From: Prosthecobacter sp.
GTDB taxonomy: Bacteria > Verrucomicrobiota > Verrucomicrobiia > Verrucomicrobiales > Verrucomicrobiaceae
Direction: 5' to 3'
DNA length: 36,069 nt
Assembly: GCF_029946185.1 (NCBI RefSeq)
Contig: NZ_JAQSEA010000157.1
Location: 1-36,069 of the forward strand
In this document: positions 1 through 36,069 of the stretch, piece by piece
Position numbering within the stretch: position 1 is the stretch's first letter
Layout of the letters: every line of letters starts with the position of its first letter
Notes under the pieces: model-generated
Database searches by the model: none
Seen by the model: only the letters and a program-made list of their open reading frames with translations
Told to the model about the DNA's origin: nothing
Program-made: the position numbers and the translations under genes

Positions 1-3000
1 AAAATCGACGGTACCGACGGTGTTTGCCGCAGCAATGCCTGCGGTCGGATCGCGAAATCCGATGAGAATAAAGTCGTCCCCGCCGCCGTCGCCGATGTTC
101 ACGGCCCCACCCAGAACTGTCAGGGTCGCGTTCACCGCCGGGGCGCTGCTGTACACTCCGCCAACCACGAGAGACTGGAGGTTCAGGCCGTTTTGGATCG
201 TGGAGGAAAGGGTGCCGCTGGTCACGCTGGCAGTTTGAATGAGGTAAAGCGCCTCAGTGGTGTTGGCGGCGATGGTCTGGAAATTCATGGCACCCTGATT
301 CACGACGGTGACGCCCGTGTAGGTCGGTGCCGCGCTGAGGGTGAGCGTGCCGGTGCCAGTCTTGGTCAGGCCTCCGTAGCCATTGCTGCCGATCGCGTTG
401 GCAAGAGTGACGTTGTTGCTGCCCACATCGAAGACGCTGCCGACCTCAAGGATGTAACCACCAAAGTTGGGCGTGAGATAGTTGGAGGCTCCGAGCAGCT
501 CCACTGCTCGCGAACCAGCGGTGATGTCGGTGGTGTTGCCCGCACCCCAGCGCAGGGTGCCACCGCTGAGGCGCACCATGCCGCTGCCGAGATTCCCTGC
601 GGAGGCACCGAATTCGAGGATGCCCTGGTTGATCGTGGTCGCGCCGGAGTAGGTGTTGGCACCACCGAGGATGAGCGTGCCAGCACCGGTCTTCGTGAGG
701 CCTGTTGCACCGCCATTGTCGATGATGGCGGACTGCAGGGTCAAGGTGGCACCGGAGGCCGCAGCGTTTGAGGAAGTGATGTGAACAACGAGTTCGTCAT
801 TACCAGCACCCGAAGTGCCAGCCTGAATGGAGTCATAGCCGCTTAGCACGACATCATTGTCCGTGGCCCCGGCGGTCATGAGAAGCCCGCCGCTGGTGAG
901 CGTGAGAGTGCTGCCCGTACCGCCAGCCAGATTGATCGAGCCGCCGCTGCTGACGATCCGCAGGGAGTTCAGCGTTTTCGTGCCGAGGGCTGAGGCCGTG
1001 GCGCTGAGGCTGAGGTTGGCATCACTGGCGGCCGTGCCGTAGTTCGTGGCATATTCAGCGGTGGTCAGGGTGCGCAGGCTGTTGCCTGTCGCACTGTCCA
1101 CCGTCAGAAAGGTGTCACCCACACCTGTGGGGCTGTTTTCACCGATGGCGAAGGCCAGAATCTTCAGATTCGTCGCCCCGGCGGTGGTGCTGGTGCCGAC
1201 GAGGTAGCTGTTGATCGCGGTGGCGGTGGTGAACGTGACACGTGTGGCATCGCTGCCGGCGCTGGGAGATCCGCCAAGATTCGGGCCGCGCACCAATAGG
1301 GTGGCGTCGTTGGTGCGGCTGAAGGAGGTGGTGGCACCGAAAGACATCGTGGTCAGAGCAGTGGTCGTGGTCGCTGCCGTGTTGTCCAGGGTAAGGGTGT
1401 TCGCCCCACCGGCCAGACCGAGGCTGGCGACAGTCTCCGTGCGCGTGCCGTTTTGATTGCTGGTGACTCGGAAACCGTCTCCCGCAGTGCCTTCCAGGAT
1501 GATGGCGGCGTTGTTGTTGATCTTGTTGATAGCGGCGGAAGTACTGTTCTGTTCGGAGCGCAACTGACCGCCGCGCAGGCGGATCGTGTTGATGGAGGTG
1601 AAGCCGACGTTTGCGCTGGTGAGATCGACCAGGCCGCCCAGCACGGCGAGTTCCCCGCTCATGGTGTGCTCGACATTGGTGCTGGTGGTCAGTGTGCCGC
1701 TGCCCAGTTTGATCACCTTGGCATTGGTGCCGGTGATGCGGGCTGAAAGGGTCGTGTTACCGGTCTGATTGACCGTCAGCACCCCGCCCGTGCCGAGGCG
1801 GATTTCTCCACGCCCCACCTCCGCGTACGTGTTGTCTCCGCCGGCACCACCGCTCAGGTTCCCGACGCCTTCATTGCCGCCGTTGAGGTCCAGCACCGCG
1901 CCGTCGGTCATGGCGGCACCGGCGGCGATCGCAAGCGTCCCATAGTCGGTGATGGCATTGCCGCCGCTGACGCGGACGAGGCCCTGAATGTTCACCTGGC
2001 TGGTCTGGCTGGCGCTGCCTGTGGCCAAGTGGCCGATGAGGTTGTTGCTGCCGGTGAGGAGAATCCAGCCAGGACCAGCGAGCGTGAGATGCTGCGCCTG
2101 CAGGGTCTGTGGGGTGTTGTTGGAGCCGATGTTGGCAGCGATGGTCAGGATGCCTGTGGAAAGATTCGTAATGATCAGCTCCGAAGACTGCCCGCCAATG
2201 GCCTGTTGCGTCATCAATTGACCGCCGCTGAGGGTGGTGTTCCCGGTCACGTTGCCGCTGACGAGAAGGGCGCTGGCACTGAGCGTGAGGGCACTGCCGG
2301 CGTTGTTTAAGGTTAACGTGCCGCCAGCCGGGGCGTCGAGAATAAGGCTGGCGATCGTGTTGGTGCCCAGCGTGCCAGAGGCGGTTCCATTCACGACTAC
2401 ATGATCTGCCGCTGTCCATTGTGAACGGTCGTTCTGGACACTGCCGACGGCCACAATCGCGTTGCTGCCATTCTTGGCCGCCCAGCGATCCCCATCCACC
2501 GTGGCCCAGCCGCCGAGGATGCCGGTGCTGCCATTGGCGGCTCCGCCGGTCGCAGTGATCACAGTTTTGGACCAGTCGTTGGAAGCAAAATCCACCACAC
2601 CCGCTCCAACGCTGCGGGACAGGCCGCTCGCGAGGGTCACGGCAACCGTCTGACCGTTGCTGACCAGCGAAAAAGTGCTGTTGGCCCGCACGATCGCGAG
2701 AGAACCGAGGGTTTCAGCGCTGGCGGCGGACGCGTTCCCCCAAAATTCCAAAATTCCACCGCGCAGGTTGGTCGCCGCAGTGTCGCTGAGTCTGCTGTTG
2801 CTGTTGTTCATGCTGTAGTCCAGCACCAGACTGCCACGGTCCACGCTGGTGGTCCCGGTGTAGGTGTTCACCCCGCGCATCACCATGGTGCCGATGGACT
2901 GCTTGACGATGCCGCGATTGCTGGCGTCACCATTGGCGATCCCCACTTCCACCAGCAGGTCAAAAGCCGATTGGGTTTCATTGATGATGAAGGTGCGGTC

Positions 3001-3927
3001 TGCATACAGCGCGAGCGTGGGCGAGAAGCTGCCACCGCCGCCTGCGTTGATGATGGCCCCGTCGCTGGTGGGATGCACGTAGGTGAGGGAGTTCAGTCGG
3101 AAGGAGACGGCGGAAGTGTTGTCCAGCGTCAGGATGCCGACGCCATTGACCCCGGCTGAGCCAGCAGCCAGCCCGAAAATCACCTGCGCTGCGGCGGTGT
3201 TGGAAGTGTTCACCTTCAGGGTGCCATTCATGATTCGCAGGTTGCCGGAAAAGCTGTTGGCACCGTTAAAGGTCAGTGTTCCCGCGCCATCTTTTTGAAT
3301 GGAAGAGCCGGAAATAATGCCGTTCACCGTCAGGTTGGTATTTGCGTCCGTGTCGAAGGTGAGCGTGGCCGAGTTGCTGACAGCGCCCAGTGAGACGCTG
3401 CCGGACGTGTTGGACAGCTTCAGCGTACGATTCGTCGTGGAGGTGATCCCCCCGGTGATGCTGATCCCGCCAGTGCCAGCCAGGGTGAGATTGGCGTTGA
3501 GCGCCGTGTCACCGGCCACCGTCAGAATACCAGCGCCCGTGTTGCTCCAGCTCTGCACACCGCTTACTGCCAGACTGGAGTTGATGAGCTGAGAACCGCT
3601 CTGCACGTCGATCCCTGACGCGCCCAAAGTGAGCAGGTAATCATTCAGCGTGCCCAGCGTCGTGCCCCCCGTAGCATTGCCATTGAAGACCAGTCCCAAT
3701 GCGTTCTGGGCTGCTCCCAGTGTGGTGATGGCGTTGGTAAAAACGTCCGCGTTGAAAAAAGCACGATCCCCGCTGCCCGGCACCAGAGACGGCGTGCTGC
3801 CCCCGTTAATCGCGCTGGTCCAATTCTCGACATTCGCCCAATCCCCGTTGCTGGAACCATCCCAATAGATGTCTGCGGCAGAACAGGTGGAGGACAGCAG
3901 GAGGCAGGAAAGAAGAAATCGACACAT
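1..3927 (-). CDS. Giant secreted autotransporter-associated beta-strand repeat protein (3' end outside window)
   Basis: Reading the minus strand from the ATG at 3927 gives 1,309 open codons to the window edge; I checked the frame at several points and found no stop. The N-terminus (MCRFLLSCLLLSSTCSAA) is a signal peptide of about 18 residues, followed by a YWDG...WANVENW motif common at the start of this family. The rest is Gly/Thr/Asn/Ser/Leu-rich and low in charge. Autotransporter-associated repeats of the type 'K.GAGTL.L.G.NTY.G.T.v..G.L' are clear at about 3300-3205, 2910-2815, 702-610 and 375-290. The family forms long surface or secreted parallel beta-helices. No C-terminal anchor (autotransporter barrel or PEP-CTERM) is visible because the 3' end is cut off. 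Function is unknown; a surface or adhesive role is inferred only. No strong ribosome-binding site precedes the ATG. The gene diverges from the phosphoesterase gene at 4158. Confidence 0.88.
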   Translation of the reverse strand, partial: MCRFLLSCLLLSSTCSAADIYWDGSSNGDWANVENWTSAINGGSTPSLVPGSGDRAFFNADVFTNAITTLGAAQNALGLVFNGNATGGTTLGTLNDYLLTLGASGIDVQSGSQLINSSLAVSGVQSWSNTGAGILTVAGDTALNANLTLAGTGGISITGGITSTTNRTLKLSNTSGSVSLGAVSNSATLTFDTDANTNLTVNGIISGSSIQKDGAGTLTFNGANSFSGNLRIMNGTLKVNTSNTAAAQVIFGLAAGSAGVNGVGILTLDNTSAVSFRLNSLTYVHPTSDGAIINAGGGGSFSPTLALYADRTFIINETQSAFDLLVEVGIANGDASNRGIVKQSIGTMVMRGVNTYTGTTSVDRGSLVLDYSMNNSNSRLSDTAATNLRGGILEFWGNASAASAETLGSLAIVRANSTFSLVSNGQTVAVTLASGLSRSVGAGVVDFASNDWSKTVITATGGAANGSTGILGGWATVDGDRWAAKNGSNAIVAVGSVQNDRSQWTAADHVVVNGTASGTLGTNTIASLILDAPAGGTLTLNNAGSALTLSASALLVSGNVTGNTTLSGGQLMTQQAIGGQSSELIITNLSTGILTIAANIGSNNTPQTLQAQHLTLAGPGWILLTGSNNLIGHLATGSASQTSQVNIQGLVRVSGGNAITDYGTLAIAAGAAMTDGAVLDLNGGNEGVGNLSGGAGGDNTYAEVGRGEIRLGTGGVLTVNQTGNTTLSARITGTNAKVIKLGSGTLTTSTNVEHTMSGELAVLGGLVDLTSANVGFTSINTIRLRGGQLRSEQNSTSAAINKINNNAAIILEGTAGDGFRVTSNQNGTRTETVASLGLAGGANTLTLDNTAATTTTALTTMSFGATTSFSRTNDATLLVRGPNLGGSPSAGSDATRVTFTTATAINSYLVGTSTTAGATNLKILAFAIGENSPTGVGDTFLTVDSATGNSLRTLTTAEYATNYGTAASDANLSLSATASALGTKTLNSLRIVSSGGSINLAGGTGSTLTLTSGGLLMTAGATDNDVVLSGYDSIQAGTSGAGNDELVVHITSSNAAASGATLTLQSAIIDNGGATGLTKTGAGTLILGGANTYSGATTINQGILEFGASAGNLGSGMVRLSGGTLRWGAGNTTDITAGSRAVELLGASNYLTPNFGGYILEVGSVFDVGSNNVTLANAIGSNGYGGLTKTGTGTLTLSAAPTYTGVTVVNQGAMNFQTIAANTTEALYLIQTASVTSGTLSSTIQNGLNLQSLVVGGVYSSAPAVNATLTVLGGAVNIGDGGGDDFILIGFRDPTAGIAAANTVGTVDF

Positions 3928-4157
3928 TAGGGTAGGATTAAACGAGGTTGCCAGAGACAACACACGACCGATTTGGCTCAGTTTTTTTGGCGCAAAATGC
4001 TCGGGATTCCAATCCGGCTGTCAATGCACAGATTGACCACTAAAGACGCGCCCTATGAAAACGGTGATCGCTTACGCTCAATACTTATCATGCAAGATGG
4101 GCAGTCGAGAGCAGACGAATCTCGAAGGGTGGGCGCCCCGGCCGACGTTCTCCACGC

Positions 4158-5276
4158 ATGCACTCCCGCCGCCGTTTTTTACAAGCCTGCAGCGCCGCCG
4201 CTCTCCCCGTCGTCTCCTCCGCTGCGGAGGCCGCAAAGCCCTTCTCATTCATCCTCCTGGGAGACCTGCACTACGACAGCCTCGCGCATCATGATTTGAA
4301 GTGGCTGGATAAACACCACGGCGGTGATCTGAGCCAGATCCAAAACTACTCGCGGCTCACCACGGAAGTGATGCCCAGCATGTTTGCCGCCGTGAAACAA
4401 CAAATCATCGCCCTGCGTGAATCCGCCGCACCACCCGCCTTCGTGCTCCAGGTGGGAGATCTGGTACAGGGCCTGTGCGGGACAGCCGAACTGTCAGCAC
4501 AGCAGAATCGCGAGGCCCTCGCCTTCGTGGCGCAGGCAGACCTCGGCCTCCCCCTCGTCTTCACCAAAGGCAATCACGATGTCACCGGCGACGGTGCCAA
4601 GGAAGCCTTCGACGAAGTGCTGCTCCCATTCATGGCCCAGCAAGCACGCAAGCTCGATGCCACCACCACCCACACCCAGGCAAATCACACCCTCACCTTC
4701 GGCGAGTCCCAGTTCGCCTTCTTTGATGCCTACGACAAATCGAGCCTCGAATGGCTGGAAGCCGTCACGTCCAAGCGCACGTCAAAACACCTCTTCGTCA
4801 TCATTCATCCTCCCGCCGTCCCCTATGGCGCACGCGCCACCTGGCATCTTTACGCCAGCGAAAAGACGAAAGCACAGCGCACAAAACTCCTTGCAGTGCT
4901 CGGCCAGCAGGAAGCCATGGTGTTAGGCGGCCACCTGCACAAATTCAGCGCCCTCACACGTCTCGCAGGCGGGAAAGGTTTCTCCCAGCTCGCAGTCAGC
5001 AGTGTGGTCTCCGCATTGAATCAAAAGCCAAAGGCCGAACTGCACGGCCTCGCCGCTTACACGGGTGATCAGGTCAATCTGGAGCCCAAACATTCACCCG
5101 AGACCGCAGCGCAGCGCCGTGATATCTACGCCAGCGAGCGCAAGCAGGTGACGGCCTTCGAATATGCCGATACAGCGGGCTACGCCGTGATCACCGTGAA
5201 CGGCGGGCAGGTGGAGGCGGCGGTTCATTCAGGAGCACAAATCGCCACCTTCCAATCCCTGAAGATTTCAGTGTGA
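4158..5276 (+). CDS. Tat-exported calcineurin-like metallophosphoesterase
   Basis: This 372-residue protein begins with a twin-arginine signal (SRRRFLQ at residues 3-9, then an Ala-rich stretch to about residue 26), so export in a folded state is expected. The metallophosphoesterase metal-binding motifs occur in order: GDLHYD at about 35-40, GDLVQG at about 100, GNHD at about 138-141, a histidine in VIIHPP near 206, and GGHLHKF near 257. These are the five blocks that bind the two-metal centre in calcineurin-like phosphatases. The substrate cannot be read from sequence; secreted relatives act on phosphomonoesters or phosphodiesters. The ATG at 4158 is chosen because it places the Tat motif at the extreme N-terminus. 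An Ala/Lys-rich C-terminal third has no motif I recognise. A TerB-like gene follows 48 bp downstream on the same strand. Confidence 0.9.
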   Translation: MHSRRRFLQACSAAALPVVSSAAEAAKPFSFILLGDLHYDSLAHHDLKWLDKHHGGDLSQIQNYSRLTTEVMPSMFAAVKQQIIALRESAAPPAFVLQVGDLVQGLCGTAELSAQQNREALAFVAQADLGLPLVFTKGNHDVTGDGAKEAFDEVLLPFMAQQARKLDATTTHTQANHTLTFGESQFAFFDAYDKSSLEWLEAVTSKRTSKHLFVIIHPPAVPYGARATWHLYASEKTKAQRTKLLAVLGQQEAMVLGGHLHKFSALTRLAGGKGFSQLAVSSVVSALNQKPKAELHGLAAYTGDQVNLEPKHSPETAAQRRDIYASERKQVTAFEYADTAGYAVITVNGGQVEAAVHSGAQIATFQSLKISV

Positions 5277-5324
5277 ACAAGAGTGTGCTTGATCACCTGC
5301 AGCATGTTTGCAAAATAGAACATC

Positions 5325-5687
5325 ATGAAACAACCCCAGCGCGAAGCCCTGTTCGACCTTCTCAGTCTCTCCATCTATGCCGATGCACACATCTCACTGA
5401 CCGAGGAGCGTCTCCTGGAGTCCGCTTTTGTCGCTGAAGGCTGGGATTCCGAATACCCGAAGAGCCTGTTCATCGAAGAGTCCCTCGCTCGTGCCCGTGA
5501 GGCCGCAGAGAGCGATGATGCCATGTTCGATTACATCAATGAAAAGGCGCAGGCCTTCACCACCAAGACCGGTCAAAAGGAAGTGCTCGGCGTGGTGAAA
5601 AACATCCTCAAGAGCGACGGCGAAACGCACGAAGAAAACGAGTTCTACAATCTCCTCGTGCAGGCCATGCCCAAAGTCGGCAAGTAA
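5325..5687 (+). CDS. TerB-like small helical protein
   Basis: A 120-residue acidic, all-helical cytoplasmic protein with no signal peptide. It resembles the tellurite-resistance TerB fold: an early 'YADAHISLTEE' segment (residues 18-28) and a later 'LKSDGETHEENEF' segment (about residues 94-106) match the two acidic metal-binding blocks of that fold, where Asp/Glu follow a helix ending in D-G or D-x-x-h-x-x-x-E. The similarity is by pattern only, so the name is tentative. It starts 48 bp after the metallophosphoesterase and may be co-transcribed. No other tellurite or stress (Ter) genes are nearby, so a role in tellurite resistance should not be assumed. Confidence 0.75.
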   Translation: MKQPQREALFDLLSLSIYADAHISLTEERLLESAFVAEGWDSEYPKSLFIEESLARAREAAESDDAMFDYINEKAQAFTTKTGQKEVLGVVKNILKSDGETHEENEFYNLLVQAMPKVGK

Positions 5688-5743
5688 GCTCGGCTTGCAC
5701 CAGCCCTGCTCCGCTCATTGGACGAGCAGGCCCGCCAGTAGGA

Positions 5744-5789
5744 TGGGTGTGGCGACAGCCCGCCCGTCCTCAGCGTGTGGCAACGTCCA
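5744..5789 (+). repeat. Dispersed repeat fragment (partner at 30337-30383)
   Basis: Twenty-five bases starting at 5744 (beginning TGGGTGTGGCGACAGCCC) are identical to those at 30337. Similarity continues with a few differences for about 20 more bases, through GCGTGTGG.AA.GTCCA. It lies in the 184-bp gap between the convergent ends of the TerB-like gene and the minus-strand gene ending at 5872. The right-hand half seen in the copy at 30 kb is not obvious here, so this is probably a partial copy. Confidence 0.7.
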
Positions 5790-5871
5790 CAACCCGCAGC
5801 CTCCAACCGCCGTTCGAACTCCCCCGCGCATCAGCGGATCGAAAGCCCGTAGGGCTGGCACAATCGTAGAG

Positions 5872-6762
5872 TTAGTTCTTCGATTTCGGCACGGACTCCA
5901 TATCCTCCGGACGGTCGGAGGCTTTGCGCAGTTTTTTCCTTTTTGGTGGAGGCGCGCTGGGGTCAAAAGATTCACCGCCGACCACCTGCGCTCCGCCTTG
6001 CGTCATGATCAGGGAAGGGCGGTTGCCCTCCGGATCACGGTAGTAGGTGCGTTGGTGAATCTTGCCATCCGGGTTCACGATCACGTGGCAGAAAACATGC
6101 GGCATGGCCAGGAACAAGACATGCAGCTTGTTATGCACATCAATGCTGATCTGCGGCTGCACCGCCATCATGGCAGGCCCCAGCAGGAAGGTCGCGATGT
6201 AGGCATTGCTGCGATCATCGGTGATGCGGCAGTAAAGCTGCAGATCATTGAGCTCACGAAACAGGATCACCTGGTAGCGGCGCTGCCGCCCCGCGCCATC
6301 AAACCCCTGCGGCACACCAAACGGCTGGTCAAACATGTTCGGCTTCGAGTCCGTGATGGTCACCCGCACTTTATTGGACATGAAGTACTGGCCGGAAAGG
6401 GGATGCAGCACGTTTGCGATCATGGTGAAGGTGCCGAGATTGGCGGTGGAGTAGCCTCCGGAGATTTCGACCGTGTGCTTGGTCGTGCCGCCCGCCGGCA
6501 GGGTGATGGGTTCCTCTGAACCAATGCTCACAGGGGTGAGTCGCTGTCCGGTGGACTGCGTGATCTCAAACTGCAGCCAGTCCTTGGAGCCATGACCGCC
6601 CACGATCACATTGTCGCCGGAACGGTTCGTGATGCTCACCACCGCCACCACCGGCTCGCCCGTGAGGAATTGATTTTTCAGCAGAGTAAGATTGGTCACG
6701 TACTGGGCACGGGCCTGGCCGCAGCACAGGCAGAGGATTAAAAGTAGAAGAATCCGGTTCAT
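5872..6762 (-). CDS. Exported protein of unknown function, last gene of the pseudokinase cluster
   Basis: This 296-residue protein starts MNRILLLLILCLCCGQARAQ, a clear signal peptide probably cleaved after the ARA at residues 16-18. The mature part has an N-terminal beta-rich domain (roughly residues 20-130) with 'GEPVVAVVSITNRSG' and 'LPAGGTTKHTVEISGGY', a pattern like Ig-like or bacterial 'intracellular proteinase inhibitor'-type beta sandwiches. A second part (about 150-265) carries 'VDVHNKLHVLF'-like beta strands, and the C-terminal tail is Lys/Pro-rich and basic. I do not recognise a named family. The ATG at 6762 lies 5 nt after the stop of the upstream gene; a TTG at 6771 overlapping that stop is the alternative start. 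Tight spacing indicates co-transcription with the receiver/kinase/FGE fusion. Confidence 0.82.
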   Translation of the reverse strand: MNRILLLLILCLCCGQARAQYVTNLTLLKNQFLTGEPVVAVVSITNRSGDNVIVGGHGSKDWLQFEITQSTGQRLTPVSIGSEEPITLPAGGTTKHTVEISGGYSTANLGTFTMIANVLHPLSGQYFMSNKVRVTITDSKPNMFDQPFGVPQGFDGAGRQRRYQVILFRELNDLQLYCRITDDRSNAYIATFLLGPAMMAVQPQISIDVHNKLHVLFLAMPHVFCHVIVNPDGKIHQRTYYRDPEGNRPSLIMTQGGAQVVGGESFDPSAPPPKRKKLRKASDRPEDMESVPKSKN

Positions 6763-6767
6763 AAGCT

Positions 6768-8744
6768 TCAAGGATTGGGTTTGGCTGGAGGAGCGGTGCT
6801 GGTGGCAGTGCGGAACCCGCGCGCGAGTGTAGCCTCGTTTGCAGATTCAGGAAAGCGTCTGTCAGTGAGCAACTGGTCGTTGCTCTTCAGGCCAAAGTGT
6901 CCGCCACGCACCACCGGCACCTTGATGTCAATGTAATCCGGGTGTGAGGGCCATTCGCCAGACAAGGTTTCGCCAGCAGTCCATTCGCTGACGTTCCCCG
7001 CCATGTCACACACACCATAGGGGCTGATGTCCTGCGTAATGCGTGTGATCGGAGCCCAAAGATTGTACGCGTCGATCTTGCCACCCTTGCCTTTCGGCGA
7101 GGCATCGTAGTCATCACCTAGATTGGCGGCCTTGCTGTTGGGTTGGTTGCCCCAGGGGTAGATCAGGCCATGCTCACCACGGGCGGCTTTCTCCCACTCC
7201 TGCTCGGTCGGCAGGCGCTGACCGTTCCATTTGGCAAAGGCATACGCATCCCACCAGTCCACCTGGGAGACCGGTGTGTTAAGTGTGATGCTTTCACCGT
7301 TGAACGTTGTGCCCGCTTTCGCAGCGGCATAATACTGGCCCCACTTCATCGGTTCGTGGCTGGTTTTCGTCTTGGGTTGCAAGGAATGATCGAAGGCTCC
7401 CGCCGCAGCCTTTTTCAATGCCATCAGAAAGTCCGCATATTGGCCGATGGTGACCTCATGCTTGCTCATCCAGAACTCCGGCAGCTTCACCTTCTCATTC
7501 TTTTGATACACGAAGCTGCCTTCGGGGATCCTCACCAGCTCAATAGGAAGCGTTGACGCATTGTCAGTTCGCGGAGCATGGTTGCCGTTCATCAAGGCCC
7601 CAAGGCCTGCCACCACGATGAGGACGAAAACGATCATCATCCAGACCCACCACGGTTTGTTCCCGTTGACGCTCACTGGCATGGTCTCCGCCTCGATCTT
7701 GCGCACGATGCTGCGCTCACGCATGTCGTCACGCACATCATCCAGCGCCGTCAGCAGCCCGTTCCAGTCGTGGTGCGCAGCTGACAGCGTCTGCAGCAGT
7801 CCTCGGGACTTGCCCTCGGCCGCGACAGGTCGCATCAGGTCTAGAAATGCCTTCACATCCGCCTGGGCATCGCGCTTTTTGGCCGCCGCAGGGCGGAAGA
7901 AATTCACGATGCTCGACTGGTGGTCTGCATCGATGTAAATGTCTCGGGGCGAAATACTGCGATGATGATAGCCACGCTCCGTCGCAAACTGCATCGCCTC
8001 CGCCACCCCGAACAAAACCTCCGCAAGCCGCCGCTCGCTGAGCATCTCATGCGTCAGTTCGATTTCCGACAAACTCCGCCCGCGTGGCAGCTCGCGCGTG
8101 TAAAACAGCCAGCCGTTCGTTTCACCCGCCTCATACAGCGGGGCAATGCGCGGGTGCATCAGAGATGCCTTCACCCGCTCACGTCCCTTAAACTTCGCCA
8201 CCACGTCCTTCTGCTTCAGATACTCCGGTTTAAGCAATACCAGCGCCACCGGGCGTTGTACCGTGATCTGCAGCGCCCGGTAGGTTTCAGACTCACTTTC
8301 AATGTAGAGCCGTTCCAGCACCTGATAGTTCCCCAGCACCGTGCCTGGCACCATCACCGGCGGCGGCTCATTGGACTCCACCGGCAGCGTCAGCAGGGCA
8401 CGCACACGCTCCAGCAGTTTCTCCGGTGTGTACGGGGCGTCTTTGATCACCAGGCCATCAGCGATTTGATCTTCAAATCCCGTCAGGTCATAGCGCGTGC
8501 TAAACAGCACCCGTGTTTGCGGAAAACGTGCACGCACCGTGTCGCGCAGCGCAAAGCCGGTTTCCTGCGTTTCAAAAATCGCCTCGGTCACCAGGATGTC
8601 CAGCGAGTCTGCCTTCGCCACCCATGCGGCCGCGAGTGACGAGCTGGGAAAATCCACCACCGTGTAGCCAGGGAGATTGTCCCTCAGCCAGATAGTTCGG
8701 GTGCCGCGCAGAGCGGCGTTGGAATCGACAAACAAAAGAGTCAT
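6768..8744 (-). CDS. Pseudo-receiver / pseudokinase / TM / FGE-like fusion protein
   Basis: The protein has 658 residues and four parts. Residues 1-120 form a CheY-like receiver: acidic D7, T83 and K101 are kept, but the phosphoacceptor position reads DILVTEA, with Glu54 in place of Asp. Residues about 138-345 form a Ser/Thr-kinase fold with no Gly-rich loop. There the VAIK-type Lys is Val169 (VALVLLKPE), the HRD motif is HRS (261-263), the catalytic-loop Asn is Asp268, and DFG is NFF (281-283), so it should not phosphorylate. One membrane span lies at about 364-386. Residues 400-650 are an FGE/SUMF1-like (DUF323) domain with EVTIGQYADF, RLPTEQEWEKAARG, YPWGN, MAGNVSEW, VVRGGHFG and the final RGFR. 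The Cys pair used for formylglycine formation is not evident. The kinase side should face the cytoplasm and the FGE-like side the periplasm. It is second in a three-gene minus-strand cluster. Confidence 0.9.
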   Translation of the reverse strand: MTLLFVDSNAALRGTRTIWLRDNLPGYTVVDFPSSSLAAAWVAKADSLDILVTEAIFETQETGFALRDTVRARFPQTRVLFSTRYDLTGFEDQIADGLVIKDAPYTPEKLLERVRALLTLPVESNEPPPVMVPGTVLGNYQVLERLYIESESETYRALQITVQRPVALVLLKPEYLKQKDVVAKFKGRERVKASLMHPRIAPLYEAGETNGWLFYTRELPRGRSLSEIELTHEMLSERRLAEVLFGVAEAMQFATERGYHHRSISPRDIYIDADHQSSIVNFFRPAAAKKRDAQADVKAFLDLMRPVAAEGKSRGLLQTLSAAHHDWNGLLTALDDVRDDMRERSIVRKIEAETMPVSVNGNKPWWVWMMIVFVLIVVAGLGALMNGNHAPRTDNASTLPIELVRIPEGSFVYQKNEKVKLPEFWMSKHEVTIGQYADFLMALKKAAAGAFDHSLQPKTKTSHEPMKWGQYYAAAKAGTTFNGESITLNTPVSQVDWWDAYAFAKWNGQRLPTEQEWEKAARGEHGLIYPWGNQPNSKAANLGDDYDASPKGKGGKIDAYNLWAPITRITQDISPYGVCDMAGNVSEWTAGETLSGEWPSHPDYIDIKVPVVRGGHFGLKSNDQLLTDRRFPESANEATLARGFRTATSTAPPAKPNP

Positions 8745-8763
8745 GCGGGCATGTCAGTGGCGA

Positions 8764-10059
8764 TCATCTGCTCATCGGCGGGAGCAGCGGATTCACACCC
8801 GCAGGAGCGGTGCCGGGTGTGGATCCGAACTCCAGGAGATCACGGGGCTCGGCAGCCACATCCTGGAGTTTGTTGTTGTAGTAGAGCCGGAGCATGTACC
8901 CGTAGTAAGAACGGCGTCCATGCTGTTGGATTTCGGCGGCGGAAAGTGCAGGCAGGTGATAAACGACATCCAGCAGCTCCTCACCGGTCCCGTTCCAGTC
9001 CACCGGAGCGGTCTGCCAGGATTCCACCGGTTCAGGCGCGATTGTCAGTGCCACTTTTTCGTTGTTCACTCGGTCAAAAAAGAACACCTCAAGATTCAGC
9101 TCCTGCGAGTTGATCGGACGGTTGCCCGCCCGGGAAATGGGAACATGCAGCACGTAGCGTTCGCCGGTGGGAACCAAGAAATCACGGGTAGCCTGACAGG
9201 CGCCGAGGCGCAGGAACTTTTCGCCGTCCGCACCAGAGGGAGCCGAAAGCGCGGGTGCTCCCACCGCCGCCGAACCCGCGCCCAAGCGTCGTGAGGCAAG
9301 TTCAAAATAAATGCCCGCCTTCGTTTCTCCGAGAAGCTGAATGCGCCGCCACGCGTCCGTTGCCTTGGCCGTGATCCCCATCTGTTCGTAAGTCTGCGCC
9401 ATCTCGGCAATGATTGCCGGATGCGCAGGCGTCAGTTCATCCGCCTTCCGCAGCAGTTCCAAAGTTCCCTGCATGTCACTCAGGCCGCGGAGTTCCTGCG
9501 CCGCCGTGATGACGTAGTTCACATCCTTCAGCAGCGCCGTGGCGGCATCAGGTTTGGAGTTGGGCCCGGACGGTGCCGTCGTCGGGAACCCAGAAGCAGA
9601 CATGCCAGGCTCTGCGGGAGGCGGCAAGGTCTGAGAAGTCCCAGGCATGGGTGGAGCTGGGGCCGCTGGAACAAACGGCGCTATCGCAGTGGGCGCAGTC
9701 GGAGGAATAAACGAAGGGGTCGGCCCCGGTGCCGCAGTTCCAGGCATGCTGAATGAGCCAATGGGTGGCGGAGCATTGGAAATCGGGGCTTGGATGAACG
9801 ATCCCGGCAGCGGTGGAGCGCTGGCACTCGGTGGCATCGAAATCTGGCCGATCTCCGGCACCCCGCTCAGCGCAGGTGCGGTCATGGGTGCGGTTGGAGG
9901 CGGCACGACTACCATGGGCCCCTCAGCCTGAGGAGGGCCAGCCGTGAGCAGCTTCAGCGCCAGACTCATCTGCACCACCGCCAGCACACACAGCGTCCCC
10001 CAAGCGATCATTGAGGAGCGATCGCGTTCGGAGGTAAGAATGGTGGATGTAGGAGTCAC
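8764..10059 (-). CDS. Membrane-anchored Pro-rich protein with TPR-like and beta domains
   Basis: This 431-residue protein has an N-terminal membrane anchor at about residues 16-40 (MIAWGTLCVLAVVQMSLALK). A Pro/Ala/Gly-rich linker of about 130 residues follows, then a TPR-like helical segment at about 170-255 (LRGLSDMQGTLELLRKADEL, HPAIIAEMAQTYEQMG). The C-terminal beta-rich domain contains 'INSQELNLEVFFFDRV' and 'YYGYMLRLYYNNKLQD'. The topology places everything after the anchor outside the cytoplasm. I know no specific family. The start is GTG at 10059; the Met at residue 17 is an alternative but would leave no cytoplasmic tail. It is the first gene of the cluster; the fusion gene begins 19 bp after its stop. 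A partnership with the FGE-like periplasmic domain is plausible but inferred. Confidence 0.82.
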   Translation of the reverse strand: MTPTSTILTSERDRSSMIAWGTLCVLAVVQMSLALKLLTAGPPQAEGPMVVVPPPTAPMTAPALSGVPEIGQISMPPSASAPPLPGSFIQAPISNAPPPIGSFSMPGTAAPGPTPSFIPPTAPTAIAPFVPAAPAPPMPGTSQTLPPPAEPGMSASGFPTTAPSGPNSKPDAATALLKDVNYVITAAQELRGLSDMQGTLELLRKADELTPAHPAIIAEMAQTYEQMGITAKATDAWRRIQLLGETKAGIYFELASRRLGAGSAAVGAPALSAPSGADGEKFLRLGACQATRDFLVPTGERYVLHVPISRAGNRPINSQELNLEVFFFDRVNNEKVALTIAPEPVESWQTAPVDWNGTGEELLDVVYHLPALSAAEIQQHGRRSYYGYMLRLYYNNKLQDVAAEPRDLLEFGSTPGTAPAGVNPLLPPMSR

Positions 10060-10062
10060 AAG

Positions 10063-10090
10063 TTGCTGAAAAAGACACCCATGGTACGAT
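10063..10090 (+). promoter_or_regulatory. Candidate sigma70-type promoter for pabB
   Basis: TTGCTG (10063-10068) and TACGAT (10085-10090) are separated by 16 bp, a fair match to -35 and -10 elements, in the short divergent gap before pabB. Transcription would begin near 10097. That leaves only about 12 nt before the ATG at 10109 and about 36 nt before the ATG at 10133, which slightly favours the later start. This is pattern matching only. Confidence 0.3.
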
Positions 10091-10108
10091 TTAGGCCTCC
10101 TAGTGTCA

Positions 10109-11374
10109 ATGTTTCAGGGTTCTTCGTTCAAAATGCCGGAAGGTCACACCCTGCCGTTGTTCTCTCATGCCATAGAAACGTCGCCGCACTATCATCCGTG
10201 CGATTTTTCCTTCACCCCGGCTGAAATAGCGGCACAACTGTGCCATCGCGAAGGCTTCGTTTGGATGGATTCCTCCCTCGAGACCCCCGGTGCCATCTCC
10301 ATTCTCACCGCCGAACCCGTCGCCGTTCTCCAGGGCCACATCGACCACGACTGGGAAAAAGTGCGCACCGCCCTCCGCATTCCCCGCGCCTCCGCCGGCG
10401 GTTTGTACGGCTGGGTCGGCTACGACGGCCACTTCACCTTCGGCATCTACCCCCACGGCCTCGTTTATCATCATGACACCGCAAAATGGTTCGAATTCGG
10501 CGATTTCAAATGGCAACCCTCCGCCTGCCAGCCTGCTGCCGCCCCACGCCTTCATTTCACACCCGGCGTCAGCAGCGCAGACTTCATTCACAGTGTCGAG
10601 CGTGCCCAGTGCTACATCGCCGCCGGAGACATCTACCAGGTAAACCTCTCCTACCCTTGGCAGGCCGCATGGCCCCAGGACGCCGATGCCCTCGCCCTCT
10701 ATTTAAAACTCCGAAAGGTGTCCCCCGCGCCGCATGCCGCCTTCATGCAGCTCGCCGGCACCACCGTCCTCTCCGCCTCACCCGAGCTCTTCCTCCGCAT
10801 GCAGGGCTCCCGCATCGCCACCCGCCCAATTAAAGGCACCCGCCCCCGCTTCGCCAACGATCCCGCACGTGACGCCGCCGCCGTCCGCGAGCTCACCGCC
10901 TCGCCCAAAGAACGCGCCGAACTCCTCATGATCACCGACCTCGAGCGCAACGACCTCGGCCAGGTCTGCGAATTCGGCAGCGTCGCCGTCCCCGAGCTCT
11001 GGCGCGTCGAAAGCTTCGCCCAAGTCTTCCACCTCGTCTCCACCGTCACCGGCACCCTCCGTCCCCACATCGACCACGTCGATGCCTTCCGCGCCTGCTT
11101 CCCCGGCGGCAGCATTACTGGAGCCCCCAAAAAACGCGCCAGCGAAATCATCACCGAACTCGAACCCCACCCCCGCGGCCTCTACACCGGCGCCATCGGC
11201 TGGTTCGGCTTCGACGGCCGCAGCCAGTGGAACATCGCCATCCGCACCGCCGTCCAAAAAGACAACCAAATCACCTTCCACGTCGGCTCCGGAATCGTCG
11301 CCGACTCCATCCCCCAGCACGAATACGAAGAAACCCTCCACAAAGCCTCCGGCCTCCTCGCCGCAGCAGGCTGA
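10109..11374 (+). CDS. pabB: Aminodeoxychorismate synthase component I
   Basis: A chorismate-binding enzyme of about 421 residues. With an amidotransferase partner it converts chorismate and glutamine to 4-amino-4-deoxychorismate for folate synthesis. The catalytic block is well conserved: PIKGTRPR at about 240-247, TDLERNDLG at about 277-285, FPGGSITGAPK at about 331-341 and, near the end, GSGIVADSIPQHEYEE. The Lys in PIKGT (residue 242) is the residue that distinguishes PabB from anthranilate synthase TrpE, which has Ala there. No glutaminase (pabA) or lyase (pabC) gene is adjacent, so those must lie elsewhere. Possible starts are GTG 10103, ATG 10109 and ATG 10133; the homologous region begins well after all three. 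The gene is strongly biased to C in third codon positions. It is transcribed divergently from the pseudokinase cluster. Confidence 0.93.
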   Translation: MFQGSSFKMPEGHTLPLFSHAIETSPHYHPCDFSFTPAEIAAQLCHREGFVWMDSSLETPGAISILTAEPVAVLQGHIDHDWEKVRTALRIPRASAGGLYGWVGYDGHFTFGIYPHGLVYHHDTAKWFEFGDFKWQPSACQPAAAPRLHFTPGVSSADFIHSVERAQCYIAAGDIYQVNLSYPWQAAWPQDADALALYLKLRKVSPAPHAAFMQLAGTTVLSASPELFLRMQGSRIATRPIKGTRPRFANDPARDAAAVRELTASPKERAELLMITDLERNDLGQVCEFGSVAVPELWRVESFAQVFHLVSTVTGTLRPHIDHVDAFRACFPGGSITGAPKKRASEIITELEPHPRGLYTGAIGWFGFDGRSQWNIAIRTAVQKDNQITFHVGSGIVADSIPQHEYEETLHKASGLLAAAG

Positions 11375-11422
11375 CACCACGCCACCCTTGCGGTCACAGC
11401 CATTGAATGGCAAAATCAACCC

Positions 11423-11689
11423 ATGACCGCGGCGGTGGTTACTATCGATGAAGCAGGACGGGAGAACCGAATGGAGACAGTAGATGATGTTCCTGTTGTG
11501 ACTGAAACCAAGCGATCACCCAGTGGTCGGCTTGTGCTTGCACCGCTGGTTGATCAGATTCCAGAGGTGACTTCAGGAGACTACGAGAATGGAGTTCTTG
11601 TGGTGCCCAAGCTCGGCATCAAAATGGATGTCGCCGCCGCTGTTCGAGCTGAGCGTGATGCACTGGCGGATCGCGCCGCACGACGGTAA
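11423..11689 (+). CDS. AbrB/VapB-like antitoxin, probably an internally deleted relic
   Basis: An 88-residue reading frame. Its N-terminus MTAAVVTIDEAGR resembles the start of AbrB-fold (SpoVT/VapB) antitoxins, which normally continue with a 'vvlPk.lR..lgl.pGd' stretch that is missing here. The C-terminal half (GVLVVPKLG, then DVAAAVRAERDALADR) fits the toxin-binding tail of the same antitoxins. It could therefore be an antitoxin that lost the centre of its DNA-binding domain. The last codons are repeated exactly in a fragment at about 15868-15895. After the stop, a PIN-toxin-like C-terminal fragment follows instead of a complete toxin gene. The family call comes from motif resemblance and is tentative; a free-standing hypothetical protein is the alternative. 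Confidence 0.55.
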   Translation: MTAAVVTIDEAGRENRMETVDDVPVVTETKRSPSGRLVLAPLVDQIPEVTSGDYENGVLVVPKLGIKMDVAAAVRAERDALADRAARR

Positions 11690-11698
11690 GCGTAGCCA

Positions 11699-11815
11699 TC
11701 AGGTGAAGACCACGCATTTGTCACTTTCGACGCCGTGATGCTAAAAAATCAGCCACATGGGCAGAGATGTCAGATGCGTGCTGGCAGATTGGCCATTCAT
11801 ACGAGGTACGAATAG
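11699..11815 (+). pseudogene. PIN/VapC-like toxin C-terminal fragment
   Basis: In the frame starting at 11699, ten bases after the antitoxin-like stop, the translation contains GEDHAFVTFDAVMLKNQ and runs to a stop at 11813-11815. The 'hVTFD' pattern is the last conserved acidic block of PIN-domain (VapC) toxins. There is no start codon or N-terminal PIN sequence, so if real this is a 39-codon remnant of a toxin gene whose first part was deleted. The assignment rests on a short motif. Confidence 0.35.
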
Positions 11816-11915
11816 CACCCGGTTAAGGGCAAGCATCTCGAGGTTTGAATCTTCCTTCGCGTCGCGTTATGAACCGCAGAGTCTTCTTTTACCGACATCG
11901 TTTTCGATCTTGTCT

Positions 11916-11974
11916 CAGCCCTGAAGGGGCTGCGGATTATAGCCCTGGGTCAGCCGAGCCTAAGCGAGGCGACC
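11916..11974. repeat. Two tandem hairpins
   Basis: CAGCCC (11916-11921) pairs with GGGCTG (11927-11932) around a 5-nt loop. GGTC plus GCC (11948-11951, 11953-11955, one bulged A) pairs with GGCGACC (11968-11974). The second hairpin is bracketed by direct repeats of CCCTGGGT at 11943 and 11973. No T-run follows either hairpin, so this looks like an intergenic palindromic repeat rather than a classic terminator. Confidence 0.6.
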
Positions 11975-12125
11975 CTGGGTCTTTGCAGCCAGATCGGGAA
12001 GCAAACCCATCGCTTCGCTGGTGTCTACCGGGTGCCAGCAGCGTCTGCAAAACGCTCCGTTGCACGCCTCTGCGCAACAGCACTGCAAACCACGATAAAC
12101 ATCCTTAACCGAGTGCCATTCATGT
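11964..12125. repeat. Repeat unit A, left of the two-gene cassette
   Basis: Three short blocks occur here in the same order and orientation as in unit B at 13493-13630: GCGAGGC (11964), AAGCAAACCCA (11999) and CCAGCAGCGTCTGCAAA (12035). Spacing between blocks is 35 and 36 bp here against 36 and 36 bp in unit B. A fourth block, GCCATTCATG, starts near 12115. Between blocks the two units have diverged. Confidence 0.55.
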
Positions 12126-12164
12126 CCGCATCTTTTCGCCACCACTCAATCACCGGCGTCAGCC

Positions 12165-12530
12165 TTAGTCCCCCATCAAGTCCATCAAGATGTTTGGAAC
12201 ATCCGCCGATTTATAAGCGGCAGCGTCTAGGAGGTCATTTAGATAAGCACTTGTGGGAAATTGCCAGAGCTTCTCACCTTTTGGCGAGACTACATCCATG
12301 CATCGTCTTGCAGTCCAATAGAAGGAGTCCTCATCTGTGTATGCCTTGTAACGCTCCTCATACAATGCCAAGTTTCGCCCATTAACCTCAGCCGTAAACA
12401 CCACATCAACAACATCATTAGTTGCTTGGGTCAAATACGGAAAGCGGGATTCCGCTGAAACTCGCGTCCAGTTAATTTCGCCTTGCTGCGTTTGTTTAAG
12501 AAGTCGTTGAATTACTTTTTCTGGGTCCAT
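12165..12530 (-). CDS. Small hypothetical protein, second gene of an AT-richer cassette
   Basis: A 121-residue cytoplasmic protein with no signal or membrane segment. I do not recognise a named family. The order of features is an N-terminal helix (DPEKVIQRLLKQTQQGEINW), a central beta part with 'VDVVFTAEVNGRNLALYEER' and 'YTDEDSFYWT', then 'GEKLWQFPTSAYLNDLLDAAAY' leading to a terminal helix. This 'expression plus lW.FP...l.dLl' arrangement is often seen in small accessory proteins of defence or immunity loci, but that is only an impression. The ATG at 12530 lies 3 nt after the upstream stop, so translation is probably coupled to the membrane protein gene. Base composition is visibly more AT-rich than in neighbouring genes, which suggests acquisition. 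Confidence 0.75.
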   Translation of the reverse strand: MDPEKVIQRLLKQTQQGEINWTRVSAESRFPYLTQATNDVVDVVFTAEVNGRNLALYEERYKAYTDEDSFYWTARRCMDVVSPKGEKLWQFPTSAYLNDLLDAAAYKSADVPNILMDLMGD

Positions 12531-12533
12531 ATT

Positions 12534-12986
12534 TCATGCCTCCAAATCTTTGATTGAATGATCTAGCAGTTTCTCGATTGACCTCACTGAGCAGTAAACT
12601 TGAAAAGCGCTGTCGTGTGTCCACGACAAGAGCTTTGTTTTGCCGATCGTTTTGGCTAGGACTTTGATTTCCTTTTTGAGTTCCTTTGGAACAGACTTGC
12701 AGCTGATGCTTTGGAGAGTTGATCTTGTCGCCACTATACGCTCGTAAAACCTAGCAGTCTGCACATGAAACTGAGAAGCATCAATCAGGCAGTTGTTCAA
12801 CTCCTTCGCTTCAGATCTAAGCTCTTTGAGGAGTATTGGTAGCCGTACCTTTGCAAGGTTTCTTGCCCTGAGAGACCAAACACCCAACATCGCAAGCAGG
12901 CTAAAAATTGTGCCCACCCAAGTGGCAAAAATAGCACCATCGTTTGCATTCAGGCTTTCAATCCATGTGAGGGTGGAACTAATCAT
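12534..12986 (-). CDS. Small single-pass membrane protein with helical cytoplasmic part
   Basis: A 150-residue protein with one membrane segment near the N-terminus (about residues 17-38, FATWVGTIFSLLAMLGVWSL). About 110 residues of Lys/Glu/Leu-rich, probably helical sequence follow (for example LLKELRSEAKELNNCL and VPKELKKEIKVLAKTIG). It has no cleavable signal and matches no family I can name. It is the first gene of a two-gene minus-strand unit; its TGA is separated by three bases from the ATG of the 121-residue partner. Codon use is AT-richer than in the housekeeping genes around it, and the pair sits between repeat units A and B. The pairing of a small membrane protein with a small soluble protein could reflect a toxin/immunity-like or stress module; nothing in the sequence proves this. 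Confidence 0.75.
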   Translation of the reverse strand: MISSTLTWIESLNANDGAIFATWVGTIFSLLAMLGVWSLRARNLAKVRLPILLKELRSEAKELNNCLIDASQFHVQTARFYERIVATRSTLQSISCKSVPKELKKEIKVLAKTIGKTKLLSWTHDSAFQVYCSVRSIEKLLDHSIKDLEA

Positions 12987-13709
12987 CAGAGGGATCAGTG
13001 TAGCCAGGCCGAACGATTGTCACCTCAATATTTCAAGGGCTCCAGTGCGTCCGCAATGCTTACGTATCAAAATTTTACAATACTCTTCCCGGGGCGAGGA
13101 AATGGGGTGCAACTCTTGACAAAATTATCCCCCTTTCTGCTGCCTCCCTTCAGCCCATTCCCTTGGCCATTCTCAACGCACCCGCGACGCCAGCCCCGTC
13201 CTTCACCGCCACAGTCCCCTGCCACAGTGCATCGCCAGAATTCATCCTCTCTCCATTCTCCCCTTCAGGCCGTCAGATGAATCATTCTCCCTTCCTTGGC
13301 CCATCCGGTGCCATGTCATGCGTCACGCGTCGTTCGAATTGGATGCGGAGCCTGCGAACCATGCGCTGCCATCCGAGAAGCGAAATCACTGTCAATGGAT
13401 GGCACCCTTTGATTCATCCTGTGTCACTCGCACCTATATCAGCGATGACGAGACATTACGGCTGAGGCGCCAGACATGAATGCCACTCGGTAGCGAGGCT
13501 CCCCGGGGTCTCGCAACACACGACCGGCAAGCAAACCCAGCACTCTCTCAACACGCCATGCTCACCAGCAGTGTCTGCAAATGAGCCCCGCAGCGATAGA
13601 AGCGCGCCGCCAGCTCCAGCGCCATTCATGCCGCGTTGAAACCCCCTGCAACATACCATGCGCCTGACCGTAGGTTCCTCCGCCACCGCATTTCTTTTCC
13701 GACCTCACC
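12987..13709. other. 723-bp stretch without a convincing gene
   Basis: Open frames here (for example 13163-13465) are Pro/Ser/His-rich with no family signal, and I do not accept them as genes. The stretch holds a 7-bp inverted repeat (ATTCATC near 13241, GATGAAT near 13276) and repeat unit B (13493-13630). The final about 80 bp must contain the leader of the hydrolase gene at 13710. It may be decayed coding DNA. Confidence 0.6.
13493..13630. repeat. Repeat unit B, right of the two-gene cassette
   Basis: It contains GCGAGGC (13493), AAGCAAACCCA (13529), CCAGCAGTGTCTGCAAA (13565) and GCCATTCATG (13621). These are the same blocks, order, strand and nearly the same spacing as unit A. The last gap is 56 bp here and about 80 bp in A. 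The two units form an imperfect direct repeat around the cassette at 12165-12986. Confidence 0.55.
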
Positions 13710-14777
13710 ATGATGCAAGCCCCCATCATTCTACTCGCCGCTTACGTGCTGTCTCAGGCCCTTTCGCCATCCTCGGCAACAGCACAAGAGATCAACGTCA
13801 TGCAGACGCCCCGGGGCACGCATTACGTCTTGGGCGGCACCGGAAAAGACGCCAAGCCAGCCCCCACCCTCTTCATCATCGGCAATCCCATGGCCATGCT
13901 GGAAAAGGAGAACATGCGTTATCTCCTCGAAACAGGAGAGGCCTTGGCAAAGCACGGCTGGGTTTATGTCGTGCTCGATCCGGCCTGCGAAGGGCATGAT
14001 CTGAAGCCGGGACAACCTTCGTCACTTGGCGGTTGGGCGATCCACGCCAAGGCGAACGAAGACTTCCTCGGGCCCTACCTGCGCAACTGCATCGATGTGC
14101 TCGATCATCTCATCGCCGCAGGCATCACCGATGCGCAGCAGGTGGCGGTGCAGGGCGTCTCGCGCGGTGGCTTTTGCGCGCTGCACTTCGCCGCCCGCGA
14201 GCCGCGCATCAAGGCCGTCGTGGGCATTTCACCCGTCACCAATCCGCTGGCCTTAAAAGAGTTCGCCGGAGTCACAGCAGAGCAGGTCGCGGGCATCAGC
14301 CTGGACCAGACGCTGGAGCCGCTGGCGGGCCGCCCGGTATGGATCAGCATTGGCAATGCGGACGACCGAGTGAGCACGGATGACTGCATCGCCTTCAGCC
14401 GCCGTTTGGTGGCGACCACACGAAAGCTGCACCCGCAAATGAACCTCTTCCCCGTGCAACTGCATGTGGGCATGTCGGCCGGGCATCACTCGCTCGATGA
14501 CGCCTATGCATCCGCCGCAGCTTTCCTGCTCAAGACCTTTCCTCCTCTCAGATCCCCAATCCTAAACAGTGATGAAACGTCGCAATCTCCTCGCGGGTGC
14601 CACAGCCATGCTCGCTTCACTCAAAGCTCAGACCGGCCTCACCCAAGAGCCCGCCGCGAATGCAGCGCTCACGCAGGATGTTTACACCGGCGACTTCCCA
14701 CCCGCGAACTACGGTCAAACTCACGCAGCCATCGAGGCAACCATCCAGGAAGTCGTCGAGCGCGTGTTTCGCGATGA
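13710..14777 (+). CDS. Secreted alpha/beta hydrolase with an aberrant C-terminal extension
   Basis: The signal peptide covers about residues 1-25 (cleavage near SATA-QE). The mature protein is an alpha/beta hydrolase: nucleophile elbow GVSRGG in 'VQGVSRGGFCALHFA', catalytic Asp in SIGNADDRVS and His in SAGHHSLDD, all in the expected order. The substrate is unknown; exported carbohydrate-ester and dienelactone-type hydrolases look similar. The real domain seems to end near residue 280 (LLKTFPP). After that the frame continues for about 70 Arg/Ser/His-rich residues that are simply the next gene (from 14572) read in another frame. In a different frame a TGA at 14570-14572 would overlap that gene's ATG as TGATG, the usual coupled arrangement. 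A one-base frameshift near 14540-14550, natural or a sequencing error, is therefore likely. Confidence 0.82.
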   Translation: MMQAPIILLAAYVLSQALSPSSATAQEINVMQTPRGTHYVLGGTGKDAKPAPTLFIIGNPMAMLEKENMRYLLETGEALAKHGWVYVVLDPACEGHDLKPGQPSSLGGWAIHAKANEDFLGPYLRNCIDVLDHLIAAGITDAQQVAVQGVSRGGFCALHFAAREPRIKAVVGISPVTNPLALKEFAGVTAEQVAGISLDQTLEPLAGRPVWISIGNADDRVSTDDCIAFSRRLVATTRKLHPQMNLFPVQLHVGMSAGHHSLDDAYASAAAFLLKTFPPLRSPILNSDETSQSPRGCHSHARFTQSSDRPHPRARRECSAHAGCLHRRLPTRELRSNSRSHRGNHPGSRRARVSR

Positions 14778-15870
14778 AGACGGCATCCTGCGCAGCGGCG
14801 TCAATGGCGCCACCATGCAACCCTTGACCAACGCGGAGGTCAAAGACCGGCCCAAAGGCAAAGGAGCCTACACCGAACACTCCGCCATGCCGGACGCCTT
14901 GAAAGCCGTATGGCTCAACTATGAAAACGCCGGGCAGGCCAGCGGTTCCTATCTCGTGGCCTTATGCCTGAAATATGAGGTCACGCGTGACCCCAAGGTG
15001 CGTGAACTTGCCCGCCGCACCGTTGACGCCATCGTCATTCTCTGGAACAACGCCGCGCCACCCGCAGGCCTCGGCGGCGGCGGCCGTGGCTGGTTTCCCA
15101 AGCCCTACGGCGGCATCCGCAAAGTCGCCGGCATCGAGGAATGCAGTGCCGACCAATACGCCGACATCACCCTCGGCCTGCACGCCTATCACCGCACCAT
15201 GGCAGATGCAGCGGAGAAAAAGCAGATCGAAGACATCGTCGTCTCATTCTCCGATTGGTGGCATGACCACGACCATAGCGGCATCTACTTCGGCAAACCC
15301 ATCTGGTGGAAACGGCTCGACTGGCACCCCATGGCAGCAGCCTCTTTTCTTTACCTCCACGCCCTCGCAGAATCCTGGCGTCCCGGCGCGAACTCAAAGC
15401 AGAGCTTCGAGACCTGGCTCAATCTCAAAGCCACCCTCCTGCAACCTGCCATCGACAAACCCAGCAACGCCACCATGCACGGCATCCCCGTCCTCTGCCT
15501 GGAGCAGCTGCTCACCCTGCGCCCTGACCTGGAGTCCATCTGGCAGCCCGCCCTCACCCATCAAGCCGCCCTACTCGCGCGCAGCGTGGACGAAACACCA
15601 ATGAACAAGACCTTTGAGATGAACGGCTTCTCCGCCGACTACCTCACCCTCTCCCATCGGCTCCTGCCCGGCAAAGGCTACGATAAAATCGCGCAGCGCT
15701 GCATGGACGCCTGCACCACCCGCGCCCATTTCTACCACATCCGCCGCGGCCTCCCCATCCACAAACTCCCCGCCCTCGTCGTCGGCGATGACTATCGCGA
15801 CGTCTTCTTCTGCGAAGGCCAGGTCCACTGGATGGCCGCCTACTGGCGCACCCGCCAGCAGCAGGCCTGA
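14572..15870 (+). CDS. Exported protein, probable alpha/alpha helical barrel
   Basis: About 432 residues. The N-terminus MKRRNLLAGATAMLASLKAQ carries an RR-containing export signal (Tat-like). The rest alternates amphipathic helices with many Trp/His/Asp residues: SDWWHDHDHSGIYFGKPIWW, WKRLDWHPMAAASFLYLHALA and VGDDYRDVFFCEGQVHWMAAYW. That composition and periodicity fit an (alpha/alpha)n toroid as in glycan lyases, epimerases or glycoside hydrolases, but I cannot name the family and see no certain catalytic pair. GTG at 14569 is an alternative start. Its 5' end overlaps the long frame of the hydrolase by about 200 bp in a different frame, and it is probably translated by coupling from that gene. 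The hydrolase and this protein may work together on an extracellular substrate. Confidence 0.78.
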   Translation: MKRRNLLAGATAMLASLKAQTGLTQEPAANAALTQDVYTGDFPPANYGQTHAAIEATIQEVVERVFRDEDGILRSGVNGATMQPLTNAEVKDRPKGKGAYTEHSAMPDALKAVWLNYENAGQASGSYLVALCLKYEVTRDPKVRELARRTVDAIVILWNNAAPPAGLGGGGRGWFPKPYGGIRKVAGIEECSADQYADITLGLHAYHRTMADAAEKKQIEDIVVSFSDWWHDHDHSGIYFGKPIWWKRLDWHPMAAASFLYLHALAESWRPGANSKQSFETWLNLKATLLQPAIDKPSNATMHGIPVLCLEQLLTLRPDLESIWQPALTHQAALLARSVDETPMNKTFEMNGFSADYLTLSHRLLPGKGYDKIAQRCMDACTTRAHFYHIRRGLPIHKLPALVVGDDYRDVFFCEGQVHWMAAYWRTRQQQA

Positions 15871-15971
15871 GCGTGATGCACTGGCGGATCGCGCATTGCA
15901 CCGATGAAGTTCTGCACGGGCTTCTTGATGATAAGCATTTCATCTCGCGGCGTTTGTTTCACCTCCCATGA
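15869..15971 (+). pseudogene. Second VapBC-like relic (antitoxin tail plus PIN-like fragment)
   Basis: Immediately after the stop of the preceding gene, 28 bases (about 15868-15895) are identical to the 3' end of the antitoxin-like frame at 11648-11675. Here they translate as ERDALADRALHR and stop at 15905-15907. Overlapping that stop in another frame, 15903-15971 reads DEVLHGLLDDKHF...LFHLP and stop. This resembles the 'EVLqGlrDD..F' helix and following LP of VapC toxins. Both pieces are too short to function. The PIN match is suggestive only; the 28-base identity is directly visible. Confidence 0.45.
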
Positions 15972-16759
15972 AGCGCCTCACCTTTCTAGCCCTCGCTCTC
16001 GCCAGTCTCTTTGCCCCGCTGCTCCACGCCGCAGACTCCGATGCCTCCCCGGCATACGAACTCCGCATCTACACCTGCAACGAAGGCAAGCTCGAAGCCC
16101 TCCTCGCCCGCTTCCGTGACCACACCTGCAAGCTCTTCGAAAAGCACGGCATGAAGAACATCGGCTACTGGGTCCCAGTCGATGAAGAGAACGGTTCCAA
16201 GACCACCCTCATCTACGTGCTCGAACACAAGAGCCGTGAAGCCGCCAAGGAAAGCTTCAAAGCCTTCGGCGCAGACCCCGAATGGCAGGCCGCTCGCAAG
16301 GCCAGCGAAGAAGCCGGCAAAATCCTCGCCAAAGCACCGGAGTCGATCTTCATGGCATCGACCGATTACTCCCCTCCACTCGCCATCGCCAAAGACGCCA
16401 AGACCCGCGTCTTTGAAATGCGCACCTACACCACCAAGGACGGCAAGCTCGACGCCCTGCACTCCCGCTTTCGCGATCACACCGTGAAGCTCTTCAGCAA
16501 ACACGGCATGACCAACCTCGCCTATTGGACGCCCACGGATGCCGACAAAGGTGCCGGCAAAAAACTCATCTACATCCTCGCCCATGACAGCAAGGAAGCC
16601 GGCCAGGCCTCCTTCACCGCCTTCCGTGCAGATCCCGTCTGGGTCAAAGCCAAGGCCGCCAGCGAAGCCGCCAACAACGGCTCTCTCACCATCGAGCCTC
16701 CCACCGAAGGCGTGAAAAGCATCTACATGAAGCCCACAGACTTCTCCCCCATCCAGTAA
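15968..16759 (+). CDS. Exported protein with two NIPSNAP domains
   Basis: 263 residues. A signal peptide ends at about residue 21 (LLHAAD). Two tandem copies of a ferredoxin-like NIPSNAP domain follow: copy one (about 29-132) begins YELRIYTCNEGKLEALLARF and copy two (about 147-250) begins FEMRTYTTKDGKLDALHSRF. Each continues with RDHT..LF.KHGM.N..YW.P, a K.LIYIL.H.S.EA segment and a F.AF..DP.W..A motif. Such proteins are common and multiplied in Planctomycetes and Verrucomicrobia; their biochemical role is not established. The next gene's ATG follows one base after this stop, so the two are almost certainly one operon. The start codon overlaps the end of the VapBC-like relic, which places the relic in this gene's leader. 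Confidence 0.9.
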   Translation: MKRLTFLALALASLFAPLLHAADSDASPAYELRIYTCNEGKLEALLARFRDHTCKLFEKHGMKNIGYWVPVDEENGSKTTLIYVLEHKSREAAKESFKAFGADPEWQAARKASEEAGKILAKAPESIFMASTDYSPPLAIAKDAKTRVFEMRTYTTKDGKLDALHSRFRDHTVKLFSKHGMTNLAYWTPTDADKGAGKKLIYILAHDSKEAGQASFTAFRADPVWVKAKAASEAANNGSLTIEPPTEGVKSIYMKPTDFSPIQ

Positions 16760-16760
16760 T

Positions 16761-18098
16761 ATGCGTGCGCTCTCCCTCTTCCTCCTTGCCACCTCCCTCC
16801 ACGCCGCCACCCCCACCGTCGAGTGGGTCGCCGCAGGCGGGGGCCCTAAAAGCGACAAAACCCGCGCCGTGACCTTTGACCGCGACGGCAACGTCTTCAT
16901 GGCCGGCGAAACCACCGATGACGGCATCTTTGGCGACCTGAAACGCACCGGACTCGGCAGCACGGACTTTTTCCTCACCAAAGTGTCCAAAGAGGGCCGC
17001 TTCTTGTGGGTGCGCAGTCTCGGCGGCAGCAAGGTGGATCGCGGTTACGGCGTCGCGACCGATTCGGCGGGCAATGCCTACGTCACCGGCCACTACCAAA
17101 GCACCGATGCCCAGGCCAACGGCCAAATCCTACCAAATGCGGGGGATTACGACGTCTTTATTGCCAAATACGACACACAAGGTGCACTCATCTGGATCAA
17201 AACCGCCGGCGGAAAAGGCTACGATTACGGCCACGGCATCGTGGTCGATTCCAAGGGCGACATCGTCATCACTGGCGCAATCGCAGGCGAAGCAAAATTC
17301 GGTGACGTCACGGTCAATGCCGGCAGCACCTCCCGCCCGATCTTCTGCGCCAAGTATGACTCGGATGGCAATCTGAAGTGGGTAAAGGCAACGGGTGGCA
17401 AATTCTCCGGCAGCGGCCATGGGCTCGGCGTCGATGCCAATGACTGTATCTATATAGGAGGCAGCGGCGGCGGCAGCGGAATGATGGATGCCGTGACCTT
17501 GGAATCCAAATCCCAAGCCGGAATCGTCCTGAAACTCACCCCTGAAGGCAAAGGCGTCTGGGCGGCCACCATGCCCGGCGTCCCCAGCGCAGGCTTCCAT
17601 GAAATCACCGTCGATGCCAAAGGCCGCACCTGGTGTGCAGGCATGTTCAAAGGTGTGCTCAATGGCGGCCCCGTACACACCACCGGCGACAAGGACAACG
17701 ATGGCGTGTTCGCGCATTTCAGCCCCGAAGGCAAGCTGGTCTGGAGCCACGTCCTCCAAGGTCCGGCTGTCGATTATTGCCTCGGTGTCGCCACGGACAA
17801 CACCGGGCGTTGCTTCGTGACAGGCGAGTTTTCCGCCACCGCCACCTTTGCCGGGCAGACACTCAAAACCCAAGGTGCCACCGACATCTTCACCGCCGCT
17901 TTTGATGAGAAAGGCGGCCTCGAATGGCTCGTCCAAAGCGGCGGAATCAAGGGTGACAACGCCTATTGCATGGCCTGGCACCCCTCCGGAAGGCTAGTTT
18001 TTTCAGGGTCTTGTGTCGCACCTGCGACATTCGGCGGGCAGACCATGGCGTCTCCCGGTGGGGCCGAGGCTTACGGGGCAGTTCTTCTTTTAAAGTGA
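16761..18098 (+). CDS. Exported SBBP-like beta-propeller protein
   Basis: 445 residues with a short signal peptide (MRALSLFLLATSLHAA, residues 1-16). The mature protein is built of repeated units of about 50 residues of the form 'G..VD..GN.YVTG.....A.FG........D.F.AKYD..G...W....GG', the SBBP/beta-propeller pattern. Examples are GVATDSAGNAYVTGHY, GIVVDSKGDIVITGAI, GVATDNTGRCFVTGEF and the closing AWHPSGRLVFSGSC. It is likely a six- or seven-bladed extracellular propeller for protein or ligand binding. It starts one base after the NIPSNAP gene's stop. No lipobox or C-terminal anchor is visible, so it is probably periplasmic or released. Confidence 0.87.
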   Translation: MRALSLFLLATSLHAATPTVEWVAAGGGPKSDKTRAVTFDRDGNVFMAGETTDDGIFGDLKRTGLGSTDFFLTKVSKEGRFLWVRSLGGSKVDRGYGVATDSAGNAYVTGHYQSTDAQANGQILPNAGDYDVFIAKYDTQGALIWIKTAGGKGYDYGHGIVVDSKGDIVITGAIAGEAKFGDVTVNAGSTSRPIFCAKYDSDGNLKWVKATGGKFSGSGHGLGVDANDCIYIGGSGGGSGMMDAVTLESKSQAGIVLKLTPEGKGVWAATMPGVPSAGFHEITVDAKGRTWCAGMFKGVLNGGPVHTTGDKDNDGVFAHFSPEGKLVWSHVLQGPAVDYCLGVATDNTGRCFVTGEFSATATFAGQTLKTQGATDIFTAAFDEKGGLEWLVQSGGIKGDNAYCMAWHPSGRLVFSGSCVAPATFGGQTMASPGGAEAYGAVLLLK

Positions 18099-18109
18099 CG
18101 TAGTGGCGC

Positions 18110-18115
18110 TATAAT
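18110..18115 (+). promoter_or_regulatory. Possible -10 element upstream of the 3D-domain gene
   Basis: A perfect TATAAT lies 12 bp after the propeller gene's stop, flanked by the direct repeat TAGTGGCG (18101 and about 18122). The matching -35 region (about 18086-18091, TCTTTT) is poor. A TTGACA at 18175-18180 is also present but has no good -10 at the right distance. Weak evidence. Confidence 0.25.
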
Positions 18116-18200
18116 CGCCTTTAGTGGCGTCTAAAGTCCGGGTTTCCAGGCTGCCGCGGCTACAAACCCCCGCGTTGACAGGGGTGTCGTACTCGGCACC

Positions 18201-18764
18201 ATGCGCGCCCCTCCAACCGGGCCCCCCATCTGGTTGAGCGCGACCCAACAACCCACCCAAAGATTGAACCGATCCATCCTCCTGTGCCTCGCTGCTATGT
18301 GCGTCTCCGCTACCGCGGAAGAAGTTAAAAGCTCAACCACAACCCCAGCTGGCGCTCCAGGCCAGGTCATTGCAGGCGTCAAGACAACCGCCTACACTCA
18401 CGACGAAAGTGATCACATCGAGTACGGTGCCCGCACGGCAGCCGGCACGATGCTCAGGCACGGTCAGATCCGCAGTGCCGCTGCGGACTGGTCCATCTAC
18501 CCGGTGGGCACGGTGTTTCAAATCCAGGGTGATCCCTCGCTCTACGTCGTCGATGATTACGGTTCCGCCCTCGTCGGCACCAAGACCATCGATCTCTACA
18601 AGCCAACCTTCGGCATGATGAACAACTGGGGCACGCGCCGCGTGACCATCCAAGTCCTCAAATGGGGCTCGTTTGCCAAAAGCCTCGCCATTTTGAGGCC
18701 GCGGGCCTACAAAGCGTGGCATGTGCGCGAAATGGTAGCGCGCATCGAATCGCGTCCGGCTTAA
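18201..18764 (+). CDS. Exported 3D-domain protein
   Basis: 187 residues by the ATG at 18201. The signal-like stretch (NRSILLCLAAMCVSATAEE) begins at residue 23, so a TTG at 18264 that puts it at the N-terminus is a credible alternative. Residues about 60-135 form a 3D domain, the double-psi beta-barrel named for three conserved aspartates and found in MltA lytic transglycosylases and Rpf/YabE-like proteins. It shows AYTHDESDH, ADWSIYPVGT (Asp96), VVDDYGSA (Asp119) and TKTIDLY (Asp131). A basic helical tail follows. A role on peptidoglycan in the periplasm is the usual expectation for this domain but is not demonstrated here. Its TAA overlaps the stop of the convergent gene at 18761-18946. Confidence 0.85.
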   Translation: MRAPPTGPPIWLSATQQPTQRLNRSILLCLAAMCVSATAEEVKSSTTTPAGAPGQVIAGVKTTAYTHDESDHIEYGARTAAGTMLRHGQIRSAAADWSIYPVGTVFQIQGDPSLYVVDDYGSALVGTKTIDLYKPTFGMMNNWGTRRVTIQVLKWGSFAKSLAILRPRAYKAWHVREMVARIESRPA

Positions 18765-18946
18765 GCCAGCACGCTTTCCGGCACACGGGCGACAATGCGC
18801 CCTTCGGGATCACGCACGACAATTTTGCCGTGGATGATCTCGGGGGGATTGCTGATGCCCTTCACGTAGTCGGCTGCCAGATCCTTGCTGCAGCCAAGTG
18901 ACTGGCGGATGCGGACGGCGAGTGTTTCAGGGTCAATGTCAGTCAT
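18761..18946 (-). CDS. Small hypothetical protein (61 residues)
   Basis: A short soluble protein starting MTDIDPETLAVRIRQSLGCS and ending GKIVVRDPEGRIVARVPESVLA. The predicted order is an N-terminal helix pair followed by a beta hairpin (KIVVRDPEGRIVARV). I do not recognise a family. The frame is accepted because it fills the gap exactly, has normal composition, and shares a palindromic TTAA with the stop of the 3D-domain gene: the two TAA codons overlap on opposite strands. There is no partner gene upstream on the same strand, so it is probably monocistronic from a promoter in 18947-19070. Confidence 0.6.
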   Translation of the reverse strand: MTDIDPETLAVRIRQSLGCSKDLAADYVKGISNPPEIIHGKIVVRDPEGRIVARVPESVLA

Positions 18947-19070
18947 GTGGCTGAATCATTAAGCCGTTTCGGCGACAAAGTCGCGGTAAGAATCACCGCC
19001 TGGCGGAAAAGAACGCGCATGTTTTCGCTCGCTACTGCAGGGCGTGTCTTCCTATGATCGGCGAAATTTC

Positions 19071-20642
19071 ATGGAAACGCCGCTCTCGCCTCTCGACTTT
19101 GCCCGCCGTGCCCGCCGACTTTATGCAGATCGCGAAGCCGTGGTGGATGACGAGCGGCGCTTTACGTATCGTGAGTTTTTTGAGCGGTGCGACCGGTGGT
19201 CGGCGGCGCTGCAGCAGCTTGGGGTGAAGCCTGGAGAACGCGTGGCGACCATCGCGCCGAACACGCACGCTCATCTGGAGGCGTTTTATGCCATCCCGCA
19301 GATCGGGGCGGTCATTGTCCCGATCAATTTTCGCCTCACCGCTGCTGACTTTGCGTACATTCTGCAGCACAGCGGCTCCTGTGTCGTGTGTGTGCATGCG
19401 GACTATCTGGATGCGGTGGACTCCATTCGCGAGCAGGTGCCCGGGGTGGAGCATTTTGTGGCTCTGACGGGCCGCAAGCCTGGCTGGATCGATTATGAGT
19501 CCGCGCTGGCAGCCTCATCGTCGGAGTTTGCTGCCGCTGAAATTTACGAGACGGAGATGATTGCGCTGAATTATACCAGCGGCACCACGGCGAATCCAAA
19601 AGGGGTGATGGTTACGCATCGGAATACGGCTTTCAACATCATGGGGCATCTCATGCACACGCATCTCAGCAGTGCGGACCGTTACCTGTGGGTGCTACCG
19701 ATGTTTCATGCGAATGGCTGGACCTTCGTGTGGGCCATCACCGCTGTGGGTGGTCGGCATGTCTGCCTGCCGAAGGCGGATCCGAGGCTCATCTTTGAAG
19801 CGATTTCGCGGGAAGGGATCACGCTGCTGTGTGCGGCACCGACGGTGCTCATCGGCATGGCGAATGCGCCGGAAGAGCTGCGCCAGACGGCGCCGCGTGG
19901 CGTCCGTGTCATCACTGCCGGAGCACCGCCGGCAGCGGCTACCATCGAGAGAATGGAGGGGGAGCTGGGCTGGGACATCACGCATGTGTATGGGCTTACG
20001 GAGGTGTCGCCGATCGTCACGATCAGTGAATCGAGGCCCGAGCATGCGCAGCTAACTTTGCGTGACCGCGCGGTCATCAAGGCGCGGCAGGGTGTGGAGT
20101 ATCTCGCGAACGCCGAGGTGCGCGTGGTTGATGATGAGGGACGCGAAGTCGCCAAGGACGGAGCGGCGATGGGTGAGATCATCATTCGCGGCAATGCTGT
20201 GATGAAAGGGTACTACAACGATCCTGCTGCCACCGCGAAGGCCATCCGCAACGGCTGGTTTTACAGTGGCGATGCGGCTGTGGTGCATCCGGACGGCTAC
20301 ATCGAAATCCGTGACCGCTGGAAGGACATTATCATCAGCGGTGGCGAAAACATCTCCTCCGTGGAGGTGGAGGGTGTGCTGCTACGCCACCCTGCAGTGC
20401 AGGAGTCCGCTGTGGTGGGTCTGCCGCATGAAAAATGGGGTGAGACGCCGCAGGCATTCATCGTGCTGAAGCCTGGTGCGGTCATCACGCCTGAAGAGCT
20501 GAGGCTGTTTTGCCGTGAGCATCTGGCGCACTTCAAGGTGCCGCATGGGTTTGAGTTTATTGCTGAGTTGCCGAAGACTGCGACGGGGAAGATTCAGAAG
20601 TATGTGCTGCGTGGCGGGCGGGCGAACATTGCTGCGCAGTAG
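19071..20642 (+). CDS. Fatty acid CoA ligase (AMP-forming acyl-CoA synthetase)
   Basis: About 523 residues. It activates a carboxylic acid with ATP to an acyl-adenylate and transfers it to CoA. All ANL-superfamily motifs are present: phosphate loop YTSGTTANPKGVMVTHRN, acid-binding region PMFHANGW, YGLTEVSP, YSGDAAVVHPDGYIEI, hinge DRWKDIIISGGENISS and the C-terminal catalytic lysine in LPKTATGKIQK. It looks most like medium/long-chain acyl-CoA ligases; chain length cannot be read from the sequence. The ATG at 19071 (METPLSPLDFARRA) fits family N-termini better than the GTG at 19044. It stands alone, with no beta-oxidation genes beside it, and converges with the ThuA gene over a hairpin-rich terminator region. 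Confidence 0.92.
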   Translation: METPLSPLDFARRARRLYADREAVVDDERRFTYREFFERCDRWSAALQQLGVKPGERVATIAPNTHAHLEAFYAIPQIGAVIVPINFRLTAADFAYILQHSGSCVVCVHADYLDAVDSIREQVPGVEHFVALTGRKPGWIDYESALAASSSEFAAAEIYETEMIALNYTSGTTANPKGVMVTHRNTAFNIMGHLMHTHLSSADRYLWVLPMFHANGWTFVWAITAVGGRHVCLPKADPRLIFEAISREGITLLCAAPTVLIGMANAPEELRQTAPRGVRVITAGAPPAAATIERMEGELGWDITHVYGLTEVSPIVTISESRPEHAQLTLRDRAVIKARQGVEYLANAEVRVVDDEGREVAKDGAAMGEIIIRGNAVMKGYYNDPAATAKAIRNGWFYSGDAAVVHPDGYIEIRDRWKDIIISGGENISSVEVEGVLLRHPAVQESAVVGLPHEKWGETPQAFIVLKPGAVITPEELRLFCREHLAHFKVPHGFEFIAELPKTATGKIQKYVLRGGRANIAAQ

Positions 20643-20681
20643 GGGGAGAGTGGGCTTCGGCTTGGCAAGGAATTGCGGGGG

Positions 20682-20744
20682 CTCTGACTTTGATCAGAGA
20701 AACTGAAGGCGGGACGCCTCAGTCCGTTGTCAGGCCGGAGGCCT
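20682..20744. terminator. Three tandem hairpins between convergent genes
   Basis: The hairpins are CTCTGA/TCAGAG (20682-20699, 6-nt loop); ACTGA(A)GGCG/CGCCTCAGT (20702-20723, GGA loop, one bulge); and AGGCC/GGCCT (20732-20744, GGA loop). They fill most of the 114-bp gap between the acyl-CoA synthetase and ThuA genes, so a bidirectional terminator is likely. No long T-run is present, and they may also be palindromic intergenic repeats. Confidence 0.5.
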
Positions 20745-20756
20745 AACCTCCTGGGC

Positions 20757-21518
20757 TTAATGGACGGTGCCGCCGCGTGACTCGATCTTTTCACGGGCCT
20801 GCTCCACTGGGACATGGCGTGGGGTGTTTGCGGCTGGTCCCTGCGGGCGTGCCCAACGGATGCCGTTGGCGATGATGCGCTGCACGTCGGGCAGGTGGTA
20901 GATGGGATACACTTCATGGCCGGGGCTGAAGTAGAAGATGCGGCCGCTGCCACGCGTCCACGTGGCTCCGCTGCGCATGACTTCGCCGCCTTGAAACCAG
21001 GAGACGAAGATCAATTCGTCCGGTGTCGGAATGCCAAAGGGCTCGCCATACATTTCTGATTGCTCGATCTCGATGCAGTCGCCGATGCCTGCGGCGATGG
21101 GATGTCCTGGATTGATCTTCCACACGCGCTCCCGCTCGCCCGCTTCGCGCCAGCAGAGGGCGCAGCTGGTGCCCATGAGGCGCTTGAAGATTTTGGAGAA
21201 ATGCCCGGAGTGCAGCACGATGAGACCCATGCCGGCGAGCACGCGCTCTTGCACGCGGGTGACGAGTTCATCGCTCACCTGATCATGCGCGGCATGGCCC
21301 CACCAGAGCAGGACGTCGGTTTGATCCAGCACGACTGAGGGGAGACCTTGCTCCGGTTCATCGAGCGTGGCGGTGTGAACGTGGAAATCGCCGTGCTTTG
21401 AAAGAGCCTCTGCCAGTGCGCCATGAATGCCGTTGGGATAGATGGCCGCGACGGTGGGATTTTGCCGTTCGTGGACGAATTCGTTCCAGATGGTGACGCG
21501 GATGGGGGTGGTTTGCAT
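20757..21518 (-). CDS. ThuA-domain protein
   Basis: 253 residues from the ATG at 21518. The open frame continues upstream for 77 codons, but that part overlaps the transposase gene in another frame and has no protein character. The fold is the ThuA class of glutamine-amidotransferase-like proteins. Visible features are [12 protein letters not shown] at the start, [54 protein letters not shown], and a C-terminal [19 protein letters not shown] with [10 protein letters not shown]. ThuA is linked to trehalose or other sugar use in rhizobia; in Planctomycetes and Verrucomicrobia such proteins are numerous and mostly uncharacterised. There is no signal peptide, so it is cytoplasmic. No sugar-uptake genes are adjacent. 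Confidence 0.9.
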
Positions 21519-21580
21519 GGGTGATGGAAACGCTGCTGGGGGAGGATTTAAACGCTGAGTTTCGGCCAGCGTCTTCGGGC

Positions 21581-22027
21581 TCACCACAAAAAACGTTCGT
21601 CGTACTCCACCATGCCGCGTTGTAACATTGCGACATACTCTTCCTGAAACGTCTTCACGCGATGATGCTCTTCCTGATTCAGCACATACGCACGGACAGC
21701 TTCCAAATCCGGTGCTGCAAACGTGAATGCGCCATAACCCTCCTGCCACGCGAACCCGGCCAGCCGCAATTCCTCATGAATCCAGCGTGATGACTCGCTT
21801 TTAATATCCCGCATGACATCCGCCAGACAATGCGTCGCCCGCAAACCCACCGCAGCATGAACATGATCGCCAATGCCACCGACGGCATGTGCGATGCCGT
21901 TCATGTTTCGAATCGTGCCACCGATGTATTCATGGACGCGTTTCCGCGCAGTGGGAGCCAGCCAGGGCTCACGGTTTTTCGTGCTGAATACGAGATGGTA
22001 GTGCAACGAGAGATGCGTCGAGGGCAT
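21581..22027 (-). CDS. REP-associated tyrosine transposase (RAYT, IS200/IS605 TnpA-like)
   Basis: 148 residues, the full length of a Y1 transposase domain. The N-terminus [19 protein letters not shown] is typical. The HUH metal motif is H55-V56-H57 in [11 protein letters not shown], the catalytic tyrosine is Y98 in [10 protein letters not shown], and the C-terminal signature [15 protein letters not shown] is intact. RAYTs cut single-stranded DNA at palindromic REP elements and are usually single-copy domesticated genes rather than mobile insertion sequences. A cluster of three hairpins lies immediately upstream of the ATG (22042-22155), the expected position for its REP substrate. No TnpB gene or terminal repeats were seen. 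The catalytic residues suggest it is active. Confidence 0.9.
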
Positions 22028-22041
22028 GGCGGTAGCATCTC

Positions 22042-22155
22042 GCGCTCCTGCCGGAGCGCAACATTCGGATACGTGGGGCGATGGCGATGGTCCGGTGGTT
22101 CCCGGTCGCTACGCTCCCTTCACCACCGGCTAATTTCTTTCGAGCCTCCGGCTCG
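22042..22155. repeat. RAYT-linked hairpin cluster (REP-like)
   Basis: Three palindromes lie just upstream of the transposase gene: GCGCTCC/GGAGCGC (22042-22059, TGCC loop); CCGGTGGT/ACCACCGG (22092-22129, 22-nt interior containing GGTCGCTACGCTCC); and CGAGCC/GGCTCG (22141-22155, TCC loop). The array matches the usual RAYT arrangement, with the enzyme gene flanked by its REP sequences. Confidence 0.7.
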
Positions 22156-22165
22156 GGGAAAGTCG

Positions 22166-22438
22166 TTATAACGACCTCCAGATAGCTGCAACTCTTCGAT
22201 ATTGCTCAGGGAGTTGCTCCTTGGCTTCCTCAGCGGAATTATAGAATTCGTCTTGTACACAAGACCAATCACGGTCACAGGAAAAACGATAAATCCCTTC
22301 GGCGTCATCATACTTCGCAATTGCCAGCCCGAAAATAGGGCCGGTTGAATTGACAGGGACTTCGCCAAAAGGCTCCGGTTCTGACCACGCCCATTCAATG
22401 ACCGTGGCACCGTCGATTTGTGCGGGCGGTGGATTCAT
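22166..22438 (-). CDS. Small hypothetical protein coupled to fumarase
   Basis: A 90-residue soluble protein starting MNPPPAQIDGATVIEWAWSE. Its beta-rich core has FGLAIAKYDDAEGIYRFSCD and DWSCVQDEFYNSAEEAKEQL; the C-terminal helix ends YRRVAAIWRSL. The layout (DGATVIEWA..., 'YRFSCD.dW...D..y.S.eeAk.qlP') looks like a family of small conserved hypothetical proteins scattered in cyanobacteria and other bacteria. No function is known to me. The ATG at 22438 lies 4 nt after the fumarase stop, so it is co-transcribed. Two Cys in FSCDRDWSCVQ are a point of note. Its stop lies close to the hairpin cluster. Confidence 0.72.
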   Translation of the reverse strand: MNPPPAQIDGATVIEWAWSEPEPFGEVPVNSTGPIFGLAIAKYDDAEGIYRFSCDRDWSCVQDEFYNSAEEAKEQLPEQYRRVAAIWRSL

Positions 22439-22442
22439 GTAC

Positions 22443-24083
22443 TCAATGCTTCACCGAGCAGCCTGGGCCGACGGTTTGGAAGAAGTCGTTTCCTTTGTCA
22501 TCGATAAGGATGAAGGCGGGGAAGTCTTCGACTTCGATCTTCCAGATGGCTTCCATGCCGAGTTCGGCGAACTCGACGACTTCGACTTTTTTGATGTTTT
22601 CCTTGGCGAGGATGGCGGCGGGGCCGCCGATGCTGCCGAGGTAGAAGCCGCCGTGCTTTTTGCAGGCGTCGGTGACCTGCTGGCCGCGATTGCCCTTGGC
22701 GATCATGACCATGCTGCCGCCGTGGCTTTGGAAGAGATCGACGTAGCTGTCCATGCGTCCCGCCGTGGTGGGGCCGAAGCTGCCGCTGGGCATGCCGGCG
22801 GGTGTTTTGGCCGGGCCGGCGTAGTAAACGGGGTGGTTCTTGAAGTAATCGGGCAGGGGCTTGCCGGCATCGAGCAGTTCCTTGAGTTTCGCGTGCGCGA
22901 TGTCGCGGGCGACGATGATGGGGCCGTTGATGAGCAGGCGGGTGGTGGTGGGGTACTTGCTGAGCTCGGCGCGGATCTCGGCCATCGGACGGTTGGTGTC
23001 GATGCGTACGGCGTTGGTGTCTTTGCGGTGGCGCAGCTCTTCGGGAATGTAGGGCAGGGGATTGGTTTCGAGCTTCTCGATGAAGACGCCATCCTTGGTG
23101 ATCTTGCCTTTGGCCTGACGGTCGGCGGAACAGGAGACGCCGATGCCGATGGGCAAGGAGGCACCGTGGCGTGGCAGGCGGACGATGCGGACATCGAGCG
23201 CGAAGTATTTGCCGCCAAACTGTGCGCCGATGCCGCAGTCGCGCGCGGCTTGAAGCATCTCTGCTTCGAGTTCGATATCGCGGAAGGCGCGGCCGTGTTC
23301 GTTGCCGGTGGTGGGAAGGTTGTCGTAGTACTTGGTGGAGGCCAGTTTGACGTGCTTCATGGTCGCTTCAGCGGAGGTGCCGCCGATGACGAAGGTCAGA
23401 TGATAGGGTGGGCACGCGGCAGTGCCGAGTGACATCATCTTGTCGCTGAGAAACTTCACGATGCTCTTGGGATTGAGCACGGCGCGGGTTTCTTGATACA
23501 GGAAGGCCTTGTTCGCCGAGCCACCGCCTTTGGCGATGAAGAGGAATTTGTAGGCGTCGCCTTCGGTGGCGTAGATGTCGAGCTGCGCGGGGAGATTGGT
23601 GCCGGTGTTCTTCTCATCGAACATGTTCAGCGCGGCGTTTTGCGAGTAGCGCAGGTTGTTCTCGGTGTAGGCGAGATAGACGCCTTTGGAGAGTGCTGCT
23701 TCATCGCCACCGCCGGTCCATACCTGCTGGCCTTTCTTGCCCATGATGATGGCGGTGCCGGTGTCCTGGCAGAAGGGCAGCAGGCCGGCGGAGGCCACGT
23801 CGGCGTTTTTGAGCAGGGTGAGCGCGACCATGCGGTCGTTCTCGCTGGCTTCGGGGTCATCGAGGATGGCGGCGACCTGTTTGAGGTGCTTGGGCCGGAG
23901 GAAGAAATTGATGTCGTGAAAGGCCTGGTTGGCCAGCAGGGTCAGAGCTGCGGGATCCACGACGAGCACTTCCTTCTTGCCAAATGTCTGCACGGAGACG
24001 TGTTCCTTGGTCAGCAGACGGTATTCGGTGTCGTCGGTGCCGAGTTCGAAGAGTTCCTGGTAGTGAAAGGGGGGCGTGGGCAT
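22443..24083 (-). CDS. fumA: Class I fumarate hydratase
   Basis: 546 residues from the ATG at 24083, close to the 548 of E. coli FumA. The enzyme interconverts fumarate and malate in the TCA cycle using an oxygen-sensitive [4Fe-4S] cluster. The three cluster cysteines fall at C105 ([10 protein letters not shown]), C224 ([10 protein letters not shown]) and C318 ([10 protein letters not shown]), the positions I recall for the E. coli enzyme. Other conserved stretches are [43 protein letters not shown] and [20 protein letters not shown]. The frame stays open for 47 codons further upstream, but that part has no protein character and lies within the gap to the divergent toxin-antitoxin pair. A small gene follows 4 nt downstream. 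Whether an oxygen-stable class II fumarase also exists cannot be seen here. Confidence 0.95.
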
Positions 24084-24179
24084 GGGTAGGGGAGTTTGAA
24101 AGGGATACGAGTTCGGGCAACGACGGAAAGGAGCATTTTGCACGTTGTCAGGCGGTGCCGGAAGAGATAAACTCCCACT

Positions 24180-24407
24180 ATGATTCTGGAAACCCTGCCC
24201 GCCGTTTTGGAGCTCAGTTCCCACGACAAACGGCAGCTGGCTGAGGAGCTCTTGTACTCTGCCGATAGCGAGGACGGTGAAGTAGTGGTCGATGCCGCAA
24301 TCATGGATCTGCTAGATCAGCGCCTCGCTGCTCACGCGGCCAATCCGCAGGCTGTTTCGACTTGGGAGGAAGTGCAGTCCCGTATCTTCGCAGGCCGTGG
24401 CGCATGA
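24180..24407 (+). CDS. Antitoxin of the addiction-module component family
   Basis: A 75-residue acidic protein starting [25 protein letters not shown], the pattern of the small 'putative addiction module component' antitoxins (TIGR02574/PF09720-like): an N-terminal helix that recognises the toxin partner, then a D/E-rich middle and a C-terminal WEEVQSRI helix. It pairs with the toxin gene that begins inside its 3' end (11-bp overlap in another frame). Such antitoxins are unstable and usually repress their own promoter; a promoter would lie in the 96-bp gap shared with the divergent fumarase gene. Confidence 0.82.
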
Positions 24408-24708
24408 AATTGTGTGGACTGCGGGAGCGGAGGCTGATTTGCTCCGAATCTATGAACAAGTGGGGGACCACGATCTCGCCATTAAGGTGCTAAGGGAGCC
24501 GCTGAAGCGTGTCTTGAGCTTGCTGCGAGAATATCCCGCGTTAGGGTCGAAGGTGCATGGAACACAACGCATCCGCAGGTTGCTAACCGGACCTGGAAAG
24601 CGATTCGGCATTTTCTATGTCGCAGAAGTCCGTCGCATCATGATCCATGCTTTGATCGACATGCGGCAAGACCCGGAACTGCTCCGGCTTCGGCTGAACG
24701 ATCTGTGA
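24397..24708 (+). CDS. RelE/ParE-type toxin
   Basis: 103 residues with the RelE/ParE barrel pattern: [20 protein letters not shown] (beta strand plus two helices), a central LREPLKRVLSLLREYPALGSKV, then RIRRLLTGPGKRFGIFYVAEVRRIMIHALIDMRQDPELL. The 'R.f.igp....y.v....i.I.al.d.rqdp' order is standard for the family. The start is GTG at 24397, overlapping the antitoxin's end. The family includes mRNA interferases (RelE) and gyrase poisons (ParE); which applies is not clear. Its stop is one base from the convergent moaE stop, so the two transcription units abut tail to tail. Confidence 0.85.
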   Translation: MAHEIVWTAGAEADLLRIYEQVGDHDLAIKVLREPLKRVLSLLREYPALGSKVHGTQRIRRLLTGPGKRFGIFYVAEVRRIMIHALIDMRQDPELLRLRLNDL

Positions 24709-24709
24709 T

Positions 24710-25096
24710 TCACTCCGCAAAGACAGGCTTCTTCCAGATGGGCACGCTGGTTTTGATCTCTTTCAAATACCAGTGGCAGAGGTCAAAGGACTCCGCGCTG
24801 TGTTTGGTGCATACGCGGATGATGATACTGGGCTGCTCTGCGGCGACGAAGCCGAGGCGGTGCTGGATGAAGACGCGGTGCGGGCCGTGCTCGCGCTGGC
24901 CGCGTGCGACGAGGTCCTGCAGCGTTTTTTCTGCCATCGGCAGGTAGGCGCTGTAGTCGATGCCTGAGATGATTTTGTCATCCTCCATGCCACGCACGAC
25001 GCCGAGGAACTGCGCCTCGGCACCTTCACCGGCTTTGAATACGGTGGGGGCGATCTGGATGGGGTCTGCGGAGAGGATGAAGCAGGCGGGAGGCAT
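24710..25096 (-). CDS. moaE: Molybdopterin synthase catalytic subunit MoaE
   Basis: 128 residues from the ATG at 25096; a frame extension to 25141 is ignored because it adds no family sequence. MoaE, with MoaD thiocarboxylate, inserts dithiolene sulfur into precursor Z to make molybdopterin. The order is FKAGEGAEAQFLGVVR at the start, YSAYLPMAEKTLQDLV, HRLGFVAAEQPSIIIRVCTKH, and the C-terminal KTSVPIWKKPVF, whose lysines match the essential ones of the family. MoaD and other molybdenum cofactor genes are not in the window, so they must be elsewhere. It is divergent from the giant heme-binding gene. Confidence 0.9.
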   Translation of the reverse strand: MPPACFILSADPIQIAPTVFKAGEGAEAQFLGVVRGMEDDKIISGIDYSAYLPMAEKTLQDLVARGQREHGPHRVFIQHRLGFVAAEQPSIIIRVCTKHSAESFDLCHWYLKEIKTSVPIWKKPVFAE

Positions 25097-25271
25097 GGTG
25101 GGGAAGGTCAAAGAACTACCACAGAGTTCACCGAGAGGCACAGAGTTCTGAATTCATATCTTGGTGTTTCTCTATGGTGAAAAACGACGCCGTCGCGGTA
25201 TCTCCATGGCCGATTCCTCATAAAACTTGTCTGCTGGCATGGGTTTCTGATAGCGTTTGTGTCCTCCGACC

Positions 25272-28200
25272 ATGAAACGCCTGCTTTTCCTTCTTCTCGC
25301 CGCCCAGCTCCATGCGGAGACTCAGATCACCTGGAAGCGCCAGCAACTGCACGGTGACTTTTATTCTGAGGGTGCTGCCATCGGCGACATCAATGGTGAT
25401 GGCAAACCGGACGTCGTGTCCGGGCCGTTCTGGTGGGAGGGGCCGAGGTTTGAGAAGAAGCACGCCTACTACGAGCCGAAGATTTTCAGCATCAATGGCT
25501 ACTCGGACAACTTCTTTGCCTATGTGCAGGACTTCAATGCGGACCAGAAGAATGACATTCTGATTCTTGGGTTTCCGGGCAAGGAGGCGCGGCTTTATGT
25601 GAATTCCGGTACGCATGATGACAAGCCGTGGGCGATGCACATCGTCGCCGACGTGGTGGACAACGAATCTCCCGTCTTCACCGACATTACTGGCGATGGC
25701 AAACCGGAGATCGTGTGCAGCACTGGGGGCAAGTTTGGCTGGTTTGCGCCGAATTGGGAAAAACCGACAGAGAAGTGGCCCTTCATCGCTGTGAGCGACG
25801 ACATGAAGGTCGCGAAATTCACGCATGGCCTTGGTGTTGGTGACGTGAATGGGGATGGGAAGATGGATTTGCTGGAGGCGCGGCGGTGGTGGGAGAATGG
25901 ACGGAAGGGGGTCGCAAGCTCCAGACCGGACTTGGCAAGTCCGGCTCCTTGGGCGCAGCATAACTTCGCGGCTGGTGTGGGTGGTGGTGCGCAGATGTTT
26001 GCGTATGATTTTGATGGGAACGGGACGAACGATGTGTTCACGAGTCTGGCGGCGCATCGGTATGGCGTGGCGGTGTATTTGCAGAACAAGCCTGCGCCGG
26101 ACAAACCGAACTGGACGCGCGTGATGCTGGCAAGCGAGCAGCCGCAGGACAATGAGTACGGCATTGTTTTCTCGCAGCCGCATGCGGCGTATCTCGCTGA
26201 CATGGATGGCGACGGCGTGAAGGACATCGTGACCGGCAAGCGCTACTGGGCGCACAACGGACACGATCCTGATGAGCGCGGGGCACGTGTCATCTACTGG
26301 TATCAAACCAAGCGCGATGACAAGGGTGGCGTGGATTTTGTGCCGCATCTTGTCGATGCTGAAAGCGGCGTGGGTGTGGATGTGCAGGTGGGTGATGTGA
26401 ACGGGGACAAGCTGCCTGACATCGTGGTGGGAAATAAGGCGGGGGTGTTCGTCCTCACGCAGGAGCGGAAAGAGACGACAGCGAACCTGACGCCGAAGAA
26501 GATGTACGGCCCGGCTCTCATGGCGCAGAAGGATTATTCGAAAGGTCTGTCACCGCAGGAGGCGCTGAAGGCGCTTCAGCTTCCCGGCGGCTTCAAAGCG
26601 GAACTCATTGCGAGCGAGCCGGATCTTGTGCAGCCGATTGCCTTCACGTTTGATGAACGTGGGCGCATCTGGGTGGTGGAGGGAAACAGCTACCCGAAAC
26701 CGCGTGAGGTGGGTGCTGGGCAGGACCGGATCAAGATTCTCGAGGACAAAGATGGCGATGGGGTTTTTGAGACGAAGAAGATTTTTTGTGAAGGGCTGAA
26801 TCTTGTCAGTGGGATTGAGCTGGGATTCGGCGGTGTGTGGGTCGGTGCGGCGCCGTATTTGATGTTTATTCCGGACAAAGACAAAAACGATCAGCCTGAT
26901 CCGTCCGATCCGGCGGATCAGCGTCCCAAGGTTCCCGGCCTCAACTTCACTGCCTATGTCCTGCTCGACGGCTGGGGAAGCCAGGACACGCACGAGACGC
27001 TGAACAGTTTCATCTGGGGCCCGGACGGCTGGCTTTACGGCTGCCACGGTGTCTTCACGCACAGCCGTGTCGGCAAGCCCGGTACACCGGATGATCAGCG
27101 CAAGCCCATCAACGCTGGCATCTGGCGTTATCATCCCGTGCGGCATGAGTTTGAAATTTTCGCTGAGGGCACGAGCAATCCCTGGGGGTTGGATTACGAC
27201 CAGCACGGCGAGTTTTTCGTGACCGCCTGCGTCATCCCGCATCTTTACCACATCGTGCCGGGTGGGCGTTACCAGCGGCAGGCCGGGCAACACTTCAATC
27301 CTTACACGTATGAGGACATCAAGACTATTGCGGACCACGCGCACTATGCGGGCAGCCTGCGTCCCAACATTAACTTCGATAAGTCCACGGGTGCCGGTCT
27401 CGCCAACGATGACACGAATGCGCTGGGCGGTGGGCATGCGCATTGCGGACTCGCTATTTATCAGAGCAGTCTCTTTCCGCCGACGTACCGCAATCAACTG
27501 ATCTTCGGCAACCTGCATGGGCACCGACTGGTGACCAATTACACCGATCCTCATGCGAGTACTTATGTTGGCAAGCACGGCAGTGACTTCATGCGCGCAA
27601 ACGACATGCACTTCATTCCCGTGACGCAGAAGGTGGGGCCTGATGGTGCGCTGTATGTCAGCGACTGGAGCGATGAACAGATCTGCCATCGTGGCAGTAA
27701 TGCGGTGGAGAACTGGGATCGCAGCAACGGGCGGATTTATCGGATTAGCTACGACGGCTGGAAACCATGGAAGGGTGATTTGGCAAAGGAGAGTGATGAG
27801 ACGTTGGCGAAGCTGGCGGTGCAGTCGGAGAACGAGTGGTTCTCGCGCATGGCGAGGAGGGTGCTGATGGAGCGCGTTTCGAGCACTTACGATTTTCACC
27901 GGCTCTCGAAGGCCGCCGCCCTTTCTCTTTTGGAATTTGACTCCAAAGACGACACTCCTGTAACGATTCGCCTTCGTAAACTGTGGGCAGTTCATGTCAG
28001 CTTGGGGAATGTGAACGTTAAATCTGCTTTTGAATCTCCCCATGATGCCATGCGGGCTTGGTCAGTCCGTCTTCGTCACCCAGATGAATTCATCGCCATA
28101 CGTCAGAACCTGGCTGTTACGGACAAATCCCCCTTGGTACGGCGTGAACTCGCTTCTTCCCTCCCGCGCCTGCGACCAGCAACCGCGATTGCCCTTGCCA

Positions 28201-29987
28201 AATCCCTCCTTGCCCACGGCGAGGACAAGGACGACCCGATGATTCCGCTGCTGATCTGGTATGGGATTGAGCCGGTTGTGGGGGCTGATCCGAAGGTGGG
28301 GCTGGAACTCGCGCGGGTGTCGAAGCTGCCGAAGGTGACGGAGTTTATTTATCGTCGCTTGTCGTCGGATGATGCGGGGCGGGCTTCGATGCTTTCTGGA
28401 CTCACGAAGGAGTCGGATGCGGCGAAGCGTGAGGCGACGCTGGGGATGATCTTGAGCAGTGCCCGCGGTGCAGGCAAGCTGACCATGCCGCCGGACTGGG
28501 CCACGACTGCGGTGAAGCTCAAGGCAGGCGGACCGGCTAAAGCCGGGACTGCGGAACAGCTGGTGACCGAACTTTCGGCGTTGTTTGGGGATGCGGAGGC
28601 ACTGCAAACTTTCCGTGAGCGGCTGGCACTTGCCAGCGCTCCGGTGAATGAGCGCGAGAAGGCGCTTGGCGTTCTCATTCAGACGGGCGATGGGGCCAGT
28701 GCGAAACTCTTGCAGCAGATCCTCACGCAGGACGCTCCGGCTTCGCTGAGGAGGAAGGCGATTCAGGCACTGGCTTCGTTCAAGGACGTGGGAACGCCGA
28801 AGGTGCTCGGGGCGCTGCTGCCCAAGTTTTCTGCCAATGAACTGCCTGATGCGGTTAACACGCTCGCTTCGACGAAGGAAGGCTCCAAGGAGCTGCTCAA
28901 GGCCGTTGAGGCCAAGGCGGTGCCTGCCACGGCGCTTTCACCTTTTCTGGTTCGCCAGCTGACGGCCTTTGATGACAAGGAGATCAATGCGCTGATCAAA
29001 TCGGCCTGGGGCGATGTGAACGCGCCGAAGGCGGATCTTGGCGAGCGCACGAAGAAGTATCGGGAACTGCTGACGCCCGCCGCTTTGGCGAAGGGTGATC
29101 TGGTGAAGGGCAAGATGCTCTTCGCTGCGACCTGCGGGCAGTGTCACAAGCTGTTTGGCGAAGGGCAGAGCGTGGGGCCGGACATCACGGGGAGCAATCG
29201 CGCTGATTTGAATTACCTGCTCGAAAACGTGCTCGATCCGAATGCGGTGATCGGCAAGGCGTATCAGCTCAATCTTTTCACCATGAAGGATGGGCGCGTG
29301 ATGGGCGGGGTCATCAAGGAGGAAAGCCCTGTGGCGGTGAAGATCGCGATGATGGGCGGGGTGGAGTTTACCTTGCCCAAGCCGGACATCGCCAAGCGTG
29401 AGGTGTCGAAGTATAGCACGATGCCGGAGGGGTTGTTTGATGCGCTGAAGCCGGAGCTGGTGATTGATCTGGTGAAGTATCTGCAAAGCGGGGCTGCCGG
29501 ACAGGCTTCCTTCTCCGCCAAGGCTACGAAGGACGGGAAAGCTGGGACTACACTACCCGGAGCACTGGAAGGCGAAGCGCTGAAGGTTCTCGCCAAGACT
29601 GGCGGCAATGCGAAGTCGCAGGGCATGGGTAGCTTTGGCGGCAAGTGGAGCGGTGGCTCGCAGCTCTGGTGGACCGGCGCGAAACCCGGGCAGAAACTGA
29701 CGCTGGCGCTGCCGGTGTCGGAGAAGGGGAATTACGAGCTCAAAGCTGCGCTTACGATGGCGCGTGATTATGGCATCATCGACGTGGCGCTTGACGATAA
29801 GCCTATCGTCACGTGTTGGGACGGCTACAACGGGCCCAAAGTCATCAACAGCGATGAGCTGGACTGGGGCACGCATGAGTTGGGCGCTGGCGAGCATCAG
29901 ATGACGATCACGATTGCAGGCAAGCATGCGGATGCAGCGCCGGGATACATGGTGGGGCTGGATTATGTGCGGCTGGAGAAGAAGTGA
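25272..29987 (+). CDS. Giant exported FG-GAP / dehydrogenase / HEAT / CxxCH heme-binding protein
   Basis: About 1,571 residues. The signal peptide is MKRLLFLLLAAQLHA (residues 1-15). Residues about 30-400 carry FG-GAP/VCBS calcium-binding repeats (GDINGDGKPDVV, GDVNGDGKMD, DMDGDGVKDIV, GDVNGDKLPDIV). Residues about 440-860 form a PQQ/sugar-dehydrogenase-like propeller of the PVC 'membrane-bound dehydrogenase' type (GRIWVVEGNSYP, GVWVGAAPYL, GPDGWLYG). HEAT-like helices run from about 880 to 1270. A CxxCH heme site at 1288-1292 is followed by KLFGEGQSVGPDITGSNR, the PVC-type heme-binding domain. A beta domain closes the protein and resembles carbohydrate-binding modules. Likely role: periplasmic oxidation of a sugar or other substrate with electron delivery through the heme. 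The ATG at 25272 is preferred over the TTG at 25257. Confidence 0.92.
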   Translation: MKRLLFLLLAAQLHAETQITWKRQQLHGDFYSEGAAIGDINGDGKPDVVSGPFWWEGPRFEKKHAYYEPKIFSINGYSDNFFAYVQDFNADQKNDILILGFPGKEARLYVNSGTHDDKPWAMHIVADVVDNESPVFTDITGDGKPEIVCSTGGKFGWFAPNWEKPTEKWPFIAVSDDMKVAKFTHGLGVGDVNGDGKMDLLEARRWWENGRKGVASSRPDLASPAPWAQHNFAAGVGGGAQMFAYDFDGNGTNDVFTSLAAHRYGVAVYLQNKPAPDKPNWTRVMLASEQPQDNEYGIVFSQPHAAYLADMDGDGVKDIVTGKRYWAHNGHDPDERGARVIYWYQTKRDDKGGVDFVPHLVDAESGVGVDVQVGDVNGDKLPDIVVGNKAGVFVLTQERKETTANLTPKKMYGPALMAQKDYSKGLSPQEALKALQLPGGFKAELIASEPDLVQPIAFTFDERGRIWVVEGNSYPKPREVGAGQDRIKILEDKDGDGVFETKKIFCEGLNLVSGIELGFGGVWVGAAPYLMFIPDKDKNDQPDPSDPADQRPKVPGLNFTAYVLLDGWGSQDTHETLNSFIWGPDGWLYGCHGVFTHSRVGKPGTPDDQRKPINAGIWRYHPVRHEFEIFAEGTSNPWGLDYDQHGEFFVTACVIPHLYHIVPGGRYQRQAGQHFNPYTYEDIKTIADHAHYAGSLRPNINFDKSTGAGLANDDTNALGGGHAHCGLAIYQSSLFPPTYRNQLIFGNLHGHRLVTNYTDPHASTYVGKHGSDFMRANDMHFIPVTQKVGPDGALYVSDWSDEQICHRGSNAVENWDRSNGRIYRISYDGWKPWKGDLAKESDETLAKLAVQSENEWFSRMARRVLMERVSSTYDFHRLSKAAALSLLEFDSKDDTPVTIRLRKLWAVHVSLGNVNVKSAFESPHDAMRAWSVRLRHPDEFIAIRQNLAVTDKSPLVRRELASSLPRLRPATAIALAKSLLAHGEDKDDPMIPLLIWYGIEPVVGADPKVGLELARVSKLPKVTEFIYRRLSSDDAGRASMLSGLTKESDAAKREATLGMILSSARGAGKLTMPPDWATTAVKLKAGGPAKAGTAEQLVTELSALFGDAEALQTFRERLALASAPVNEREKALGVLIQTGDGASAKLLQQILTQDAPASLRRKAIQALASFKDVGTPKVLGALLPKFSANELPDAVNTLASTKEGSKELLKAVEAKAVPATALSPFLVRQLTAFDDKEINALIKSAWGDVNAPKADLGERTKKYRELLTPAALAKGDLVKGKMLFAATCGQCHKLFGEGQSVGPDITGSNRADLNYLLENVLDPNAVIGKAYQLNLFTMKDGRVMGGVIKEESPVAVKIAMMGGVEFTLPKPDIAKREVSKYSTMPEGLFDALKPELVIDLVKYLQSGAAGQASFSAKATKDGKAGTTLPGALEGEALKVLAKTGGNAKSQGMGSFGGKWSGGSQLWWTGAKPGQKLTLALPVSEKGNYELKAALTMARDYGIIDVALDDKPIVTCWDGYNGPKVINSDELDWGTHELGAGEHQMTITIAGKHADAAPGYMVGLDYVRLEKK
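25926..25944. repeat. Palindrome inside the giant heme-binding gene
   Basis: CCGGACTTG and CAAGTCCGG form a perfect 9-bp palindrome around one G. It encodes part of a low-complexity insert (VASSRPDLASPAP, about residues 213-225) that interrupts an otherwise conserved FG-GAP unit. The reading frame is kept. Confidence 0.6.
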
Positions 29988-30022
29988 CGTTGGCACTACT
30001 GAATACCGAAACTGAAATAACT

Positions 30023-30277
30023 ATGCGCGATCTCCAATCCACCCGCGGCATGTGGCTCAAAGGCTGGCTGTTTCTGCTGATCGGTCTGATGTCAGCTGCC
30101 ATCCTGCTGGTGGAGAACTGGAGCTGGCGGACGGCGCTGCTGCTGGCGCTGTGCGTGTGGGGATTTTGCAGGGCGTATTACTTTGCGTTTTACGTGATCG
30201 AGCGCTGGGTCGATCCACAGTTCAAGTTCAGCGGGCTGGGGCACTTTGTGAGCTATTGGTGGCGGAGGAGGAAATAG
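30023..30277 (+). CDS. Small two-helix membrane protein
   Basis: 84 residues from the ATG at 30023. The GTG at 29984 overlaps the giant gene's stop and adds 13 residues with no obvious role. Two hydrophobic segments are visible: about residues 12-30 (LKGWLFLLIGLMSAAILLV) and about 38-56 (ALLLALCVWGFCRAYYFAFY). The charged C-terminus ends WWRRRK. There is no known family and no enzyme motif. It starts 35 bp after the giant exported protein's stop and may be read through from it. Topology by positive-inside rule puts both ends in the cytoplasm. Confidence 0.7.
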   Translation: MRDLQSTRGMWLKGWLFLLIGLMSAAILLVENWSWRTALLLALCVWGFCRAYYFAFYVIERWVDPQFKFSGLGHFVSYWWRRRK

Positions 30278-30334
30278 ACCTTTTTGACCACAGGCATGTT
30301 TGCCTGCTCCTCGCACGCGCCTGTTGACTTATGG

Positions 30335-30471
30335 GTTGGGTGTGGCGACAGCCCGCCCGTCTTCGAGCGTGTGGAAATGTCCAGGAGGTTCGGTGCCTCC
30401 CAGCAGCCGGGCGGTTTGGCGAAGCTGTCTGTGGGTGATAAAAAAGCACAGCGCGCCAAACACACCCAGCC
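30335..30471. mobile_element. MITE-like element with terminal inverted repeats
   Basis: A 137-bp stretch whose left end (30335: GGTTGGGTGTGGCG) and right end (CGCCAAACACACCCAGCC, 30454-30471) are inverted repeats with a small insertion. Inside it, CCGCCCG (about 30353) can pair with CGGGCGG (about 30409). The first 25 bases after 30337 are identical to 5744-5768. It carries no coding sequence, and its right end meets the stop of the PLP-enzyme gene. Confidence 0.5.
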
Positions 30472-31964
30472 TACGGCCCGAGTTCCGCAGCCGCTAGCGC
30501 TTCGTCAAATCGTGCGATCAAATCCTGCGTGTCTTCGAGGCCGGCGGACACGCGGATGAGCCAGCGGCTGACGCCGCAGGACTCGGCCCAGTCGAGTTCT
30601 TCGTAGTGGGCGAGCAGGGTGTAAGGGCAGACGAGGGTGAAGTTCGTGCCGAGGCTGGGGCCTTTGCAGGCGCGCAGGGCATCGTAGAACTTCGGGCTCG
30701 TTTGCTCCGGGTTTTTGAGGGTGAAGGAGAACAGGCAGCCGTAGCCGCCGTTTTCACGGCGGATGTGCTCGTAGCCGCTGCCGCCTTCATGGCTCGCGTG
30801 CCAGACGCGGTCCACTTGGGGATGCGTGCGCAGATGATCGGCGAGCGCCTGGGCGTTGCGGCTCATTTTGGCGGCGCGCTGTGGGAAATCACGGCTGTTG
30901 AGTTCCAGCGCCACGGCATCGCCGCGCCAGAGTTCGTGATCTGCATGGGCGGTCAGGAAGGCGGAGAAGGCGGCGTGATGGGGCGAGTTGCGATTGAGCA
31001 CCACGCTGCCGGCGAGGACATCGCCCACGCCGGAGAAGCTCTTGGTCAGGCTGGTGGTGACGACATCGGCCACGCGATGTGCATTCACATCTGCGACGGT
31101 GGAAATGGTGTCGTCGATGATGATCGGGACGCCGGGTTGTGCGGTGGCACGGATGGCGAGGAGGCGTTCGAAATCGACGCAGCGGAGCAAGGGATTACTC
31201 GGGGCTTCGCAGAAGATACCGGCGAGTGGTTCGCTTTGCAGCAGCGTGCGCAGATCGTCGTACTCGCTGTCCTTGATGAGGGGCAGGAAATGCACGCCGG
31301 TGCCGAAGAACTGCTGGAGCTTGAGCACATCGACATACGGGAAGTCGAGCTGTACGGTTTTGCGGTCTGGGAAAAGCTGCGTGAGCATGCGATGCACGGC
31401 GAAGTTTGCGGCCATGCCGGAGGGGAAGAGAAAGACGTCTTCCGGCTGCTGTCCGGCGAGTTGCGCGATGCGCTCGCGGATGGTGCGGTTGGCGGCTTTG
31501 CCTTCTTCAGCACTTGCGGTGCTCGGGTGTTCGCCGAGGGCATCGCAGGCTTGGCGGGTGCTCACGCATTCGCCGCAGAAGCGCCAGAACTTGCGGGCCT
31601 GCACGTAGCTGTCGGCTGGAAAGACGGCGACTCCGAGCTGATGGGCGGTCCATTCGATGGCGCGGCCGGTGCCGATGAACTTCACACAGCGCTCCGCGTG
31701 CACGACGCGGGGAAAGACGAGGCAGCGCTCGCCCGCGGCGGCGAATTCCTTTTCCGCTGCGGCAAACAGGCGGGAGATGGCCGGTGGGCAGCAGAAGCGT
31801 GGGTAGCCGGATTTGAATTTCGCGACGATTGCCTGATCACCTTCCTCATAGCCGATCACATGCTCCCACAGCGGCAGGCACACGGACACGCCGAGTTCGT
31901 GGTCAGGGATCGCCTTGCCAAGGTCTTCGGCATTGCAGAGAGGGTGGGTGAAAAGGTCGGTCAT
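30471..31964 (-). CDS. N-terminally extended PLP transsulfuration enzyme (cystathionine gamma-synthase-like)
   Basis: 497 residues. The PLP lysine is K308 in TTSLTKSFSG, with the Cys/Met-metabolism PLP-family features FLFPSGMAANFAVHR, FPYVDVLKL, FCEAPSNPLL, IIDDTISTVA and the C-terminal LIRVSAGLEDTQDLIARF. Unlike standard bacterial enzymes (about 385 residues) it has about 110 extra N-terminal residues with PLWEHVIGYEEGDQ and GYPRFCCPPAIS. These recall the yeast Str2-type cystathionine gamma-synthase. It should make cystathionine from an activated homoserine and cysteine, or catalyse a related gamma/beta elimination. Its start overlaps the stop of the next enzyme by 4 nt, so the two are co-translated. 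The pair covers adjacent steps of the cysteine-methionine link. Confidence 0.86.
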   Translation of the reverse strand: MTDLFTHPLCNAEDLGKAIPDHELGVSVCLPLWEHVIGYEEGDQAIVAKFKSGYPRFCCPPAISRLFAAAEKEFAAAGERCLVFPRVVHAERCVKFIGTGRAIEWTAHQLGVAVFPADSYVQARKFWRFCGECVSTRQACDALGEHPSTASAEEGKAANRTIRERIAQLAGQQPEDVFLFPSGMAANFAVHRMLTQLFPDRKTVQLDFPYVDVLKLQQFFGTGVHFLPLIKDSEYDDLRTLLQSEPLAGIFCEAPSNPLLRCVDFERLLAIRATAQPGVPIIIDDTISTVADVNAHRVADVVTTSLTKSFSGVGDVLAGSVVLNRNSPHHAAFSAFLTAHADHELWRGDAVALELNSRDFPQRAAKMSRNAQALADHLRTHPQVDRVWHASHEGGSGYEHIRRENGGYGCLFSFTLKNPEQTSPKFYDALRACKGPSLGTNFTLVCPYTLLAHYEELDWAESCGVSRWLIRVSAGLEDTQDLIARFDEALAAAELGP

Positions 31965-33127
31965 TTGCGGTGCTTTAATGCCGCATCAATGTCCTTCCAC
32001 AAGTCCTCAACGTGCTCGATGCCCACGGAAAAGCGGACGAGGCCGTCGGTGACGCCGGCGGCTTCGCGGGCGTCTTTGGGGATGGAGGCGTGGGTCATGC
32101 TGGCAGGATGGGCGACGAGGCTTTCGATGCCGCCGAGGCTCTCGGCCTGGGTGAAGAGGCGGAGGCGGCGGATGAAGGCGAGGGTGTCGGCGTAGCTGAG
32201 GCCGAAATCGGCGAGGAGCATGCCGCCACCGGCAGACATCTGCTTTTTGGCGAGCTTGAACTGCGGATGGCTTTTCAAGAAGGGGTATTTGACGCTCTTG
32301 ACGCCTTTGCGTCCTTCGAGGCGCTGGGCCAGTTCGAGGGCGTTGGAGCAGTGGCGTTCCATGCGGATGGCCTCGGTTTTCGCACCCCGGGAGATGAGCC
32401 AGGTGTCAAAGGGGCTGGGCTGCAGGCCGATGGCCTTCTGGGCGAAGATCATTTTTTCCTGCCACTCTTCGGAATTGGTGCAAACAGCACCGCCGAGGGC
32501 GTCACTGTGACCATTGGTGTACTTGGTTGTGCTGAGCAGGGAAAGATCGGCACCCAAATCAAGCGGCTGCTGCAGCAGGCTGGAGGCAAAGGTGTTGTCC
32601 ATGGCGACAATACTACCCACCTTGTGCGCGGCTTCGCTGATGGTCTTGATGTCCAGAATTTTCAGCAGCGGATTCGTCGGTGATTCAAGCCATACGAGCG
32701 CGGGCTTGATCCGCGTGATGAGGTCGTAATTTTCCGGATTGGCGAGGTTGGCGTATTTGATTTTGACGCCGAACCGCTTCAGGACTTTTTCGAAGATGCG
32801 GTAGGTGCAGCCATAGATCTGCTGCTCAGAGAGGATCGTATCCCCCGTCTTGAGGGAAAACAGGATGGCGGAAATGGCGCTGATGCCGCTGGAGAAGACG
32901 GTGCTGTGCTTCGCGTTTTCCAGGCTGGCGAGCGTGGTCTGGAGGTTGCGGAAGTTTGGGTTGCCGGAACGGGTGTAGTCAAAGCCGGTGGGATTCCCGC
33001 TCTCAAACGTCGAGGTCATATAGATCGGCGGAATCACGGCGCCGGTCTCGCTGCGGTAGTCCTGGCCCACATGAATGGCGCGCGTTTCGAAGCGTGCGTC
33101 GTCAGGGATGGAAGGGTCGTCTTTCAT
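31961..33127 (-). CDS. Cystathionine gamma-synthase/beta- or gamma-lyase family PLP enzyme
   Basis: 388 residues, normal length. The PLP lysine is K202 (STTKYTNGHSD). Other family features are TRAIHVGQ, PIYMTSTFE, DYTRSGNPNFRNLQ, FSSGISAISAILF, EQQIYGCTYRIFEK, ESPTNPLLKILDI, AMDNTFASS, GGIESLVAHPASMTHASIP and VRFSVGIEHVEDLWKDI. The conserved YTRSGNP and ESPTNP are shared by MetB, MetC and cystathionine gamma-lyase, so I do not choose one. Combined with the longer downstream homologue it may carry out the next or previous step of transsulfuration. It is the first gene of the pair, and its ATG at 33127 lies 77 bp from the divergent pyrH start. Confidence 0.9.
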   Translation of the reverse strand: MKDDPSIPDDARFETRAIHVGQDYRSETGAVIPPIYMTSTFESGNPTGFDYTRSGNPNFRNLQTTLASLENAKHSTVFSSGISAISAILFSLKTGDTILSEQQIYGCTYRIFEKVLKRFGVKIKYANLANPENYDLITRIKPALVWLESPTNPLLKILDIKTISEAAHKVGSIVAMDNTFASSLLQQPLDLGADLSLLSTTKYTNGHSDALGGAVCTNSEEWQEKMIFAQKAIGLQPSPFDTWLISRGAKTEAIRMERHCSNALELAQRLEGRKGVKSVKYPFLKSHPQFKLAKKQMSAGGGMLLADFGLSYADTLAFIRRLRLFTQAESLGGIESLVAHPASMTHASIPKDAREAAGVTDGLVRFSVGIEHVEDLWKDIDAALKHRK

Positions 33128-33204
33128 AACGGGATGAGTGACATGCAGAATTAGCTTTGCAAGGCCCCTGCGTGCATGCTTTATGAGTTATCATCTGATC
33201 TTTC

Positions 33205-33942
33205 ATGTCCGACACCACTGCTCCTCGAAAATTCCGTCGCGTTCTGCTCAAACTCAGCGGTGAAGCGCTGAGAGAGCCGGGCAGTCATGACAATATTTCT
33301 CCGCCCATCGTCGAAGACATGGCGGCGCAGATCAAAGCGGCGCACCAGACCGGCCTGGAAATCGCCCTCGTCGTGGGTGGTGGCAACTTCTGGCGCGGCG
33401 TGACGGCCAGCAATAAGGGCATGGAACGTGCGACGGCTGACTACATGGGCATGCTGGCCACAGTGATGAATTCTCTCGCAGTGCAGAGCATGCTGGAAGC
33501 GATGGATGTGCCGACGCGGGTGCAGAGCGCGATCAAGATGGACAACGTTGCCGAGCCCTTCATCCGCCGCAAAGCGATGCGCCATCTGGAACTGGGCCGT
33601 GTGGTCATCTTCGCCGCCGGAACGGGCAATCCCTTTTTCTCCACCGACACCACGGCGGCGCTGCGTGCCAGCGAGATCAATGCTGAGATCGTGCTCAAGG
33701 CCACGAAGGTGGATGGCATCTACGATTGTGATCCGGCCAAGAACCCCAACGCGGTGAAGTATGAACGCGTCAGCTTTCACGAGTGCCTGACCCGCCAGCT
33801 CAAGGTGATGGACTCGACCGCATTTTCGCTGTGCATGGAGAACAACATGCCCATCGGCGTTTTCAGCATGAACGAACCTGACAACATCCGCCGGGCTCTC
33901 ATCGGCGAATACATTGGTACAATGGTCGATGCCAAAGGCTGA
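33205..33942 (+). CDS. pyrH: UMP kinase
   Basis: 245 residues, the usual length. It phosphorylates UMP to UDP with ATP in pyrimidine synthesis and is a hexameric, bacterial-type amino-acid-kinase-fold enzyme. Motifs: [10 protein letters not shown] (ATP and phosphate binding), [57 protein letters not shown] and [14 protein letters not shown]. The ATG at 33205 fits the family N-terminus with a short basic lead. frr follows after a 21-bp gap, the same gene order found in most bacteria. Confidence 0.97.
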
Positions 33943-33963
33943 ACAATTTAACACAAGACTGAT

Positions 33964-34530
33964 ATGGACCCTGAACTGACGATGATGGAGGCCGAAGAGG
34001 CCATGACGAGGGCGGTGGAGCACGCCATCCACGAATTCGCCACGGTGCGCACGGGCAAGGCCTCGCCGACGCTGGTGGAAAACATGGACGTGCATGTGAT
34101 GAGCTACGGCAGCCACATGAAGCTGAAGCAGCTTGCGATGATCACCACGCCGGACGCGCGGCTGATCCGCATCGAGCCCTTTGATTCCTCCACACTGCAG
34201 GACATCGACCGTGCGATCCGTGAATCACGTCTCGGCTTGAACGGCAGCATTGAAGGCAAGGTGATCCGCCTGCCGATTCCTTCCCTTTCCACCGAACGCC
34301 GCGAGCAGATGGTGAAGATGTGCAAGACCTTGGGCGAAGACGCTCGTGTTCGCGTGCGCTCCGCCCGTCGTGACAGTCTGGAAACCATCAAGAAAGGTGA
34401 GAAGGAAGGCTTCATCACCGAGGACGACCTCCATCGCATGGAGAAGGAAATTCAGGTGATGACGGACAAGAAGATCGCGGAAATCGACCAGCATGTGGCG
34501 TCGAAAGAGAAAGAGATCATGACGGTCTAG
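33964..34530 (+). CDS. frr: Ribosome recycling factor
   Basis: 188 residues, the normal size for RRF (about 185). Together with EF-G it splits the post-termination ribosome. Typical features: an N-terminal helix with MTRAVEHAIHEFATVRTGKASPTLVE, the domain II block PDARLIRIEPFDSSTLQDIDRAI, and the C-terminal helices LPIPSLSTERREQMVKMCK, RVRSARRDSLETIKK and EDDLHRMEKEIQVMTDKK. The pyrH-frr arrangement is ancestral. A long inverted repeat with a T-run follows the stop and probably ends the transcript. Confidence 0.97.
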   Translation: MDPELTMMEAEEAMTRAVEHAIHEFATVRTGKASPTLVENMDVHVMSYGSHMKLKQLAMITTPDARLIRIEPFDSSTLQDIDRAIRESRLGLNGSIEGKVIRLPIPSLSTERREQMVKMCKTLGEDARVRVRSARRDSLETIKKGEKEGFITEDDLHRMEKEIQVMTDKKIAEIDQHVASKEKEIMTV

Positions 34531-34539
34531 GCCGATCTG

Positions 34540-34630
34540 GTTTCAAGTTTGAGGTTTCAAGTTTCAAGTTCACGCTGAAACGGTGCCTCTGAAAACTTGG
34601 AACTTTAAACCTGAAACCTGGAACTTTTTT
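34540..34630 (+). terminator. Long imperfect inverted repeat with T-run after frr
   Basis: A 31-base left arm (34540-34570, starting GTTTCAAGTTTGAGG) pairs with a right arm (34594-34624) at about 26 of 31 positions, with a 23-nt loop. Six T follow at 34625-34630. It can act as a Rho-independent terminator for pyrH-frr. The arms consist of repeated GTTTCAAG-like units, so it may equally be a miniature repeat. The T-run ends two bases before the next gene's ATG at 34633. Confidence 0.6.
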
Positions 34631-34632
34631 GG

Positions 34633-35310
34633 ATGTTTCCCGCCCGCGACTACCTCGACCTCACCCACACGAAGCATGGCATCCTGTTTCCGGATGACTC
34701 GCCCGTGTGGACGGCGTTGACGCGGATTGAATCGTATCTGGATTTCCGGCTGCAGCGCGAGATTCGCGTGCAGGTGCCGCCGGGCGCATTCATCGGCGAG
34801 GATGTGTTCATTGACGAAGGCACAACACTGGAGCCCGGCGCGGTGATCAAAGGCCCGGCGTGGATCGGCCGCAACTGCCAGATTCGGGCGGGCTGCTACA
34901 TTCGCGAGAACGTGATCATCGGCGACGGCTGTGTGCTAGGGAACTCCTGTGAGTTCAAGAACTGCGTGGTCTTCGACGGCTGCGAGATCCCACATTACAA
35001 CTACGTGGGCGACTCGATCCTCGGTCACAAGGCGCATCTGGCTGCTGGTGTGATCCTTTCCAATGTGCGGCTGGACCGCCTGGAGGTCACCGTCAAGACT
35101 GACACGGATGTCATTTCCACCAGTCTGCGGAAATTTGGCGCGATCGTGGGTGATTACGCCGAGATCGGCTGCAACAGTGTGATCAGTCCCGGCAGCATCA
35201 TCGGCCGCCGTTGTGTCATCTATCCGCTGTCGCATTTCAGCGGTGTGCTGGAGGCCGATCTTATGCTTAAGACGCGGCAGACGCAGCAGGTGGTCAAGCG
35301 GAGGAGGTAG
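34633..35310 (+). CDS. Left-handed beta-helix (hexapeptide) sugar-nucleotide-enzyme-like protein
   Basis: 225 residues. The first about 50 (FPARDYLDLTHTKHGILFPDDSPVWTALTRIESYLDF) form a helical lead. Residues about 50-205 have the [LIV]-G-x4 hexapeptide repeat of a left-handed beta-helix: VFIDEGTTLEPGAVIKGPAWIGRNC, YIRENVIIGDGCVLGNSCE, VGDSILGHKAHLAAGVIL and VGDYAEIGCNSVISPGSIIGRRC. This resembles the C-terminal acyltransferase part of GlmU. There is no N-terminal Rossmann nucleotidyltransferase, so it is a free acyltransferase-type helix. The inserted FKNCVVFDGCEIPHYNYVGDSILGH fits the GlmU/LpxA-like active region. Function is inferred; the acceptor is unknown. It lies close behind frr but beyond the terminator-like repeat. 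Confidence 0.85.
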   Translation: MFPARDYLDLTHTKHGILFPDDSPVWTALTRIESYLDFRLQREIRVQVPPGAFIGEDVFIDEGTTLEPGAVIKGPAWIGRNCQIRAGCYIRENVIIGDGCVLGNSCEFKNCVVFDGCEIPHYNYVGDSILGHKAHLAAGVILSNVRLDRLEVTVKTDTDVISTSLRKFGAIVGDYAEIGCNSVISPGSIIGRRCVIYPLSHFSGVLEADLMLKTRQTQQVVKRRR

Positions 35311-35364
35311 CAGCAGGATTGAATACAATTCTGCTCGTGGGAGTCAGAGCAACATCCCACGTTT

Positions 35365-36069
35365 ATGAAATTCCATTTTCGCCCGCTCTTCGTCGTTTCA
35401 GCCCTCTTGTCGCTGGCGAGTTGTGACAAACCCACGCCGACTGCAGATGCCGCGCCTCTTGCGGTGGAGTCGGACAACCAGCTTGCTGATGCACGTGACG
35501 CCTTGCAGCGCCAGGCTTTGGAGATTGAAACGAAGACGGCCTTAATGGACAAGCAACTGGCGGAGATGGCGCAGTCCCTCAAGGAGCGTGACAATGCGGA
35601 ACTGCGCAGTTCACTGGATGCCCTGAAGCAGCAGAATGACGAGCTGCGTGTGCAGGCGGATGCAGCGCGGCAGCAGAGCGACGCGATCACCCAGCGAATC
35701 GCCGTCACACCCCCGCAGAATGTAGCGCCGCAGCCCATGGCGGCTCCTGATTATTCGGTGTTCTATGAGGGGCTAGCGCCTTATGGCCACTGGTCTGAGG
35801 TGAATGGCTACGGCTACTGCTGGCGGCCTACGATCACCGTGGCGGGCTGGCGGCCCTATGTGGATGGCTGCTGGGTATGGTCATCGCTCGGCTGGGCATG
35901 GCAGACGAACGAGCCTTTTGGCTGGGCGACCTATCACTACGGCCGCTGGGTGGATCTGGCGCGCTACGGCTGGATCTGGGTGCCGGGCAGCGACTGGGCA
36001 CCGGCGTGGGTGGCATGGCGTCAAAGCCGCGATTGCGTGGGCTGGGCCCCACTGCCGCCGGAGCCGGGC
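35365..36069 (+). CDS. DUF6600-like lipoprotein with coiled coil (3' end outside window)
   Basis: 235 codons are open to the right edge. The N-terminus (VVSALLSLASCDKP) has a lipobox LASC with the Cys at residue 20, so it is an exported lipoprotein. A long amphipathic region (about residues 38-110: LADARDALQRQALEIE..., LKQQNDELRVQADAARQQ) predicts a coiled coil. After a Pro-rich linker comes a Trp/Tyr/Gly-rich domain with repeated 'YGHW.EV.GYGYCWRP', 'GWRPYVDGCWVW', 'GWAWQTNEPFGWATYHYGRW', 'GWIWVPGSDWAPAWVAWR' and 'GWAPLPP'. That pattern is the DUF6600/YXWGXW-type domain frequent in Gram-negative and PVC exported proteins. Function is unknown. Confidence 0.85.
   Translation, partial: MKFHFRPLFVVSALLSLASCDKPTPTADAAPLAVESDNQLADARDALQRQALEIETKTALMDKQLAEMAQSLKERDNAELRSSLDALKQQNDELRVQADAARQQSDAITQRIAVTPPQNVAPQPMAAPDYSVFYEGLAPYGHWSEVNGYGYCWRPTITVAGWRPYVDGCWVWSSLGWAWQTNEPFGWATYHYGRWVDLARYGWIWVPGSDWAPAWVAWRQSRDCVGWAPLPPEPG

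Follow-up and report, generated by a model that had tools for sequence, protein, structure and literature searches.

A receiver-like, pseudokinase and FGE-like membrane protein in a three-gene module of Verrucomicrobiota

Genes and domains at the locus

The window, i.e., the whole stretch of DNA analyzed here, comprises 36,069 nt of Prosthecobacter sp. (contig NZ_JAQSEA010000157.1 of assembly GCF_029946185.1). Three genes on its minus strand, designated A, B, and C, follow one another closely (Table 1): gene A ends 19 nt before gene B, and the likely ATG of gene C lies 5 nt past the gene B stop. Gene B had been described from the sequence alone as a 658-residue fusion of a receiver, a kinase, one membrane span, and an FGE-like domain, with no strand named for the open reading frame; the strand is minus, and the fusion was borne out by Pfam, phmmer, homologs, modeling, and hydropathy. 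Elsewhere in the window, a 1576-aa open frame (25257-29987, plus strand) lies over long antisense ORFs (25218-26348 and 26550-28043), and either strand of that region may be coding.

Table 1. Coordinates of genes A, B, and C, of the parts of gene B, and of amidase genes that follow gene C in other loci
Feature	Position	Strand	Basis
Gene A, 431 aa, N-terminal TM, Pro-rich stretch, TPR, C-terminal domain	8764..10059	-	Adjacent to B in 35/38 f1 and f2 genomes
Gene B, 658-aa receiver-like/pseudokinase/TM/FGE-like protein	6768..8744	-	ORF and translation, ATG start, 21 full-length genus orthologs, dN/dS
Receiver-like domain, residues 1-120	8385..8744	-	Model vs receivers Z 12.5; Response_reg in homologs
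Glu54, receiver phospho-acceptor site	8583..8585	-	22/22 in genus; Asp in 17/75 class-wide copies
Pseudokinase domain, residues 133-345, shortened activation segment	7710..8348	-	phmmer to PknB/StkP; motif counts; C-lobe Z 11.8
Val169, VAIK Lys position	8238..8240	-	Alignment
Ser263, HRD Asp position	7956..7958	-	Alignment
Asn281, DFG Asp position	7902..7904	-	Alignment; Asp in 0/75 copies
Single transmembrane helix, residues ~364-386	7587..7655	-	Hydropathy; model helix 365-386
FGE-like domain, residues 396-650, without catalytic Cys pair, putatively periplasmic	6795..7559	-	PF03781 8.5e-40; Cys check
Gene C, secreted, signal peptide	5872..6762	-	ATG at 6762 (ORF listing: TTG at 6771); A-B-C contiguous in 27/38 f1 and f2 genomes
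Amidase_3 gene after gene C (other loci)	L084:8634-9284; L089, L090, L092, L134, L135, L147, L148, L161, L162, L168, L169		

The domains of gene B were recognized with unequal strength. The FGE fold matched PF03781 (FGE-sulfatase) strongly, at E 8.5e-40 over residues 416-647, and SUMF2 was matched at 7e-16 by phmmer against the PDB. Residues 132-311 matched StkP/PknB at ~1e-10 in the phmmer search; the Pfam match to Pkinase (E 6.3e-5) lay under the cut-off. No receiver was detected by Pfam in the window copy, which is too divergent, but homologs of gene B matched Response_reg (PF00072) at up to E 5.9e-17 and passed the cut-off.

In an AlphaFold model of residues 1-345, residues 1-119 aligned with the CckA receiver (Z 12.5, rmsd 2.0, 98 residues), as expected of the (beta-alpha)5 receiver fold, and residues 217-342 with the C-lobes of PknB-type kinases (Z ~11.8). 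The model is weak overall (mean pLDDT 54), and its kinase N-lobe is of low confidence; because the N-lobe is unreliable, claims on nucleotide binding were not drawn from the model. About 123 model residues cover what PknB spans with 187, in keeping with a shortened activation segment and C-lobe. A full-length model built with 13 close orthologs was poor (mean pLDDT 40.6) and was used for secondary structure only; it contains a helix at residues 365-386. Loci from the genome searches did not enter the structure predictions, and alignment depth was limited accordingly. Hydropathy windows starting at residues 363-372 all exceeded 1.6, which indicates one transmembrane span.

The VAIK Lys, HRD Asp, and DFG Asp are all replaced in the window copy (V169, S263, and N281), and the Gly-rich loop and the full activation segment are missing in its lineage. 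In the receiver, the acidic neighbor D7 is kept, the next residue is Ser/Ala, and the Lys column aligns poorly. These replacements, Glu54, the lost Gly loop, and the absence of an FGE Cys pair were all called correctly in the sequence-only reading, which had also asked whether orthologs share the four substituted residues. Full-length orthologs were found in 21 of the 23 other genomes of the genus, at 57-95% identity; named relatives are Prosthecobacter and other Verrucomicrobiaceae MAGs. Glu54 and Asn281 are each present in 22/22 genus copies, residue 169 is Val in 21/22 (one Ala), and at residue 263 there is S, T, or R, never Asp. All three domain regions (receiver, kinase, and FGE) are under purifying selection, with dN/dS values of 0.03-0.13. 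Given this conservation and the low dN/dS, the unusual residues are held by selection and reflect neither sequencing error nor decay; with a full-length copy in 21/23 genomes, gene B is not a chance ORF. It is scarcely conceivable that the receiver and kinase halves are a functionless, decaying remnant: every catalytic motif is indeed lost in the window copy, but this reading is contradicted by the selection test in both halves and by class-wide retention. A pseudogene was likewise rejected on dN/dS and class-wide distribution.

With gene B as the query, each genus genome gave 7-32 matches. Most of them are other kinases of the Hanks type, which amounts to a large repertoire. Relatives of gene B were not found on the viral contigs searched. 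PADLOC matches to PD-T4-6 and mad6 covered the generic kinase region only, and a defense role was not accepted.

Kinase and receiver across the class

A search of 388 genomes of the phylum and 209 of the class gave 75 diverse gene B copies. The position of the DFG Asp is occupied by Asn in 66, Gly in 6, and His in 3 of them, and by Asp in none; at the HRD position Asp was found in 1/75, probably an alignment accident. The activation segment is short throughout, with 15-20 residues between N281 and the next helix in all 75 copies (17 in the window copy). Since the DFG Asp is absent from the whole set and the HRD Asp is essentially never present, the catalytic Asps were gone before the family spread. 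The alignments thereby place the death of the kinase in or before the common ancestor of the class-wide family. The VAIK Lys is kept in 18/41 copies outside the window's order vs 3/34 inside, and the third loop Gly in 33/41 vs 4/34; judged from these counts, the features needed for nucleotide binding eroded at a later stage, within the window's order. Orthologs with intact K/D/D residues had been named as evidence against the pseudo-enzyme reading: in some distant homologs the Lys and the receiver Asp are intact, but the HRD and DFG Asps are not. It has been shown that kinase folds may support other reactions, such as AMPylation or glutamylation, as in SelO and SidJ (PMC12599244). Persistence of the Gly loop and Lys in some outgroups is in line with such an activity in gene B; it is nevertheless very improbable, since the window lineage retains neither the Lys nor the Gly loop, and both catalytic Asps are gone along with most of the activation segment.

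The receiver has a different history. Its acceptor residue is Asp in 17 of the 75 copies, Glu in 19, and another residue in 15, and the domain is missing in 24. All 17 copies with Asp lie outside the window's order. The domain is missing in all 20 rows of family f2, for which "Akkermansiaceae-like" is an inferred label. In other orders, several gene B copies carry DUF4388 (PATAN) between receiver and kinase. Across the family, receiver degeneration was thus late and piecemeal and kinase death early. The proposed pairing of two pseudo-enzymes therefore holds for the kinase throughout the family, but for the receiver only in part.

It had been suggested that the fixed Glu mimics a phosphorylated receiver; in its strongest form, Glu54 would be a permanent phosphomimic locking gene B active. 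All Verrucomicrobiaceae rows have Glu, which turns up again in distant clades, with at least five changes over the tree, so that it has repeatedly arisen from other states, and D7 is one acidic neighbor kept. However, sister families carry G, N, S, or L in this place, f2 has dispensed with the receiver, and an Asp-to-Glu change does not always mimic phosphorylation. Mimicry is possible and is not required by the data; a permanent lock is quite improbable.

Conservation within gene B is highest in the FGE half, which is retained where the receiver has been lost. The catalytic Cys pair was found in none of the 75 homologs, the window copy having none. Judged from relatedness, the family is probably also present in Akkermansia-type gut bacteria; no paper with Akkermansia transposon data for genes A, B, or C was found in the literature searched.

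Gene neighborhood and a possible scaffold

The two main families, f1 and f2, are represented by 38 genomes; A and B are neighbors in 35 of these, and 27 have an unbroken A-B-C row. The remainder of the class adds 16 genomes with contiguous A-B-C and 10 with A-B, the gaps being short (positions behind these counts were transcribed by hand). The unit is a three-gene module with B in the middle, kept throughout one class of the Verrucomicrobiota. Gene C matched no Pfam family and gave no convincing PDB match (best E 0.1). It lies apart from A-B in several genomes and occurs without a detectable gene A in many genomes of the class, including families f20, f86, f87, and f98; it may have a wider role. 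The middle position varies as well. In family f19 (L129, L130, L139), C comes straight after a shortened gene A, with B absent between them, and in one locus of family f10 the place of B between A and C is taken by a DUF4388 protein of 231 aa (L148:8848-9540) whose N-terminus is receiver-like. A chorismate-binding (pabB-type) gene at 10103-11374 of the window diverges from gene A, a pairing seen in 15 examined loci, and a common intergenic control region is possible.

In 12 of the loci examined, representing six families (f2, f4, f6, f10, f106, and f108), the gene next after C codes for an Amidase_3 protein (N-acetylmuramoyl-L-alanine amidase); it lies on the same strand as C, at a spacing of -268 to +107 nt (Table 1). 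Every such amidase gene detected in the examined stretches that contain C occupied this place. The linkage suggests a cell-wall role. It could also be unrelated co-transcription, as housekeeping NnrD/E comes next after the amidase in some loci. In the window genome the amidase is not beside A-B-C, and its closest homolog is on another contig. Taken on its own, a cell-wall role is possible but doubtful.

We propose that the product of gene B is a transmembrane scaffold without catalytic function, which would link a receiver-type input in the cytoplasm to a complex with the products of A and C in the periplasm; in our estimation this could equally well prove right or wrong. In its favor are a kinase fold that selection maintains although its catalytic motifs have gone, the conserved gene order, and the intact receivers of outgroups; the loci in which C lies apart or B is absent speak against it. 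The cytoplasmic half would consist of the receiver-like domain and the dead Hanks-type kinase, joined by one helix to a periplasmic FGE-fold domain that has no active site and would serve as a binding module. Given the signal peptide of C and the N-terminal TM of A, both products are expected in the same periplasm as the FGE half, C as a secreted protein and A as an inner-membrane-anchored periplasmic TPR protein, and the FGE domain would be the output, docking on both. In the ancestral form, phosphorylation of the receiver probably altered the packing or dimerization of the pseudokinase and thereby the periplasmic complex, i.e., signaling from inside to outside. In Verrucomicrobiaceae the input may have been fixed at Glu54 or substituted by protein binding, and in f2 the receiver is absent. 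One likely output is control of envelope or peptidoglycan remodeling, given the cell-wall amidase gene located behind C in several lineages. Complex formation, the direction of signaling, and the cell-wall role are inferred.

The opposite direction has also to be considered. The FGE half had been taken for a sensing domain, and in such a system this domain, perhaps with A and C, would bind a ligand and the pseudokinase relay the signal to cytoplasmic partners. Sensory domains outside the cytoplasm are common among membrane Hanks kinases, and the conservation of the FGE half despite receiver loss is in accordance with such a role. However, nothing observed here shows sensing. The conserved neighbors of gene B seen were A, C, the amidase, NnrD/E, and pabB; a cytoplasmic partner gene fixed beside B is absent, and the fixed partners are envelope proteins. 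Furthermore, the intact receiver of the outgroups is an input domain on the cytoplasmic side, so that inside-to-outside signaling fits equally well or better. We consider sensing from the outside rather unlikely. The role of the scaffold proposed here is testable by simple deletions, since both of its partner genes are fixed and an amidase is linked to them.

Comparison with known systems

Bacterial pseudokinases are largely unexplored, and in the gene B family a kinase that is dead across the class accompanies a receiver whose state varies (acceptor Asp, Glu, or another residue, or no domain at all). Its closest working parallels are two membrane pseudokinases. EssB/YukC of type VII secretion has a dead kinase with a degraded Gly loop and a short activation loop, one TM, and a scaffold function (PMC12599244; PMC11217815). 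Gene B resembles it in having a pseudokinase, predicted to be cytoplasmic, with degraded motifs and Gly loop, a short activation loop, a single TM, and a putative non-catalytic role. The domain order and the TM agree as well, and the FGE-like domain of gene B would correspond to the extracytoplasmic domain of EssB. EssB differs in having no receiver or FGE domain, and a type VII secretion partner was not recognized among the neighbors examined in a non-exhaustive search. In mycobacteria, MviN (MurJ), of the ActPs3 family, carries a dead kinase on a membrane protein and regulates peptidoglycan synthesis by recruiting a partner (PMC12599244). It shares with gene B the membrane location, the dead kinase, and the activation-loop deletion; however, MviN is a large protein of the membrane that acts in peptidoglycan synthesis, has no receiver or FGE domain, and comes from another phylum and gene neighborhood. 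Gene B has one TM only, and a multi-span MurJ-type membrane domain was not found by Pfam or hydropathy. Neither EssB/YukC nor MviN is described in PMC12599244 with a receiver or an FGE domain.

The other parts have precedents of their own. The FGE/SUMF1 superfamily, especially SUMF2 and GldK/PorK, the latter an FGE-like structural lipoprotein, shares the FGE fold (PF03781) and the absence of the Cys pair; the match of gene B to the GldK model was far under its curated cut-off. Gene B differs in that its FGE domain is joined via a TM to a cytoplasmic pseudokinase. Several outgroup B proteins resemble receiver-PATAN (DUF4388) response regulators in having Response_reg followed by DUF4388. In B these are joined to a pseudokinase, a TM, and an FGE domain, and the window copy has neither DUF4388 nor the acceptor Asp.

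The sequence-only reading knew of no system with this domain order, and no match was found in the literature searched, in which few subscription papers were covered, for either the architecture or the operon. A 2025 review of bacterial pseudokinase families leaves Verrucomicrobia and receiver-linked or FGE-linked families unmentioned.

FtsEX-EnvC-amidase is a transmembrane complex controlling a periplasmic amidase. The likeness of A-B-C to it would be one of logic, the link being drawn from gene order. If extended to function, A-B-C would be an envelope machine of Verrucomicrobiae in which a receiver, via a dead kinase and a helix, controls an FGE/TPR complex and an amidase: a two-component-driven counterpart of FtsEX-EnvC, whose receiver was later fixed or lost in some lineages. 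We consider this picture unlikely. The individual domains are already known, as is the concept of scaffolding by a membrane pseudokinase; the combination found here and the class-wide operon appear to be new.
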